Below are positions 1-64,000 of a stretch of 64,000 nt of DNA, piece by piece. Source of the stretch: Armatimonadota bacterium (GTDB lineage Bacteria; Armatimonadota; Zipacnadia; Zipacnadales; JABUFB01). Below the pieces are notes generated by a model. It did no database searches and was not told where the DNA came from. It was given only the letters and a program-made list of their open reading frames with translations. Every line of letters starts with the position of its first letter. Within the stretch, counting starts at the first letter, position 1. Where the stretch lies: assembly GCA_013314775.1 (NCBI GenBank), contig JABUFB010000006.1, positions 248,001 to 312,000 on the forward strand, given 5' to 3'. The position numbers were made by a program, and so were the translations under genes.

Positions 1-1
1 C

Positions 2-1309
2 GTCCTGGCCACCACGGAGTCCCACCGGGTCCCGGCGACGATCCTGTCCCGCTGTCAGCGCTTCGATTTCCGTCCGATCCCCGTTGCCAAGGCGGCCGAG
101 GCCCTGGCGATGATTGCCCGGGAGGAGGGTATCGAGGCAGAGCCCGCCGCGCTGGAGGCAATCGCCCGAGCAGGCGAGGGTGCCATGCGCGACGCCGAGA
201 GTATCTTCGACCAGGTGGTGGCGTACACCGAAGGCGCAGTGACCCTCGAGGTCGTCAATACCGTGCTGGGGGTCACGGAGGCCGAGACGCTGGCGGAAGT
301 TGCCGATCTCATGGTCGGGGAAAATGTGCCCGGCGGGTTCGCGCTGGTGGATCGCGTGGTCTCCGCGGGCAAGGACGTCGCCCAGTTGATGGCCGACCTG
401 ACCCTCTACCTGCGAGATTTGCTGCGGATCAGCCTGAACAGCGAGCCCTCGGCCTGGCGGCTTTCGGGCGACGAGGGCCGGGAGCGCATGGTCGCGCAGG
501 CTCGGGCGCTGGGTCCGGATCGGCTGCTGGAGGCCGTGCGGGTCCTTGCAACCGCCCAGAACGAGCTGCGCTCCAGTAATCAGCCGGCGCTTCTCTTGGA
601 ACTAACGGTGACGCGGCTCTGTCAGGCTCCCGAAGCGGCACCTGCACCCCGCAGGCCGGCGCAGGTGTCCCAGGCAAGGCCCCAGGCTGCCACTCCCGGA
701 CCTGCAGGGCAGCCGCTTCATGCCGCCCCGCCGAGACACCAGCCGCGACCGATGCCGCCCATTCAGCCCATTTCGCAGGGCGAGGTATCCCTGCAGGCAC
801 TCCAGGAACACTGGGGAGACGTGCAGGGCGAACTCAAGCGCATGGGTAAGATGCCGGTGACGGCGATCATCAAGGAAGCCATACCGATCAGCTATGCCGA
901 CGGCGTGGTGGTCCTGGGTTTCAGCGACCGTCATGCATTTCACTGCAACCAGGTGCGCGACAAGTACAAGGCAGATGTGGAGATGGCTCTGCAGCGCCTC
1001 TTCGGGCAGGCCATAACCATAGACTGCCGGCTGGGCGAAGTACTGCCCCAGGCCCCGGCGCCCGACCAACCGGTTCAGGCGCCGCCTGTTGCAACGGAAC
1101 CCGCGCCGGTTGAGACCGCTGAGGCCCCGCCGGACGTCTATGAGCAGGAGTATGCTCCTGACCCGACAGAACCGCAAGTGAACCAGGTTGCCGAGCAGAT
1201 TTGTTCGCCGGAGCCTGCCGAAGCGCCACCCCCGCCCACGCTGGATCAGGCGGTGGCCAACACCCTGATGCTGTTCGAAGGCAGCCAGGAAATCGATGGG
1301 GATGAATGA
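2..1309 (+). CDS. dnaX: DNA polymerase III subunit gamma/tau, C-terminal part (5' end outside window)
   Basis: Clamp-loader ATPase subunit that loads the sliding clamp during replication. The reading frame is open from the first bases of the window. It begins inside the AAA+ module with LATTESHRVPATILSRCQRF, the sensor-1 and SRC arginine-finger region typical of DnaX. The lid and collar helices follow (to about visible residue 200), then a Pro/Ala/Gln-rich linker and an acidic tail. About 435 residues are visible. The stop codon directly abuts the YbaB start, and recR follows, which is the classic dnaX-ybaB-recR order. The start codon and Walker A motif lie to the left of the window. Confidence 0.95.
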   Translation, partial: VLATTESHRVPATILSRCQRFDFRPIPVAKAAEALAMIAREEGIEAEPAALEAIARAGEGAMRDAESIFDQVVAYTEGAVTLEVVNTVLGVTEAETLAEVADLMVGENVPGGFALVDRVVSAGKDVAQLMADLTLYLRDLLRISLNSEPSAWRLSGDEGRERMVAQARALGPDRLLEAVRVLATAQNELRSSNQPALLLELTVTRLCQAPEAAPAPRRPAQVSQARPQAATPGPAGQPLHAAPPRHQPRPMPPIQPISQGEVSLQALQEHWGDVQGELKRMGKMPVTAIIKEAIPISYADGVVVLGFSDRHAFHCNQVRDKYKADVEMALQRLFGQAITIDCRLGEVLPQAPAPDQPVQAPPVATEPAPVETAEAPPDVYEQEYAPDPTEPQVNQVAEQICSPEPAEAPPPPTLDQAVANTLMLFEGSQEIDGDE

Positions 1310-1639
1310 ATGAGGAACCCATTGCAGTCCGTGTTCAATAACCAGTTCGCGCAAATCCAGGAGAACATCACCCGCGCCATCGAGGAGCTTGACCGCACGA
1401 CCCTCGAAGGCTCCGCGGGCGGTGGCGCTGTGAAGGTGCAGATTACCGGCTCCGGCGAGGTCCTGTCCGTTGAGATCGCCCCGGCGGCCATGGCCGAAGG
1501 GGACATTGAGCTGCTCCAGGACCTCGTCTGCGCCGCGGTGCGGGACGCGATCCAGAAGGCGCTCGCCCTGAAGAAGGAAAAGCTCGTGGGAGCCACCCCT
1601 TTCGGCGCCCTGGGCCTGGACCTGCCTAACATTTTCTGA
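1310..1639 (+). CDS. YbaB/EbfC family nucleoid-associated protein
   Basis: Small DNA-binding protein (109 aa) that forms dimers with a tweezer-like fold; in other bacteria it binds DNA and is encoded with dnaX and recR. Family signs are the N-terminal amphipathic helix (residues 1-30), the glycine patch and GGAVKVQITGSGEVLSVEI strand segment (about 40-60), and a C-terminal helix rich in Lys and Leu. The start codon follows the dnaX stop without a gap, so translation is probably coupled. Length and context match the family; its precise role here is not known. Confidence 0.9.
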   Translation: MRNPLQSVFNNQFAQIQENITRAIEELDRTTLEGSAGGGAVKVQITGSGEVLSVEIAPAAMAEGDIELLQDLVCAAVRDAIQKALALKKEKLVGATPFGALGLDLPNIF

Positions 1640-1662
1640 TCAAACGCGAAAGAGTACCCACC

Positions 1663-2274
1663 ATGCTTCGCTACGCCGCGCCTCTTGAGCGGGTGGTGCA
1701 GGAGCTCGAGCGTCTGCCGGGCATTGGGCCGAAATCCGCCCAGCGGCTGGCGATGCATCTCATGCGCATGAACCCCCACGATGTGCAGTCCCTCGGCGAG
1801 TCGATCCTTGAGCTCCGCCGGGCGCTGCGCGAGTGCCGCGAGTGCTTCAATTACTCGGTGGACGAACTGTGCCCAATCTGCCAGGACCCGAGGCGTGATC
1901 AATCGGTGTTGAGTGTCGTGGAGCAACCCGGCGATCTCATGGCCCTGGAACGCTCCGGGGAATACCGCGGCCTGTATCACATTCTCGGCGGGGCACTGTC
2001 GCCACTGGACGGCACAGGGCACGAGGACCTGCATATCGACGCCCTGCTGCAGCGGATTATGCGGCTGCAGCCTGTCGAGGTGATCCTCGCCACGAGTCCC
2101 ACCGTGGACGGGGACGCCACGGCCGAGTATCTGCGCAAGCTGATCGAGGGGCTTCCACTTCAGGTGACGGTGACGCGCATCGCCCAGGGCCTGCCCATGG
2201 GCGGAGATCTGGATTACGCCGATCAGGTGACAATTGCCCGGGCTCTGCGGGGCAGACGTCCCATGGGAGACTGA
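1663..2274 (+). CDS. recR: Recombination mediator protein RecR
   Basis: Works with RecF/RecO to load RecA onto gapped DNA. The protein has the usual RecR length (203 aa) and order: helix-hairpin-helix LPGIGPKSAQRLAMHLM near residues 18-34, a four-cysteine zinc site (CRECF...CPIC, about 57-75), a Toprim domain starting at VLSVVEQPGDL with the EYRGLYHILGG segment, and a C-terminal Walker-B-like tail. It follows the YbaB gene by 23 bases, and recF lies in the same window at 40-41 kb. Confidence 0.96.
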   Translation: MLRYAAPLERVVQELERLPGIGPKSAQRLAMHLMRMNPHDVQSLGESILELRRALRECRECFNYSVDELCPICQDPRRDQSVLSVVEQPGDLMALERSGEYRGLYHILGGALSPLDGTGHEDLHIDALLQRIMRLQPVEVILATSPTVDGDATAEYLRKLIEGLPLQVTVTRIAQGLPMGGDLDYADQVTIARALRGRRPMGD

Positions 2275-2276
2275 CT

Positions 2277-2726
2277 ATGGCTGGATACGCGCCCGCGGGC
2301 CTCAAGGAAAAGGCTCATATCGCAATCGACCGTATCAATGCCGCACGGGAGGCCGGCTCTGGGCGGTTTCCCGTGCACGAGCTGATCCACCTGTTCGAAT
2401 TGAAACTACCGCCTGATCTTGAGCGCGACCTGTTGAAACGCGGCGACCTGGAGTTCCTCTTCCCCGAGGGCTCGAAGGGCAGCTTCAGCAATTCGGGAAC
2501 GCCGCTTTCACTGCCATACGGGCCGGGCAAGCTCCTGTTTCCGCGCGAGGTCGGCGGGCAGGCGCATTGCGATCCCGACGCGCTGCACATGATCTTCGAT
2601 CAGTCCCGGACGATGTTGGCGAAGGCGCTGTTCCTGGAGGTCAAACTCTTGCGGATCGAGATTTCGCGGCGGCACGTTGCGGTGCGCCTGACTGGCGGCC
2701 TGTTCGACATGGAGTTCGAGTTCTGA
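2277..2726 (+). CDS. Hypothetical protein in the dnaX-recR cluster
   Basis: A 149-residue protein starting two bases after the recR stop, so probably the last gene of the cluster. No signal peptide or membrane segment is visible. The N-terminal half is helical and charged; the middle has a Pro/Gly-rich stretch (PLSLPYGPGKLLFP) and a lone His-Cys (AHCDPDALH). The C-terminal half alternates hydrophobic and charged residues like beta strands and ends in FDMEFEF. I do not recognise the family. The tight spacing suggests co-expression with recR but does not prove a recombination role. Confidence 0.7.
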   Translation: MAGYAPAGLKEKAHIAIDRINAAREAGSGRFPVHELIHLFELKLPPDLERDLLKRGDLEFLFPEGSKGSFSNSGTPLSLPYGPGKLLFPREVGGQAHCDPDALHMIFDQSRTMLAKALFLEVKLLRIEISRRHVAVRLTGGLFDMEFEF

Positions 2727-2947
2727 GGCTAGAGGGAAGCGAGGCTCTTGGGGGCTGGCATCCGACTCCAAGCCTGGCCCGAAGGCAGTTCCTGTGCCCA
2801 ATGCGCTCTCAAGATTGCCTGGGAAGCGTGGACAGGCGCCCGGTTCGCGAAGGACACAGGAACGCGACGTCGGGTCCTGCCTCGTGAAGCGCGCAGCCGC
2901 TCTTTGTTTAGCAGCGTCTTCCAACGCCCGCTTCCTGCAAATACCCC

Positions 2948-2976
2948 TTCAAAAGTCGCTGCCCAGAGTGTATGAT
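2948..2976 (+). promoter_or_regulatory. Sigma-70-type promoter of the por operon
   Basis: TTCAAA (-35) and TATGAT (-10) separated by 17 bases. This would start transcription near 2983 and give a leader of about 168 bases before the gamma-subunit gene, containing a terminator-like hairpin. Confidence 0.55.
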
Positions 2977-2997
2977 AGTATGGTAAGCTGTAGGGCC

Positions 2998-3044
2998 GCC
3001 CGCTGCCCCTGTCTTCGGCTTGCCCAGGGGCGAGCGGGCCTTTT
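2998..3044 (+). terminator. Terminator-like leader hairpin upstream of porC
   Basis: GCCCGCTGCCCCTG pairs with CAGGGGC-G-AGCGGGC (14 pairs, one bulged G), followed by CTTTT. It sits between the promoter and the first gene of the operon, so it could act as an attenuator. No alternative antiterminator pairing was worked out. Confidence 0.5.
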
Positions 3045-3150
3045 CGCGTGGGCGCCCGGCGGCAGGTCCGGCGGCTCACGGATTGCATCATCAGGCTATC
3101 GGTTCAACGCGAGACCGGCGAGCCTCGCCGGTCAGCACAGGAGGAAGAGC

Positions 3151-3723
3151 ATGGCAAAACTGAATGAGGTACGCTGGCACGGAAGGGGTGGACAGGGCGC
3201 GAAGACGGCCAGCTACATCCTCGCGATCGCCGCGGCTGAGGACGGCTGGAACGTACAGGCCTTCCCGGAATACGGGGCCGAGCGTCGCGGTGCGCCCATG
3301 AAGTCGTATGTGCGGATTTCGGATGAACCCATCAGGCTGCGCTGCGCCGTGCTGCACCCGCAGGTCGTGGTGGTGCTCGACTCAACGCTCCTCGGAAGCG
3401 AGAACGTGACGGACGGCGTTCCCGACGGCGGCATCGTCATCGTGAACACGGGCGACTCCCCTGAGGAAGTGCGCGCGAAGATCGCAAAGCAGAACATCCA
3501 GGTCTGCACCGTGAACGCCACGCAGATATCCCTGGACACCGTGGGGCGCGACATTCCCAACACGCCCATGCTGGGCGCGCTTGCGAAGGTCAGCGACCTG
3601 GTGACCGTCGAGGGCGCGAAGGCTGCGGTGCGCAAGCAGCTGGGCACGAAGCTCTCTGAAGCCGTCCTCGAGGGCAACATGCAGGCGATCACCCGGGCCA
3701 ACGAGGAGGTTCAGGTAGGATGA
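3151..3723 (+). CDS. porC: 2-oxoacid:ferredoxin oxidoreductase, gamma subunit
   Basis: Gamma subunit (190 aa) of a four-subunit pyruvate/2-oxoacid:ferredoxin oxidoreductase that makes acyl-CoA, CO2 and reduced ferredoxin. The family signature WHGRGGQGAKTASYILA lies near the start, followed by FPEYGAERRGAPMKSYVRIS. The chosen ATG has a GGAGGAAG ribosome site seven bases upstream; the open frame extends further 5' but that part is leader sequence. The stop overlaps the start of the ferredoxin-like delta subunit by four bases. Substrate (pyruvate or a branched-chain oxoacid) cannot be settled from sequence alone. Confidence 0.93.
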   Translation: MAKLNEVRWHGRGGQGAKTASYILAIAAAEDGWNVQAFPEYGAERRGAPMKSYVRISDEPIRLRCAVLHPQVVVVLDSTLLGSENVTDGVPDGGIVIVNTGDSPEEVRAKIAKQNIQVCTVNATQISLDTVGRDIPNTPMLGALAKVSDLVTVEGAKAAVRKQLGTKLSEAVLEGNMQAITRANEEVQVG

Positions 3724-4040
3724 GCGACCGCGTCTATTCCAAGACCGCAGGCTGGCAGGACATGGCGGCCGGCGGCGTGATCCCCCAGGCGGGGAACGCC
3801 GAGGAGTACGCGACAGGCGGCTGGCGCACTTTCCGCCCCGTCCGCGACGACGAAAAATGCATCGACTGTCTCCAGTGCTGGATCTACTGCCCCGACAACG
3901 CGATCAAGGTCATCGATCAGAAGGTCAGTGGAATCCCGTACGACCTGGTTCACTGCAAAGGCTGCGGCGTGTGTGCAGCCATCTGCCCCGTGAAGTGCAT
4001 CGAGATGAAGCCTGAGACCGACTTCGAGGACGAAAACTAG
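3720..4040 (+). CDS. porD: 2-oxoacid:ferredoxin oxidoreductase, delta (ferredoxin) subunit
   Basis: A 106-residue 2[4Fe-4S] ferredoxin-like subunit that relays electrons from the catalytic core. Two cluster motifs are clear: CIDCLQCWIYCP (about 43-54) and CKGCGVCAAICP (about 80-91). The N-terminal 40 residues, including GWRTFRPV, match the extension found in PorD proteins. ATGA overlap with the gamma subunit indicates translational coupling. It is followed by a 74-base gap with an AGGAGG-type site before porA. Confidence 0.93.
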   Translation: MSDRVYSKTAGWQDMAAGGVIPQAGNAEEYATGGWRTFRPVRDDEKCIDCLQCWIYCPDNAIKVIDQKVSGIPYDLVHCKGCGVCAAICPVKCIEMKPETDFEDEN

Positions 4041-4114
4041 GCCGCCGCGCCGGGCGAGAGACTCGAACCGAGCCGAGCGCCCGGGCTGCCGGTTTCAAGA
4101 CAGGAGGAAACGCA

Positions 4115-5296
4115 ATGGGTAAGGTCATGCCGCTCGAAGGCAATAACGCGATTGCCGAAGCGATGCGGCAAATCAACCCCGACGTCGTGGCGGCCTATCC
4201 GATCACGCCGTCGACCGAGATCGTACAGACTTTCGCGAAGTTCGTCGCCGACGGCAAGGTGACGACGAACTTCGTCGCCGTGGAGAGCGAGCATTCGGCC
4301 ATGAGCGCCTGCACCGCCGCAGCGGCTGCAGGTGGCCGGGTCATGAACGCCACCAGCGCCAACGGTCTTGCGCTCATGTGGGAGATTCTCTACATCACTG
4401 CCTCCCTGCGCCAGCCCGTAGTGCTCAATCTGGTCAACCGCGCCCTGTCCGGGAACATCAATATTCACTGCGACCATTCCGACGGCATGGGCGCTCGTGA
4501 CAGCGGCTGGATCCAGATCTACGGCGAGAACGCCCAGGAGGGCTACGACAACTGCATTCAGTGCGTTGCCATCTCCGAGCGTGAGGATGTCCGCCTGCCC
4601 TCGATGAACTGCATCGACGGCTTCTTCGTTAGCCACGCCTACGAAATGGTGGAGGTCGAAGAGGACGCGGCGGTGCAGGAATGGATCGGCCCGTACAAGC
4701 CCGTCCGGCCGCTGCTGGACATCAAGAACCCCTATACTGTGGGTCCGTTGGACCTGTGGGACTACTACTTCGAGCACAAGCGCAATCAGCTCAGCGCCTA
4801 CCCGAATGCCAAGGAAGCGATCATCGAAGAGGGCAAACGCTTCGGCCAGGCCTTCGGACGCGAGTACGGACTGATGGAGTGCGTTGATCTTGAGGACGCC
4901 GAGGTCGCCGTCGTGGCTCTTGGCTCCACCGCCGGCATGTGCAAGGACGTCGTGGCGGACCTCCGCTCCAAGGGTGTCAAGGCCGGGCTGCTGAAGCTCC
5001 GGGTCTTCCGCCCCTTCCCGGATGCGGAGATCGTCGCGGCGCTGCGCAACTGCAAGGCTGTCGCGGTCTTTGACCGTGCGGCTTCCTACGGCGCAAGCTA
5101 CGGCCCGCTGTACTCGGAAGTCGCCGCTGCGATGTACACTCGCGGCGCCAACGTTCCGTGCGTCAATATCATCTACGGTCTTGGCGGGCGCGAGATTCGC
5201 CCCGATCAGATCGCCGATGTGTACGGCAAGCTCAATGACATCAAAACCACCGGCCAGCCGGCAGACCCCGTGTCCTACGTGGGCGTCCGCGGGTAA
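4115..5296 (+). CDS. porA: 2-oxoacid:ferredoxin oxidoreductase, alpha subunit
   Basis: Alpha subunit (393 aa) carrying the pyrimidine-side thiamine-diphosphate domain. It contains AAYPITPSTEIV near residue 28, the VESEHSAMSACTAAAAAG segment around 50-70, and the transketolase C-terminal-like region (VVALGSTAGMCKDVV, about residue 267). A strong ribosome site (CAGGAGGAAACGC) precedes the ATG. The length fits PorA of the four-subunit Thermotoga/archaeal type rather than the single-chain enzyme. Overlapping minus-strand open frames are compositional shadows. Confidence 0.94.
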   Translation: MGKVMPLEGNNAIAEAMRQINPDVVAAYPITPSTEIVQTFAKFVADGKVTTNFVAVESEHSAMSACTAAAAAGGRVMNATSANGLALMWEILYITASLRQPVVLNLVNRALSGNINIHCDHSDGMGARDSGWIQIYGENAQEGYDNCIQCVAISEREDVRLPSMNCIDGFFVSHAYEMVEVEEDAAVQEWIGPYKPVRPLLDIKNPYTVGPLDLWDYYFEHKRNQLSAYPNAKEAIIEEGKRFGQAFGREYGLMECVDLEDAEVAVVALGSTAGMCKDVVADLRSKGVKAGLLKLRVFRPFPDAEIVAALRNCKAVAVFDRAASYGASYGPLYSEVAAAMYTRGANVPCVNIIYGLGGREIRPDQIADVYGKLNDIKTTGQPADPVSYVGVRG

Positions 5297-5312
5297 GGAG
5301 GGCGAGAAACAG

Positions 5313-6248
5313 ATGCCTAAGAACCTCAAGCAGTTGTCGGAAAGCCCCGTGCGCCTGACTGGTGGCCACCGGCTGTGCCCCGGCTGCGGCGAGCCCATCG
5401 CCGTCCGCCAGATCCTCATGGCCACCGAGGACCCGGTCCTGGTTGCAAATGCCACGGGCTGCCTTGAAGTGTCTACGACCATCTTCCCGTATACCGCGTG
5501 GAATGTGCCGTGGATCCACATCGCCTTCGAGAATGCGGCGGCCGCTGCCTCCGGGCTCGAAGCGATGTACGTGTCCCTAAAGAACCAGGGCAAGATCGAC
5601 CCCGATCAGAACTACAAGTTCGTCGCCTTTGCCGGCGACGGCGGCACCTATGACATCGGCTTCCAGGCCCTTTCCGGAGCCGTTGAGCGCCGCCACAGCT
5701 TCGTGTACGTCTGTCTGAACAACCAGGCGTACATGAACACCGGCGTGCAGCGGTCCAGCGCGTCGCCTCTTGGCGCACACACAACCACCAGTCCCGCCGG
5801 ACGCGTCATCCCCGGCAAGACCATGGTGCAGAAGGACCTGACCGAGTGCATGGTTGCCCACGACATGCCGTATGTGGCCCAGAGCATCCCCGGCCGCTGG
5901 CGCGATCTCGTGGGCAAGGCCGAGAAAGCCTTCGCCACCGAAGGCCCAAGCTTCATCAACGTGCTCACACCCTGCCCGCTGGGCTGGCTTTGCGATCCGT
6001 CCGAGACCGTCGATATCTCCATGCTCGCGGCTGACACCTGCATCTGGCCGCTGTATGAGGTGGAGAACGGCGAGTACAAGATCACATACAAACCCAAGGA
6101 GAAGAAGCCGGTTGAGGAGTTCCTCAAGCGGCAGGGGCGCTTCAAGCACCTGTTCAAGGGCGAGGATGGCGCCGAGATCATCAAGGGCATCCAGGAGTAC
6201 ACCGACCGCAAGTGGGAGGCGCTCTTGAAGAAAGCCGGCGAGGCCTAA
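5313..6248 (+). CDS. porB: 2-oxoacid:ferredoxin oxidoreductase, beta subunit
   Basis: Beta subunit (311 aa) that binds thiamine diphosphate and the proximal [4Fe-4S] cluster. Visible motifs are LCPGCGEP (about 23-30) and ATGCLEVSTT, which supply cluster cysteines, and the ThDP motif GDGGTYDIGF followed by CLNNQAYMNTG. The start is the ATG after GGAGGGCGAG, because the protein then opens as PorB proteins do. The longer frame upstream overlaps porA and is not family-like. An intrinsic terminator follows, closing the gamma-delta-alpha-beta operon. Confidence 0.93.
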   Translation: MPKNLKQLSESPVRLTGGHRLCPGCGEPIAVRQILMATEDPVLVANATGCLEVSTTIFPYTAWNVPWIHIAFENAAAAASGLEAMYVSLKNQGKIDPDQNYKFVAFAGDGGTYDIGFQALSGAVERRHSFVYVCLNNQAYMNTGVQRSSASPLGAHTTTSPAGRVIPGKTMVQKDLTECMVAHDMPYVAQSIPGRWRDLVGKAEKAFATEGPSFINVLTPCPLGWLCDPSETVDISMLAADTCIWPLYEVENGEYKITYKPKEKKPVEEFLKRQGRFKHLFKGEDGAEIIKGIQEYTDRKWEALLKKAGEA

Positions 6249-6295
6249 CCCTCCGCCGCGGCCTGTAGTTGCAGGCCCCGATGGACTGCGAGTCA

Positions 6296-6328
6296 AGCTC
6301 CGCGGGCCGTGCGGTCCGCGGAGCTTTT
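6296..6328 (+). terminator. Intrinsic terminator after porB
   Basis: AGCTCCGCGG pairs perfectly with CCGCGGAGCT around a 10-base loop, ending in TTTT. It lies 47 bases after the porB stop and before the next gene's ribosome site. Confidence 0.75.
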
Positions 6329-6367
6329 CGCATGCCCCACAGATACGACCGAGGAAGGAGCCGCGAG

Positions 6368-7633
6368 ATGGCTCAGCATGTGACCCTTCCCGCCGTTGAT
6401 GTGCCCGTGGTCGAAGAAGTGGATGTCCTCGTGTGCGGTGGTGGACCGGCGGGGACTGCCGCCGCATACGCCGCCGCGAAACTCGGGGCGCGGACCCTGC
6501 TCGTAGAGCGTTACAACTGCCTGGGCGGCCTCGCGACCGGCGGCCTCGTTCTCGTCATCCCGCGATTCCGTGATTCCGGACGACAGATCATCGGCGGCAT
6601 CGGCCTCGAGTTCCGCGATCGCCTGCTCCACGAGGGCGAGGCGGTGATGCGCAGCTCTGAGGAGAGCTCCTGGTACTTCGACCCCGAGGGCATGAAGTCT
6701 GTCTCCGTGGACCTCTTGCGTGAAGCCAGGGCTGAGATCCTCCTGCACAGCTGGTGCTCCGACGTGGTCATGCAGGATGGGAAGATCGACGCGGTGGTTG
6801 CCGTCTCCAAGGCGGGCAAGCAGGCTTTCCGAGCCAAGATGCTCGTAGACACCACGGGCGATCTCGATCTCGGCCATGCCGCCGGCGCGGAGTTCGAGAA
6901 GTCGGACTTCGGCATCGGCGTCTGCTTCCGTCTCGGCGGAGTCGATGTCCCGAAATGGCAGCAGGCCCGTCGTGAGGACGCCCAGCGGATCTCCGAACTG
7001 CACGAGCGTATCCGTGTCGCCGGCGGCTGGGAGGGCTTCCTGGGGTTGAGTCCCATGGCCTGCGAGAAGACCCAGGCGGGGGTTGTCTGGGGCAATAACC
7101 AGGTGGTCACTACCGGCGACGCGCTGGACCCGTGGGAACTCACGCGCATCGAGATGAAAGGACGCGACGCTACGCGCACTGCGGTGAAGATGCTGCGCGA
7201 GGAGATGCCGGGCTTTGAGCACTGCTGGCTCATTGACATCGCACCACAGATCGGGGTGCGCTACAGCCGCCGGCTTATGGGCAGTTACGTGATCACCGGC
7301 AAGGACGCTGCGGAGTACGACTTCCGGCATCCTGACTCGGTGGCGCGGGGCAATGACTTCCGCAAGGAGGGTATCGCCTTCGACATCCCGCGGCAATCGC
7401 TGGTGAGCCGCAATGTGCCGAACCTTCTCTCTGCGGGGCGCAGCCTGTCCTGCGATCACGAGGCGCAGGAGCCGATGCGCGAGATCCATGTCTGCTGGAC
7501 TTCCGGGCAGGGCGCGGGGGTTGTGGCGGCGCTCGCGGCCGACCGGAACATGAACCCGGCGGAAGTGCCGATAGAAGACATTCGCAAGGAGCTTATCAGA
7601 CAGGGCGCAGTCGTCGGCGGGCCCGAACAATAG
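6368..7633 (+). CDS. FAD-dependent oxidoreductase (FAD_oxidored family)
   Basis: A 421-residue flavoprotein with an N-terminal Rossmann dinucleotide site (DVLVCGGGPAGTAAAYAA, about 18-35) and the family motif YNCLGGLATGGLV (about 50-62). A second glycine pattern near the C-terminus (LLSAGRSLSCDHEAQEPMR) is typical of the FAD-binding tail of this PF12831-like group. The GAGGAAGGAG site upstream supports this ATG. Substrate is unknown; such enzymes are frequent in carbohydrate-degrading lineages. A pseudopilin gene follows 11 bases later. Confidence 0.82.
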   Translation: MAQHVTLPAVDVPVVEEVDVLVCGGGPAGTAAAYAAAKLGARTLLVERYNCLGGLATGGLVLVIPRFRDSGRQIIGGIGLEFRDRLLHEGEAVMRSSEESSWYFDPEGMKSVSVDLLREARAEILLHSWCSDVVMQDGKIDAVVAVSKAGKQAFRAKMLVDTTGDLDLGHAAGAEFEKSDFGIGVCFRLGGVDVPKWQQARREDAQRISELHERIRVAGGWEGFLGLSPMACEKTQAGVVWGNNQVVTTGDALDPWELTRIEMKGRDATRTAVKMLREEMPGFEHCWLIDIAPQIGVRYSRRLMGSYVITGKDAAEYDFRHPDSVARGNDFRKEGIAFDIPRQSLVSRNVPNLLSAGRSLSCDHEAQEPMREIHVCWTSGQGAGVVAALAADRNMNPAEVPIEDIRKELIRQGAVVGGPEQ

Positions 7634-7644
7634 GGGAAGACACT

Positions 7645-8370
7645 GTGAGCCGCACGGGAACAGGTTTCACATTGACGGAGCTCCTGGTGGTGCTGGCGAT
7701 CATCAGCCTTCTGGTGTCGCTGCTGATTCCCGTGGTCTCGAGGGCGCGCAACTTGGCGCAGAGGACCACCTGCATGTCCAATCTGCGGCAGATCGGCACC
7801 GCTTTCGCGATGTATATGACGGACTATGACGACTGTTTTCCTAACGCCGACGACCCGGCCCTGTGGATGGGCAGGCGCTGGCGCTGGCCGCTGGCTACCT
7901 ACCTGTACCAGGGACTGCGCCGCGATCCGGCAGCGCCCAACGACCCGAACCGCTCGGTGAAAGTCAGCGCCAACATTCTCGTCTGTCCCAGCGATCCGCT
8001 GGCGCCGGAGCGATGGGATCATACATCGTACGCATACAGTGCAGCGTTCTATCACACACCCGCCCAGGTGAATGTGATGACGACCACCGACCTGTACGGC
8101 CCGGGCAGTCCTCCATGCGTGACCCAGTCTCTTGCGGGCGTGGTGTTTCCGGCTCAGAAGGTGCTGGTGGCCGAATGGCTGGCTCCCCATTCGCAGGTGA
8201 TGGACGGGTGGTGGCAGTGGGACGGGGCGCGCAATTATCTCTTCGTCGATGGACACGCGAAATACCTGGCTGCGTCTTCCCTGCGACCCGCTGTGACGGG
8301 TCTTCCCGACCCGAATCTGACAAGAGACGGGATTGCCGGTTTCGATGTATACGCCGGGCCCACTCCGTGA
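7645..8370 (+). CDS. Prepilin-type N-terminal cleavage/methylation protein (pseudopilin-like)
   Basis: A 241-residue protein with a GTG start and a type IV prepilin leader: MSRTGTG is followed by FTLTELLVVLAIISLLVSLL, with Gly7/Phe8 as the predicted cleavage site and Glu at position +5 of the mature protein. A short hydrophobic helix and a CMSNLRQIGTAF segment follow, as in PVC/Armatimonadota-type pseudopilins. The C-terminus carries NYLFVDGHAKYL, which corresponds to the H-X9-DG processing-associated motif, but the histidine position is a tryptophan here. Likely exported to the cell envelope; partners are not visible nearby. Confidence 0.85.
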   Translation: MSRTGTGFTLTELLVVLAIISLLVSLLIPVVSRARNLAQRTTCMSNLRQIGTAFAMYMTDYDDCFPNADDPALWMGRRWRWPLATYLYQGLRRDPAAPNDPNRSVKVSANILVCPSDPLAPERWDHTSYAYSAAFYHTPAQVNVMTTTDLYGPGSPPCVTQSLAGVVFPAQKVLVAEWLAPHSQVMDGWWQWDGARNYLFVDGHAKYLAASSLRPAVTGLPDPNLTRDGIAGFDVYAGPTP

Positions 8371-8389
8371 CAAGGAGATGCTGAAACGG

Positions 8390-8974
8390 ATGAAGTTCCG
8401 CGTGGGAGTACTATCCCTCCAGGGGGATTTCCGCGAGCACGTGGCCGCCATGTCCGAACTTGACTGCGACGCGGCCGCGGTGAAGACGGTGCAAGACGTG
8501 CTGGCCTGCGACGGCCTGATCATACCGGGCGGCGAGAGCACCACCATTGGCAAGCTGTGCGACCGCTTCGGCGTGGGCGACGCGATCCGCGAACTCCACG
8601 CCCAGGGCAAGCCGATCTGGGGCACCTGCGCCGGCGCAATCCTTCTGGCAAAGGAGATCGTCGGGAGCGACCAGTGGCGCCTGGGCCTGATGGACATCGA
8701 GGTCGCCCGGAACGCCTTCGGGCGGCAAGTGGACAGTTTCGAGACGGACCTGGAATGCGCGGAGATCCACGGCGGGCCGGTGCGCGCCGTCTTCATCCGC
8801 GCCCCGTATATCACCCGCGTGTTCGGGGATACGCGGGTCATGTCCACCTTCCGCGACCGCATCGTGATGGCGCGGCAGGGAACCCTGCTGGCCTCTGCCT
8901 TTCACCCGGAGTTGACTTCAGACCGACGGGTGCAGCAGTATTTTCTGGACATGGTGTCCCAGGCCCGCGGGTGA
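8390..8974 (+). CDS. pdxT: Pyridoxal 5'-phosphate synthase glutaminase subunit
   Basis: Class I glutamine amidotransferase (194 aa) that supplies ammonia to PdxS for direct PLP synthesis. Family motifs are present: VGVLSLQGDFREHV at the N-terminus, IIPGGESTTIGKL (about 47-59), the nucleophile GTCAGAI (about 81), and HPEL near the C-terminus for the catalytic His/Glu. Two in-frame ATGs exist, at 8378 and 8390. The second is preferred because AAGGAG lies 12 bases upstream of it but directly abuts the first, and the protein then opens like other PdxT. No pdxS is nearby. Confidence 0.92.
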   Translation: MKFRVGVLSLQGDFREHVAAMSELDCDAAAVKTVQDVLACDGLIIPGGESTTIGKLCDRFGVGDAIRELHAQGKPIWGTCAGAILLAKEIVGSDQWRLGLMDIEVARNAFGRQVDSFETDLECAEIHGGPVRAVFIRAPYITRVFGDTRVMSTFRDRIVMARQGTLLASAFHPELTSDRRVQQYFLDMVSQARG

Positions 8975-9148
8975 GGTTCTCGCCGGCCGGTGGGGGACCG
9001 GCATCCGAGTTCGCGCCGTTACGGACGCTTGGTGCCTGTACCCACTGACCGAGCTGGGCACAGGCACCCGTGTCGACCGCAAGCGGTCGCTGCGGGATGC
9101 CGGTCCCCGGCTCGAGCGTCCGTCGTCTCCCGAGGGAGGTCGTGACCC

Positions 9149-9895
9149 ATGAAGGGCATCATCATCGTCGGAGGGCTGGGCAGCCGTCTGCGACCCATGA
9201 CGCGGGTGACCAACAAGCACCTGCTCCCCGTCTGGCGATTCCCCATGGTCTACTACCCGCTGCACTCGCTCGTGGATGCGGGCGTGCGCGATATTCTCAT
9301 CGTCACCGGAGGCAACAGTCCCGGCGATTTCCTTGAGCTTCTGCACGACGGCAGCGACTTCGGCCTGCGACAGTTGTATTTCGCCTACCAGGCCCAGCCG
9401 CGCGGCATCGCCGACGCGCTGCGCTGCGCCGAGCATTTCGTGGGCGGTGATTCCTGCATTCTCATGCTGGGCGACAACATTCTCAACGGCAGTATTCGCC
9501 CCCACGTGGAGCGCTTCCAGGAGCAGGGCGCGGGCATGCGCATTCTGCTCAAGCAGGTACCCGACCCACAACGTTTCGGGGTCCCGGAACTGGACGCGCA
9601 GGGCAATATCGTGCGGGTGATCGAGAAACCCCAGAGCCCGCCCTCCCCGTATGCCGTCATCGGCGTCTACATGATGGACGCGCAGGTGTGGGAGATTCTC
9701 CCAACCCTCGAGCTGTCGGAACGCAACCAGTACGAGATCACCGACGTGCAGAATGAGTACCTGCGGCGGGGGCAGTTGCGGTACGATGTGATCGAATGCG
9801 ACTGGTCAGACGCAGGAACCCCCGAGAGCCTCTACCGGGCGACGCAGCTGGCCCACGATAGCGACTTTCAACCCCCTGCGGAGCTGGCGGAGTAG
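9149..9895 (+). CDS. Sugar-1-phosphate nucleotidyltransferase (RfbA-like)
   Basis: A 248-residue nucleotidyltransferase that would join a sugar 1-phosphate to an NTP, most like glucose-1-phosphate thymidylyltransferases. The nucleotide loop reads GGLGSRLRPMT (Ser in place of the usual Thr), followed by NKHLLPV with the conserved Lys. Also present are LMLGDNIL with the metal-binding Asp, and IEKP plus DVIECDWSDAGTPESL at the C-terminus. GAGGGAGG lies upstream of the ATG. It is the last gene before a bidirectional terminator. Substrate assignment is by resemblance only. Confidence 0.85.
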   Translation: MKGIIIVGGLGSRLRPMTRVTNKHLLPVWRFPMVYYPLHSLVDAGVRDILIVTGGNSPGDFLELLHDGSDFGLRQLYFAYQAQPRGIADALRCAEHFVGGDSCILMLGDNILNGSIRPHVERFQEQGAGMRILLKQVPDPQRFGVPELDAQGNIVRVIEKPQSPPSPYAVIGVYMMDAQVWEILPTLELSERNQYEITDVQNEYLRRGQLRYDVIECDWSDAGTPESLYRATQLAHDSDFQPPAELAE

Positions 9896-9984
9896 AAGGC
9901 CGATTGTGAGACGGGCCTCGTGACGCGCTTTTTCTTGAGCACGGCCTGTCGAAACGCTGCAGCCCACCGGCACACCTGGTATGA

Positions 9985-10026
9985 AAAGGGCCGCCTCCAA
10001 TTCCACCTGGAGGCGGCCCTTTGCTT
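9985..10026. terminator. Bidirectional intrinsic terminator
   Basis: A perfect 15-bp stem (AAAGGGCCGCCTCCA paired with TGGAGGCGGCCCTTT, 8-base loop). A/T runs on both sides let it serve the plus-strand nucleotidyltransferase and the convergent minus-strand nrdJ. Confidence 0.85.
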
Positions 10027-10047
10027 TGGCAGTATCTTCGCGCCGCG

Positions 10048-12300
10048 TCAATCACATTGCGAATATCCGCAGTCGTGGCACAGGATGCAGCCGGATTCGT
10101 GGTACAGCGGCCCGCCGCATTCCGGACATGCGCCGAGATGCCCGAAGCTGTCGCCATTGAAGTCGATGGAAAGCTGGCCGCCGTCTGGGCGGATGCACCG
10201 CTCGAGAGCCTTCCCGAAAGCATCCGCACACGACAGGATCTTCCCTCCTCCAGGCAGCCAGGCGGGCATGTGGCAACTGATCCCCTTCAGCTGCTGGACC
10301 ACGTGCTCGGGCTTGATCCCCGAGCGCAATGCCAGTGAGATGAGGCGAGCGACGGCCTCGGTCTGGCTCGCCGCGCAGCCGCCGGCCTTGCCCATGTTGC
10401 CGAAGACCTCGAAGGGCCCAGCCTCGTCTTCGTTGATGGTGATATACAGTTTCCCGCAGCCGGTAACCATTGCGCGGGTTGTACCGGTGATCAGGTCTGG
10501 ACGAGCGCGGGGTTCGGTGATGGGCGATGCAGCTGGTGCATGAGCCTTCTCGGTTGCCCCGGTGCTGAGCACCTGGTTCTCCCGGCACCCGTCGCGGTAG
10601 ATGGTGACCCCCTTGCAGCCCAGGTCGTAAGCCAGATTGTAGACCTCGGCCACCTGTTCGCGGGTGGCGTCGTGCGGGAAGTTCACGGTCTTGCTGACCG
10701 CATTATCCGTGTACAGCTGGAAGGCCGCCTGGATGCGCACGTGCCACTCCGGCGTCACATCGTGGGCGGTGACGAACACCTTGCGCACGTCTGGCGGCAC
10801 TGCAGCGATGTCCGCCAGCGAACCGCGCGCCGCAATCTCCCGCACCAGTTCCGGCGTGTAGAAGCCCCGATCCTTGGCCACTTGCTCGAACAGTGGACTC
10901 ACTTCCACCAGTTCGTCACCGTCGAGGACGCGCCGGGTGAAGGCCACGGCGAACAGAGGCTCGCAACCGCTGGAGCAACCGGCAATCATGCTGATGGTGC
11001 CGGTGGGCGCAATGGTTGTTGTGGTGGCGTTGCGCTGCTTGCGGGGACTGCCGCTGTTGAAAACGCTCTGGTCCCAGTTGGGGAAGACCCCGCGCTCTTC
11101 GGCCAATTGCTCGGATGCCGCCCGGGCTTCGTCGCGTACGAACTTCATCACCGACTGGGCCACATCCACAGCTTTCTCGGTGTTGTACGGCACACCCATC
11201 TGGATGAGCAAGTCGGCGAAGCCCATGATGCCCAGGCCGATCTTGCGGTTCGCCCGGGTCCGCTCCGCGATGAGTTCCAGCGGGAAGCTGTTCATGTCGA
11301 TGACATTGTCCAGGAACCGCACGGCGGTGTGCACCGCAGAACGGAGCCGTTCCCAGTCAATCTCCGCGGACAGCACCGGCCCCTTCGTCATCAGGCCAAG
11401 ATTGATGGAACCGAGATTGCAGGACTCATACGGCAGGAGGGGCTGCTCGCCGCAGGGGTTGGTGCTCTCAATCTCGCCCACGGCAGGGGTGGGGTTCGCT
11501 GCGTTCATCCGGTCCAGGAAGATGATCCCCGGCTCGCCGGTTTCCCAGGCGCAGTCCACGATGAGATCGAAGATCTCCCGGGCACGCACACTCTCCACTG
11601 CCTCGCCGTTGCGAGGGTTGATGAGTTCGTACGTTCCGTCGATTCGGACCTTGCGCATGAACTCTTCGGTCAGGCCCACGGAGATGTTGAAATTCGTGAG
11701 CTTGGTCAGGTCGTTCTTGACCTGGATGAACTCGCGGATGTCCGGGTGATCCACGCGGAGCACGGCCATGTTCGCACCGCGCCGGGTGCCGCCCTGTTTG
11801 ATGGCCTCCGTGGCGGCATCGAAGACCTGCATGAAGGACAGCGGACCACTGGAGACGCCCTTGGTAGAACTGACGATGTCATCCTTCGGCCGCAGGCGGG
11901 AGAAGGAGAAGCCGGTGCCGCCGCCGCTCTTGTGGATGAGCGCGGTGTTCTTCACGGTCTCGAAGATGCTCTCCATGGAATCTTCCACGGGGAGCACGAA
12001 GCAGGCGGAGAGCTGCTGGAACTCGCGCCCGGCATTCATGAGTGTGGGGCTGTTGGGCATGAACTCCCGGCGCAGCATGATCCCGAGGAACTCTGCGGCG
12101 CGTTCATCCACTTCCGCCGGGCTGGCGCCATAGTGGGCGTCGGCCTGCGCGATGTTCCCGGCGACGCGGCGGAACATGTCCATCGGAGTCTCCACGGCCT
12201 TCCCGTGCTCATCGCGCTTGAGATAGCGGCGCTCGAGAACCGTGATGGCGTTCTCCGACAATTCGATACGTGTTCCGTCGGTGTCCGAGACCATCGCCAA
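10048..12300 (-). CDS. nrdJ: Adenosylcobalamin-dependent (class II) ribonucleoside-diphosphate reductase
   Basis: Reduces ribonucleotides to deoxyribonucleotides using a B12-generated radical. The protein has 750 residues. Motifs are FMPNSPTLMNAG (about 82-93), the SACFVLPVEDS cysteine segment, GGGTGFSFSRLRP (about 126-138) and the active-site loop NPCGEQPLLPYESCNLGSIN. The C-terminal tail has cysteine pairs (CPECG...CHDCGYSQC) for thiol exchange or zinc. No NrdB-like radical subunit is nearby, consistent with class II. AGGGAGG precedes the ATG. Confidence 0.95.
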   Translation of the reverse strand: MAMVSDTDGTRIELSENAITVLERRYLKRDEHGKAVETPMDMFRRVAGNIAQADAHYGASPAEVDERAAEFLGIMLRREFMPNSPTLMNAGREFQQLSACFVLPVEDSMESIFETVKNTALIHKSGGGTGFSFSRLRPKDDIVSSTKGVSSGPLSFMQVFDAATEAIKQGGTRRGANMAVLRVDHPDIREFIQVKNDLTKLTNFNISVGLTEEFMRKVRIDGTYELINPRNGEAVESVRAREIFDLIVDCAWETGEPGIIFLDRMNAANPTPAVGEIESTNPCGEQPLLPYESCNLGSINLGLMTKGPVLSAEIDWERLRSAVHTAVRFLDNVIDMNSFPLELIAERTRANRKIGLGIMGFADLLIQMGVPYNTEKAVDVAQSVMKFVRDEARAASEQLAEERGVFPNWDQSVFNSGSPRKQRNATTTTIAPTGTISMIAGCSSGCEPLFAVAFTRRVLDGDELVEVSPLFEQVAKDRGFYTPELVREIAARGSLADIAAVPPDVRKVFVTAHDVTPEWHVRIQAAFQLYTDNAVSKTVNFPHDATREQVAEVYNLAYDLGCKGVTIYRDGCRENQVLSTGATEKAHAPAASPITEPRARPDLITGTTRAMVTGCGKLYITINEDEAGPFEVFGNMGKAGGCAASQTEAVARLISLALRSGIKPEHVVQQLKGISCHMPAWLPGGGKILSCADAFGKALERCIRPDGGQLSIDFNGDSFGHLGACPECGGPLYHESGCILCHDCGYSQCD

Positions 12301-12395
12301 CCTCCCTGAGTGGACCAGCCGATGAGCCGAGGAAAGAGGGATGAGTCCGCTCGCCGGGGTGATTCCTGGGTCCCTGCGGGGTGTGCCGGGACTGC

Positions 12396-12425
12396 AGAGC
12401 GCCAGCCTGTCAGGGCTGACGCTCT
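12396..12425 (-). promoter_or_regulatory. Strong hairpin in the nrdJ leader
   Basis: On the minus strand AGAGCGUCAGCC pairs with GGCUGGCGCUCU (12 pairs including one G-U) around a CUGACA loop. It lies inside the roughly 155-base leader between the nrdJ promoter and start codon and lacks a U-tract, so it is not a plain terminator. A regulatory role is inferred only. Confidence 0.45.
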
Positions 12426-12461
12426 GTGTAGCTTTGGCGGGCCCATCCTGTACAGGGCTTT

Positions 12462-12490
12462 ACTATAAACCCCGGCAAAGGCACCGTCAA
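12462..12490 (-). promoter_or_regulatory. Sigma-70-type promoter of nrdJ
   Basis: Minus-strand TTGACG and TATAGT with a 17-base spacer, placed in the gap between gyrA and nrdJ. Transcription would begin near 12455. The rest of the 338-base gap shows no gene. Confidence 0.7.
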
Positions 12491-12638
12491 CCGACTTCTG
12501 GCGGCTTTTGTGTGAGATTATTGAGCTCCAAAGACGCAATTGAATGGTTTTCGCCTAAGTCTATGCAGAGCTCTAACTGTTCTCAGGCAATCCTCATTTG
12601 CACATTTGGCGCCCGAATCCCGGAATGGGTTTCGCGGC

Positions 12639-15137
12639 TCAGCTTCCCGCAATGTCTGCCGGGCTTTCGGCCGCGTAGCGCACCACCTTGGCGACCGCGC
12701 TGACCACGGCGCCTTCGGTGGGAGAGACCACTTTCACGCCCTGGGCATTGCGCCCCGTCTGGCGGATTTCCTCTACCGGCACCCGGATCAGCACCCCTGC
12801 CGAAGTGATGCACATGACCTCGTCGTCCGGCTCCACCACCTGCACTCCAACGACCGGGCCCGTCTTCTCCGTGACGTTCAGAGTGATAACCCCCTGAGTT
12901 GCGCGGCCCTTGGCGGGGTACTCAGACAGGGGGGTGCGCTTGCCAAGGCCTTTTTCGCTGACCACGAGAAGGTCGCGCGGGTCGTCCTTGTCCACAACGG
13001 CGGTGGCCACGATGGCATCCCCTGGACGCAGCGTGATGGCATTGACCCCGGCTGCATTGCGGCCCATGGGGCGCACGTGGCGCTCGTCGAACCGCACGCA
13101 CTTGCCGTCGCGGGTGGAGATCATAATGTCCTTGTTGCCGTCAGACCACATGACCCAGTTGAGCCGATCTTCATCGCGCAAGTTGATGGCGATGAGACCC
13201 CGCGCGCGCAGATTCGTGTCATATTCCGCGAGCGCGGTCTTCTTCACGAGCCCGCCGGCGGTGACCATCACGAGGTACCCACCGATGTCGAAACTCTCGA
13301 TGGGGATCATCGCGGTGATGACTTCGCTCTGCTCGATGGGCACGAGATTGATGATCGGCGTGCCCCGCGAGGTGCGGCTCGCCATGGGCACCTGGTAAGC
13401 CTTGAGCTGGTGCACCGTGCCCCGATCCGTGAAACAGAGCATGGTGTGGTGGGTGGTGGCCACGAACAGGTCGCGGACCGTGTCCTCCTCCTTCTTGTTG
13501 AGCGCCACGATCCCCTTGCCACCGCGCTTCTGCAGGCGATATGTGTCTACCGGAAGCCTCTTGATATACCCGTCGCGCGTGATGGTGATCGTCATGTCCT
13601 CCTGCGCGATCAGGTCCTCCATGCTGATGTCTTCGGCCTCGCCGGGGATAATTCGCGTGCGGCGGTCGTCGCCGAACTCGCGCTTCACCCGCCGCAGCTC
13701 GTCCTTGATGACCTCCGACTTCTTCTCCTCAGAGCCCAGGATCTCGTTGTACCGGGTGATGGCCTCCTGAAGCTCCGACATCTCCTTCTCGAGTTCAATG
13801 CGGCTCAGCCGCGTGAGCTGGCCCAGCTGCATGGCGAGAATGCTCTCTGCCTGGCGTTCGGAGAACCCGAACTCCTGCATGAGATTGTGCCGGGCGGCGG
13901 TGCGGTTGTCGCTGGCGCGGACAATGGCGATGATCTGATCAAGGACATCCAGAGCTTTCAGAAGGCCCTCGACAATGTGCGCCCTGTCCTCGGCCTCCTT
14001 GAGCAGGAACCGGGTGCGTCGCGTGACCACTTCGCGCCGGTGCGCCAGGAAGAGCTTGATGCAGTCCTTGATGCTCAGCAGACGCGGCACGACGGCCTGG
14101 CTGCCTGCAACCGGCACCAGCGCCATCATGTTCACGGCGAAGTTCGTCCGCAACTGTGAGCGCTTATACAGGTTGTTCAGCACCACATTGGGGTTGGCGT
14201 CGCGCTTGAGTTCGATCACGATCCGCATACCCTTGCGGTCGCTCTCGTCGCGCAAGTCTGAGATCCCCTGGACCTTATTCTCTTCCGCGAGCGCCGCGAT
14301 CTGCATGAGCAGTGCGGCCTTCGACACCTGGTAGGGCAGTTCGGTGACGATGATCGCCGTGCGGTTGCGGTCCAGCGGCTCGATGACCGCGCGGGCCTGC
14401 ATGACTACCGAGCCCCGCCCGGTCTCATAGTAGCTGCGGATGCCCTTGGTGCCGAGGATGAAACCCCTCGACGGGAAATCCGGCCCCGGCATGAGCTTCA
14501 TCAGATCATGGGTGCTAAGGTCCGGATTGTCCAGCACGGCGATGCACGCATCCACGGCTTCCGACACATTATGGGGCGCCATATTCGTGGCATACGCCGG
14601 GACAATCCCCTGCGAACCATTGCACAACAGGTTCGGGAACATCGACGGCAGAACCACGGGTTCCTGGTTCCGCTCGTCATAGGTGGGCTGGAAGTCCACG
14701 GTGTCCTTGTCGAGGTCTTCCAGCATGTTCATGGCGACGCCGGAAAGGCGCGCTTCAGTATAACGCGGCGCTCCGGCGGGGTCGCCATCCACCGACCCGA
14801 AATTGCCCATGGGGTCAATCTGAGGATAGCGTTGACTGAAGTCCTGGGCCATGCGCACGAGGGTGTCGTAGATCGACGCGTCGCCATGCGGGTGGTAGGT
14901 CTTCATCGTTTCCCCGACGATAGCGGCGCACTTGGAGTGTGGCCTGTCGGGGGTGAGGTTCTCGTCGCGCATGGCGACGAGAATTCTGCGCTGTGAGGGC
15001 TTGAGACCATCGCGCACGTCCGGCAGCCCACGGGCCATGATGGTGCTCATGGCGAACTGCATGTAGGACTGGGACATTTCCTGTTGCAGCGAAATGGGCT
15101 CAATCTGACCGATCTGATCGTTCTCGTTGTCAGGCAT
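12639..15137 (-). CDS. gyrA: DNA gyrase subunit A
   Basis: DNA-cleaving subunit of gyrase (832 aa). The N-terminus has the expected [19 protein letters not shown] segment and [25 protein letters not shown], which ends just before the catalytic region; the tyrosine lies in APRYTEAR (Arg-Tyr-Thr). The C-terminal half contains repeated beta-pinwheel blades such as [10 protein letters not shown] and the GyrA-box-like QKRGGKGIV. Length is normal. gyrB lies upstream on the same strand, separated by about 250 bases that hold a decayed hairpin repeat. Confidence 0.97.
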
Positions 15138-15389
15138 CTATGTTCTCCTGCGAATGACGGCGGTTACGGGGTGTCTCTGTCGCGCCGTTGGCGCTCTTGG
15201 CTCTCTTGGCGATCCTCTCTGTAGAGGGGTTTACGCCCTTGGAACCGACGCGCCTTTCTCGCCCCCGATCCCCGAAGAGGCGTCCGACTGGACGACGCTG
15301 AGCGCCGGAATACGCGGCCGGTGCCAAGCCTCCGAAGGGGCGGCAGAACTCCTCTCCCGCCGATCAGAAACCAAGACCCGTAGCACCCC
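15138..15389. other. Gap between gyrA and gyrB
   Basis: No gene is seen. Near 15331-15352 the sequence CTCCGAAGGGGCGGCAGAA resembles the third hairpin of the dispersed repeat family found at 20919 and 61284, so this may be a decayed copy. Confidence 0.4.
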
Positions 15390-17597
<2,208 letters not shown>

Positions 17598-17670
17598 TCA
17601 CGACGGCTCCCTTCACGCCTCTCCAAGCGATGATTATTGCTGTATTCAGGCGGGTTTTCCGCCGACCAAC

Positions 17671-17699
17671 AGGATACCAGAATCGGCCTGAATCGTCAA
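17671..17699 (-). promoter_or_regulatory. Possible promoter for gyrB
   Basis: Minus-strand TTGACG and TATCCT with a 17-base spacer in the divergent gyrB-mutY gap. It would give a leader of about 310 bases. The remainder of the 390-base gap shows no gene. Confidence 0.4.
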
Positions 17700-17741
17700 G
17701 GAGTCCGGGCCCTCTGGACGGGATTTCCCGAGAAAGCTAAA

Positions 17742-18905
17742 ATGCCCGAAATGCCCCGGAAAACGGCTTCTACGCGAAAATTGGCCGCACCCGCCCCTGC
17801 CCTGCCGGCGACCTGTGAAGCCCGTACGGACTCCCTTCGTGAAGCGCTGCTAGAATGGTTCAAAACACACCGTCGAGAGATGCCGTGGCGGGGCTCTCAC
17901 GACCCCTACGCGATCTGGGTTTCGGAGATCATGCTGCAGCAGACCCAGGTGGCGACGGTCACCCCTTATTACCTGCGATTCATGGAGCGCTTCCCAACGG
18001 TCGAGGCGCTCGCACAGGCGCCGGAGCAGGACGTGCTCGCGCATTGGGCAGGCTTGGGTTACTACTCCCGGGCGCGGAACCTCCAGGCTGCCGCGCGCAG
18101 AATTGTCGCTGAGCATGGAAGCCAGTTCCCGCGGGACTTCGCAGTGGTGAGGTCATTGCCCGGCATCGGCGATTACACCGCCGGGGCGATCTTGAGCATC
18201 GCCTTCGGCGAACCCGTCCCCGCAGTCGACGGCAATGTGGAGCGTGTCTTGTGCCGGGCGCTGGTGATTGAGGGCGACCCGAAGAAGAGGCCGGCGCGAG
18301 ACCAGATACGCGCAGCGGCGGCAGCCATGGCTCGATGCGCATGCCCGGGTGACCTCAACCAGGCGCTCATGGAACTCGGCGCCACGGTCTGTAGCCCGAG
18401 AAACCCCGGCTGCGACGGCTGTCCCTGGGAGACGCTTTGCGCTGCAAGGGCATCCGGCCGGCAGGAAGAGCTGCCCCAGATGCCCCCACGCGCAGCGATG
18501 GTGAAATGCGCCAACGCGGCCGCCATCATCCAGCAGAATGGCCGAGTGCTCATGGCACAGCGGCCCGTGGGCGTTGTCTGGGCGGGCCTGTGGGAGTTTC
18601 CACAGGTCGAGGACGTCGGGCAGGACGGCGCCGAGGCGCTGGCCCGGCATGTGCACGAGAGGCTGGGGCTTGAGGTGACGGTCCGCGAACCCGTATTCAG
18701 GGTTCGGCACGGCGTGATGAACAGGGCGATTGTGCTGTCCGTGTATGAGTGCGGGATCGTGTCGGGTGAATTACGCCCGGTCGGTTATTCCGACGCGCGC
18801 TGGGTGAAGTTGGACGACATTGGGGAGTACCCGGCGAGTTCGCCCCATAAGAAGATCGCGGTGAGGCTCATGGATCGGAAGGGGAGGCTGGACTTCTCGC
18901 CTTGA
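17742..18905 (+). CDS. mutY: A/G-specific adenine DNA glycosylase
   Basis: Removes adenine mispaired with 8-oxoguanine. About 387 residues. It has MPWRGSHDPYAIWVSEIMLQ at the N-terminal glycosylase core, the helix-hairpin-helix LPGIGDYTAGAIL, the catalytic Asp in VPAVDGNVERVL, and the [4Fe-4S] loop C-X6-C-X2-C-X5-C (CSPRNPGCDGCPWETLC). The C-terminal domain (about 265-387) is NUDIX-like and reads the oxoguanine strand. Two close ATGs (17742, 17751) lack a strong ribosome site, so the exact start is uncertain. Confidence 0.94.
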   Translation: MPEMPRKTASTRKLAAPAPALPATCEARTDSLREALLEWFKTHRREMPWRGSHDPYAIWVSEIMLQQTQVATVTPYYLRFMERFPTVEALAQAPEQDVLAHWAGLGYYSRARNLQAAARRIVAEHGSQFPRDFAVVRSLPGIGDYTAGAILSIAFGEPVPAVDGNVERVLCRALVIEGDPKKRPARDQIRAAAAAMARCACPGDLNQALMELGATVCSPRNPGCDGCPWETLCAARASGRQEELPQMPPRAAMVKCANAAAIIQQNGRVLMAQRPVGVVWAGLWEFPQVEDVGQDGAEALARHVHERLGLEVTVREPVFRVRHGVMNRAIVLSVYECGIVSGELRPVGYSDARWVKLDDIGEYPASSPHKKIAVRLMDRKGRLDFSP

Positions 18906-18962
18906 GGCGCAGCGCTGACCGGGACGGTCGGCCGACGCGGTCTGTGCCTTGGTCGCGTGGAC

Positions 18963-19018
18963 GCCCCGGGTTGAAACCCGTGGCTAGAGGCCTGCGGCCG
19001 GGCGTCCTGCCGGACGCG
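18963..19018. repeat. Dispersed three-hairpin repeat, family 1
   Basis: Begins GCCCCGGGTTGAAACCCG and continues with a GGCC-containing second hairpin and a GCGTCCTGCCGGACGC third hairpin. The same order of three hairpins recurs at 27861, 29788 and 29922 and in the 79-bp array at 20242. Flanking it are short palindromes (GACCGGGACGGTCGG at 18917 and near 19059; GTCGAGCGTCCCGCTCGAC at 19022). No gene is present between 18906 and 19099. Confidence 0.7.
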
Positions 19019-19099
19019 TAGGTCGAGCGTCCCGCTCGACTCCAATAAATCCACCGACCAGGACGGTCGGCCGACGCGGGACAGCTCCCCGGTCTCCCC

Positions 19100-20074
19100 T
19101 TACTCCAAAGGATCCATCACCCGCGCCTTCATGAACTTCTGCACCGCTACATCGGCGTATGGCGACCGCCGCAGGATCACCGCCCGGTTGATCTTGTCCC
19201 CGACCCTGATGGCGTCCACCACTTCCATGCCCTCGATGCAATGCCCGAAGACCGTGTGTATTCCGTCCAGGTGTCGGCAGGGCACATGACAGATGAAGAA
19301 CTGGCTGCCGCCCGTATTCGGTTCCGATGTCTTGGCCATGGACAGACTTCCCCGGAAGTGGCGCAGGCCCCGGTCAGCCTCATCCGGGATGGTATATCCG
19401 GGGCCGCCGCAGCCATTGCCCAGCGGGTCGCCGCCCTGGATCATGAAATCCGCAATGACCCGGTGGAAGGTGAGGCCGTCGTAATACCCGTGGCTCACGA
19501 GGTCCAGGAAATTGCCCACCGCAACCGGGGTCTTCTGGTCGAACAGGTCCAGGTAGATCTTTCCGCGGTCGGTGTCGAGCCGCACCACGGAACCGGTTGC
19601 CCGGTCGATGATGCGCTGCTCCGCCTCGGCGAGAAGCCGGATGACTACCCGCCGCGTTCCAATCTGCCACGTGACCGATTCGGCGCTGTCCTCGACTGCC
19701 TGCACCTCACGGCCCGCGAGCGCCAGCAGTTCTCGCGCCGGCGCCTGGAGCCTGTCTCCGATGTACGCAGGCGCGACAGGCAGCTCGGTCTTCCGGCTCT
19801 GGCCGTCAGGCGCGCGGAACTCCACCGCGGTCTCGCCGATGGTGAGCGTCATTGCTCCCGCCGCGTCGGTGAGGGTGATAGCGTCACTGGCCACATCCCA
19901 CGTGACCGCGAAGCCCAATGGCTTGAACAGGTCGCCCACGGGCGCCAGCACACAGCTTTCGGCCCGGAAGCCCGTGAGTTCCAGGGGGGCATCCTGCGCG
20001 GCGGCCATGACCGGCGCCAGCGCGATGAGAATAATCGCCAGAATACCGCGTTTCACTGCCCGCTTCCCTCTCAA
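19100..20074 (-). CDS. Secreted cyclophilin-type peptidyl-prolyl isomerase with N-terminal copper-amine-oxidase-type domain
   Basis: A 324-residue exported protein. Residues 1-26 form a signal peptide (KRGILAIILIALAPVMAAAQ). Residues 30-140 resemble the copper-amine-oxidase N-terminal domain common in envelope proteins (LFKPLGFAVTWDVASDAITL). From about 165 a cyclophilin domain follows, with the signature segments FHRVIADFMIQGGDPLGNG and SQFFICHV. Such enzymes catalyse prolyl cis-trans isomerisation during folding outside the cytoplasm. The fusion is unusual. A truncated gene remnant lies just upstream. Confidence 0.88.
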   Translation of the reverse strand: MRGKRAVKRGILAIILIALAPVMAAAQDAPLELTGFRAESCVLAPVGDLFKPLGFAVTWDVASDAITLTDAAGAMTLTIGETAVEFRAPDGQSRKTELPVAPAYIGDRLQAPARELLALAGREVQAVEDSAESVTWQIGTRRVVIRLLAEAEQRIIDRATGSVVRLDTDRGKIYLDLFDQKTPVAVGNFLDLVSHGYYDGLTFHRVIADFMIQGGDPLGNGCGGPGYTIPDEADRGLRHFRGSLSMAKTSEPNTGGSQFFICHVPCRHLDGIHTVFGHCIEGMEVVDAIRVGDKINRAVILRRSPYADVAVQKFMKARVMDPLE

Positions 20075-20081
20075 CTCAGAA

Positions 20082-20240
20082 TCACTGCCCCGCGCTCTCG
20101 GGGATTAGCAGAATATAGCCCAGATTGGCCCGGCGTTCCAGCGTGGACAGCCGCAAGCGATGAACCCCCGCGGATAGCCTCAGCGAGATGGGCTGCCCGG
20201 TTTCATCCAGGAAGGATAACACTTTCCACTCCGCGGGAGT
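20082..20240 (-). pseudogene. C-terminal remnant of a carbohydrate-binding or beta-sandwich protein
   Basis: On the minus strand 52 codons read like the end of a beta-sandwich domain: SFLDETGQPISLRLSAGVHR followed by LRLSTLERRANLGYILLIPE and a stop. The pattern (strand, 'LSAGVHRLRLSTLER', strand) is typical of C-terminal carbohydrate-binding modules. Upstream the frame runs straight into the 79-bp tandem repeat, whose translation is repetitive and not protein-like, so the 5' part of the gene is missing. Family assignment is tentative; the remnant status follows from the abrupt junction at 20241. Confidence 0.5.
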
Positions 20241-20241
20241 T

Positions 20242-20835
20242 GCCCCGCGCTGAAGCATGGGGCTGTGGGCCTTCGGCCGTCCGTCCCCCGGACGAGGAGG
20301 CAGGTCGGGTGTCGTCGGAGGCCCCGCGCTGAAGCACGGGGCTGGGGGCCTTCGGCCGTCCGTCCTCCGGACGAGGAGGCAGGTCGGGTGTCGCGAGATG
20401 CCCCGCGTTGAAGCACGGGGCTGTGGGTCATGGGCCGTCCGTTCTCCGGACGAGAAGGCAGGTCGGGTGTCGTCGGAGGCCCCGCGCTGAAGCACGGGGC
20501 TGGGGGCCTTCGGCCGTCCGTCCCCCGGACGAGGAGGCAGGTCGGGTGTCGCGAGATGCCCCGCGCTGAAGCACGGAGCTGTGGGTCTTCGGCCGTCCGT
20601 CCCCCGGACGAGGAGGCAGGTCGGGTGTCGCGAGATGCCCCGCGTTGAAGCACGGGGCTGTGGGCCTTCGGCCGTCCGTCCCCCGGACGAGGAGGCAGGT
20701 CGGGTGTCGCGAGATGCCCCGCGCTGAAGCACGGGGCTGGGGGTCAGGGGCCGTCCGTTCTCCGGACGAGGAGGCAGGTCGGGTGTCGCGAGATGCCCCG
20801 CGTTGAAGCACGGGGCTGTGGGTCAGGGGCCGTCC
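20242..20835. repeat. 79-bp tandem repeat array, 7.5 units
   Basis: Units begin at 20242, 20321, 20400, 20479, 20558, 20637, 20716 and 20795 (the last cut after 41 bases), so the period is exactly 79. Each unit contains three inverted repeats: GCCCCG...CGGGGC, GGCCTTCGGCC and CGTCCG...CGGACG, then the near-constant tail GGCAGGTCGGGTGTCG. Variation is patchy: units 3 and 7 share one variant of the middle block (TCAxGGG with GTTCTCC), and the last seven bases are either TCGGAG- or CGAGAT-type. Long open frames here are repeat translations. Confidence 0.95.
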
Positions 20836-20918
20836 TCCGCCAGGGGCACCGGGTTCGGGGGATGCGTGCCGGTTGAGGCCGAATTCGCGTTCCGCGCGCC
20901 CTTCGCCCTGAGTCATCA

Positions 20919-21037
20919 CCCCACAGCCCGCGGAGCGGGCGGCAGCCTATAGCCACGGGTGGAGTGGAGCGAAGCGGAACGGAACCCGTGGACTCGGCCT
21001 ACCCCGGATCGCGTGAGCCCCCGAAGGGAGCGGCAGA
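20919..21037. repeat. Dispersed multi-hairpin repeat, family 2, copy A
   Basis: Holds CCCGCGGAGCGGG, a long hairpin with arms CCACGGGT (20953) and ACCCGTGG (20984) enclosing GGAGTGGAGCGAAGCG, and a third element GCCCCCGAAGGGAGCGGCAG. A near-identical copy lies at 61284-61400 and a shorter one at 30040-30070. Confidence 0.8.
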
Positions 21038-21330
21038 GATGATGAGCGTGGCGAGTGGCTGTGCGTTCGCCGTTCAGAGGCTGCGGGCCGCGTCGCAGGC
21101 TGTGAGGTGAAGGCAGCCCACTTTCCGCAGCCCGGCGGGCCTGAAAAAGGAGACCGTACCCCGACGCGACCGAGCCCACCTGGTTCCGGGGAAGGCACCC
21201 GTCCTCCCCCCGGAACGTTTGAGGGCCCCACGGCGTTTTGGTATACTGGAGCATATCGACCCGGCTTCACATTCCGTGGGCCGGGGTTTTTCGGTTGCCT
21301 ACCATTCTACGAACCGGAGCAGCAAGGGGA
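21038..21330. other. Non-coding gap before the lptD-like gene
   Basis: No gene is seen in these 293 bases. They include the promoter at 21219 and, in the transcribed leader, a short CCGGC/GCCGG hairpin (about 21259-21282) followed by GGTTTTT. Confidence 0.5.
21219..21247 (+). promoter_or_regulatory. Sigma-70-type promoter for the lptD-like gene and secA
   Basis: TTGAGG and TATACT with a 17-base spacer, about 85 bases before the lptD-like start codon. Confidence 0.65.
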
Positions 21331-23025
21331 ATGAGACTGACTTCAGCATTGCTCTGGGCGGGCTTCCTCCTGCTTGTCCAATCGGGCGCCATGGTTGCCG
21401 ATGCGGCGGACACGAAGAAGAAATCCAATCCGGCGGAGGAGGAGCCAATCACTCTCACGCTGGATGGCGACCGTGTCACCTACAGCGCGGACAGGAAGCG
21501 CGCTACCGTGTCCGGCAATGCCCGCATCTGGGTGCGCATGCCCAACTTCGGCGAAGGCGCCACTCTCGTTGAGGCAGACGAGATCATCGCCGACCTCGAG
21601 AAGGGAACCATACAGGTTCCGGGGCAGGCGCGTCTGCTTGTGGGGCCCGCGCTCATGGTCGGGCGTGACCTGGCCATTAATGCCCCGGCAAGGGAGTTTT
21701 CGCTCAAGGACACCGAGGGTTACGGCGCCATCCCGCCGATTGAGGGTTCACGCTACACGGAGCCCGGCAGGGTGTACTTCAAGGGCAAGGGCGTGGTGAA
21801 GCAGGGCGACATCACTAATATCCTTCACGCCCGGATGACCACCTGCCCCAAGGATAATCCAGACTTCGCAATCCTCGCAAAACGCATCAAATACGATCCG
21901 GCGAACGGAAGGGTCATCATCTACGGGGCGAAGCTGAGGCTGTACGGCGTCACCATCCCGCTTGTGCCCTGGATCCGCACGGGCATCGGCGGCGGTGGAA
22001 CAGGCGAGCCGTACACGCTGGGCATGCCCGGCTACAACAGTCTGGACGGGATCAACGTGCCCTTCGCCGTGCGCATGACTCCCGTGGGCGAGGCCTACAA
22101 CGCGGCGATCGTGGGGAGCCTGACCGCAAAATCCGGCATCATCGGCCGCGCCTTCGTAGAACACGAGCGCGGACCGTGGGACTTCGACTTCGGTGTCGCA
22201 AGGCGTCTGAGAATGGTGGACGACGTGACCGATGCCATCGCCGTGGACCAGTTTCCCGAAGTCGGGGCGACGTACTGGTTCACGCCCCGCAAGGGCTGCG
22301 ACAATGAGCTGAAACTCGATCTCGAGGCCGGCTACTACCGGGAGCGCCTCGAGCGCCGGGACGACATTCGGGTCAACCGCCCGCGCGTGGATGCCTGGCG
22401 CAGCCATGCGACGCTGACCTACACCGCGAACGCCTGCAATTACCAGAACCGCGAGGGCGACTGGTACGGAGCGGCGGCGCGCATCAGCAATTACTCTACC
22501 GACGAGACCTACACGGATCTCGAAGCATTCGCGGGACTGGGTGGGCCGATCACCGACAATCTGCGGGGCGATGTGACACTCCGGCACCATTTCATTGGCG
22601 GCACCACGCCTTTCCTGTTCGACGACGTAGATATTCAGACCGAGCTTGCTACGGGCCTTGAGTGGGATGTGGATGACCGCTGGAAACTGGACGGGTGGAC
22701 GCGCTACGACCTGGACGAGGGCGACATGAAGGACTATCAGGTGGGCGTCTCCTATCGCGCCGGGTGTCTCACGTGGGGGCTGTACTACCGGGACGTGAAC
22801 AACGGCATCGGCCTGCGGGTCGACCTGACCGGGATCACCGGGGGCACCGCACCCCTGGGCCGGCGCTCCCGGCTGGAGAAGCAGATGGAGGCCAGGGGCC
22901 TGAGCGTGACGCCGATGGCCTCGAGGCCTGGCGGCAAGCTCAAGATCGACGGTGACAAATACGCGCCCGCAACTGCTGCACCGCCGCAGCCCCAGGCCCC
23001 CGCGGAACCAAAGGAGACACAGTAA
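21331..23025 (+). CDS. LPS-assembly OstA/LptD-like outer membrane protein
   Basis: A 564-residue exported protein that points to a lipopolysaccharide-type outer membrane. A signal peptide (SALLWAGFLLLVQSGAMVAD) is followed by an OstA/LptA-like beta-jellyroll region (LDGDRVTYSADRKRATVSGN, about 40-60, and VEADEIIADLEKGTI). The long C-terminal part has alternating strands rich in Tyr/Arg and paired acidic residues, as in a beta barrel. It is shorter than proteobacterial LptD. The C-terminal 30 residues are Pro/Ala-rich. secA begins two bases after its stop, so the two are probably co-transcribed. Confidence 0.78.
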   Translation: MRLTSALLWAGFLLLVQSGAMVADAADTKKKSNPAEEEPITLTLDGDRVTYSADRKRATVSGNARIWVRMPNFGEGATLVEADEIIADLEKGTIQVPGQARLLVGPALMVGRDLAINAPAREFSLKDTEGYGAIPPIEGSRYTEPGRVYFKGKGVVKQGDITNILHARMTTCPKDNPDFAILAKRIKYDPANGRVIIYGAKLRLYGVTIPLVPWIRTGIGGGGTGEPYTLGMPGYNSLDGINVPFAVRMTPVGEAYNAAIVGSLTAKSGIIGRAFVEHERGPWDFDFGVARRLRMVDDVTDAIAVDQFPEVGATYWFTPRKGCDNELKLDLEAGYYRERLERRDDIRVNRPRVDAWRSHATLTYTANACNYQNREGDWYGAAARISNYSTDETYTDLEAFAGLGGPITDNLRGDVTLRHHFIGGTTPFLFDDVDIQTELATGLEWDVDDRWKLDGWTRYDLDEGDMKDYQVGVSYRAGCLTWGLYYRDVNNGIGLRVDLTGITGGTAPLGRRSRLEKQMEARGLSVTPMASRPGGKLKIDGDKYAPATAAPPQPQAPAEPKETQ

Positions 23026-23027
23026 GG

Positions 23028-25931
<2,904 letters not shown>

Positions 25932-26084
25932 GGCCGTGAGCCGCCGGTGGGATAGGAAATCCTGTCCGCCGTCGCCTTTCACCGCGAGGGGCGGGCGTCT
26001 CGCCCGTCAGATGTTCGCCTTTAGCCGTCTGCAGGGGCGACCGCTGCAATCACACCAAAATCTCACCGGGTGGAGGGAACACCC

Positions 26085-27204
26085 ATGCTGATGGAAATCC
26101 GCGACGAGCTATCACAACTGCGCGACTCCCTTGATGAAATGGGGAATCGTCTTTGACCTGGCCCAGCGCCGGGCTGATCTCGAACAACTCGAGAAGGTGA
26201 CTGAAGAGCCGGGATTCTGGGACGACCCCGAGTCCGCACAGAAGCACATGCAGAAGATCAACCAGCTCAAGCAGTTCGTGGAGCCCTGGGGCGTGTTGCG
26301 CCAGGAGATCGAGGATCTAGAAACTCTCGCGCAGCTGGCTGTCGAAGAAGGAGACGAAGGCCTGGAGGCGGAGCTCAGCGAGGGCCTGGAGAAGGCCCGG
26401 CGCGACCTGAGGGACCTGGAACTCGCCACGGTCCTCAGCGGTCCGTATGATCAGAACAATGCGATCATCACTATCACCGCCGGAGCCGGTGGGACGGAAG
26501 CTTGCGACTGGGCCGAGATGCTTCTGCGCATGTACGGCTTCTGGGCCGAAAACTTCCGCAAGTACAAGTTCGATGTCATCAACTATGTGGAAGGCGACTC
26601 GGCGGGCATAAGAAATGCAACGGCGAAGGTGGAGGGGCCCATGGCCTTCGGCTACCTGAAAGCCGAGGCCGGGGTTCACCGGCTCGTGCGCATCTCGCCG
26701 TATGACAGCTCAAAGCGTCGGCACACCAGCTTCGCATCGGTGGACGTCATCCCGGAAATCGCCGAGGGCGAAGGGGTGCCGATTAAAGAAGAGGACCTTC
26801 ACATTGATACATACCGGTCCAGCGGCGCGGGCGGACAGCATGTGAACAAGACGGACTCGGCGGTGCGCATCAAACATATTCCCACCGGGATCGTGGTACA
26901 ATGTCAGAATGAAAGATCGCAACATGCGAACCGCCGGGCAGCCATGCAGGTACTCCAGGCGCGGCTCAATGAACTTGAGCGGCGTAAGCAGAGTCAAGAA
27001 CTTGAGGGACTGCGCGGCGAGAAAGGTGAAATCTCCTTCGCCAACCAGATCCGCAGTTACGTATTGCAGCCGTACACGATGGTGAAAGATCATCGCACGA
27101 ACGTGGAGAAGTCGGATGTCGAAGGGGTGCTCAACGGCGACATCGACGACTTCATCAAGGCCTATCTGCAGTGGCTTGCGGGCCAAGGGGGTGAGGGGCA
27201 ATGA
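26085..27204 (+). CDS. prfB: Peptide chain release factor 2, with programmed +1 frameshift
   Basis: Releases nascent chains at UGA/UAA codons. Translation starts at the ATG at 26085, after GGAGGGA. Twenty-three codons lead to CTT-TGA-C at 26151; a +1 slip that skips T26154 joins the short frame to the long one (resuming at GAC 26155), giving about 372 residues. This is the classic RF2 autoregulatory site, where low RF2 favours frameshifting at the in-frame UGA. The catalytic motif SSGAGGQHVNKTDSAVRI is intact. The stop-codon recognition tripeptide, normally SPF, reads SPY (ISPYDSSKRRHTSF). The SD-like stimulator is only GGGG, six bases before CTT. Confidence 0.96.
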
Positions 27205-27854
27205 AGACCCTTCACTGGCTGACCGCGGCGATCATCACGATGGCGGTCGTGCTCACTCTGCCGGGGGCGCTGGCGGATGGCACCACCAGCACGACGCTCA
27301 CAACCGTGGGGATCGACGCGGAAGAGACGACATTCGGCGACCTGACCACTGACGCGATTTCCGACGCCGCGGGCACGACGCTGGCGATGGCGCCTGCCGT
27401 GGTTTTCAAGCCCGGCGAGATCGCGCCCGGCAAGGTGACGCAGACGGCGATCGCCCAGTTGCTCCACGATCCGGAGGAGAAGTGGGCGGTCCTTGTCCTC
27501 ACGGGAAGCCAGATCCGCGCGGCAATGGAGCGCTCCGTGTCCTTCGCGCCCACACCCCGGGTCTTCTTTCTCCAGGTCTCCGGCCTGACCGTGGTGTATG
27601 ACCCGAACGCGCCCCGGGGCCGGAAGGTGAAGTCCATCAACGCGGGCTTCGCGCCTTTGGATGACGCGGCAAGCTACGAAGTAGCGATGCCCGAAAGCCT
27701 GGCTGAAGGCGGGTCCGGATACTTCACAATCTTCGGCGATGCTAATCGTGTCCGCACCGGCACGCGGGGTCTCGCCGATGAGATCGCCAACTACGTGACG
27801 AAGCGCGGCTCGGTAAGCTACACCGGCCAGGGCAGGATCGTGGTCGGGGGCTGA
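27201..27854 (+). CDS. Secreted stand-alone 5'-nucleotidase C-terminal-domain protein
   Basis: A 217-residue protein whose ATG overlaps the prfB stop by four bases. Residues 1-26 are a signal peptide (LTAAIITMAVVLTLPGALAD). The rest matches the substrate-binding C-terminal domain of 5'-nucleotidase/UshA-type enzymes: FGDLTTDAISDAAG, VLTGSQIRAAMERSV, FLQVSGLTVVYDPN and YEVAMPESLAEGGSGYF. The N-terminal metallophosphoesterase domain that performs hydrolysis is absent and no partner gene is adjacent. It may bind nucleotides or act with a separate catalytic protein; this is inference. Confidence 0.82.
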   Translation: MKTLHWLTAAIITMAVVLTLPGALADGTTSTTLTTVGIDAEETTFGDLTTDAISDAAGTTLAMAPAVVFKPGEIAPGKVTQTAIAQLLHDPEEKWAVLVLTGSQIRAAMERSVSFAPTPRVFFLQVSGLTVVYDPNAPRGRKVKSINAGFAPLDDAASYEVAMPESLAEGGSGYFTIFGDANRVRTGTRGLADEIANYVTKRGSVSYTGQGRIVVGG

Positions 27855-27860
27855 GTCTCT

Positions 27861-27920
27861 GCCCCGGGTTGAAACCCTGGGCTGTGGGCCTTCGGCCAAT
27901 CGTCCTAACGGACGAGAAGG
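27861..27920. repeat. Dispersed three-hairpin repeat, family 1
   Basis: GCCCCGGGTTGAAACCCTGG, then GGGCCTTCGGCC, then CGTCCTAACGGACG: the same three-hairpin order as at 18963, 29788, 29922 and the 79-bp array. The rest of the 27855-28095 gap shows no gene. Confidence 0.7.
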
Positions 27921-28095
27921 GCTTGCTGTCTGTAGGGCGCGGGCTCGTACCGCGCCGGCTGTTGATCGTCAGTGGCACAGGCAATCCTGCCTGTCCGCCG
28001 TCCCCGCATTGGGCCGAACCGGGTACAGGCACCCGCTTCGCAAATGGCAGCGAAGCGCGATGCCAGTCCGCTGGTGCCGTTCGCCTTTGCCGCCT

Positions 28096-28857
28096 CTACG
28101 CCTTCCGCGCCACGTACAGAAGCTGTCGGTGGTGTCCCGCGAAGGGCTCCCCCTGGTAGGTTCCGTAGACGCCCGTTTCCTCAAATCCCGCTGCCTGCAT
28201 CAGTTCTCGCAGTTCGTCCAGCCCGTACAGCCGTATCGACGCCTCATGAACAATTTGGCCGGGGTCGTCGGGCAATGACCAGCGGCTGTTCATGCGGCTG
28301 CGGGCCTGGTCATACCGGCAGCGCAGGATGAGCTCCTTGCCGGTGGAGGTGACGTGGGACTGGCAATAGGGAGCGTACAGGATCTGGAACTGCCGGTTGC
28401 GGGTGTCTAGCAGGAAGCGGCCGCCGGGCTTGAGGACTCTCGCGGTTTCGCGCAGCACCGTCTCATTCTGCCCATCTTCGAGGAAGTACCCGAAGCTGTT
28501 GAACAGGTTGACCACCACGTCCAGGCTCTCGTCGGCGAAGGGCAGATTCAGGGCGTCGCCGCGGATCAGCGGTGCGGATACTTTCAGGTCGGCGAAGACC
28601 GCCATGGCGCAATCCAGCATCATCTCCGACGCATCCAGGCCCACCACATTCATCCCCCGCCGGGCCAGACGCGCGAGATGCCGTCCGTAGCCGCAGCAGA
28701 TGTCGGCGATACGGTCCTGCGGCGTGAGCTTGAGCATGCGCACCAGCCCCCGCACCTGGCTGTCGGTCTCGCGGTCCGAGGGGAAAAAGGACAGTTCAAG
28801 GGAGTCGGGGCTCTCAAAGAACCGCCGCCACCAGTCCACCGAAACCTGGTCACTCAT
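28096..28857 (-). CDS. Class I SAM-dependent methyltransferase
   Basis: A 253-residue methyltransferase. The SAM-binding fold is clear: motif I IADICCGYGRHLARLARRG (about 47-65), then VVGLDASEMMLDCA, the acidic-hydrophobic motif DVVVNLFNSFGYFLED, and LKPGGRFLLDTRN. The substrate is unknown; the C-terminal region (GLDELRELMQAAGFEETGVY) resembles methyltransferases acting on small molecules. It starts four bases after the acylphosphatase stop on the same strand, so the two are probably co-transcribed. Confidence 0.85.
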   Translation of the reverse strand: MSDQVSVDWWRRFFESPDSLELSFFPSDRETDSQVRGLVRMLKLTPQDRIADICCGYGRHLARLARRGMNVVGLDASEMMLDCAMAVFADLKVSAPLIRGDALNLPFADESLDVVVNLFNSFGYFLEDGQNETVLRETARVLKPGGRFLLDTRNRQFQILYAPYCQSHVTSTGKELILRCRYDQARSRMNSRWSLPDDPGQIVHEASIRLYGLDELRELMQAAGFEETGVYGTYQGEPFAGHHRQLLYVARKA

Positions 28858-28861
28858 TGGC

Positions 28862-29170
28862 TTACCATCCGGTGTGGCGCACTTCGAAGGTTACCAGCGA
28901 AGGGTCCGGCTCTTTCCAGTTCGTGACAACATCGCGGACCCACGCGAAAGGCGGGCCCTCGCGCAGTTTCTTGAGCATCTCTTCTACGGCATCCGGCGGC
29001 CCCTGCACCATGACCTCCACGTTCCCATCCCCCAGGTTCCGCACCCAGCCAGTGAGCTTCAGCCGCGCGGCCTCGCGCTGCACATAGTAGCGGAACCCCA
29101 CTCCCTGCACCCGTCCTGATACCACCGCATGCAGCCGCTTCTCATCCTTCTCGCTCTTGCGACCGGCCAT
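28862..29170 (-). CDS. Acylphosphatase
   Basis: Small enzyme (102 aa) that hydrolyses acyl phosphates. The signature VSGRVQGVGFRYYVQREA (about 17-34) contains the catalytic Arg of the phosphate-binding loop, and GWVRNLGDGNVEVMVQG (about 41-57) contains the catalytic Asn. A short charged N-terminal extension (MAGRKSEKDEKR) precedes the domain. AGAGGTGG lies upstream of the ATG. Its start overlaps the end of a membrane protein gene, and the methyltransferase follows closely. Confidence 0.93.
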   Translation of the reverse strand: MAGRKSEKDEKRLHAVVSGRVQGVGFRYYVQREAARLKLTGWVRNLGDGNVEVMVQGPPDAVEEMLKKLREGPPFAWVRDVVTNWKEPDPSLVTFEVRHTGW

Positions 29171-29549
29171 CGTCCACCTCTCTTCTTGCCCCTGTCCGCC
29201 GGAATATCAGCCATGCGCGCAGGCCCCAGACTGCGGCGCCGGCGCCGATTGCTGACATCACCGCGAGGATCACCAGGCGCAGCACCAGTGCTCTCAACAG
29301 GGGCAATGCTGCAGGCTCCCCGGAGGGTGCGGCCACGATGGTGCGGTCCGCATAGGCCGGATCGGGCGCTTCGGCAACGGTCGCAGCGCGCACCCGGGGT
29401 TTTGGGAACGCTGCGCCCCGGACAGTGACCAGACCCAGCACCACCGACAGCGCCAGCAGGCCCAGCCCCAGCCAAAATGCCATCAGTCCGGGGGTTGCGC
29501 GGCTCCGGTCCCGTAGCAGACGGGAGACTTCTGCGGTCCGTGTACTCAA
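29142..29549 (-). CDS. Small membrane protein with two transmembrane segments, unknown function
   Basis: About 135 residues with hydrophobic helices near residues 23-42 (MAFWLGLGLLALSVVLGLVT) and near 88-112, joined by an Ala/Pro-rich loop that would sit on one side of the membrane; the C-terminal tail is charged. A TTG start at 29549 is chosen because AGGTGG stands nine bases upstream; a GTG at 29612 would add 21 residues but has no ribosome site. The gene overlaps the acylphosphatase start by 29 bases. No family is recognised. Confidence 0.55.
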   Translation of the reverse strand: MSTRTAEVSRLLRDRSRATPGLMAFWLGLGLLALSVVLGLVTVRGAAFPKPRVRAATVAEAPDPAYADRTIVAAPSGEPAALPLLRALVLRLVILAVMSAIGAGAAVWGLRAWLIFRRTGARREVDDGRSQEREG

Positions 29550-29780
29550 GCCACTACGCCACCTGATGACCGCGCGCGGCGGCAGGCATTGAACGTGGCG
29601 AGAGTATATCACAGGGCGCGAAGGGGGGCAAAGCGCAGGGGCTGTAGTTGCCGTGTGCAGGACGCGTGTTCGTCCTGCGCCGATCGTTCCGAGGGGCCAA
29701 CGTCAATTTCCGCCGACCGGGACGGCCTCTTCCGCCGACCGGGACGGTCGGCCTACGCGAAGACTTCACGTCGCGTAGGT

Positions 29781-29876
29781 CGTCGGTGCCCCGGGTTGAA
29801 ACCCCGGGGCTAGGGGCCTTCGGCCGGGCGTCCTGAGGGACGCGAAAGCCGAGAAGATTGCCGACCGGGATGGTCG
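29781..29876. repeat. 96-bp direct repeat copy 1 with family 1 three-hairpin core
   Basis: The core GCCCCGGGTTGAAACCCCGG starts at 29788, followed by GGCCTTCGGCC and GCGTCCTGAGGGACGC. It is repeated at 29915 with four differences over 96 bases, an offset of 134 bases. Confidence 0.8.
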
Positions 29877-29914
29877 ACAGGCCGTGGGCCGTGCCGTCCG
29901 TTGTTGCCGTCCGT

Positions 29915-30010
29915 CGTCGGTGCCCCGGGTTGAAACCCCGGGGCTAGGGGCCTTCGGCCGGGCGTCCTGCCGGACGCGAAAGCCGAGAAGATTGCCCACC
30001 GGGACGGTCG
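29915..30010. repeat. 96-bp direct repeat copy 2 with family 1 three-hairpin core
   Basis: Core from 29922. It ends with a CACCGGGACGGTCG palindrome. One of the four differences from copy 1 restores pairing in the third hairpin (CCTGCCGG against CCTGAGGG context). Confidence 0.8.
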
Positions 30011-30039
30011 GGATACGCGAAGCCCGTCGCATGCCTTTG

Positions 30040-30070
30040 CCCCACAGGCCGCGAGGCGGGCGGCAAATAC
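30040..30070. repeat. Short family 2 repeat element
   Basis: CCCCACAGGCCGCGAGGCGG and the following GCGGCAAATAC match the first hairpin of the larger family 2 copies at 20919 and 61284; the remaining hairpins are absent. Confidence 0.55.
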
Positions 30071-30168
30071 CAACCACGGCCTCCCTGGAAGGACCCTCCC
30101 GCACCTGTGTGGAAGTTGCCGGCCACGCAAACCGGACAGTTACCACCGTTCATCTGGAGGGAACTCCA

Positions 30169-31161
30169 ATGCCACTGGGCATCTGCGTCATCGGCGCCGG
30201 GGATCTTGGAACAAATCACGCAAAGAACTGGCTCACCGTGCCGGACGTGCAACTCATCAGCGTTGCCGACCCCAATCTCGAACGGGCCAATGCGTCCGGC
30301 GAGAAGTACGGCTTCCGGTCGGTCCACGGCGACTACCGGGAAGCCCTGGATCAGCCCGGCATCGATGCCGTCTCCGTGGCCGTGCCCGAGTATCTGCACC
30401 GAGAGTGTTCCGAGGCCGCGATGGAACGCGGGTACCATGTAATGTGCGAGAAGCCCATCTCCCTTACCGTTGAGGACGCCGAGTCGATGATCGCCACCCG
30501 CGACCGCACGGGCGTTAAGCTCGCCTTCGGCTTCTGCAAGCGTTTCCTGGGGCAGATCCACGCCCTGCGCGACCTGGTGCAGGGCGGACGCATCGGCCGG
30601 CCCTGCGTGTACCGGTTCGTCACCGGGGTGGAGCGACGCCCGAAGATGTGGATCATGGACCGGCGCTACGGCGGCGGCCCGGTCATCGATTTCTGCTGCC
30701 ACTACTTCGACCAATGGGGCATCATTTTCGGCGGCAAGCCGGTGCAGGTGATGGCCGCCGGGATGACCTTCTCCGAGGGCGCCGAGGAACTGCCCAACAT
30801 CGAGCCGGAACTGGACACTGCCAACTTCACGGTGGAATATGACACCGGCGACATCGGCATGATCAGCATCACGTGGGGCCTGCCGCGGGGAGTGAGCACC
30901 GGCGGCTTCGAAGACCTCATCGGCCCGGACGGGGTCATCGATATCCAGGGCCTGAAGAAGCTCACCCTCAAGACCCGCGAGGGTGAGGAGGTCTTCGATG
31001 ACCTGGACACCGACATGTACGCGAAGCAGTTGCAGGCCTTTGCGCGGTCGATCCGGGAAGACCTCCCGGTTCCGGCCAGCGCCGAGGACGCCCTCGCAGC
31101 GCTCAAGGTGTCCCTCGCGGTGATCCAGTCCGCGCGCACGCATGAGGTTGTAAGGTTGTAG
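30169..31161 (+). CDS. Gfo/Idh/MocA-family oxidoreductase
   Basis: A 330-residue NAD(P)-dependent oxidoreductase of the kind that acts on sugars and cyclitols. The dinucleotide motif ICVIGAGDLGTNHAKNW opens the protein, VADPN follows the second strand, and the EKP motif is present (MCEKPISLTVEDAESM, about 94). The C-terminal beta-sheet domain carries GGGPVIDFCCHYFDQWG with the conserved His region. CTGGAGGGA precedes the ATG; the longer frame upstream is repeat DNA. A sugar kinase gene follows after 160 bases, suggesting a shared sugar pathway. Confidence 0.88.
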   Translation: MPLGICVIGAGDLGTNHAKNWLTVPDVQLISVADPNLERANASGEKYGFRSVHGDYREALDQPGIDAVSVAVPEYLHRECSEAAMERGYHVMCEKPISLTVEDAESMIATRDRTGVKLAFGFCKRFLGQIHALRDLVQGGRIGRPCVYRFVTGVERRPKMWIMDRRYGGGPVIDFCCHYFDQWGIIFGGKPVQVMAAGMTFSEGAEELPNIEPELDTANFTVEYDTGDIGMISITWGLPRGVSTGGFEDLIGPDGVIDIQGLKKLTLKTREGEEVFDDLDTDMYAKQLQAFARSIREDLPVPASAEDALAALKVSLAVIQSARTHEVVRL

Positions 31162-31320
31162 CGTGGTGAGACCTTACGGGCAGCATGATTGCACCCTCAT
31201 CGCGCAGGTCGAGCGTCTCGCTCGACATTGCCGCCCGAGGCTCGAGGTCGACCGGGATGGGCGACCTACGCGAGACGGTCGACATACGCGGATCGCTCAC
31301 ACACCACCGAGGAGACAGAC
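31162..31320. repeat. Intergenic palindromes
   Basis: Contains GTCGAGCGTCTCGCTCGAC at 31208 and related GTCGACC elements near 31247, of the same palindrome type as at 19022. No gene is seen. Confidence 0.5.
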
Positions 31321-32235
31321 ATGACGCACGACGCGCTGTTCGATGTCATCGGCCTGGGCGGGGTCTGCTGGGATATTCTCGCCACCGTCCCCCGGTATCC
31401 GGCACTTGACGAGAAGATGGAGATGCAGGACTTCACCCAGCAGGGCGGCGGCCAGGCAGCCACGGCAATCGTTGCCGTCGCCCGTCTCGGAGGGAAAGCG
31501 GCTATCTGCGGGCGCATCTCCGACGACGAATTCGGCGCGAAGAACCTGGCGGAGTTTCGGCGCGAGGGCGTATGCACCGACATGCTCCAGATCATCCCCG
31601 GCCACACCTCGCATTTCGCCTTCTGCGTGGCCGAACTGGGCGCCGGACATCGCACTATCTTCTGGAAGCACGGAACGGTCGCGAAGCTCACCGCCGAGGA
31701 CATCGACCGCGAGGCTGTCCTGCGCTGCAAATGCCTTCTGCTGGATGCCCACCATTCCGCTGCCTCCATCGGCGCTGCGCGCTGGGCACGGGACGCCGGC
31801 GTGCCCACGGTGCTGGACATGGAACGCACGCATCCCGACAGCCGGGCGCTCCTCGAGACCTGCGACTACCCGATCTTGCCCGCTTGCTATGCCACACTCC
31901 TCACCGGGCTTGCCGACCCGGTGGATGCCGGCTGGAAACTCCATCGCGATCTGGGCCGGCTGCTGATCGTGACTATCGGCGTGAAAGGCGCCTGCGCCTT
32001 CGTGGACGGAGAACTCCTCGCGGTGCCGGCTTTCGAGGTGAGTCCGGTGGTGGATACCACCGGCGCGGGCGACGTGTATCACGGGGCCTTCGCGTACGGG
32101 CTCACGCTGGGGTACGGCCTGGAGGAGAACATGCGTTTTGCGGCGGCGGTGGCAGCACTCAAATGCCGGGCCCTGGGGGGCAGGACCGGGATACCGTCTT
32201 TCGCCGAGGCACGGGAGCTTATGGACCGCAACTGA
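31321..32235 (+). CDS. PfkB/ribokinase-family carbohydrate kinase
   Basis: A 304-residue kinase that would phosphorylate a sugar or nucleoside. It shows the N-terminal GLGGVCWDILATVP strand-loop, QQGGGQAATAIVAVARLGGK (PfkB signature 1 region, about 40-60), and the C-terminal anion-hole and catalytic motif DTTGAGDVYHGAFAYGL (about 244-260) with the base Asp. GAGGAG precedes the ATG. Substrate cannot be told from sequence; the neighbouring Gfo/Idh oxidoreductase supports a sugar or sugar-acid route. Confidence 0.9.
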   Translation: MTHDALFDVIGLGGVCWDILATVPRYPALDEKMEMQDFTQQGGGQAATAIVAVARLGGKAAICGRISDDEFGAKNLAEFRREGVCTDMLQIIPGHTSHFAFCVAELGAGHRTIFWKHGTVAKLTAEDIDREAVLRCKCLLLDAHHSAASIGAARWARDAGVPTVLDMERTHPDSRALLETCDYPILPACYATLLTGLADPVDAGWKLHRDLGRLLIVTIGVKGACAFVDGELLAVPAFEVSPVVDTTGAGDVYHGAFAYGLTLGYGLEENMRFAAAVAALKCRALGGRTGIPSFAEARELMDRN

Positions 32236-32317
32236 GCAAGGGTGAGGCGAGTGGGGCTGCTTCTGCGGCAGCGCCACTCGCACCCACCCCCGGCAAGCGC
32301 GTCATCAACAGTCTCCC

Positions 32318-33706
32318 CTACTTGTGAATCGCCCGGCCCAGCACGTCCAGGGCTGCCTCGCCGGTGACCTCAGACAAGGTCGGGTGATTGTGGATCGTGT
32401 TGGCAACATCCTCAGCCGTCAAGCCGTTGGCCACAGCAAGGGTCAGCTCGGCCATAAGCTCCGTCACTTCCGGACCCACGCCGCATGCGCCAATGACCTT
32501 GCCCGTAGCCGCATCGGCAACGATCTTCACCAAGCCCTCCCTCTCCCCTATCGCCGATGCCTTGCCGATCGCCGAGAAGGGGAAGGACCCGACCTTGACC
32601 TCGATGCCCTGCTCTTTGGCCTGGTGCTCCCGCAGGCCCACGGAGGCCACCTGTGGGTAAGTGTAGATCGCCGCGGGCACGGCACCGTAGTCCATGTGAC
32701 CGCCGTCGCCGAACATGGTCTCCACCGCGGCCACCGCTTCGTGAGACGCCTGGTGGGCAAGGCCGATTCCGCGCAGGCAGTCGCCCGCCGCAAAGATGGA
32801 GTCCACTGCGGTGCGCAGGTGCTCGTCCACGGTGATCCGGCCGCGATCCACCTCGACCCCCACCTCCTCCAGGCCGATGTCCTTCGTCTGCGCCCGGCGC
32901 CCCGCGGCCATGAGCACCGCGTCTGCCGGGATCGACTTCTCTTCTCCGTCTTGCTCATACACCAGGCGCTTGCGGCCGTCGGCGTCCTCAATGGCCGTGC
33001 ATTTTGCGCCAAGGACGATGTTGATGCCCGACTTCCTGAAGGACTTGGCCAGCACATCAGTGACCTCGGGGTCCTCCGTTGGCACGATGCGGTCCAGCAT
33101 CTCGACGATTGTGACCTTCGCCCCGAACTGGTTGTACACATACGCGAACTCGCAGCCGATGGCCCCTGCGCCGATGATCGCCAACTCCTGGAAGGGCCCC
33201 GGGAGAGTGACTGCGTCGTCGCTGGTGAACACGCCGTCGCTGTCCGAGCCGGGGATGGGCAGCACGAAGGGCACGGAACCGGTGGCCACGAGGATGAAGC
33301 GCGCACTCACGGTTTTCTCCTGCCCCTTGGGAGAAGTAACCGTCACCTCGTTGGGCCCGGTGATGCGTCCGCGACCGTTGGCCGAGACGATCTTGTTCGC
33401 CTTGAACAGCCCCTGCACCCCGCTCACAAGGCCCGTCACACAGCGTCCGGCATGCTTGCGCACCGCGTCCAGATCCACCTCTGGCTCGCCGAAGCTGATA
33501 CCGAAACGCTTGCCGCTCCTGGACTGTTCCAGCAGGTGCGCGCAGTGAATCAGCGCCTTGCTGGGGATGCAGCCGCGGTTGAGACAGGTGCCGCCGACTT
33601 CGCGCTCCTCAATGACAGCCACTTTCGCGCCTAGTTGTGCGGCGCGTATTGCCCCGACGTAGCCTGCCGGGCCTGCGCCGATCACGATCAGGTCAAAGTC
33701 AGACAT
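32318..33706 (-). CDS. lpdA: Dihydrolipoyl dehydrogenase
   Basis: Flavoprotein (462 aa) that reoxidises dihydrolipoamide of 2-oxoacid dehydrogenase or glycine-cleavage complexes. FAD motif LIVIGAGPAGYVGAI, the redox-active disulfide GGTCLNRGCIPSKALIH (about 40-56), the NAD motif IIGAGAIGCEFAYVYNQFG, and the C-terminal HNHPTLSE with the catalytic His-Glu pair are all intact. The ATG at 33706 has CGGAGGT upstream. No genes for a dehydrogenase complex or glycine cleavage are adjacent. Confidence 0.94.
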   Translation of the reverse strand: MSDFDLIVIGAGPAGYVGAIRAAQLGAKVAVIEEREVGGTCLNRGCIPSKALIHCAHLLEQSRSGKRFGISFGEPEVDLDAVRKHAGRCVTGLVSGVQGLFKANKIVSANGRGRITGPNEVTVTSPKGQEKTVSARFILVATGSVPFVLPIPGSDSDGVFTSDDAVTLPGPFQELAIIGAGAIGCEFAYVYNQFGAKVTIVEMLDRIVPTEDPEVTDVLAKSFRKSGINIVLGAKCTAIEDADGRKRLVYEQDGEEKSIPADAVLMAAGRRAQTKDIGLEEVGVEVDRGRITVDEHLRTAVDSIFAAGDCLRGIGLAHQASHEAVAAVETMFGDGGHMDYGAVPAAIYTYPQVASVGLREHQAKEQGIEVKVGSFPFSAIGKASAIGEREGLVKIVADAATGKVIGACGVGPEVTELMAELTLAVANGLTAEDVANTIHNHPTLSEVTGEAALDVLGRAIHK

Positions 33707-33757
33707 CAGTGAACCTCCGGGGGTTTCTTCGCCGGGCAAACGCCGGCAGGTTGGGTC

Positions 33758-34867
33758 TCAGTCTGGAACAAGGACAGCCTTTACCGCCTGGCGCGACCTG
33801 ACCGCCTCCAGCGCCTCATTTGCCGCCGAGAGCGGAAAACGGTGGGTCACCAGTCGGTCCAGCGGGAACCGCCCGGACTGCACCAGCGCCACGGCCTGGT
33901 ACAAGTGCCGGGCGTCGGATACCCATACGCCCTGCAGCCCCACGTTCTTGCGCGCCAGTTTCCCGTAAACATCGATGCTGACCTCCCCCACCGGCGAGGC
34001 AACCCCCGGCAGCGCCACGATCCCTCCCGGCGCCACCATCTCCAGGGACTGCTCAACGCTGCGCGCATTGCCGGCGCAGTCCAGGACCACCGGGAACGGC
34101 TCCATCTGGCCCGGGGTCAGGTCGGCGGTCAATGCGGTCACGCAGCCCATCTCTGCGGCCAGTTCGAGACGCGAGCGGCTGCGCTCAGTGCCCGCCACCA
34201 CCACTTCGGATGCCCCCAGGCTCAGGGCGAAGGCAGCGCTGAACAGCCCCAGTGGGCCCGGACCGATGACCAGCACGCGGTCGCCCAGCTGGATTCCCGC
34301 CAGCTCAATCCCGTGGGCTGCGGTTGCCCCGCTGCACGTTGCGGGCACGATGGTGATCGGGTCTATCCCCGGCGGAAGCACCAGCACCTCGCTGCGCGGC
34401 CTCACATACAGGGCTTCACTGTAGCAGCCATTCAGCCAGTACGGCTCTCGCGCGGACAGGGAGATCCCGTACACCTGCCGGCTGGGGCAGAGAGACGCTT
34501 CCCGGCGCACGACGCAGTAGTTGCACTGCCCGCAGGTGATGCCCCGATTCCAGACCACCAGATCGCCCGGCCGCACCGGCCTGCCCAAGAGATCAACGCG
34601 TCCCGGATCACAGTCGATGACGGTCCCGACACCCTCGTGGCCGGGGATCAGGGGCAGGAGGTCATCCCCGACGCGGGGATCGTGACGGTCGATGATCTCC
34701 AGATCAGACCCGCAGATGCCCGCGGCCTCCATGCGCACCAGCACCCCCCCAGCCTCCATTGCGGGCACGGGTAGCTCAACGGGCTCCAGCGGCTTTCCGA
34801 ACTGGCGGAGCATCATAGCCCGTGCGGTCGAAGCCCTCACTGGACCTCCACCGCCGGAAGCGGACAC
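33758..34867 (-). CDS. Zinc-dependent medium-chain alcohol/polyol dehydrogenase
   Basis: A member of the MDR superfamily (up to 369 aa) that oxidises alcohols or polyols with NAD(P). Catalytic zinc ligands appear in AAGICGSDLE and PGHEGVG; the structural-zinc lobe is CGQCNYCVVRREASLC; the Rossmann motif is VLVIGPGPLGLFSAAFAL. The start is uncertain: 34867 lacks a ribosome site, and GTG (near 34843) or the paired ATGs at 34816/34813 would give a more typical N-terminus (MMLRQFGKPLEPVEL). It follows lpdA's start by about 50 bases on the same strand. Confidence 0.88.
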   Translation of the reverse strand: MSASGGGGPVRASTARAMMLRQFGKPLEPVELPVPAMEAGGVLVRMEAAGICGSDLEIIDRHDPRVGDDLLPLIPGHEGVGTVIDCDPGRVDLLGRPVRPGDLVVWNRGITCGQCNYCVVRREASLCPSRQVYGISLSAREPYWLNGCYSEALYVRPRSEVLVLPPGIDPITIVPATCSGATAAHGIELAGIQLGDRVLVIGPGPLGLFSAAFALSLGASEVVVAGTERSRSRLELAAEMGCVTALTADLTPGQMEPFPVVLDCAGNARSVEQSLEMVAPGGIVALPGVASPVGEVSIDVYGKLARKNVGLQGVWVSDARHLYQAVALVQSGRFPLDRLVTHRFPLSAANEALEAVRSRQAVKAVLVPD

Positions 34868-35050
34868 ATCTTTGGTTCAAGCGAGTGCAGGTTACTGTGG
34901 AAAACCTTGTGCATACTGGTGATAACTCCGAACCGGACACAATTTCGTTCAAGATGCGCAGAACATCTGCGTATAAACATCGGATTTTTGCTGAACAATT
35001 GCCCTCTTCGGCTGCCCTTGTAGAGGGATAGGCGCAAAACTTATATATCT
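34868..35050. other. Gap with DnaA-box-like sequence
   Basis: No gene is seen. TGTGGAAAA at 34896 is a one-mismatch reverse DnaA box, and GTGATAAC follows at 34919. An A/T-rich stretch (TTATATATCTCTATCC) is near 35040. This could be a minor DnaA-binding cluster about 2 kb from dnaA. Confidence 0.3.
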
Positions 35051-36478
35051 CTATCCAGTATCGTTTTGTGAACTTCTCGCCTTCGCGCAGGCGACCACCG
35101 CACTGATGAGCCCCCCCACCTCCTGGGGGAAGATGGTCCGCGCATCCAGCACAAGCGCCCCTTCGGAGACCCGGGTGTACACCGACGGGGTCCCGACTCG
35201 CAGGCGCCGGGCCAGTTCATCCGTGGGCGTTCCCGCCGGCGGGGTGACATGGACCGCTGCGGTGTCCAGCTCCTCCTCGGGCAGGGAGCCGCCGCCGACG
35301 CGCGCCGACCGGTCCACAACCACGCGAGCCCGGAAGCCTTCGGGCAACTGATCCACAAGCTTCGCCGCAATGCTCTCGGCCCGCTCGCGCACGGATTCCA
35401 GGGGCTCGGTGGCCGCCCGAAGTGTGGGGATGCGCTCGCAAGCGAGGTCCGGGTCTGCCAGCAGGTCCAGGGTGGCCGTCAGCGCCGCGATGGTCATTTT
35501 GTCCACACGGACCGCGCGGGCGAAGGGGTGCTTCTTCATCTGCTGGATGATGTCCGGCTTGCCCACGGCAATGCCGCACTGGGGCCCGCCCAGGAGCTTG
35601 TCGCCACTGAAGGTCACCAGGTCGGCCCCGGCGGCCAGACTGGACTGGGGCGTTGGCTCGTCCCCCACGCCCCGGGCCGCCAGGTCAATCAAGGCCCCGC
35701 TGCCCAGGTCCTCGATGAGCAGCAGGCCGCGGGCATGGGCCAGATCCGCCAACTGAGAGATGGAAGGGGTGCTGGTGAAGCCGATGATCCGGTAATTGCT
35801 GGGGTGGGCCACGAGAATGGCGGCGGTATTCTCGTTGATCGCGCGCTCATAGTCGGCCAGATGGGTGCGGTTTGTTGCCCCAACTTCCCGCAGAATACAG
35901 CCGCTCTGTTCAATGACCTCGGGGATGCGGAAGGACCCGCCGATCTCGATGAGCTGGCCGCGGGAGATGATAACCTCTCTCCCCCGGGCCAGGGCCGCCA
36001 GAGCCAGCATGACCGTGGCGGCGTTATTGTTGAACACCGCGCCGGCAGGCGCTCCGATGATGGTCTTCAGCCGGTCCTCCACATGGACATGGCGGCTGCT
36101 GCGTGTCCCGGTCTCCAGGTCTGCTTCAAGGTTGTTGTATGACCTGCAGATACGGTACACGGCTTGCGCGGCCTCTTCGGCAAGCACTGAACGGCCCAGA
36201 TTGGTGTGGATGATGACCCCGGTGGCGTTGATTACCGGGCGCAGTCCGACGCGCGCCTCAGCCTCCAGCGACTCACGGGCGCGGTGGATGGTCTCGCCCG
36301 GCACGTCTGCGGGGGGCTCCTTGCCGGCGCGGATGGCTGCGCGCAGATCATCCAGTGCCGCGCGCAGGGCCTGGGTCACGCGCAGGTGACCGAACTCCTG
36401 CACCAGCTCCGCGCCCTGCGCTGTCTCAAGCAGTGCTCCGACGGCAGGGAGGCTGCGCAGCGCCTCGTTGATATCCAT
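35051..36478 (-). CDS. selA: L-seryl-tRNA(Sec) selenium transferase
   Basis: PLP enzyme (475 aa) that converts Ser-tRNA(Sec) to Sec-tRNA(Sec), so the organism probably makes selenoproteins. It begins MDINEALRSLPAVGALLE, then NATGVIIHTNLGRSVLAEEA (about 86-105), NNLEADLETGTRSSR, and the PLP-lysine segment TFSGDKLLGGPQCGI (about 293). The ATG at 36478 is preferred because the family N-terminus starts there; an alternative lies six codons upstream. No selB, selC or selD was found in the window. Confidence 0.94.
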   Translation of the reverse strand: MDINEALRSLPAVGALLETAQGAELVQEFGHLRVTQALRAALDDLRAAIRAGKEPPADVPGETIHRARESLEAEARVGLRPVINATGVIIHTNLGRSVLAEEAAQAVYRICRSYNNLEADLETGTRSSRHVHVEDRLKTIIGAPAGAVFNNNAATVMLALAALARGREVIISRGQLIEIGGSFRIPEVIEQSGCILREVGATNRTHLADYERAINENTAAILVAHPSNYRIIGFTSTPSISQLADLAHARGLLLIEDLGSGALIDLAARGVGDEPTPQSSLAAGADLVTFSGDKLLGGPQCGIAVGKPDIIQQMKKHPFARAVRVDKMTIAALTATLDLLADPDLACERIPTLRAATEPLESVRERAESIAAKLVDQLPEGFRARVVVDRSARVGGGSLPEEELDTAAVHVTPPAGTPTDELARRLRVGTPSVYTRVSEGALVLDARTIFPQEVGGLISAVVACAKARSSQNDTG

Positions 36479-37072
36479 GGTCACTCGCTCCCGCATGAGA
36501 AATCGCTCTCGAGCCCTCACGGGCGGCCAAATGCCCCTGGTGGCCCTGCAGACCGCCTGTCCATTGTACTCAACACAGGTGTCTGGGGGGAAGGTCCGCT
36601 CACGGTTTCCACAACCCTGTTGGCAGTGCGGGAGGCCTGTGCTATACTCGTGGCCTTCATGCCCGCAGTCTTCTCTGGAGTGCGGGCCGCAGGACGCCTC
36701 AATCCGACACAATAATTTCGCTGAAAATGCCTCTAATGTTCACAAATAGTGGGGAGGAACCGGGCTCTTCCCCGCGAAAGTTGGCATGAGCGGAGTGGCC
36801 TGGATGGGGGCTTCCAGCAGTTTCACCGTCGACAGACTGCTTTATTCGTGCTAAGCAGCGATTCCGGGGCCGTTCCGGGAGGGTATCTCGGACCGTAAGT
36901 CAGCCGCTCCGACCTGGGCATCGGGGCGACGTGTCCGCTACCGCATTGATTGCGTGGGCGCGCGATCATCTTCATCTTCACAGCCATGATCCTCGTTGAT
37001 CCAGCAGCAGCTGATTGCAGACGCTGACATGCGGAAACCTCCTGTTCGCGCCCCCAAGAGAGGTCAAAGGGG
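36479..37072. other. dnaA upstream region
   Basis: Nearly 600 bases without a supported gene. It contains a promoter (36620), a DnaA-box-like TTTCCACAA (36606) just before it, a GCCCGCA/TGCGGGC hairpin (36661-36687) and TGTTCACAA (36735). A short open frame from 36659 lacks a ribosome site and family resemblance. Confidence 0.5.
36620..36648 (+). promoter_or_regulatory. Sigma-70-type promoter likely serving dnaA
   Basis: TTGGCA and TATACT with a 17-base spacer on the plus strand. A DnaA-box-like sequence abuts the -35 element, which would allow autoregulation by DnaA. The leader to dnaA would be about 420 bases. Confidence 0.6.
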
Positions 37073-38452
37073 ATGGCGACCAGCAACGTGTCTGAGAGCA
37101 CGCACCTTTGGACGGCGGCTCTCCCGAAGCTGACCGAGCGCGTGGGCAGCGCGACCTTCGACAGCTTCTTGCGCAACACCATCGCCCTGGATTTCGACGG
37201 GCAGACCTTCACCCTGGGTGTTCCCACCAAGTTCGCCAAGGACTGGCTGGAGCAGCGCCATGCCGACGCCATCGTGGAATGCCTGTCCCAGGTGGCCAAC
37301 AGTCCGGTAGTGGTGCGCATGGAGCTCATCGGAAGCGACACGGCCGTGGCCCCCCCGCCTCCGCCGCCTGTTGTCCAGCGCGCGCCGCATCAGGAGACGG
37401 GAAGGCCCGACATGTTCGGCGGCACCCCGCTGAACCCCCGCTACACCTTCGAAAACTTCGTGGTGGCGGATTGCAACCGTTTCGCCCATGCCGCCGCATA
37501 CCAGGTGGCGCGGTCGCCCGGGCGCTCGTATTCCCCGCTGTTCATTCACAGCAAGGTCGGTCTTGGCAAGACCCATCTCATGCAGGCGATCGGCCACTAT
37601 GTGCGGCGGGAGAACCCTGCGGCTCAGGTGGTGTACATTTCCGCTGAGAACTTCGTGAACCAGGTTATCACCGCTATCCGCGAGGGTCGGGGCGAGGAGT
37701 TCCGGCGCAAGCACCGCTACGGGGATGTGTGGCTCGTGGATGACCTGCAGTTCATCGCGTCCATCGAGGGGCCGGCATCGGAAGAGGAGTTCTTCCACAC
37801 CTTCAACTTCCTGGCCGAGACCAACAAGCAGATTGTACTGGCCAGCGATGCCCCACCGCGGCAGTTGAAGATCATGAACGACCGCCTGCGTAGCCGCCTG
37901 GAAATGGGCATTGTCGCGGACTTGCGGGCACCTGACGTGGAGACCCGGGTGGCGATCCTGGAGAAGAAGGCGGAAGCCGAGGGCGTCATGGTGCCCCGGG
38001 AGATACTGGAGTACGTTGCGACGAAGATTGAGTCAAACATTCGCGTGCTTGAGGGCGCTCTGGTCAAGATCTGCGCCTACCAGTCCCTTTATCAAGTTAC
38101 GCTCACTCTTCCGGTGGTTGAGGACATCATCGCAGACTACTCCACCGCCGCCACTGACCGCAGGGTCACCCTCGACGACATCGTCGCCCATGTGAGCGCC
38201 GTCCATTCGGTGAACCCGGAGGATGTCAAGGGGCCAAAGCGAAACAAGGAGATCGTCTGGCCGCGGCAGGTGGCGATCTACCTTGCGCGGGAACTCACGG
38301 ATAATTCGCTGGCGGCCATCGGGAAGTATTTCGGGGGCCGGGATCACTCCACAGTGTTGCACGCTTACAACAAGGTGAGCGAGCAGATCCTTGAAGACGA
38401 GCAGGTCCTGTGGGCGATCAACGACATGCGGGCGGCATTGAGGGGAGAGTAA
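37073..38452 (+). CDS. dnaA: Chromosomal replication initiator DnaA
   Basis: AAA+ protein (459 aa) that binds DnaA boxes and melts the origin. Domain I (1-80) opens LWTAALPKLTERVGSATFDS; a short Pro-rich domain II follows. Domain III has Walker A SKVGLGKTHLM (about 162-172) and Walker B VWLVDDLQFI. Domain IV ends with the DnaA signature GGRDHSTVLHAYNKV, the helix-turn-helix that reads the box. The origin described next lies directly downstream, followed by dnaN and recF. Confidence 0.98.
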   Translation: MATSNVSESTHLWTAALPKLTERVGSATFDSFLRNTIALDFDGQTFTLGVPTKFAKDWLEQRHADAIVECLSQVANSPVVVRMELIGSDTAVAPPPPPPVVQRAPHQETGRPDMFGGTPLNPRYTFENFVVADCNRFAHAAAYQVARSPGRSYSPLFIHSKVGLGKTHLMQAIGHYVRRENPAAQVVYISAENFVNQVITAIREGRGEEFRRKHRYGDVWLVDDLQFIASIEGPASEEEFFHTFNFLAETNKQIVLASDAPPRQLKIMNDRLRSRLEMGIVADLRAPDVETRVAILEKKAEAEGVMVPREILEYVATKIESNIRVLEGALVKICAYQSLYQVTLTLPVVEDIIADYSTAATDRRVTLDDIVAHVSAVHSVNPEDVKGPKRNKEIVWPRQVAIYLARELTDNSLAAIGKYFGGRDHSTVLHAYNKVSEQILEDEQVLWAINDMRAALRGE

Positions 38453-38900
38453 AGCACAAGCGGCAGCTCAAGCCGATAGCAGTCCGCTGCCTCGTGTTCG
38501 AAGCCTGCGGCAACGACTGCTGATCACCCAGCTACACCCGCGGGCGACTGCAGCTGACACCGATTCAGAGCGCAGGGCGCCTCACCGCAGCACATGCATG
38601 ACCGAGCTTTTCCACAACGTGCCTTGATAGCCTGTTGACGTGATTGGGGACTGTGTGAGAAACTGCCGCAATCGTGGATGATGTGGATAACTCCCTGGCG
38701 TTACCCACTGATTTATCCCGAGCCGGAAGGCCCATCCAACCACAGTTCCGGGCCTGTTTCCACACTATCCACGGCACTACTATTACTACTGCTGTCTAGA
38801 TATACTCCAACGGCCTTTAGCCGTTCTCGGGGAAAACTGAGACCAGGTCCGAAGCAGACGTCAAAAAACACCGTGCGTGAACCAAGGGAGGACCGGACTG
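38453..38900. other. Replication origin (oriC) between dnaA and dnaN
   Basis: DnaA boxes: TTTTCCACA at 38608, perfect reverse box TGTGGATAA at 38692, GTTTCCACA at 38756 and CTATCCACG at 38765. The last two abut a short GC spacer and then ACT-ACT-ATT-ACT-ACT-GCT (38776-38793), whose complement is the 3'-GAT/AAT-5' DnaA-trio repeat used in bacterial origin unwinding. The A/T-rich CTAGATATACT follows. Layout and position match the Bacillus-type basal unwinding system. Confidence 0.85.
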
Positions 38901-40013
38901 ATGCTGAGAGTTAGCTGCCCTCGGGAGGCTCTTCATCAGGCGGTGCAGACCGTCGCGAGAGGGGTTACCGGGCGGAGCATGCAACCAGTGCAGAATAACA
39001 TCTACCTAGAGGCAGTCGGGAGCCAGCTCAAGCTGGTTGCCACGGACCTCGAGGTTATCAGCCTGGAGGCCCTGGTGGATGTGAACGTGGTCGACGAGGG
39101 CGCTGTCACTGCCCCCGCGCGTCTGCTGCAGGAACTGGTCAACTCCCTGCCTGATTCCGATGTGATCCTGGAAGCCGATGAGCACCAGGCTCTCGCCGTT
39201 CACTGTGCCTCGGTGAACTACACCATACGCGGACTGTCTGCCGCTGATTTTCAGATGTTCCCGCCGATGGGCGAGGGCATCAATGTTGTGATGCCCCAGT
39301 CTCAGCTTCACGCCATCTTGTCCCAGACAGTTTTCGCAACTTCCCGGGACGAGACCCGCCCCATCCTTACGGGCGCATTGTTTGAGTTCACCAACAATGC
39401 GCTCAAAGTGGTGGCTACGGACACGTACCGTCTGGCCATGCGCACCGCCGTGATCGATCTGGCTACCGAACACCCTGTCTCCGTAATCGTGTCTGCTCGA
39501 GCGCTCAGGGAGGTTCATCACATCCTCAATGCGGATTCCGAGGACAGCGTGAATATCGCGGTGTCTGCGAACCAGATTCAGTTCAGCATGGACAACTGCC
39601 GCGTGTCCTCTCGACTGATCGAGGGTCAGTTCCCCAACTACCAGAAGGTGATTCCGGACAGCTACGAGCGCACCCTCACCGTGGCTGTGAGCCAGCTTGA
39701 GCCGGCACTGCGGCGCGCGGCGCTCGTGGCGCGTGACGATGCCAATCGCGTCGTGGTGCGGCCAAGCGCGGATAGCGTCCAGCTTACTGCCAAGAGCCCG
39801 GACGTGGGCAACTTCGAGGAGACGGTGCCGGGATCGCTTGAGGGAGAACCCACTGAGATCGCCTTCAATGCCCGCTATCTGCTGGAAGTGGTGGATGCAC
39901 TGGATGTCGAAAACCTCGTGCTGCAGCTGTCAGGACCGCTGAACCCCGGGATGGTCCGTATGCAGGGCAATGATGAGTACTTGTATGTACTCATGCCCAT
40001 GCAGATCACGTAG
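38901..40013 (+). CDS. dnaN: DNA polymerase III sliding clamp (beta subunit)
   Basis: Ring-shaped processivity factor (370 aa) made of three similar domains. It starts MLRVSCPREALHQAVQTVAR after GGGAGG; the in-frame GTG eight codons earlier is not needed. Domain segments such as MRTAVIDL (middle domain) and the C-terminal YLYVLMPMQ, typical of beta clamps, are present. It follows oriC and precedes recF by 14 bases, the conserved dnaA-dnaN-recF order. Confidence 0.97.
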   Translation: MLRVSCPREALHQAVQTVARGVTGRSMQPVQNNIYLEAVGSQLKLVATDLEVISLEALVDVNVVDEGAVTAPARLLQELVNSLPDSDVILEADEHQALAVHCASVNYTIRGLSAADFQMFPPMGEGINVVMPQSQLHAILSQTVFATSRDETRPILTGALFEFTNNALKVVATDTYRLAMRTAVIDLATEHPVSVIVSARALREVHHILNADSEDSVNIAVSANQIQFSMDNCRVSSRLIEGQFPNYQKVIPDSYERTLTVAVSQLEPALRRAALVARDDANRVVVRPSADSVQLTAKSPDVGNFEETVPGSLEGEPTEIAFNARYLLEVVDALDVENLVLQLSGPLNPGMVRMQGNDEYLYVLMPMQIT

Positions 40014-40027
40014 GAGACAACTCGCCG

Positions 40028-41164
40028 GTGTACCTCAAGCGCCTGGGCCTTGAACAGTTCCGTTGCTACCAACGAGCGGACATTCTTCTCGGCCCGGGCC
40101 TTCACGTCCTTGCCGGTCCCAACGCCAGCGGCAAGACCAGCGTGCTGGAGGCCATTTATCTGCTGGCCTCCACGAAGTCGCACCGAACCAATTCAGACCG
40201 GGACCTGGTGAAGTTCGGGGCAGAATGGGGCCGGGTGACCGGGGAGTTCCACACCACCCAGCGCGGCGAGCTCACGGTGCGCGTGACGCTGCGCGCGATG
40301 AACGGGGACAGCGGCCCGCGCAAGACCATCGAAGTCAATTCTGTCCCCAGGCGGCGGTTCGCGGATATCATCGGCCAGACCGCCGTGGTGATCTTCGGAC
40401 CAGATGACCTGAATCTCATCAAAGGCCCGCCCGGAGGCCGCCGGCATTACCTCAATGCGGGCATTTCTCAAGTCCGTCCGGCCTACCTCGACGACCTCAT
40501 GCGATACCGCCGTGCCCTGCGCCAGCGCAACGAGTGCCTGAAGGCGCATTTCAATGACCCGGACATGGCCGAAGTGCTGTGCGCGTGGGATGTGCAGCTT
40601 GTGGATTGCGCTGCCAACGTCTCCGCGGGACGGGAAGACTTCATCCGCGCGCTGGCGCCGCACCTGAAGGCCATTCACCGGGACCTTAGCGGGCAGACAG
40701 AGGACATCGAGATAAGATACGACAGCGACTTGAGCGAGGCGGTGGGGATCAACGAGAAGCGAGCGCTCATGCGAGAACTGCTCGAGGGCGCACTGGACCG
40801 AGACCTTCGCTTGGGACGCACCAGCCGGGGCCCCCACCGGGACGACATCGACCTGACCATCGACGGCAAGAGCGTGCGCACCTTCGGTTCCCAGGGACAG
40901 CAACGCACGGCGGCGCTGGCGCTGAGTCTGGCTGAGGCGAGGGTGATTGAGCAGTGGAGCGGCGAGACCCCCATCGTGCTGCTTGATGACTGCCTGTCGG
41001 AATTGGACGAGACTCGGGCCCGCAGAGCGCTGGAGCTGACGCGTTCCGTGGAGCAGGTCATCGTCACCACCGCCTCGTGGGACCGGCTTCTGGATGAGTA
41101 CGCGCAATCCGCGCGGGTGCACACTGTCGGGGGCGGACAGATCGGGGAGGGTGGGGCCGAGTGA
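40028..41164 (+). CDS. recF: DNA replication and repair protein RecF
   Basis: SMC-like ATPase (378 aa) that acts at DNA gaps with RecO and RecR. It starts with GTG as VYLKRLGLEQFRCYQ. Walker A is AGPNASGKTSVLEAIY (about 30-45); the ABC signature region is TFGSQGQQRTAALALSLAEA; Walker B is PIVLLDDCLSELDETR. The stop overlaps the DciA-type gene start. Length and gene order are as expected. Confidence 0.97.
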   Translation: MYLKRLGLEQFRCYQRADILLGPGLHVLAGPNASGKTSVLEAIYLLASTKSHRTNSDRDLVKFGAEWGRVTGEFHTTQRGELTVRVTLRAMNGDSGPRKTIEVNSVPRRRFADIIGQTAVVIFGPDDLNLIKGPPGGRRHYLNAGISQVRPAYLDDLMRYRRALRQRNECLKAHFNDPDMAEVLCAWDVQLVDCAANVSAGREDFIRALAPHLKAIHRDLSGQTEDIEIRYDSDLSEAVGINEKRALMRELLEGALDRDLRLGRTSRGPHRDDIDLTIDGKSVRTFGSQGQQRTAALALSLAEARVIEQWSGETPIVLLDDCLSELDETRARRALELTRSVEQVIVTTASWDRLLDEYAQSARVHTVGGGQIGEGGAE

Positions 41165-41850
41165 ACCGCATGAGCGACGGGGTCGCGTCCCCCCTGAAGG
41201 ACGCGGTGGAGAGCCTGCTTCGCCAGCGGGGACTGCTCAAGGTGAGCCGAGAGGCGCTGGTGCCGGTGCTCTGGCCGCAGGTCGTGGGCCCGTGGTATGC
41301 GCGGCACATCCGGGTGGTGCGCGTGGATGACGGCGTGGTCACCGTGAAATGCGATTCGGCCTCGCGCGCGCAACAATTGCAGCTCGATGCGAACCGGATC
41401 ATCGAGGCGCTCAATGAGCGGCTGGAGTCCAGGACGGTGCGGGAGATCCGAGCCAGCACCGGCGCTGTCAGCTGGCGCGAGCCCGGCGTTCAGGCCGGGC
41501 AAACCCAGGCGCCGCAGGGCCCGTCACAGTGGGAACTGGACGCTATGGCGCTTACGTCTAATGAAGCACGCTGGGTGGAATCCGTGGCGGCGCGCATTGA
41601 AGAAGGCCCTCTGCGGGATCAGGCCCGGCGGGTCCTCGCAAACCAGTGCAAGATCGACCGGTGGAAGGTAGAGCGCGGGTACCGTCCCTGCGAACTGTGC
41701 GGAGTGCTGGTGCGGCCCGGTGTGAAGCGCTGCCGGTCGTGCGATCCGGGGCGCATCCCAGCCCAGGGAACCCACGAAGTCCCGGACACGGAGTACGCCG
41801 ACCGGACAAGCTCGCGACGAGGCCGGCCCAGGGGAAATCGCAGGCTCTAG
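41161..41850 (+). CDS. DciA-type (DUF721) replication protein with C-terminal zinc motif
   Basis: Up to 229 residues; starts at GTG 41161 overlapping the recF stop, or ATG 41170. The N-terminal 90 residues match the DUF721/DciA domain (ALVPVLWPQVVGPWYARHI, then VVTVKCDSASRAQQLQLDAN). This fold serves as a helicase loader or operator in most bacteria that lack DnaC/DnaI. Beyond it the protein continues with a linker, a helical region and a zinc-knuckle-like C-X2-C-X10-C-X2-C (CELCG...CRSC, about 179-196), which minimal DciA proteins lack. Confidence 0.8.
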   Translation: MNRMSDGVASPLKDAVESLLRQRGLLKVSREALVPVLWPQVVGPWYARHIRVVRVDDGVVTVKCDSASRAQQLQLDANRIIEALNERLESRTVREIRASTGAVSWREPGVQAGQTQAPQGPSQWELDAMALTSNEARWVESVAARIEEGPLRDQARRVLANQCKIDRWKVERGYRPCELCGVLVRPGVKRCRSCDPGRIPAQGTHEVPDTEYADRTSSRRGRPRGNRRL

Positions 41851-41975
41851 GAGCCTGCCGCCGACGTCCGGGACATCCGCCATACCGGGCATCGTGGTGG
41901 CCGGAAGGCGGCCGGCGCCGGCGCCTCTGCCCCACCTTGTCACACCATCTTACGCGCGAAGGGCCGTGAGGCAAG

Positions 41976-43439
41976 ATGCCGGGACAACGCTATGAGGGTC
42001 CCATCGAGCGCATCGGACCGTGTCGCTGGAAGCTGCCGAAAGACCCGGGTCGCGGGATGCTCACCGACGGCGTGGTCTATGCCGACGAAGAGCTTTTTCG
42101 GGACCTGCGAGATGACGCGGCGCTCTGGCAGGTCGCGAACGTCGCCTGCCTGCCCGGGATCATCGGCGAATCCATGGCCATGCCCGACTGCCACTATGGC
42201 TATGGTTTCCCCATCGGCGGCGTTGCGGCCACCGATGCCGAAGAGGGCGTGATCTCACCTGGTGGCGTGGGCTACGACATCAATTGCGGAGTGCGGCTGC
42301 TGCGCACTGATCTTATGCTGGACGAAGTGCGCGACAAGCTGCAGGACCTGGCAAATCAGATTTTCCGGGACGTGCCCTCCGGGGTCGGCGAGAAGGGCAG
42401 CATCCCCTTGACTGAGCCCGAACTGCGCCGGGTGCTTGCCCAGGGCGCCAAGTACGTTGTGAGCCAGGGAATGGGGACCCAGGCCGACCTGGATTGCACC
42501 GAGGAAGGCGGGTGCCTGGCCTCGGCCGATCCGGACGCCGTGAGTTCCCGCGCAATGTCCCGGGGCCGACCACAGGTGGGCACTCTGGGCAGTGGCAATC
42601 ACTTCCTGGAAATCCAGACGGTGGATGAGGTCTTCGACGAAGAGGCGGCCTCCGTGATGGGTATCGATGAGGTCGGGCAAGTCTGTGTCATGATCCACTC
42701 GGGCTCCCGCGGCCTGGGCCATCAGGTTTGTGACGATGCCATCGAGGTCATGCAGAAGTCCATGCGCAACTATGGGCTGCGTGTGCCGGACCCCCAGCTC
42801 TGCTGCGTTCCCGTGACCTCCCCCGAAGGGCAGGAGTACTTCGCCGCGATGTCGGCGGCCGCGAATTTCGCCTGGGCCAATCGACAGGCCGTCATGCACC
42901 TGGTGCGAACCGCTTTCGAACGGGTCCTGAAGGCGGGCAAGGGCAGGCTTGGCATGGAGCTTGTCTGGGACGTGGCCCACAATATCGCGAAGTTCGAGAC
43001 ACACCTGGTTGGCGGCAAGGAGCGCCGCCTCTGCGTCCACCGCAAGGGCGCGACGAGAGCCTTCGCACCCGGCAGGCCCGAAGTGCCCAAGCGTTACCGC
43101 GAGATCGGTCAGCCGGTTATCGTGCCGGGCGACATGGGCTCGGCGTCCTTCGTGCTGGTGGGCACCCAGACGGCCATGGAGCGCACCTGGGGGAGCACCT
43201 GCCATGGTGCGGGACGGGTCCTGTCGCGCCACCAGGCACTGAAGCTGCAGCGTGGTGATGAGGTGGCGAGGAAGCTGGAGGCTCAGGGGATCGTGGTCCG
43301 GGCTGCCGGGAAAAAAACCCTTGCGGAAGAGGCCCCGGAAGCCTACAAGGACGTGAGCCGCGTGGTGGATGCTTGCGTCTGCGCGCAGATCGCGCGGAAG
43401 GTGGTCCGCCTGCGTCCTGTCGCGGTGATGAAGGGATAG
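41976..43439 (+). CDS. rtcB: RNA ligase RtcB
   Basis: GTP-dependent 3'-5' RNA ligase (487 aa) that joins 2',3'-cyclic phosphate and 5'-OH ends in RNA repair or splicing. Metal-binding and active-site motifs are present: MPDCHYGYGFPIGGVAATD, GGVGYDINCGVRLLRTD (metal Cys), GSGNHFLEI, HSGSRGLGHQV, and CHGAGRVLSRHQA with the guanylated His region. The N-terminus RYEGPIERIGPCRWKLPKD is typical of the bacterial type. No archease gene is adjacent. Confidence 0.95.
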   Translation: MPGQRYEGPIERIGPCRWKLPKDPGRGMLTDGVVYADEELFRDLRDDAALWQVANVACLPGIIGESMAMPDCHYGYGFPIGGVAATDAEEGVISPGGVGYDINCGVRLLRTDLMLDEVRDKLQDLANQIFRDVPSGVGEKGSIPLTEPELRRVLAQGAKYVVSQGMGTQADLDCTEEGGCLASADPDAVSSRAMSRGRPQVGTLGSGNHFLEIQTVDEVFDEEAASVMGIDEVGQVCVMIHSGSRGLGHQVCDDAIEVMQKSMRNYGLRVPDPQLCCVPVTSPEGQEYFAAMSAAANFAWANRQAVMHLVRTAFERVLKAGKGRLGMELVWDVAHNIAKFETHLVGGKERRLCVHRKGATRAFAPGRPEVPKRYREIGQPVIVPGDMGSASFVLVGTQTAMERTWGSTCHGAGRVLSRHQALKLQRGDEVARKLEAQGIVVRAAGKKTLAEEAPEAYKDVSRVVDACVCAQIARKVVRLRPVAVMKG

Positions 43440-43484
43440 TACTGTGGGGAAAGGTGACGCCTCTGCCCCACCTCCGACCCGCCC

Positions 43485-43513
43485 TTGACAGACCCGGGGT
43501 TTTCGGGGATTCT
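43485..43513 (+). promoter_or_regulatory. Possible promoter for serS
   Basis: TTGACA and GATTCT separated by 17 bases, about 88 bases before the serS start. The -10 element is weak. Confidence 0.45.
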
Positions 43514-43600
43514 CAGCAGCGAGAAACTGACAGCGTCCGCCGGCCCAGGGCTTGACTTGGCCCTGTCCAGTGTTCGGACCGAAAGGAAGTGCTTTCGCCA

Positions 43601-44878
43601 ATGATCGACCGCCGACTGATCCGCGAGACCCCGGAAGTCGTCCGCAAAGCCCTCCGGGACCGCGGTTCCGACTTCAACCTGGATCGGCTTATCGAGCTGG
43701 AGGCGCGCCGTCGCGAACTGCTGGGCGTCGAGTCCCTCAAGGCCGAGAAGAATAGCCTGTCCAAACAGATCGGGGCCACTATCCAGTCGGGCGGCGACCC
43801 CGAGCCCCTCAAGGCGCGGGTTGCAGACATCTCGGCGCAGATCGCCTCCATGGAAGAGGAACTGGGTGAGGTTGAGCAGGAACTCGACCGCATGATGCTG
43901 GATATCCCCAACATCCCCCTTCCCAGTGTCCCGGTGGGGGCCAGTGAAGAAGACAACGTCGTCGTGAAGACCTGGGGCGAGCCCCGGCGATTCGACTTCG
44001 AGGCCCTCGGACATTGGCAGATCGGCGAACGACTGGGCATTTTGAGCTTCGAAAGGGCTGCCCGCATGGCAGGCGCACGCTTCGTCTGCGATGTGGGCCT
44101 CGGAGCAACCCTGGAACGCAGCCTGATCAATTTCTTCCTGGACACCCATACGCGGAAGCACGGGTACACGGAGGTTCTACCACCCATTCTATCGAACGCA
44201 GAATCGCTTATCGGCACCGGTAGCCTGCCGAAGTTCGAAGAGGACCTGTTCAAGACCCGGGAGGGTTACTACCTGATCCCCACCGCCGAGGTTCCGCTGA
44301 CCAACATGCACCAGGGCGAGATCATCGAGGGCGACCTGCTACCCCTGTATTACACCGCCTACACCCCCTGCTTTCGCAGTGAAGCGGGCTCGGCGGGCCG
44401 GGAGACCCGGGGGATGATCCGTCAGCACCAGTTTCACAAGGTGGAGCTGATGAAGTTCGTAAAGCCCGGGCAAGGCGATGAGGAGCTCGAGAAGCTCACC
44501 TGCGACGCCGAGGCGATCCTGCAGATGCTGGACCTGCCCCATCGTCGCGTGGCCCTGTGCACTGGCGACATCACCTTTGGTTCGGCCCAGACGTTTGACC
44601 TTGAGGTCTGGATGCCCGGCATGAACACCTGGCTGGAGATCAGTTCATGCAGCCAGTACGGGGATTTCCAGGCGCGACGGTGCAATACACGTTATCGGCC
44701 TGAAGCCGGCGCGCGGCCCGAGTACGTGCATACCATGAACGGATCGGGTCTGGCAGCCGGGCGCACGGTGGCGGCAATCTTGGAGAACTACCAGACCGCC
44801 GAGGGCACCGTGGTGATCCCCGAGGTGCTCCGGCCCTACATGGGGGGCGTTTCGGAGATCTTCCCGCCGGAGCGGTGA
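43601..44878 (+). CDS. serS: Seryl-tRNA synthetase
   Basis: Charges tRNA(Ser), and tRNA(Sec) with serine, which feeds SelA. It has 425 residues. The N-terminal coiled-coil arm (about 28-100) is followed by the class II catalytic core with [10 protein letters not shown], motif 2 [20 protein letters not shown], and motif 3 [19 protein letters not shown]. The ATG at 43601 is preferred over an upstream GTG because AAAGGAAG then has room. The stop overlaps the next start (TGATG). Confidence 0.97.
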
Positions 44879-45930
44879 TGCCTACGAGCCCGGCCACTGC
44901 AGCGATCGTACTGCTGCTCAACGGTGTCCAGCTCGACATGCCCCACCCCGCTCTGCTTGTCGGCGGGGTGGGCTGTATCCCTGTGCGCCCGGTGGTCGAG
45001 CGCCTGGGCGGGCAGGTAAACTACCGCCCCGGCCGGAGCATCTCCGCCCAGCTGGGTGCCGACGCCATCGCCTTCCCTCTGGCAGAAGCCGGCCATGGCC
45101 CCAGCGAGAACCGGGCAGTGAGCATTGGTGGGGTGGTGTACGTCTCTGGTCGCGACTTTGCGGCTGCCCTCGGTGGGCTCTGTCGCTGGCAGCCCGAACT
45201 GAGGGCACTTGACCTGCTCTTGCCGCCGACGGGCGGGGCTGGATCAAACCCACTCACAGGCCCGTCGGAAGCCGTACTTGAGCATGGCCGTCCTCGGACA
45301 CTCGCGGGCCGCATCGCTGACCGCTCCGCGGCGCTCCTCTCCCCCACCCTGGGTTCCCCCGATTTCCCCCCGCGTTCGGTGATGATTGATACTCTCTCAT
45401 CACTCACGAAGTGCAGTAGCCAAGACAATGAGATCGAAAAACACTTCTCCGGACCATTGAGCGGGCGCGGGCACGGCCTTCGGCTCGAGGGACGCTGGGA
45501 GATGCAGGGCTCTGATCCGCCGGTTTTCCTCGCCTGGGGGCTGCAGGAAGATGCCGAGGGCTTCCCCGGCCCCGAGGTTGCTCAGATCAGTGCCCATCGG
45601 CGTCTGTACGTGCGAGAGGAAGAAGTCGTGTTCCTGCTGCGGCGGAGCGGCCCCCGCCCTCCCCAGGGGTGTGTGATCGCTCTTTCCGAGCCTTCCGGTG
45701 AGACCTTGAGGGTGACGGTGGCGGACGAAGCTTGGCGTAGAGCGGAGATAGGCAACTCGGGAGCCGTCTGGTCAGGGCACGTGGTCTACCCTCTGCCTCA
45801 TGAGGAGGGCCGGCGGGGTCTGGGCCTCTGGTCCGCGAGCCTCCTGGGTCCGGATGAGCAGCCCGAGGCGCGTTGCTGGTTTCTGGTCGCGCCGGGGGGT
45901 ACGGAAGGTGGAAAATCCGGTGGCGAGTGA
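44878..45930 (+). CDS. Protein with N-terminal copper-amine-oxidase-type domain, unknown function
   Basis: About 350 residues, start coupled to the serS stop. The first 110 residues look like the copper-amine-oxidase N-terminal (stalk) fold: VLLLNGVQLDMPHPALLVGG, then CIPVRPVVERLGGQV and VSIGGVVYVSGRDFAAALGG. Unlike most such proteins no signal peptide precedes this domain. A low-complexity linker follows, and the C-terminal half (about 190-345) is beta-rich with no recognised family. The next gene begins 11 bases before its stop, so serS and two unknown genes form an operon. Confidence 0.65.
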   Translation: MPTSPATAAIVLLLNGVQLDMPHPALLVGGVGCIPVRPVVERLGGQVNYRPGRSISAQLGADAIAFPLAEAGHGPSENRAVSIGGVVYVSGRDFAAALGGLCRWQPELRALDLLLPPTGGAGSNPLTGPSEAVLEHGRPRTLAGRIADRSAALLSPTLGSPDFPPRSVMIDTLSSLTKCSSQDNEIEKHFSGPLSGRGHGLRLEGRWEMQGSDPPVFLAWGLQEDAEGFPGPEVAQISAHRRLYVREEEVVFLLRRSGPRPPQGCVIALSEPSGETLRVTVADEAWRRAEIGNSGAVWSGHVVYPLPHEEGRRGLGLWSASLLGPDEQPEARCWFLVAPGGTEGGKSGGE

Positions 45931-46849
45931 CCGCAGTCCGGGACCTGCTCAATCGCGCATTTCGGGTTCGGTATTCCACCCGTGGTGGTTGTGGACCCTG
46001 GCGGCTGCTGTCGGCGCGGTTATCGGAGCGGGTTGGGCGATGGGGTCGCGTCAGCCGGCGTCTCCTGTGAACCCGTTCCCGATCAGCCCCACGGCCGCGG
46101 CAGCGGTCAATTCCGGCGGGCTGTACGAGGTCCGTTTTCGGGTCGGTGGGAGCAAGGTCGAGGCAGCGGAGTTGGTTCCTGCCGGGGTCACCGAGATCAC
46201 TGCACAGGCGGATCTGGGCGATAGCGGTGATGGCGCGCCTGTCACGGCCAAGTGGTGGTGGACGGGAGATCCCCAGGAGGCTCCCCGCGTGGTGCGCAAG
46301 AGGTCATCGGGCCGCACAAGAGTGACCGCGGTCTTGCGGCTGCCCGGGGACAGAGTGCCTTTCACGCCGGGGGTTGGTGAGGTCGAGTTCCACAGATCGG
46401 GGGAACGGGTGGCGAGGGGCTCTTTCGTAGTCTGCGCGGACGCCGACGCCATTCTCGCTCAAGCGGATGCAACGGGACGGCCGACCGTGGTCGACCAGGT
46501 TCAAACGAGCCGGGCTGTGGGGGCAGACGGCTCTCCGGTCTCTCCCACGGACCGCTTTGGCCCCGGGGACAGGGTCTATGTCGTCTTCCGATACAGGCTG
46601 GCCGTTCCCGGCACCGAGTTCCGGGTCAACTGGTACGCGGGCGGGACGGAGATCGGGCGTGCGCAGACCCGCATCGTGGCGCAGAGCGCCGAGGGCTGGG
46701 GCCACGCCTGGCTCAGCGCAGGTGGATCAGGTCTGCCGGCGGGAGAGTACCAGGCGACTGTTACCTACGGGACGTCCCCGAAAGTAATGGGCAAGACTTT
46801 TTTCCGCGTAACTGGCCGGGCAGACGTGTCTTCTCGCAGATCCCCCTAG
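45920..46849 (+). CDS. Membrane-anchored protein with tandem beta-sandwich domains, unknown function
   Basis: A 309-residue protein from GTG 45920 (GGAAGGTGG upstream). After a short basic cytoplasmic tail, residues about 22-44 form one membrane helix (WWLWTLAAAVGAVIGAGWAM). The exterior part has two beta domains; the second (about 190-300) shows the pattern PGTEFRVNWYAGGTEIG and GLPAGEYQATVTYG...FRV seen in many secreted bacterial proteins. Its TAG stop lies inside CTAG, which also supplies the stop of the convergent parB. Confidence 0.65.
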   Translation: MASDRSPGPAQSRISGSVFHPWWLWTLAAAVGAVIGAGWAMGSRQPASPVNPFPISPTAAAAVNSGGLYEVRFRVGGSKVEAAELVPAGVTEITAQADLGDSGDGAPVTAKWWWTGDPQEAPRVVRKRSSGRTRVTAVLRLPGDRVPFTPGVGEVEFHRSGERVARGSFVVCADADAILAQADATGRPTVVDQVQTSRAVGADGSPVSPTDRFGPGDRVYVVFRYRLAVPGTEFRVNWYAGGTEIGRAQTRIVAQSAEGWGHAWLSAGGSGLPAGEYQATVTYGTSPKVMGKTFFRVTGRADVSSRRSP

Positions 46850-47721
46850 TTGAGTTGGTCCAGGAGTTCCAGCAGCAGCACCAGTCGCTCGAGTTCCTCG
46901 GCGCTGGAGTAGTTGATCTCGATGCGCCCGTCCCCTTTGGACTTCTGGCGGATCCGCACTTTGGTCATAAGAACCCCCTGCAAGTGGTCCTGGATTGCAC
47001 GGAGGTTGGGGTCGAGGCGCGGTCTCTGCGGTTTTTCTGAGACGGCCTGGCTCTCTTCCCTATCCAGAGCTTCCCGCACGGCACGCTCGACTTCTCTGAC
47101 GGTCAGCCCATCTTCCTGAATCTTCCTGGCGAGTGCGAGCATGGCCTCGGGATCGCCAGACAGGCCAAGGAGCGCTCTACCGTGGCCCTCGGACATGGCG
47201 CCGGACTGGATCGCGGTCTGGATTTCCTCCGGGAGGTCCAGGAGTCGGAGAGTGTTGGCGATTGCGGATCGGCTCTTCCCCAGGTACCGCGCGAGCTCTT
47301 CCTGGGTGAGCGCGAATTCATTGATGAGGCGTCTGTATCCGCGGGCGGCCTCGAGAGGGCTGAGGTCTTCACGTTGCAGGTTTTCGATGAGAGCCAGCTG
47401 GAGTGACTCTTCATCGGTGATGTCCTGGGTAATGCAGGGCACCGTTTCCAGTCCTGCTCTCTGCGCTGCTCGCCACCGGCGCTCGCCGGCGACGATCTCA
47501 TAGTCATCGCCTTTCTTTCGGACGATGATGGGCTGCAAAACGCCGTGGGCCTCGATGGATAGGGTCAGCTCTTCCAGCCGATCGGGATCAACATCGGCTC
47601 GCGGCTGCATCGGATTCGGGTAGAGAGAGTTGATAGGCACTTCCACGAGGGCCCTGGAATCGTTGATGGGTCCGGAGGGGATCAACTCGCTGAGACCTCT
47701 GCCCAGTGACCGTTTACGCAC
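46846..47721 (-). CDS. parB: Chromosome-partitioning protein ParB
   Basis: CTP-dependent DNA clamp (291 aa) that loads at parS and spreads. It has VEVPINSLYPNPMQPR, the CTP-binding motifs VLQPIIVRKKGDDYEIV and AGERRWRAAQRAG (C-box, about 78-90), and the LSPLEAARGYRRLINEFALT helix-turn-helix segment. Two perfect parS sites lie 1.4-1.5 kb away. Its start overlaps the parA stop by eight bases. It converges with, and shares a CTAG stop with, a plus-strand membrane protein gene. Confidence 0.97.
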   Translation of the reverse strand: MRKRSLGRGLSELIPSGPINDSRALVEVPINSLYPNPMQPRADVDPDRLEELTLSIEAHGVLQPIIVRKKGDDYEIVAGERRWRAAQRAGLETVPCITQDITDEESLQLALIENLQREDLSPLEAARGYRRLINEFALTQEELARYLGKSRSAIANTLRLLDLPEEIQTAIQSGAMSEGHGRALLGLSGDPEAMLALARKIQEDGLTVREVERAVREALDREESQAVSEKPQRPRLDPNLRAIQDHLQGVLMTKVRIRQKSKGDGRIEINYSSAEELERLVLLLELLDQLN

Positions 47722-48496
47722 GCGGGAACACCTCTCTATATAAGTCCCAGTATGCTTTTGCGCCTCTGCAGGAAGGCTCGTAGACCACGGCAGGAAGGCC
47801 GTGGCTGGGTGCTTCGGCCAACTTGATGTTGCGGGGGATGGAACGCTGGTACACTTTCGGTCCCAGGAACTGGCGCACCTCCTCGGCCACCTCTGCCGAC
47901 AGATTTGCGCGGCCGTCGAACATGGTGATCACCACGCCCCTGATGGACAGCTCCGGGTTGATCTGGGCCTGCACGAGTTTGACCACTTTGATGAGCTGTG
48001 CGAGGCCTTCCAGGGCATAATACTCTGCCTGGATCGGGATGAGAGCGTCCTTTGCGGCCGCAAGGCTGTTCACCGTGAGAAGGCCCAGGGAAGGAGCGGT
48101 ATCGATGAAGATGACATCGTACCGTTGGTGAGCCGGCTGCAGCGCGTGTCTCAAGCGCGTCTCGCGGGCGATAGTGCTGGCAAGCGTCAAGTCGGCGCCC
48201 GCAAGGTCGATGGTAGCCGGCACGAGATCCAGACCCGGCACGCGAGTAGTCTGGACCACCTGATCGAGAGCGGATTCGGGGTCCTCACGGAGGGATTCGT
48301 CGGTAAGCAGGTCGTAAACGCAGGCCTCCAGCTCAGAACGGTCGATACCGAGGCCAGTAGTGGCGTTGCCTTGAGGGTCAGTATCCACCAGCAGGACGCG
48401 CTTGCCGTCCAACGCGCCGCATGCCGCGAGGTTGACAGCGGAAGTGGTCTTCCCCACCCCGCCTTTCTGGTTGACGACGGCCAGACACTCAGCCAT
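47714..48496 (-). CDS. parA: Chromosome-partitioning ATPase ParA (Soj)
   Basis: Deviant-Walker ATPase (260 aa) that moves ParB-parS complexes. The deviant Walker A motif NQKGGVGKTTSAVNLAA lies at residues 9-25, followed by VLLVDTDPQGNATTGLG and IDTAPSLGLLTVNSLAA. There is no N-terminal DNA-binding extension, so it is the short chromosomal Soj type. It sits between rsmG and parB on the minus strand in the conserved mnmG-rsmG-parA-parB order. Confidence 0.97.
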   Translation of the reverse strand: MAECLAVVNQKGGVGKTTSAVNLAACGALDGKRVLLVDTDPQGNATTGLGIDRSELEACVYDLLTDESLREDPESALDQVVQTTRVPGLDLVPATIDLAGADLTLASTIARETRLRHALQPAHQRYDVIFIDTAPSLGLLTVNSLAAAKDALIPIQAEYYALEGLAQLIKVVKLVQAQINPELSIRGVVITMFDGRANLSAEVAEEVRQFLGPKVYQRSIPRNIKLAEAPSHGLPAVVYEPSCRGAKAYWDLYREVFPRA

Positions 48497-48540
48497 GATT
48501 GACCCCCTGGCATATTGCTACGAAGGTTCCCCGTGAGTGG

Positions 48541-49101
48541 CTATGGACGCGCGTAAAGCGTCGCGATGAGGTTGGGCGCGAGAAGGCCGCTGCGCGACGC
48601 AATTGAAAACCCCTTTGGGGCAGAGTCGTAGGCAGGCAGGCCTGGCGAATGCCAGGCGCATATCCAGCGGCGGGATACCTCGGCAGCAATGGCCAATGCC
48701 AACCGGGTTTCAGTCATGGCCCGCAGGATCGTCCCGGTGAAGCGGGGCTCGCCGCAGCCAGGACGCAAGTCACAGGTCGGCGTGCGCACATTAGGGATTT
48801 GAAGGCGTCGAGACGCGAGTTCGGAAAACTGTGATGCCCGTTCCCTGCGGTCTAGCAGAGTCACACTGCACGCGGGGCAAAGGATCGCCAGAGCGAGACC
48901 GAGGGCGCCAGATCCTGCGCCGAGTTCCGCCCAATCGCCGAGGACAGGGCCGTCGAGAAGCGGCGCGAGTGCCCGGACAGGAAGGACTGCGTTCTCCAGG
49001 ATGGCATCGCGAGAGCAATAGCCTAGAAGTCCTGTGCGTGGCGCGTACTCGGAGAGCCATCCGGCCAGTTGGTCGAGGCCAGCGGCGTCTGTGGAGATCA
49101 C
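48541..49101 (-). CDS. rsmG: 16S rRNA (guanine-527-N7)-methyltransferase RsmG
   Basis: Methylates G527 of 16S rRNA. It has 186 residues, slightly shorter than usual at the C-terminus. SAM motif I is WAELGAGSGALGLALAI (about 58-74), followed by VTLLDRRERASQFSELASRR, typical of RsmG. It lies upstream of parA, 44 bases apart on the same strand, and downstream of a promoter bracketed by two parS sites. Confidence 0.9.
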   Translation of the reverse strand: MISTDAAGLDQLAGWLSEYAPRTGLLGYCSRDAILENAVLPVRALAPLLDGPVLGDWAELGAGSGALGLALAILCPACSVTLLDRRERASQFSELASRRLQIPNVRTPTCDLRPGCGEPRFTGTILRAMTETRLALAIAAEVSRRWICAWHSPGLPAYDSAPKGFSIASRSGLLAPNLIATLYARP

Positions 49102-49112
49102 TTGCAGACCTC

Positions 49113-49128
49113 TGTTTCACGTGAAACA
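49113..49128. other. parS site 1
   Basis: Exact 16-bp palindrome TGTTTCACGTGAAACA, the consensus chromosomal parS recognised by ParB. It lies in the predicted 5' leader of the rsmG-parA-parB operon. Confidence 0.97.
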
Positions 49129-49149
49129 GGCTCGTAGCCAACTGTCCCG

Positions 49150-49179
49150 AGTATAGCCTTGGTCCCGCGACGCTGTCAA
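49150..49179 (-). promoter_or_regulatory. Promoter of the rsmG-parA-parB operon
   Basis: Minus-strand TTGACA and TATACT with an 18-base spacer, lying between the two parS sites. Transcription would start near 49143, just before parS site 1. Confidence 0.75.
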
Positions 49180-49199
49180 TACGCGCCTACTACAAGTCA

Positions 49200-49215
49200 T
49201 GTTTCACGTGAAACA
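49200..49215. other. parS site 2
   Basis: A second exact TGTTTCACGTGAAACA, 87 bases from the first and 25 bases beyond the end of mnmG. Confidence 0.97.
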
Positions 49216-49240
49216 AAGAAAGCCCTGCAGGAGGCAATTC

Positions 49241-50989
49241 TCAGCGACCACCACGCAGGAAGGCGATGCACGCCGCGTGCAGGGTCGCGAGGTCGGCGGG
49301 GGTAATGCCCGGCAGAGCAGCCGCCTCGGACAGGACCGTCGGCCGCGCCAGAGCCAGCCGTTCACGCGCCTCCAACCGGATTGCGAGCTGCGCGAAATCC
49401 AGATCGGCGGGGATCGCGATGTTGCTCATGGAAGAAATGGCTCGCATACGAGCCACGTCGCGACGAAGATAGGCGGCCTGGGCCAGAGACAGCTCTCCCA
49501 GCGCGCGCGCCGCTGCTTTCGCACGCACGCGCGGGCGCGCGCCACCCGAAAACCCCGCGCTTCCGCCGAGCGTTTCCCCTGGCAGGTCATCGCGGGGAAA
49601 GTGAACAAGTCCGATCTCTTCGGCGAGGCCGGAGAGACGGCACCAGGCCCCGTCCTGGCCGAATAAAAGCCGAAACTCGGCACGCGAGGTGAGCATCCGG
49701 TACGGCTCGTCCAGATGCTGTTCGGTCAGGTCAGAGATCATGACTCCAATGTATCCATCCCTGCGTCCCAGTCGGATAGGCTCAAGGCCGTGCAGACGCC
49801 GGGCGCAGTTGACCCCCGCGACCAGGCCCTGCGCCGCTGCCTCTTCATATCCCGACGTTCCGTTGACCTGGCCCGCAAAATACAAGCCTTTAACGGCAGG
49901 AAAGCCAAGATCCGGCCCCAGGCAACTCGCGTCGAGGGCATCATATTCTATGGCGTAGCCCGGGCGGACCATGTGAGCGTGCTCCAGACCTTCGATAGTT
50001 CGGAGCATCTCAAGCTGCACATCGGCGGGCATGGCGCTGGACACTCCCTGGACATACACCTCTTCTGTATCCCAGCCCTCGCGCTCCAGAAACACCAGGT
50101 GCGCCTGGCGGTCGGGGAACCGCTGCAACTTGGCCTCGATAGAAGGGCAATAGCGTGGCCCCACGCCCGTGATTCTGCCGCTCCAGAGGGCGGACCGGCC
50201 CGAATTGGCCCACAGCAATGCGTGGGTGCGCGGGTTTGTAGCGGTTATGTGGCAAGGCACCAGGGGAAGGGACGGACGCCCAACCCGGTCCCGGGAGAAG
50301 CGCTGATCGCTGGTCTCGCTGGGCTGGACGCGGACTTTGTCGAAGTCAATGCTGGAGAACAAGACCCGCGGGACCGTGCCCGTCTTAAATCTGCGGATCG
50401 GGAGCCCGAGCTGAGCCAAAGACGCACTCAGCTCCACGGAAGCCGCCTCTCCGGCGCGTCCGGCGGGGATTGTGACCTCACCCATGTGTATCATACCGTT
50501 GAGAAATGTGCCCGCGCAGAGGACGAGCCCCCGACACGCCAGAGGTCGACCGCTCTGAAGCAGGACGCCGGAGACAGCACGCTCGTCGACGAGGACGCGG
50601 ACAGCCGTATCTTGAAGAATCCACAGCGATTCCTGCTTTTCCAGCACCGCTTTCATGCACGCTCTGTATAGAGCTTTGTCGGCCTGGGCGCGCAAAGCCT
50701 GGACGGCCGGGCCACGGGAGGAATTGAGGAGCCGGATGTGGGTGAAAGAACGGTCGATATTGCGGGCCATCTCCCCGCCGAGAGCATCGATTTCCCGAAC
50801 CAAATGGGCCTTGCCCGGGCCTCCGATGCTGCAGTTGCAGGGCATGGCCGCTATCGTGTCCAGATTCTGGGTCACAAGAGCTGTGCGCACACCAAGTCGG
50901 GCGCAAGCAAGGGCGGCCTCACAGCCCGCGTGGCCGCCGCCGACCACAACAACGTCGAAATCGTCATCGCTGAGAACCCGTGCGGTCAT
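49241..50989 (-). CDS. mnmG: tRNA uridine-5-carboxymethylaminomethyl modification enzyme MnmG (GidA)
   Basis: FAD enzyme (582 aa) that, with MnmE, modifies the wobble uridine of certain tRNAs. FAD motif VVVVGGGHAGCEAALACARL (about 13-32), the family segments CNCSIGGPGKAHLVREIDAL and LNSSRGPAVQALRAQ, and GQVNGTSGYEEAAAQGLVAG are present. It is somewhat shorter than the 620-630 residue norm at the C-terminus. No ribosome site precedes the ATG; instead a TAGAAT -10 element sits six bases upstream, so the mRNA may be leaderless. Confidence 0.96.
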   Translation of the reverse strand: MTARVLSDDDFDVVVVGGGHAGCEAALACARLGVRTALVTQNLDTIAAMPCNCSIGGPGKAHLVREIDALGGEMARNIDRSFTHIRLLNSSRGPAVQALRAQADKALYRACMKAVLEKQESLWILQDTAVRVLVDERAVSGVLLQSGRPLACRGLVLCAGTFLNGMIHMGEVTIPAGRAGEAASVELSASLAQLGLPIRRFKTGTVPRVLFSSIDFDKVRVQPSETSDQRFSRDRVGRPSLPLVPCHITATNPRTHALLWANSGRSALWSGRITGVGPRYCPSIEAKLQRFPDRQAHLVFLEREGWDTEEVYVQGVSSAMPADVQLEMLRTIEGLEHAHMVRPGYAIEYDALDASCLGPDLGFPAVKGLYFAGQVNGTSGYEEAAAQGLVAGVNCARRLHGLEPIRLGRRDGYIGVMISDLTEQHLDEPYRMLTSRAEFRLLFGQDGAWCRLSGLAEEIGLVHFPRDDLPGETLGGSAGFSGGARPRVRAKAAARALGELSLAQAAYLRRDVARMRAISSMSNIAIPADLDFAQLAIRLEARERLALARPTVLSEAAALPGITPADLATLHAACIAFLRGGR

Positions 50990-50995
50990 GCGCGC

Positions 50996-51024
50996 ATTCT
51001 ACACGGGTGCTTTGGGTGGCGCAA
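50996..51024 (-). promoter_or_regulatory. Promoter of mnmG, predicting a leaderless transcript
   Basis: Minus-strand TTGCGC and TAGAAT with a 17-base spacer. The usual +1 distance places the transcription start on the A of the mnmG ATG. Confidence 0.55.
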
Positions 51025-51031
51025 GGCCTCC

Positions 51032-51060
51032 TTGACAGGCGCCTCCACATGAAAGACAAT
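51032..51060 (+). promoter_or_regulatory. Promoter of the cupin gene
   Basis: TTGACA and GACAAT with a 17-base spacer, back to back with the mnmG promoter. It gives a leader of about 26 bases with GGGAG before the cupin ATG. Confidence 0.55.
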
Positions 51061-51092
51061 GCTGGGCAGCATTGGCACTCGGGAGTGACCAG

Positions 51093-51440
51093 ATGGGCGA
51101 GGACCCTATCGTACGCCACCAGGACGAGATCCCAGGCACGCCCTGTCCGTGCGGTATCAGCCGACGCGTCCTGACACGGGCAGACCGGGTTGTCGCGGGC
51201 TTCCATGTCACCGATCTCGGTGACGCGAAACGCCACGTACACCACCGTACGGTTGAAATCTACGCCATCCTCGAGGGGGAGGGCGTGATGGAGCTTGGAA
51301 GCGATGTGTATCCAGTCAAGCCCGGACATGTCATTTACGTCCCTGCCGGCTGTCCGCACCGGGCGATGGGGCGGATGCGCGCCCACATCGTCACTATCCC
51401 GCCCTTTGATCCCGATGACGAACATCTGTGCGATGACTGA
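51093..51440 (+). CDS. Cupin-domain protein
   Basis: A 115-residue single-domain cupin. The conserved motif 1 histidines and glutamate appear as RHVHHRTVEIYAILEGEG (about 46-63), and motif 2 as VKPGHVIYVPAGCPHRAMG (about 73-91), so a metal site is likely. Such proteins can be sugar isomerases, small-molecule enzymes or sensors; the substrate is not evident. GGGAG precedes the ATG. A Gfo/Idh/MocA oxidoreductase follows 110 bases later, suggesting a role in sugar metabolism. Confidence 0.83.
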   Translation: MGEDPIVRHQDEIPGTPCPCGISRRVLTRADRVVAGFHVTDLGDAKRHVHHRTVEIYAILEGEGVMELGSDVYPVKPGHVIYVPAGCPHRAMGRMRAHIVTIPPFDPDDEHLCDD

Positions 51441-51549
51441 GAAACGCCCCCGAAGGACCTCACACCGGCCCGAGAAGCCGTGTCTCATGGGCCGGCGAGA
51501 TGGACGAAGTCCCGAATAGGGACCAGAACGACACAGGGAGGAGTTCGAG

Positions 51550-52593
51550 ATGGCCAAGAAGTTTCGCGTAGCATTCGTGGGTGCCGGTGGCATCGCCCAG
51601 GGAGCACATTTCCCGGGGTGGAAAGCCCTGCCGGACTGCGAGATTGTCGCCATTGCCGACGTCCGGCGTGAGACTGCCCTCGCGGCCGCGGAAAAAGCGG
51701 GCATCGGGGAGGACATGATCTTCGAAGACTACAAGAAGATGCTCGAGTCCGTGGAAGCGGATATCGTGGATGTCTGCACCCCGAACTGCTACCACAAAGA
51801 CCCCGTCATCGCCGCTTTCAAGGCCGGCTGCCACGTGATCGTCGAGAAGCCCATCGGCGTGTCGCGCAAGGAAGCGGAACAGATGACCGAAGCCGGACAC
51901 AATGCCGGCAAACTCTTCATGGTCGCCCAGAGCATGCGTTTTCAGGACAATTCGCTGGCGATGAAAGACTGGGTGGATGCCGGCTACGTGGGCGACATTT
52001 ACTGGGCCCGGGCCAGTTACCTGCGGCAGCGAGGAGTACCGGCGTGGGGGGCTTTCATCGTCAAAGAGATGTCGGCCGGCGGGCCAGGCTATGACCTGGG
52101 TGTGCACATTCTCGACCTGTGCCTGCATCTCATGGGGCACCCGGAGCCGGTGAGCGTCTCCGCGGGCATGTGGCTGGAACTGGCCAACAAACCATCCCTG
52201 ATGAAGCACGATCCCAAGAAATACACGGTGCCTGAGGAGTTTGTTGCCGGTTTCGTGCGTTTCGCCAACGGCGCGGCCATTTCGCTGGAGACCAGCTGGG
52301 CATTGAATGTGCCTGAAGGCAGCGGTGCAATCGTTCTCGCGGGAACCAAGGGCGGAATGCAGAACAGCCCCTTGACCCTAGTGCGAGAAGAAGCCGGGAT
52401 GCTGATGAACGCGACGCCCGCGATCAACCCGTATGCAGGGATTGCCTCCCACAGCGAGGAGATCCGCCGGTTCGTGGAAGCCATCAAGTCCGGTGGCCCT
52501 TCGCCAGTCCCGGGCGAACAGGCGATCATGACCCAGCGGATCCTCGATGGTCTGTACACCTCGGCGCAGAAGGGCAAGGAAGTCAAGGTCTAG
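51550..52593 (+). CDS. Gfo/Idh/MocA-family oxidoreductase
   Basis: A 347-residue NAD(P)-dependent dehydrogenase. The N-terminal Rossmann motif is VAFVGAGGIAQGAHFPGW, followed by IADVRRE; the EKP motif is VIVEKPIGVSRKEAEQM (about 98-114). The C-terminal domain carries GGPGYDLGVHILDLCLHLMG with the catalytic-site Asp and His. GGAGGA lies upstream of the ATG. It is the second such enzyme in the window, unlike the first (30169) in sequence, and pairs with a cupin gene. Confidence 0.9.
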   Translation: MAKKFRVAFVGAGGIAQGAHFPGWKALPDCEIVAIADVRRETALAAAEKAGIGEDMIFEDYKKMLESVEADIVDVCTPNCYHKDPVIAAFKAGCHVIVEKPIGVSRKEAEQMTEAGHNAGKLFMVAQSMRFQDNSLAMKDWVDAGYVGDIYWARASYLRQRGVPAWGAFIVKEMSAGGPGYDLGVHILDLCLHLMGHPEPVSVSAGMWLELANKPSLMKHDPKKYTVPEEFVAGFVRFANGAAISLETSWALNVPEGSGAIVLAGTKGGMQNSPLTLVREEAGMLMNATPAINPYAGIASHSEEIRRFVEAIKSGGPSPVPGEQAIMTQRILDGLYTSAQKGKEVKV

Positions 52594-52632
52594 CCAAGGG
52601 GGACCAGGCAGAGACGGCCGGGGAGAGTATAC

Positions 52633-52664
52633 AGGCGGACGGGCCATCACAGGCTCGTCCGCCT
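52633..52664. terminator. Possible bidirectional terminator hairpin
   Basis: AGGCGGACG pairs with CGTCCGCCT around a 14-base loop, between the convergent oxidoreductase and the FUN14-like gene. No clear T-run follows, so the assignment is weak. Confidence 0.35.
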
Positions 52665-52689
52665 GCCCGGTTCCAGCAGGAATAGCCTG

Positions 52690-52998
52690 TCAGCGCCGGG
52701 GTCTGATGAGGGCCTTGATTGTCCCCGCAGCGAAGCCGATGGTGAGAGGGAGGTTGTAGACGGCAAGACGCCAGGCAAGCCCCGAGTGTTCCCGGGCCTC
52801 GCGTGCCGCATCCCCAGCCGACTGCGCCAAGGAATCCCAATGCACCGCGGCTGCATGGTAACCGATGAGTTGGAGTGCGATGATCGCGAGGGCGAGAAAC
52901 ACCGCCAGACGGAAGACCCTCAGGCAAGCTCGCCCAAAGAGCCAGCCCACCAGTGCACCCAGGAGCATCATCCCTATGATCGGACCGATCTCGGTCAT
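52690..52998 (-). CDS. Small FUN14-like membrane protein
   Basis: A 102-residue protein with three hydrophobic stretches: about 4-22 (IGPIIGMMLLGALVGWLFG), 28-46 (VFRLAVFLALAIIALQLIG) and 76-92. The segments IIALQLIGYHAAAVHWDSL and NLPLTIGFAAGTIKAL follow the pattern of bacterial FUN14-family proteins (LQ-x-x-x-Y, then V-x-W-D). Function in bacteria is unknown. The ATG at 52998 has CGGAGG upstream; an earlier start at 53022 lacks it. Confidence 0.6.
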   Translation of the reverse strand: MTEIGPIIGMMLLGALVGWLFGRACLRVFRLAVFLALAIIALQLIGYHAAAVHWDSLAQSAGDAAREAREHSGLAWRLAVYNLPLTIGFAAGTIKALIRPRR

Positions 52999-53140
52999 GG
53001 GTTGCCTCCGTTTGGTTCCCAATTGGCATCATAGGTCTCCGGAGAAGAATTGTCAAATCTCACGAAAAACTCTTGTGTAAGCCAATTTAACGTCAGCGAG
53101 ACACTCACGGCCGGACTGGCGGGGGGCCGTGCAGCTCTTG

Positions 53141-53151
53141 TGTGGTATACT
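53141..53151 (+). promoter_or_regulatory. Extended -10 promoter of the antiporter gene
   Basis: TGTGGTATACT provides a TG-n extended -10 (TATACT at 53146) about 57 bases before the start codon; no good -35 is seen. Confidence 0.45.
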
Positions 53152-53207
53152 TGTGCGGCGTATGAGACGCTTCGGCGGCCTGTTTTCTCGCCAGAGGACC
53201 GTGACCG

Positions 53208-55361
53208 ATGGACTATCAGTCGATCAACTCGATTTTTGCGCTCAGCTTGCTGCTTGCCGCAGGGTTCGCGGGAGCCCGTTTGGCGAAGCTGGTTCGTCTG
53301 CCTTCGGTCACGGGCTACATCCTGGCCGGTATTCTGCTGGGTCCGTCGGCGTTTGACATAATTCCGCACCACCTGATGGAGCAGGAACTGCGGGTCTTCA
53401 CGGAGATCGCCCTGATGCTCGTGGCCTTCGGCATCGGGGAGCGGTTCGATCTGCAGCAGCTCTCGACAACCTGGCCGCGGTTGTCCAGGATCAGTCTGGG
53501 CGAGATCACCGGTGCGTTCGTTCTGGTCTGCGGGGCCGTGTTGCTGACAATGCGCGTGGCGTCGGGTGGTGGGGAAGAGGTGGCGTGGCCCGCGAGCATC
53601 TCAGCGGCCTTGATCTGTGCCTCGATCGCGGTGGCGACGGCTCCCGCGGCCACGGTTGCGGTCATGCGGGAACTGCAGGCGGCAGGACCGGTCTCCCGGC
53701 TGGTGCTCTCGGCCCTCGTCGTCAACAACGCACTGAGCATCACACTGTTCGGGATCTGCGTTGCCGTGGCTCGCGTGTTGCTCGGGACCGCCGAGGGGAG
53801 CGGTCTTGCGCAGGCGGTTCAGCCGGTTGTCCTGACTCTTGCGGCGCTGGGGCTCGGGCTGGCCGGCGGGGTTACTACGGACCTCATTGTGCACCGCCTG
53901 TCGAGCCGCGCGGATGTGCTGATCGTGGCCCTGACGGCGGTCTTCTTCTGCGGCGGGTTCGCGCAGTATCTTGGGCTGTCTGCGCTTCTGGCGGGGGTTG
54001 CCGCGGGTTTTGCGGTGGTGAACCGGGACCGGCGCGACGTCCGGGCCTTCCGGGCGCTGAACGATTTCGAGCCGCCCATCTACGGCCTGTTCTTCACACT
54101 GGCAGGGGCCGATCTTGCGCTGTCGGATCTCGTTCGGTCGGGCGCGGTAGGGGCGGCGTTTGTGATCGCCCGGGCAGTGGGGAAGTACCTGGGCGCGTGG
54201 TTGGGTGGGCGCAGCGCGGGGATGAGCTGCGAGCAGGCCACCTCGGTTGGGCTCGGACTTATCCCACAGGCCGGCCTCGCTATCGGTCTGGCTTTTCTGG
54301 TGCGACAGGATGCATCGCTGGAAGCTGTGCGGCCGGTGATCATCAACGTGGTCGTGGCGAGTGTCGTGGTCAATGAGCTGATCGGCCCGCCGTTGGTGCG
54401 GCTCATGTGTCTGCGGACCTGCGAGGTCCCGGATAGCGATGTCTGTCCGGTCCCACCCGAACCGAGCGAGCTTGATACGGTGGATGTGGTGCCGTGGACG
54501 TGGCCGAGGCTCAATCCGCCGGCTCGGGCGAATGGCTATGTGGCGGCGAGCCTGAGTCATCCGATCACTGCTCCGGGCGTGGTGCGGATCGCCACGCTCC
54601 TGGGCCACCACTACGGGGCCACGCCGCTCGCGGTGCATGTAGTGACCGAGCAGGCCGAGGATTTCTGGGACATCGGCCCGGACCAGGAGACGGTGTGGCT
54701 GTTCCGCCTCGCGCGGCAGGAAGCGCAATCGCTGGGCTACGGCTTGAGCACCGAGGTGGAGTTCGCGGATGAGGCGGCCGAGGGCCTACTGCGCGTAACC
54801 CGGACCCAAAACGTGCGCGCCATTGTGCTGGGCCATCCCCGAGCTGCCAAGTCGCGGGGGTTCGGCAAGATTGTGGACACGCTGGCACGGGAGGCGCTGT
54901 GCCCGGTTGTAGTGGTGAAACTCGCAGGGCCGCTGCATACCGAGCGGATTTTGGTGCCCATCAGCAGCCGGGGGGACCTGGCGACGGTGCTTCCGGTGAT
55001 CTGCGCGCTGGGGATGGTGCTGGAACACCAGATGACACTTCTGCGGCTCATGCCACCCGACGCGCAGGCCCAGGAACTTGATGACGCGGAAGGGATGGCC
55101 CTGGACTGGGCGCGCGAGTGGAAGGTGCCGGGGCAGGTGAGTTGCCGTGCCGTCGCTACGGATTCGCGAGTACACACGGTGCTTGAGGCGGCACAGGACC
55201 ACGACGTGGTGGTGATGGCAGCCAGCAGTCAGACGGGCCTCGCGCGAGTGTTCTTCGGGTCTCTGGCCGAGGATGTGGCGCAGCGTATCGATAAACCGAT
55301 GCTGCTGGTTCGAGCAGGCGCTGAAAGCGCGGGTGGGGGAGAGGAAGACGCCATCATCTAG
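53208..55361 (+). CDS. CPA2-type Na+(K+)/H+ antiporter with two C-terminal universal-stress domains
   Basis: A 717-residue protein. Residues 1-400 contain about 12 hydrophobic segments of the Na/H-exchanger fold, including RLPSVTGYILAGILLGPSAF near residue 30 and LIPQAGLAIGLAFLVRQD near 360. From about 440 two universal-stress-protein-like domains follow; the second ends with VVVMAASSQTGLARVFFGSL and PMLLVRAG. Such fusions are thought to exchange monovalent cations for protons under control of the cytoplasmic domains. Ion specificity cannot be read from sequence. Confidence 0.85.
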   Translation: MDYQSINSIFALSLLLAAGFAGARLAKLVRLPSVTGYILAGILLGPSAFDIIPHHLMEQELRVFTEIALMLVAFGIGERFDLQQLSTTWPRLSRISLGEITGAFVLVCGAVLLTMRVASGGGEEVAWPASISAALICASIAVATAPAATVAVMRELQAAGPVSRLVLSALVVNNALSITLFGICVAVARVLLGTAEGSGLAQAVQPVVLTLAALGLGLAGGVTTDLIVHRLSSRADVLIVALTAVFFCGGFAQYLGLSALLAGVAAGFAVVNRDRRDVRAFRALNDFEPPIYGLFFTLAGADLALSDLVRSGAVGAAFVIARAVGKYLGAWLGGRSAGMSCEQATSVGLGLIPQAGLAIGLAFLVRQDASLEAVRPVIINVVVASVVVNELIGPPLVRLMCLRTCEVPDSDVCPVPPEPSELDTVDVVPWTWPRLNPPARANGYVAASLSHPITAPGVVRIATLLGHHYGATPLAVHVVTEQAEDFWDIGPDQETVWLFRLARQEAQSLGYGLSTEVEFADEAAEGLLRVTRTQNVRAIVLGHPRAAKSRGFGKIVDTLAREALCPVVVVKLAGPLHTERILVPISSRGDLATVLPVICALGMVLEHQMTLLRLMPPDAQAQELDDAEGMALDWAREWKVPGQVSCRAVATDSRVHTVLEAAQDHDVVVMAASSQTGLARVFFGSLAEDVAQRIDKPMLLVRAGAESAGGGEEDAII

Positions 55362-55393
55362 CGAGCGCCTCCGCGACAGTCCCGCCCGCACGC

Positions 55394-56407
55394 TCACCTT
55401 TCGGCGCGGAAGTGATCCCAGCCCCTGGTCTCGAGTGAAAGCTCCTCACCGTCTTTCCCCAGCAGGGCGACGCCCTCTCCTTCGATTACACGGCCCACGG
55501 GTGTCAGAGCACCGAGACCGTTCTCCGCCAGAATCTCGTTGACGCGCCCGATCTCCCCCGGCGCCAGTGACAGCAGCAGCTCATACTCCTCACCGCTGGT
55601 GGCGGGAGACCACTGCGGCCTGTGAGAGAGGCGTGCGCCGGCTGCCGCGCACGATGGGTCCACGGGTATCGATGCGGCGATGATCTCCATGCGCACGCCG
55701 CTTTCGCGCGCGATATGCCCTGCGTCCTGAACAAGACCGTCGCTGATGTCTATGGCCGCGTGCACAGCCGGGTCGCCGGCCAGTACGCGGGCCTCGGCAA
55801 CACGGGGAGTGGGATCGGTGAACCGCTTGCGCAGGACGGTGAAGTCGGGCTCATCCAGGAGCGCGGGGTTGCAGCTGAGGAGGTTTACCGCGGCCGCTGA
55901 TTCGCCCAGACAGCCGGTGATCGCGAGGGTATCGCCTGGCCTGGCGCCGGACCGCACCCATGGTTGCTCGGCCCAGCCGAGCACGACCAGGTCGATCATG
56001 ATGCTGTCGAAAGCGCCGACGATGTCGCCGCCCACAAGGGGCGCGCCATATTTGCGGGCGGTTTCGGCAACCCCGCGCATGAGATCGGTCGCGTGCTCCG
56101 TGCGGGTGTCGGCCGGAATTGCGGCGGTGCAGAAGGTGGCGAAGGGCACGCCGCCCATGGCCGCGATGTCGCTGATTGCCCCCGCCGTGCTGCGCCGGGC
56201 AGCATCGTAGGGGCTGATCCAGTCCAGCCGGAAGTGTCGACCTTCGAGGGCGCCATCCACGGTGACCAGGAGCTTGTCCCGACGGCCGACGTCCATCACC
56301 GCGCAGTCGTCACCGATTCCCCGAATCACGCCAGGGCCGGGTTCTCCTACCAGTTCGCGAATGCGGTCGATGAACCCGAACTCACCGATGTCCCGCAATG
56401 TTGCCAT
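55394..56407 (-). CDS. thiL: Thiamine-monophosphate kinase
   Basis: Phosphorylates thiamine monophosphate to thiamine diphosphate, the cofactor of the Por enzyme in this window. It has 337 residues of the AIR-synthase/PurM fold: GEFGFIDRIRELVG at the start, VIRGIGDDCAVMDV (metal and ATP Asp residues), AAMGGVPFATFCTAAIP, GGDIVGAFDSIMIDLVVLGW, and AAIDISDGLVQDAGHIARES. SelD, which shares the fold, is excluded by the ThiL-type N-terminus and the absence of a Gly-rich Cys/Sec loop. Confidence 0.93.
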   Translation of the reverse strand: MATLRDIGEFGFIDRIRELVGEPGPGVIRGIGDDCAVMDVGRRDKLLVTVDGALEGRHFRLDWISPYDAARRSTAGAISDIAAMGGVPFATFCTAAIPADTRTEHATDLMRGVAETARKYGAPLVGGDIVGAFDSIMIDLVVLGWAEQPWVRSGARPGDTLAITGCLGESAAAVNLLSCNPALLDEPDFTVLRKRFTDPTPRVAEARVLAGDPAVHAAIDISDGLVQDAGHIARESGVRMEIIAASIPVDPSCAAAGARLSHRPQWSPATSGEEYELLLSLAPGEIGRVNEILAENGLGALTPVGRVIEGEGVALLGKDGEELSLETRGWDHFRAER

Positions 56408-56458
56408 GTCTCATGTTTCCTCCATCCAGGCGGACGCCGCCGCACCCCGGGGAAATGA

Positions 56459-56488
56459 AAGCGCCGACATCCCGGGCGGAATGTCGGC
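56459..56488 (-). terminator. Possible terminator after the tandem-domain secreted protein
   Basis: GCCGACAT (56463-56470) pairs with ATGTCGGC (56481-56488); read on the minus strand it is followed by GCTTTC. The U-run is short, so the strength is uncertain. Confidence 0.4.
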
Positions 56489-56512
56489 GAAGGGTGTGGG
56501 TAGATCTGGTTT

Positions 56513-57301
56513 CTAGTTGCACAGCGCGCTGGCGACCTTCGGGAGCCCGTTCTTGATATTGGCGACCCATGCGTCGGCGAGAGCCTTGACTGACATCCCC
56601 TTGGATTTGGCGTCCATCGGCGTCGCGGTGACGATGACCGTGCGGCCGCCGTACATGATATCAATGCCGCCATCGGCACGAGGTGCCTGGTGCACCATAT
56701 CCGGGTTGAAGTTCCCTGCGATGCTGCTCAGCGCCGCGTCGGCTTCCCTGCCGCGCGCGCGCACGGTGGCGTTACCCATGGGATCGGTCAGGCGGAAGAA
56801 GACGTGATTACCGATGGCCACGGTGTAGACCGGCGGTCCACCGAAACAGGCACTCGGGGCGGTGGCGAGCAGGCCCTTGCGGATTCCGTCGGCCCACTGC
56901 TCAGCCAGGTCACGGGCGCTTGCGGAACCCGATGCCGCAACATCCTGGGGGTAGACGGTAACGATGCGGATCTTGTCGACGTAGACCGTGGGGGCGCCGC
57001 GCACTTCGTCGACGTATACCGGCGAGATCTTCCCGGAACTCATGACCTCGATCAGACGCTGCAGGATGATGGCCTCTCGCTCGGCGATAGAGAATCCCGC
57101 CGCAGGCGTGCGGATGGTGAAGTACACGAAGGCGTCGGTCTTGATCTCCACAAGATCGGGCTGCCAGGATTCCGCGACCATGGGCCGGTCGTCTTCGGCG
57201 CCATAGTAGACAATCTCGTCCGGCACAGCGCAGGCCCCGATCGAGGGAAGAGCGAGAAGGAGCGGCAGTACTGCCAGACCGATCAGGCACACGAGTCTCA
57301 T
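56513..57301 (-). CDS. Secreted protein with two repeats of a mechanosensitive-channel-associated domain
   Basis: A 262-residue exported protein (signal peptide LVCLIGLAVLPLLLALPSIG). Two similar halves are visible: FTIRTPAAGFSIAEREAIIL...RIVTVYPQDVAASGSASARD and LAEQWADGIRKGL in the first, and VIVTATPMDAKSKGMSVKAL plus ADAWVANIKNGL in the second. This pattern (a beta strand, an Asp-Ala segment, then LA-x-x-W-A-x-x-I) resembles the periplasmic domain that precedes some MscS-type channels. No channel domain follows here. The ATG at 57301 has CGGAGG upstream. Assignment is by pattern only. Confidence 0.6.
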   Translation of the reverse strand: MRLVCLIGLAVLPLLLALPSIGACAVPDEIVYYGAEDDRPMVAESWQPDLVEIKTDAFVYFTIRTPAAGFSIAEREAIILQRLIEVMSSGKISPVYVDEVRGAPTVYVDKIRIVTVYPQDVAASGSASARDLAEQWADGIRKGLLATAPSACFGGPPVYTVAIGNHVFFRLTDPMGNATVRARGREADAALSSIAGNFNPDMVHQAPRADGGIDIMYGGRTVIVTATPMDAKSKGMSVKALADAWVANIKNGLPKVASALCN

Positions 57302-57383
57302 GATCGTGCCTCCGGGTACAGCGCAAAATTCCTGGTGCACCGATGCCCGGCACACCAGCCGTTACATAGCATCCTACAGCGTT

Positions 57384-57430
57384 TCCTGTTCGCGCGTCAA
57401 CCGGGCGCACCGGGCAACGCGCGAACAGGA
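57384..57430. repeat. Long perfect inverted repeat
   Basis: TCCTGTTCGCGCGT (57384-57397) and its exact complement ACGCGCGAACAGGA (57417-57430) enclose 19 bases. It lies about 80 bases upstream of the secreted tandem-domain gene and has no T-run. Confidence 0.8.
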
Positions 57431-57577
57431 GGTTCATACCCAGATAGGACGCAGTTTCAAACGTCAGGGGACGAGGCTGAGCGAGACGTTCGGCCTCTGC
57501 GGCGGGAATAGCTGATCTTGCGACGGCCGACAGTCTCGCTCGGTGGCTTCCAGTTCTAGGCGGGTCGCTCTGTAGGC

Positions 57578-58186
57578 TCAGCTCCTCCGTCGCCGCCACC
57601 AGGCGATACCCGCCGGGACCACGCTCAGGAGCAGCAGGCTGGCGGAGGACAGCTCGGGCGTTACCTCGCCCGGTTCCCCATACTCGACCATATAGGCTGT
57701 GGCTGTATTGTCTTTGTTCTCAAGGTCCAAGTCATTCCATCCGGGGCCATACACCAGGCCCATGACGAGACCGTTCTCTTCGTTGTCCTCAATATGCATG
57801 GTATTGGATGCGTCGTTGGGTTCGACCCAGCCGGAACCGGGTGCCCAATATGTGAAGTCCCACGGCTCTCCCGTGACCCATCGCCAGCCCGTGCTCGTTG
57901 TGGGTTGGTTATCAAGCTGATAGCCACCCAACCAGGCGAAGTCTCCGAGAAGGCCGGTGACGAAGGTGTTCTCACCTGCTGACGAGATGGTGGCGAGGTA
58001 TCCAGTCATGCCCATCCAAGACCTTGACTCAGCGGCCGCCTTCGCATCCGACCAAGAGAGAGAAGCGTCCACCCGCTCGTACCAGTGCCCGTTCCCGCCG
58101 TCCGCCAGCTGCCACTGTATCGGTGCACTGTATGCCCCACTCGCCAACAACATGCCCGCCCATACGACAAATACAAGCCATCTCAC
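57578..58186 (-). CDS. Secreted C-type-lectin-like protein with PEP-CTERM sorting signal
   Basis: A 202-residue exported protein. A signal peptide (residues 1-20) is followed by a C-type lectin-like domain: WYERVDASLSWSDAKAAAES (about 35-54), GYLATISSAGENTFVTGLLG, WLGGYQLDNQ and WNDLDLENKD...AYMVEYG. The C-terminus PELSSASLLLLSVVPAGIAW plus RRRR is a PEP-CTERM-like signal (a PE-x-S start, hydrophobic helix, Arg cluster), so the protein is probably processed by an exosortase not seen in this window. GGAGGGA precedes the ATG. Confidence 0.85.
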   Translation of the reverse strand: MRWLVFVVWAGMLLASGAYSAPIQWQLADGGNGHWYERVDASLSWSDAKAAAESRSWMGMTGYLATISSAGENTFVTGLLGDFAWLGGYQLDNQPTTSTGWRWVTGEPWDFTYWAPGSGWVEPNDASNTMHIEDNEENGLVMGLVYGPGWNDLDLENKDNTATAYMVEYGEPGEVTPELSSASLLLLSVVPAGIAWWRRRRS

Positions 58187-58522
58187 TGCTAATCCCTCCG
58201 TTGCGTCTATTTACGGACGCGAAAGCGCCCGCGCGGCAAACCACCTACCCCGTGGTGCCGCACGGGGGTGAGCGTCGTCTAAGGTTCAGTCACGCTAGTA
58301 GAGGGGATTGCCCTACGCCCCTGCCTGGCGTATTGGTTCGACGCCTGTCAGAAGCTTCCTTCTTGTCTGCGAGTTTTTTTCAAGTTCTTGCGGCTGATGG
58401 TTCACGAGTCCGAGAACTGTCGAAAAGTCGCCTTTGAGGCCCAATTGGCGGTGCCAGAAAGAGCCGCATCACGCAGGGCGTGCTGTGGTTTTCTCTGGTC
58501 TCTTCCACAACTTCAGGACGCT
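58187..58522. other. Gap between the lectin-like and aldo/keto reductase genes
   Basis: 336 bases with no supported gene; a T7 run is at 58374. No clear promoter or repeat copy was found. Confidence 0.4.
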
Positions 58523-59527
58523 TCAGATCCAGTTCAGCGCCGGGGAGGTGCCCGCGACCATGGGCTGATTTGCGAACTCCCGGTAGCGGTACTGCCAGGT
58601 GATCTCGTTCAGGTACTTGATGTCCTCCGGGTCGATCTCCATGTCCACCACGTCATACAGGGGATCGAAATGCTCGGGTCTACTGCCCCCGATGAGCGGG
58701 ATGACGCACAGAGGCTGCTCCATGACCCACTTCACCGCAAGCTGGTTGATGCCCATGTTGTACTTGTCGGCGACCGCCTGGATCTTGTCAATCACGTCGA
58801 AAGTCTCGTCTGTGAGGTCTTGCTGCATGGACTTGATCTGAGCCACGCGCGAGCCCTCGGGAATCGGTTGGCCGCGCTTGTACTTGCCGGTGAGAATGCC
58901 GCCGCACTGGGGGCCGTAGGCCATCATGGCGATGTTGAAACGCTGGCAGAAGGGAACGGTCTCGATTTCCACCGGGCGGTCGAGGAGATTGTAGCGGCAC
59001 TGAATAGAGACGATAGGCTCCCAATTGTGCAGGGCGCTCACGCCAAGCAGGTGGGCCATCTGCCACGCGAAGTGATTGCTAACGCCTATGTACAGCACCT
59101 TGCCCTGTTTCACGAGATTGTCGAGGGTTGAGAGGATCTCCTCGGCGCTCACGAGAGGGTCGGGGTGGTGGAGCTGGATCAGGTCGATGCGGTCGGTCCC
59201 CAGACGCTGCAGGCTGGCGTCCACGGCCTTGACGATGTGGAATCGGGAGCAGCCCCGGCCGTTGATGCGCTTGGGCCACATGGGCACCCAGAACTTGGTG
59301 GCGAGGAAGATATCGTCGCGGATGCCGTCGAGGGCCTTGGACAGGAAGACCTCACTCTCGCCCCTGCCATACGCGTCGGCGGTGTCGATGAAGTTGATGC
59401 CCTTGTCGAAGGCCTTGCGGATAATGTCAATGGAAGTCTTCTCATCGCAGCGCTCATAGAAGGTCATCGCGCCCAGACAGAGCGCGGAAACCTGCACGCC
59501 TGCATTGCCGAACTTCACGTATTTCAT
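58523..59527 (-). CDS. Aldo/keto reductase
   Basis: A 334-residue NADPH-dependent reductase of the TIM-barrel aldo/keto reductase superfamily. It has MKYVKFGNAGVQVSALCLGA at the start, GINFIDTADAYGRGESEVFL (about 44-63) with the catalytic Asp and Tyr, the Lys of ATKFWVPMW, and the His of LIQLHHPD. The ATG at 59527 has GGGGAG upstream. A GNAT gene starts five bases upstream and a TIM-barrel isomerase precedes it, so the three genes probably form an operon. Confidence 0.9.
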   Translation of the reverse strand: MKYVKFGNAGVQVSALCLGAMTFYERCDEKTSIDIIRKAFDKGINFIDTADAYGRGESEVFLSKALDGIRDDIFLATKFWVPMWPKRINGRGCSRFHIVKAVDASLQRLGTDRIDLIQLHHPDPLVSAEEILSTLDNLVKQGKVLYIGVSNHFAWQMAHLLGVSALHNWEPIVSIQCRYNLLDRPVEIETVPFCQRFNIAMMAYGPQCGGILTGKYKRGQPIPEGSRVAQIKSMQQDLTDETFDVIDKIQAVADKYNMGINQLAVKWVMEQPLCVIPLIGGSRPEHFDPLYDVVDMEIDPEDIKYLNEITWQYRYREFANQPMVAGTSPALNWI

Positions 59528-59532
59528 TGAGG

Positions 59533-60045
59533 TCACTCCCCGCTGGTGTTGCGTGTGTCGGAGGCATCGGGCTCCCACAACAGGACGGCCTTGACGCTCT
59601 CCGGACGGAACCCTCGGGCCTGCCAGAAGCGGGCACCGGTGGTATTGCGGACCATGTAAGACAACTCGATGTGCCGGACGCCTGCCGCTTTGAGCACGCT
59701 GATGGCAGTATCCGCGAGCAGTCGCCCTATTCCCTTGTGACGGTGCTCGGGCAAGACAAAAAGGTTCGCGATGGTGCCGACGCGATAGTCCACCGCCGCG
59801 AGGGGACTGTCGAGGACTGCAGCGGAGATGAACCCCACCGGCCTGTGCTCATGGTATGCCAGCCATACCATGTAGTCCTCGCGCAAGCACAGGCGGTGCA
59901 CCAGTTTCTCGATAATTCCGTGCTCCAGGGCTTCCGGCGGGCAGACCAGGCTGTAACCGGCCATCTCGTGGTTGAGCTTCTCGTGCAGATCCACGAGGGT
60001 ATCCATGTTCTCGGGCCCGGCGCTCGACACCCTGATCTCACCCAC
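59533..60045 (-). CDS. GNAT-family N-acetyltransferase
   Basis: A 170-residue acetyltransferase. The acetyl-CoA loop LPEHRHKGIGRLLADTAI (about 99-116) has the Q/R-x-x-G-x-G/A pattern, preceded by the VGTIANLFV strand, and LKAAGVRHIELSYMVRN completes the fold. It starts with GTG after GGAGGTGAG. The substrate is unknown. The gene lies three bases after the stop of a TIM-barrel isomerase. Confidence 0.85.
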   Translation of the reverse strand: MGEIRVSSAGPENMDTLVDLHEKLNHEMAGYSLVCPPEALEHGIIEKLVHRLCLREDYMVWLAYHEHRPVGFISAAVLDSPLAAVDYRVGTIANLFVLPEHRHKGIGRLLADTAISVLKAAGVRHIELSYMVRNTTGARFWQARGFRPESVKAVLLWEPDASDTRNTSGE

Positions 60046-60048
60046 GGC

Positions 60049-60879
60049 TCACCTCCAGGTCTGAGCAACTCGCTGGCGCAGGAATGTGAGGGACGCCTGG
60101 GTGTGCGCCAACGGGTCGTCGTCTTCGAGGCAAAGGGAGCCTCGGTACCCTGCATCCGATAGCCTGCGCAGGAGCGCCTCGAAATCCACCGCGCCCTGGC
60201 CGCAGGTGGTGTTGTGCAGGCCGCCCGGGAGACGGTCGGCGATGTGCACGTAGGCCACTTTGTGGATGACGCTGTCCAGCAGTTCGGTGGGGTCCTGGGC
60301 GCTGAACAGGGGTGAGCCGGTGTTGAAACAGACCCTCACCGGCGCGCTGGACAGGCGCTGGAGAAGCTCGAGGAAGCTCTCGGAACGGGTCACGACCGAT
60401 GCTTCCTGTTCTCCGCGGAGCCGGGTGTCGTTTACGAGACAAGGGGTCACGCCCAGGCGGTCCACCTCGTCGGTGGTGCGGGCGAGCGCCTCGGCCGCCG
60501 TGGCAAGTGATTCGGACAGCGGCACGTCCGGGCGCACGGAGCCGGCAGTGATCACCAAGACGGGCGCGCCGAACACCCGGGCCGCCTTCGCCGCCTCGAG
60601 CGCCTGGAAGTGAGCGGCCTGAACAGCGTCGGGATCAGGCCCGGCGAACTGGGTGGCGCAGTTGACTGCAGAAACGGCAAGCCCGTGGCGATCAATGCGC
60701 CTGCTTACAGCGCGCAGGATCTCAGGCGTACGCCCCGGCAAGACGCTCCAGGGCAATTCCACCTGGCGCAGGCCGAGAACATACGCCCGGGCCAGCCAGT
60801 CCTCAAGTGGCGGGAAGCCGCAGCGCTCGTGGGAAACTACATTGCGCACAGGCAACCAGGATATATCGGGTCGGGACAT
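60049..60879 (-). CDS. Sugar phosphate isomerase/epimerase-like TIM-barrel protein
   Basis: A 276-residue protein of the xylose-isomerase-like TIM-barrel (AP endonuclease 2) superfamily. The strand-end patterns are clear: LGLRQVELPWSVLPG, VSAVNCATQFAG, PVLVITAGSVRPD, TPCLVNDTRL, PVRVCFNTGSPLF, VAYVHIADRLPGG and GSLCLEDDDPL. Metal ligands are plausible but the classical Glu positions are partly replaced. The ATG at 60879 follows CGGGAG; the open frame extends upstream without family resemblance. It is first in an operon with the GNAT and aldo/keto reductase genes. Confidence 0.78.
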   Translation of the reverse strand: MSRPDISWLPVRNVVSHERCGFPPLEDWLARAYVLGLRQVELPWSVLPGRTPEILRAVSRRIDRHGLAVSAVNCATQFAGPDPDAVQAAHFQALEAAKAARVFGAPVLVITAGSVRPDVPLSESLATAAEALARTTDEVDRLGVTPCLVNDTRLRGEQEASVVTRSESFLELLQRLSSAPVRVCFNTGSPLFSAQDPTELLDSVIHKVAYVHIADRLPGGLHNTTCGQGAVDFEALLRRLSDAGYRGSLCLEDDDPLAHTQASLTFLRQRVAQTWR

Positions 60880-61698
60880 GCTGAGACATCTCCCGGAAGG
60901 AGATTTCTGCCGACACGGGTGATGTTCAGCGCTGCCCTGCAAAGCACCTTCAGGGCTGCAAGACACAGGCCGCAGGGAACCGCCGGAGGCCTCCGGCCGT
61001 GTGAAGGCGACTTTCAGTTCCACAGGCATCTGCGCGTCATCTGTCGCAGTCCCGCACTTGGCTGGACTTACCGGGATCATCTGCTCTCCCAGTCAGGCAG
61101 CTGGGCATCATGTCATCGCTGGACCAACCATGTTCGGGACCCGTCGAAGTGAGGCGCTCTCTTTGTTGGGCATGAGTTCCGCGGGCTGAGCGTTTCCAAG
61201 CCTACCGAGATTGGGCGGTCTCCCTGTCCGGAGTCAGTTCCACTGGCTCGGAGCGTGCAGGAGTCTCGCTGCCGGGCCTTTTGCCCCATAGCCCGCGCAA
61301 CGGGCGGCAGCTTATAGCCACGGGTGGAGTGGAGCGAAGCGAAAGGGAACCCGTGGGTTCCGGCCTCATCGTGATACTGAGCCCCCGAACGTGGGCGGCA
61401 CAATGCGGGAGGCGCGCTTGTGTCACTCCCTTCAGGGGCTCTTGGGCCTTTATGTGGCGCCGGTACCCAGGGGCTGCGTCCCGCCTCGCGGTCCTTACCC
61501 CTGGCTAGCCTTGTGCTCCCTGCTTCGCGGGCTTTGAGGCTACCGCAACGACCCGAGGCATTGCTGCGCGTACTTTACGAGGGGATCGTGCCGGGCCGGC
61601 ACGACCCCCACCCGCTTTTCGCGGTCAGATTCTCCTGTCAGGTAGTCGTTGCGGCAACGTCAGAGGATGTGCTAACATGATAGACGGACGATGGCTGT
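60880..61698. other. Non-coding region with family 2 repeat
   Basis: Over 800 bases with no supported gene. The family 2 repeat occupies 61284-61400; further hairpins follow (ACCCAGGGGC...TTACCCCTGGCT, about 61467-61506, and GTGCCGGGCCGGCAC near 61588). Confidence 0.6.
61284..61400. repeat. Dispersed multi-hairpin repeat, family 2, copy B
   Basis: Same order as copy A at 20919: CCCGCGCAACGGG, the CCACGGGT...ACCCGTGG hairpin enclosing GGAGTGGAGCGAAGCG, then GCCCCCGAACGTGGGCGGCA. The central 35 bases are nearly identical between the two copies. Confidence 0.8.
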
Positions 61699-62160
61699 GT
61701 GCCGCGTGATTTTTCTGCCGCACGACAGGGGGGGCCCTCCTTGCTGCAGACTTCCGCCTGTGATTTCTTCGCGCCTTCCGTTCTGTTGCGTATCGTCTTC
61801 GAGAACCTTTGGCCACTGCTGAAGATGGGCTGGCCGCTGGTCGCGCTGGTGCTGATATTGGTGGCCCTCCACCGGGTCCGTCGCCTGAGAAGTGGCCACC
61901 GTGACCGAGCGCGCATGGTTGCAGACCCCTCAAACCCTGCGAGTGAGGCTTATAGCGGGGCGAGTGAGGTATCGCGCGCAAAGGATGAGCCCGACGAAGA
62001 CGGCCTCACCTATCCCATCATCTGCGTGCGCTGCGGTAAAGCGGACAAGGTGCCTTTCGAACCGCGCCCGGGCAAGACATTACTCTGCCACGACTGTTAC
62101 ACGGAGACGTTCCGTTGGGCCGAGAACCCGGCCAGGGGCCGAGATTCGAGAGCCGAGTGA
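61699..62160 (+). CDS. Membrane-anchored CxxC-x17-CxxC zinc-ribbon protein
   Basis: Up to 153 residues. One hydrophobic helix (about 38-57, WPLLKMGWPLVALVLILVAL) is followed by a basic stretch, a polar linker and a C-terminal zinc ribbon, CVRC...CHDC, with exactly 17 residues between the cysteine pairs and the typical VPFEPRPGK core. The GTG start lacks a ribosome site; a weak promoter (TTGCGG/TAACAT, 61649-61678) would start just before it. Starts at 61741 (TTG) or 61825 (ATG) are possible. Function is unknown. Confidence 0.6.
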   Translation: MPRDFSAARQGGPSLLQTSACDFFAPSVLLRIVFENLWPLLKMGWPLVALVLILVALHRVRRLRSGHRDRARMVADPSNPASEAYSGASEVSRAKDEPDEDGLTYPIICVRCGKADKVPFEPRPGKTLLCHDCYTETFRWAENPARGRDSRAE

Positions 62161-62211
62161 GGCGCAGCACGATTTTGCGAAGATTTTGGGCTTCAAACCG
62201 GCAATCGAGGT

Positions 62212-62240
62212 TTGACAGCATGAAGCTCAGGGTATATATA
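62212..62240 (+). promoter_or_regulatory. Strong sigma-70-type promoter of the Hsp20 gene
   Basis: Perfect TTGACA and TATATA with a 17-base spacer, 44 bases before the ATG. No CIRCE-like inverted repeat is seen. Confidence 0.8.
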
Positions 62241-62283
62241 CGTGTGCGACTAAACCAGGGCTATGCGAAAGGGGGTTACCACT

Positions 62284-62730
62284 ATGTCTCTGGTACGTTG
62301 GCGAAGGCCGCATGATCTGCCCGCTGTTTTCGACGAGATGGACCGCATGTTCAACCGCTTCCTGCGCTCCCCGCTTGTGCGCTGGGGCGACGAGGAGCCC
62401 ATTGATTTCGGGCCGGCCATCGACGTCTACGAGACCGAGACGGACGTCGTGGTCAAAGCGGAGTTGCCCGGGGTCAAGAAGGAAGACATTGACTTGACGG
62501 TGCAGGACGACCGGCTCATCATCCAGGGCCAGTCCCGTCAGGAGGAAGAGGTCAAGGAGGAGGGCTACCACCGCAAGGAGATCCGCACGGGGTCCTTCCG
62601 GCGAGTTGTCGCCTTCCCCACCGCTGTCAATACTGAGGCACTCACGGCCAAGTTCGATAACGGGATCCTGACAGTCACCGCACCGAAGACGGCCGAAACG
62701 CCCAAGGGAACGAAGGTCCCCATCGAGTAA
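62284..62730 (+). CDS. Small heat-shock protein of the Hsp20/alpha-crystallin family
   Basis: Holdase chaperone (148 aa) that protects unfolding proteins. The alpha-crystallin domain spans about residues 44-140: FGPAIDVYETETDVVVKAEL, PGVKKEDIDLTVQDDRLIIQ, and the A-x-x-x-n-GxL motif as AKFDNGILTVTAPK. The N-terminus (LVRWRRPHDLPAVFDEMDRM) is typical of bacterial class A proteins, and the tail KVPIE ends in the conserved V/I-x-I anchor. AAAGGGGG precedes the ATG. A strong promoter and terminator make this a single-gene unit. Confidence 0.95.
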   Translation: MSLVRWRRPHDLPAVFDEMDRMFNRFLRSPLVRWGDEEPIDFGPAIDVYETETDVVVKAELPGVKKEDIDLTVQDDRLIIQGQSRQEEEVKEEGYHRKEIRTGSFRRVVAFPTAVNTEALTAKFDNGILTVTAPKTAETPKGTKVPIE

Positions 62731-62764
62731 GCGGCGAGACCTGAGCAGCTGAGAAGTGAATCGC

Positions 62765-62796
62765 AAGGGCGGCCCTGTCACAGGGCCGCCCTTTTG
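62765..62796 (+). terminator. Intrinsic terminator after the Hsp20 gene
   Basis: AAGGGCGGCCCTG pairs with CAGGGCCGCCCTT around TCA (13 pairs), followed by TTTTG. Confidence 0.9.
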
Positions 62797-62848
62797 CTTG
62801 ATGAACGGGGGGGCAGCATCCTCCAAAGGGCAGGGAGCCGCCCGCGGT

Positions 62849-63622
62849 TCAGCGCTTGTAGGTCACGTTCAGGCCCCAGATGGGTCGGTCGAAGTTGGAC
62901 CAGCCCACGTGGACGGAAGCATCCCAGGTATCATCCGGGCTACTGTAGACATTATAGGCTACGTGAGGGCGAGGTACCCGGCCGTCGTACTCGAACCCCA
63001 GGTTGATCTTCTCGGCGGGGTAGTAAGAGACCGCGCCGAAGACCCCGTGGAACTTCTCGGTGCCCAGACCCAGGGTGACAAAGAGTGGCTTTGCGCTTTC
63101 CTCGATCTTTCGCGTAGCGGTGACGTAGAAGCTCCGGGCGCCCCCATTCTTTCCGGCCTGCGCCTGGCGCTGGTCGAAGATATCCAGGATCCCCACGGCA
63201 ACCGCCGGAATGTCACCGTCCTCGGGGCAGAGCTGGTACTGGAGGTTGACGGTGTTCACCCATTCCTCGTCCACCACGAAGTAGGTCGCTGCCAGGCCGT
63301 GCCCGGGCTTTCCGAAACCCACCATCGCGGCGGCCGAGCCATCGGTCCGGTGGCCGCTGAGCTTGATGCGGAAGCGAGTGTCGCGACTGGCGGAGTTGTA
63401 CATCACCGCGTAGTTGTCCTGGGTGGGCGTGTAAGCGCACGGGACGTTCATGTGGAACGCTCCGCCGAACCCGAACTGGCCGAACTCATTGACCGGAATG
63501 CCGCTGCCGGGAAGCCCGCAGACATGCCGAAACTCCGGGTATTTGAGCCAGTCCTCAGCCCAGACCGCGCCGCAAAGTGCGCTCAGACACGCCAGGAGAC
63601 ACACGAAAAGCAGGGCTCTCAT
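62849..63622 (-). CDS. Secreted beta-barrel-like outer membrane protein, unknown function
   Basis: A 257-residue exported protein (signal peptide LLFVCLLACLSALCGAVWAE). The mature part consists of alternating strands with aromatic ends (FGFGGAFHMNV, FRIKLSGHRTDG, FYVTATRKIEE, FGAVSYYPAEKINLGFEYDG) and a terminal strand GLNVTYKR, as expected for an outer-membrane barrel. The pattern resembles YjbH-type barrel domains, but that is tentative. It lies upstream of, and convergent with, the Hsp20 unit. Confidence 0.65.
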   Translation of the reverse strand: MRALLFVCLLACLSALCGAVWAEDWLKYPEFRHVCGLPGSGIPVNEFGQFGFGGAFHMNVPCAYTPTQDNYAVMYNSASRDTRFRIKLSGHRTDGSAAAMVGFGKPGHGLAATYFVVDEEWVNTVNLQYQLCPEDGDIPAVAVGILDIFDQRQAQAGKNGGARSFYVTATRKIEESAKPLFVTLGLGTEKFHGVFGAVSYYPAEKINLGFEYDGRVPRPHVAYNVYSSPDDTWDASVHVGWSNFDRPIWGLNVTYKR

Positions 63623-63676
63623 GGACGTCGCTCCGGGTTCTGTATCATTCGGCGAGCCTTTCGCTCGCGGTCGCGG

Positions 63677-64000
63677 CTAGTCAGCCTCGATGGTATAATA
63701 GCTGGCGCTGAAGGAGTCCTGCCGGCCCCACTTGACGTGGCCGTCGTAGAACAGGAAGTTCGAGCCGTCATTGTGGATCGGCTGGGGCGCATAGATGTTC
63801 GAAACTCCCCAGTTCACGGGCGCATTGCCGTCGCCGGGCCATGCGATATACCTGGGGCCGGGGCGATTGCACCACTCATTGTCGAACAAGTTGATAGTCT
63901 GCGCAGGCTGAGTGATGGACGAGTCGGCCACATCGTAGATCGTGGCTTTAGCGCCATTGAAGTAGCCCAGATTCCGGCCGTAGCCGAAGATCCGCACGGT
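63677..64000 (-). CDS. H-X9-DG-type prepilin-like protein, C-terminal part (cut by the window edge)
   Basis: The last 107 residues of a protein whose 5' part lies beyond the right edge; the frame is open to base 64000. It carries an intact H-X9-DG motif (HNDGSNFLFYDGHVKW), the hallmark of pseudopilin-like proteins of Planctomycetes, Verrucomicrobia and Armatimonadota. The N-terminal prepilin leader is not visible. Compare the pseudopilin at 7645, where the motif's histidine is replaced by tryptophan. Confidence 0.8.
   Translation of the reverse strand, partial: TVRIFGYGRNLGYFNGAKATIYDVADSSITQPAQTINLFDNEWCNRPGPRYIAWPGDGNAPVNWGVSNIYAPQPIHNDGSNFLFYDGHVKWGRQDSFSASYYTIEAD

Follow-up and report, generated by a model that had tools for sequence, protein, structure and literature searches.

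The 79-bp tandem array in this 64-kb stretch of DNA (the window, whose coordinates are used below unless another contig is named) is probably a cluster of REP-like elements, spread by a single-strand DNA transposase and amplified in place by recombination. As a phenomenon the array is ordinary, and its interest lies in the link to a transposase subclass that had been reported as REP-less. This reading is built on the copy number of the repeat, its extragenic location, its core and spacer architecture, its mosaic variation, the presence of a transposase gene amid the same repeats, and a pairing of repeat and transposase that is specific to the host.

The array comprises seven full units and a final 41 bp cut at 20835, and successive unit starts are spaced by exactly 79 bp, as an earlier reading of the DNA (the sequence-only reading) had claimed. 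TRF finds it as the sole array of the 64-kb window (20237-20822, period 79, 7.4 copies, 90% matches, score 965). Its units are the following:

20242..20320, + strand: unit 1, core H1-H2-H3 at 20242-20294, spacer to 20320, tail TCGGAG
20321..20399, + strand: unit 2, tail CGAGAT
20400..20478, + strand: unit 3, middle variant GTCATGGGCC / GTTCTC, tail TCGGAG
20479..20557, + strand: unit 4, one difference from unit 2
20558..20636, + strand: unit 5, H1 with one broken pair
20637..20715, + strand: unit 6
20716..20794, + strand: unit 7, middle variant GTCAGGGGCC / GTTCTC
20795..20835, + strand: unit 8, truncated to H1 and H2, lacking H3 and spacer

The layout is thus head-to-tail and core-to-core, with eight cores (the last truncated) and seven spacers. 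Fifteen positions vary, and they do so as a mosaic across the units, units 2 and 4 differing by a single base. The middle variant said to be common to units 3 and 7 is indeed a shared block, but the two copies are not identical (GTCATGGG versus GTCAGGGG), and unit 8 has the form of unit 7. Likewise, the described alternation of two tails holds over units 1-4 (TCGGAG, CGAGAT, TCGGAG, CGAGAT) and not over units 5-7, which all end in CGAGAT. The 15-site mosaic, the near identity of units 2 and 4, and spacers that are homogeneous within an array and different between arrays (see below) all support the proposal of recent unit duplication or gene conversion.

The array lies between two divergent genes:

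19100..20074, - strand: cyclophilin-type peptidyl-prolyl isomerase (PPIase) with a Cu-amine-oxidase-N1 domain (Pfam PF00160, E 2.2e-45; PF07833), the array being in its upstream region
21238..23025, + strand: protein with weak similarity to LptA/LptD, its gene divergent from that of the PPIase (LptD_N at E 0.052 only, below the cut-off)

This divergent intergenic position, and the hairpins themselves, would suit a structured RNA or leader that regulates the PPIase or the LptA-like gene. We consider such a role very improbable, since no Rfam match was found anywhere in the window, the array contains no terminator-like site, its folding energy is within what its composition predicts and the same core is found in many other places. 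The lack of a terminator-like site also rules out a terminator or attenuator, and a CRISPR array is excluded by spacers that are near-identical within the array, not unrelated. A protein-coding origin was rejected as well: three long minus-strand ORFs cross the array without any Pfam match, and as 79 is not a multiple of 3 the frame rotates from unit to unit. These ORFs (216, 157 and 163 aa, window 20082-20919) are by-products of a GC-rich repeat and could be mis-annotated as genes. Among the relatives, the contig of the congener stops inside the PPIase gene, and synteny at the PPIase/LptA-like junction is broken in the same-family genomes. A second dispersed repeat follows the array at 20919-21035 (CCACGGGTGG..AACCCGTGG, with a GAGCCCCCGAAGGG hairpin); it has a further copy at 61284-61400 and partial copies in L035, L037, L039, L040, L041 and L043.

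Searching the whole assembly with the unit returned 117 matches, nearly all intergenic. An absence of other copies in the genome, which the sequence-only reading had named among the outcomes that would refute it, is thus not what we find. What that reading had missed is that the 79-bp unit is not the conserved element. The conserved part is a core of ~54 bp, H1-H2-H3, while the other ~25 bp form a spacer that each array has for itself. With an nhmmer profile we retrieved 143 cores of ~54 bp in the fetched regions. Only 4 of the 143 overlap coding-like ORFs, as called by a heuristic on GC by codon position, though 74% of the fetched DNA is coding-like; these figures describe fetched regions only, which were picked for holding the repeat. 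Sixteen arrays of at least three cores were found, each with its own spacer and its own period (about 56 to 113 bp), and spacers are near-identical within an array and different between arrays. Four single dispersed cores lie in the window:

18963..19016, + strand: single core, flanked by mutY and the PPIase gene, which converge (nhmmer)
27861..27914, + strand: single core between convergent genes
29788..29842, + strand: single core (profile match)
29922..29976, + strand: single core (profile match)

Could the array be a plain minisatellite, with a 79-bp unit that owes both its origin and its expansion to slippage or unequal crossing-over, and with no more than a chance link to a transposase? 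The exact period, the homogeneous spacer and the mosaic variants are products of recombination, just as this explanation requires. However, the core occurs free of this spacer throughout the genome, both singly and in arrays that have different spacers, and a transposase gene lies between copies of this repeat. Recombination accounts for the array but not for the scattering of cores, and we judge a plain minisatellite unlikely.

Several contigs terminate in or beside these repeats (C14 and C21 at their ends, C19, C23 and C30 at their starts, C35 at its end), so that the assembled numbers of units in arrays may be unreliable. On the 34-kb contig C23, the loci L049 and L050 hold a very dense mix of cores of the type seen here, repeats of a second type (the C16 type described below) and 13-bp ladders (TCAACCCGGGGCA), together with composite repeats of about 181-215 bp.

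In the 79-bp unit, H1 reads GCCCCG-C-GC-TGAA-GC-A-CGGGGC, H2 GGCC-TTC-GGCC and H3 CGTCC-nnn-GGACG. All three inverted repeats, described earlier as kept by every unit, are present in all the full units and incomplete in unit 8, which has no H3. Nearly all stem substitutions in the array lead to G.T wobbles, and the sole newly broken H1 pair is in unit 5. Single units fold no better than shuffled sequence of equal GC-rich composition would lead one to expect (z = -1.0 and -1.6), and the case for structure therefore rests on conservation across loci and species. Compensatory changes, which had been proposed as a check, are indeed seen within the genome, in H1 only (pair counts by a custom script and RNAalifold): among 41 distinct cores, 9 have TA in place of CG at pair 9-14, and 9 have G-C in place of the C.A mismatch at pair 7-16. 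None of 2000 column shuffles matched the observed pairing, a lenient control as the sequences are related. H2 and H3 are nearly invariant within this genome and thus uninformative on covariation; compensatory change in H3 appears only between species, in a Chthonomonadaceae comparison given below.

Two proteins of the genome match PF01797 (Y1_Tnp), encoded by single-copy genes on contigs C9 and C16. The C9 gene, which lies outside the window, encodes a Y1 (HUH) transposase and is bracketed by arrays of the very repeat that forms our array; its nearest copies, at 151919 (-) and 152467 (+), are inverted around the gene. On either side of the C16 gene stands another repeat, CCACCAGC-TGAC-GCTGGTGG, which has hairpins of the GCCCC type and 44 matches in the same genome. 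The two proteins (147 and 161 aa) share the tyrosine motif Y---Q--HH (YIAMQEEHH in P0001, YIDRQEEHH in P0002), DHVH and WQ, and the HUH (DHVH) and Tyr regions of P0001 align with solved IS200 transposases. Both score above the NF033573 cut-off for IS200/IS605 TnpA, and neither reaches the NF047646 REP_Tyr_transpos cut-off. In the tree, whose root is arbitrary and many of whose inner forks are weakly supported, the C16 protein groups with the Bacteroidota (Dyadobacter) members in a clade of good support, the C9 protein falls outside this clade among other Y---Q--HH proteins, and the IS200 reference sits on its own long branch with one other protein. The frame of the C9 transposase (L042 5995-6438, -) has no ATG, GTG or TTG before the conserved N-terminus; the gene may be decayed or may use an unusual start, possibly ATT or CTG.

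The scores above the IS200/IS605 cut-off and the Y---Q motif in both proteins would also fit repeats that are MITEs, that is, internally deleted remnants of ordinary IS200/IS605 elements. This we regard as very unlikely: each transposase gene is present once, against dozens to more than 100 copies of the repeats, the arrays around the single gene are BIME-like, and for the enzymes' subclass, 1.2, a lack of IS properties has been reported (PMC6006769). Multi-copy, near-identical full elements, as in IS200/IS605 class 1.1, were not found in the genome, whose two Y1 genes are of different subtypes.

The association of repeat and transposase extends to other genomes. The same repeat was found on both flanks (E <= 1e-5) at 19 of 25 Y---Q--HH loci, against none in a set of 200 random pseudo-genes of 400 bp. 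Among the 16 PPIase loci that served as controls two were also positive, with stretches of 322 and 184 bp at the flank edges that are 100% identical; we attribute both to truncated loci whose flanks overlap. Two genes from Dyadobacter and one from Oligosphaera lacked shared flanks. For the C9 repeat there are 54 matches in the genome that carries the gene and 6 in the congener; two genomes of the same family have none, and one of these two lacks any Y1 gene. The congener holds its 6 copies, yet its best Y1 gene is of the C16 type. The C16 repeat, with its 44 copies at home, is found 2-3 times in two relatives. In three related genomes, repeats beside a related transposase are likewise multi-copy in their own hosts (16 matches in G011, 51 in G057 and 34 in G050) and few or absent in the other genomes searched. 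A flanking repeat in one Acidobacteria genome, however, has 5 matches only, mostly beside the gene.

The nearest named transposase comes from another member of the Armatimonadota (Chthonomonadaceae, L053) and is 46% identical to the C9 type. It carries one three-hairpin unit per side, in inverted orientation, and its H1, GACGGG-C-AC-TAAA-GT-A-CCCGTC, has the same design of 6 bp, C.A mismatch, 2 bp and TRAA loop. The letters of the H1 stem differ and the pairing is kept; H3 is CCGCCC/GGGCGG instead of CGTCC/GGACG. A split of loop type by transposase clade (TGAA in C9-like, GNNA/GTGA in C16-like) was considered and is only a trend, with exceptions at L061 and L110. In one relative, G002 (L133, G002:C1044 5814-6239), a C16-like transposase and its repeats occupy the gyrB-gyrA gap, and in a second, G001 (L132, G001:C371 191-682), they lie beyond the 3' end of gyrB; no transposase gene of this kind is present between gyrB and gyrA in the window (15138-15389).

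How would the array have formed? The mobile unit would be the ~54-bp three-hairpin core. The C9 TnpA, a Y1/HUH enzyme like those of subclass 1.2, probably recognises single-stranded H1 and cuts beside it, so that cores would be seeded into intergenic regions, as is thought for the E. coli RAYT/TnpA-REP and its REPs. Two cores landing close to each other would trap private local DNA, which becomes the spacer, and unequal recombination or replication slippage between the cores would then multiply core and spacer into an array with a core at both ends, gene conversion keeping the units alike. The core-to-core layout, the private spacers and the mosaic variants point to growth by exchange between nearby direct cores. 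We infer recognition, cleavage, mobilisation, the order of these events and any benefit to the host, and the action of a C9-type enzyme on H1 and the seeding of cores are proposed by analogy. Of the three functions that had been suggested for the array (a DNA-binding or nucleoid site, a structured RNA, a transposition substrate), the last is favoured over the other two by the Y1 gene lying inside arrays of the same repeat.

The first of these suggestions has a precedent in enterobacteria, for whose REP/BIME sequences binding of IHF, gyrase and Pol I has been reported (PMC2817692). The cores could similarly be binding sites for gyrase, a nucleoid protein or Pol I, like the BIMEs of E. coli, and the host could keep the array for that purpose, in line with its extragenic location. 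Nevertheless, the variable copy number and the spacers particular to each array look like those of a mobile, recombining element, and we find a host-used site quite unlikely as the origin of the array; host use could be secondary to its spread by a transposase and not an alternative to it.

Pairs of repeat and transposase are known already, and the closest system is the REPtron (REP/BIME with RAYT/TnpA-REP; Nunvar 2010, PMC2817692; Corneloup 2021, PMC8266576). As there, we find abundant extragenic, imperfect GC-rich palindromes (117 matches here, REPs usually exceeding 100 copies per genome), single-copy Y1 HUH genes bracketed by repeats, with inverted copies at the gene and clusters, a genome-specific pairing of repeat and transposase, and a mismatch within the stem. 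The TnpA-REP of E. coli binds single-stranded REP in a manner that depends on GTAG and on a bulge in the stem, and has CT as its cleavage site (PMC8266576). In contrast to canonical REPtrons, whose enzymes are of class 2 with Y---NP, the transposases here have Y---Q--HH, and the GT(A/G)G head is rare: on the reverse strand, where the consensus is NYAG, 21 of the 140 copies scored have GTA before the stem G, and the rest have other N(T/C)A. Moreover, the unit has three hairpins, and the array is head-to-tail, not alternating. The tyrosine motif and the head together rule out a canonical REP/RAYT pair: the system is REP-like, not canonical REP.

Two other groups resemble it. TnpA-Y1 class 3 (PMC6006769) has a tyrosine motif like that of IS200 and atypical hairpins in many copies, about 600 of them in Solibacter, and is excluded by its motifs, Y----Q and NHVH with a CnGA foot versus Y---Q--HH and DHVH here. 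TIRtrons/TIRYT (Di Nocera 2013, PMC3733652) likewise have Y1 genes with longer, sometimes double-palindromic, inverted flanks that can cluster. Most belong to subclass 2.1 and have HTH domains at the C-terminus as well as a GGGGWSAS motif, features not found here; in the aligned cores GGGG[AT][CG]A[CG] is absent, GGGG being followed by C or G, never A/T, and membership is ruled out by this motif.

The wider question is how REPs spread, and the published biochemistry considered here concerns class 2 RAYTs. A Y1 subclass nearer to true IS200 and yet REPtron-like would be an intermediate in which recognition of mismatched hairpins could be tested, and would help decide between a single and a repeated origin of REP systems. 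The present reading also accounts for a large, poorly annotated class of repeats in uncultured bacteria, which are a source of spurious ORFs and coincide with assembly breaks. Tentatively, and with slightly more doubt than belief, we would extend this to the Y---Q--HH enzymes of subclass 1.2 as a whole, as a separate and widespread REP-like system with multi-hairpin units and a repeat population for each transposase, arisen beside the class 2 RAYTs, so that domestication into REP systems would have happened more than once.

Subclass 1.2 of TnpA-Y1 was listed as 'no' for REP, generally without terminal structures and mostly in Cyanobacteria and Bacteroidetes (Quentin 2018, PMC6006769). The enzymes described here agree with it in Y---Q--HH, WQ, DH[IV]H, a length of ~150 aa (~148) and low copy number, and Dyadobacter members stand in the clade of the C16 protein. 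They differ from its description in that most of the members examined here are flanked by repeats, which in several genomes are present in many copies.
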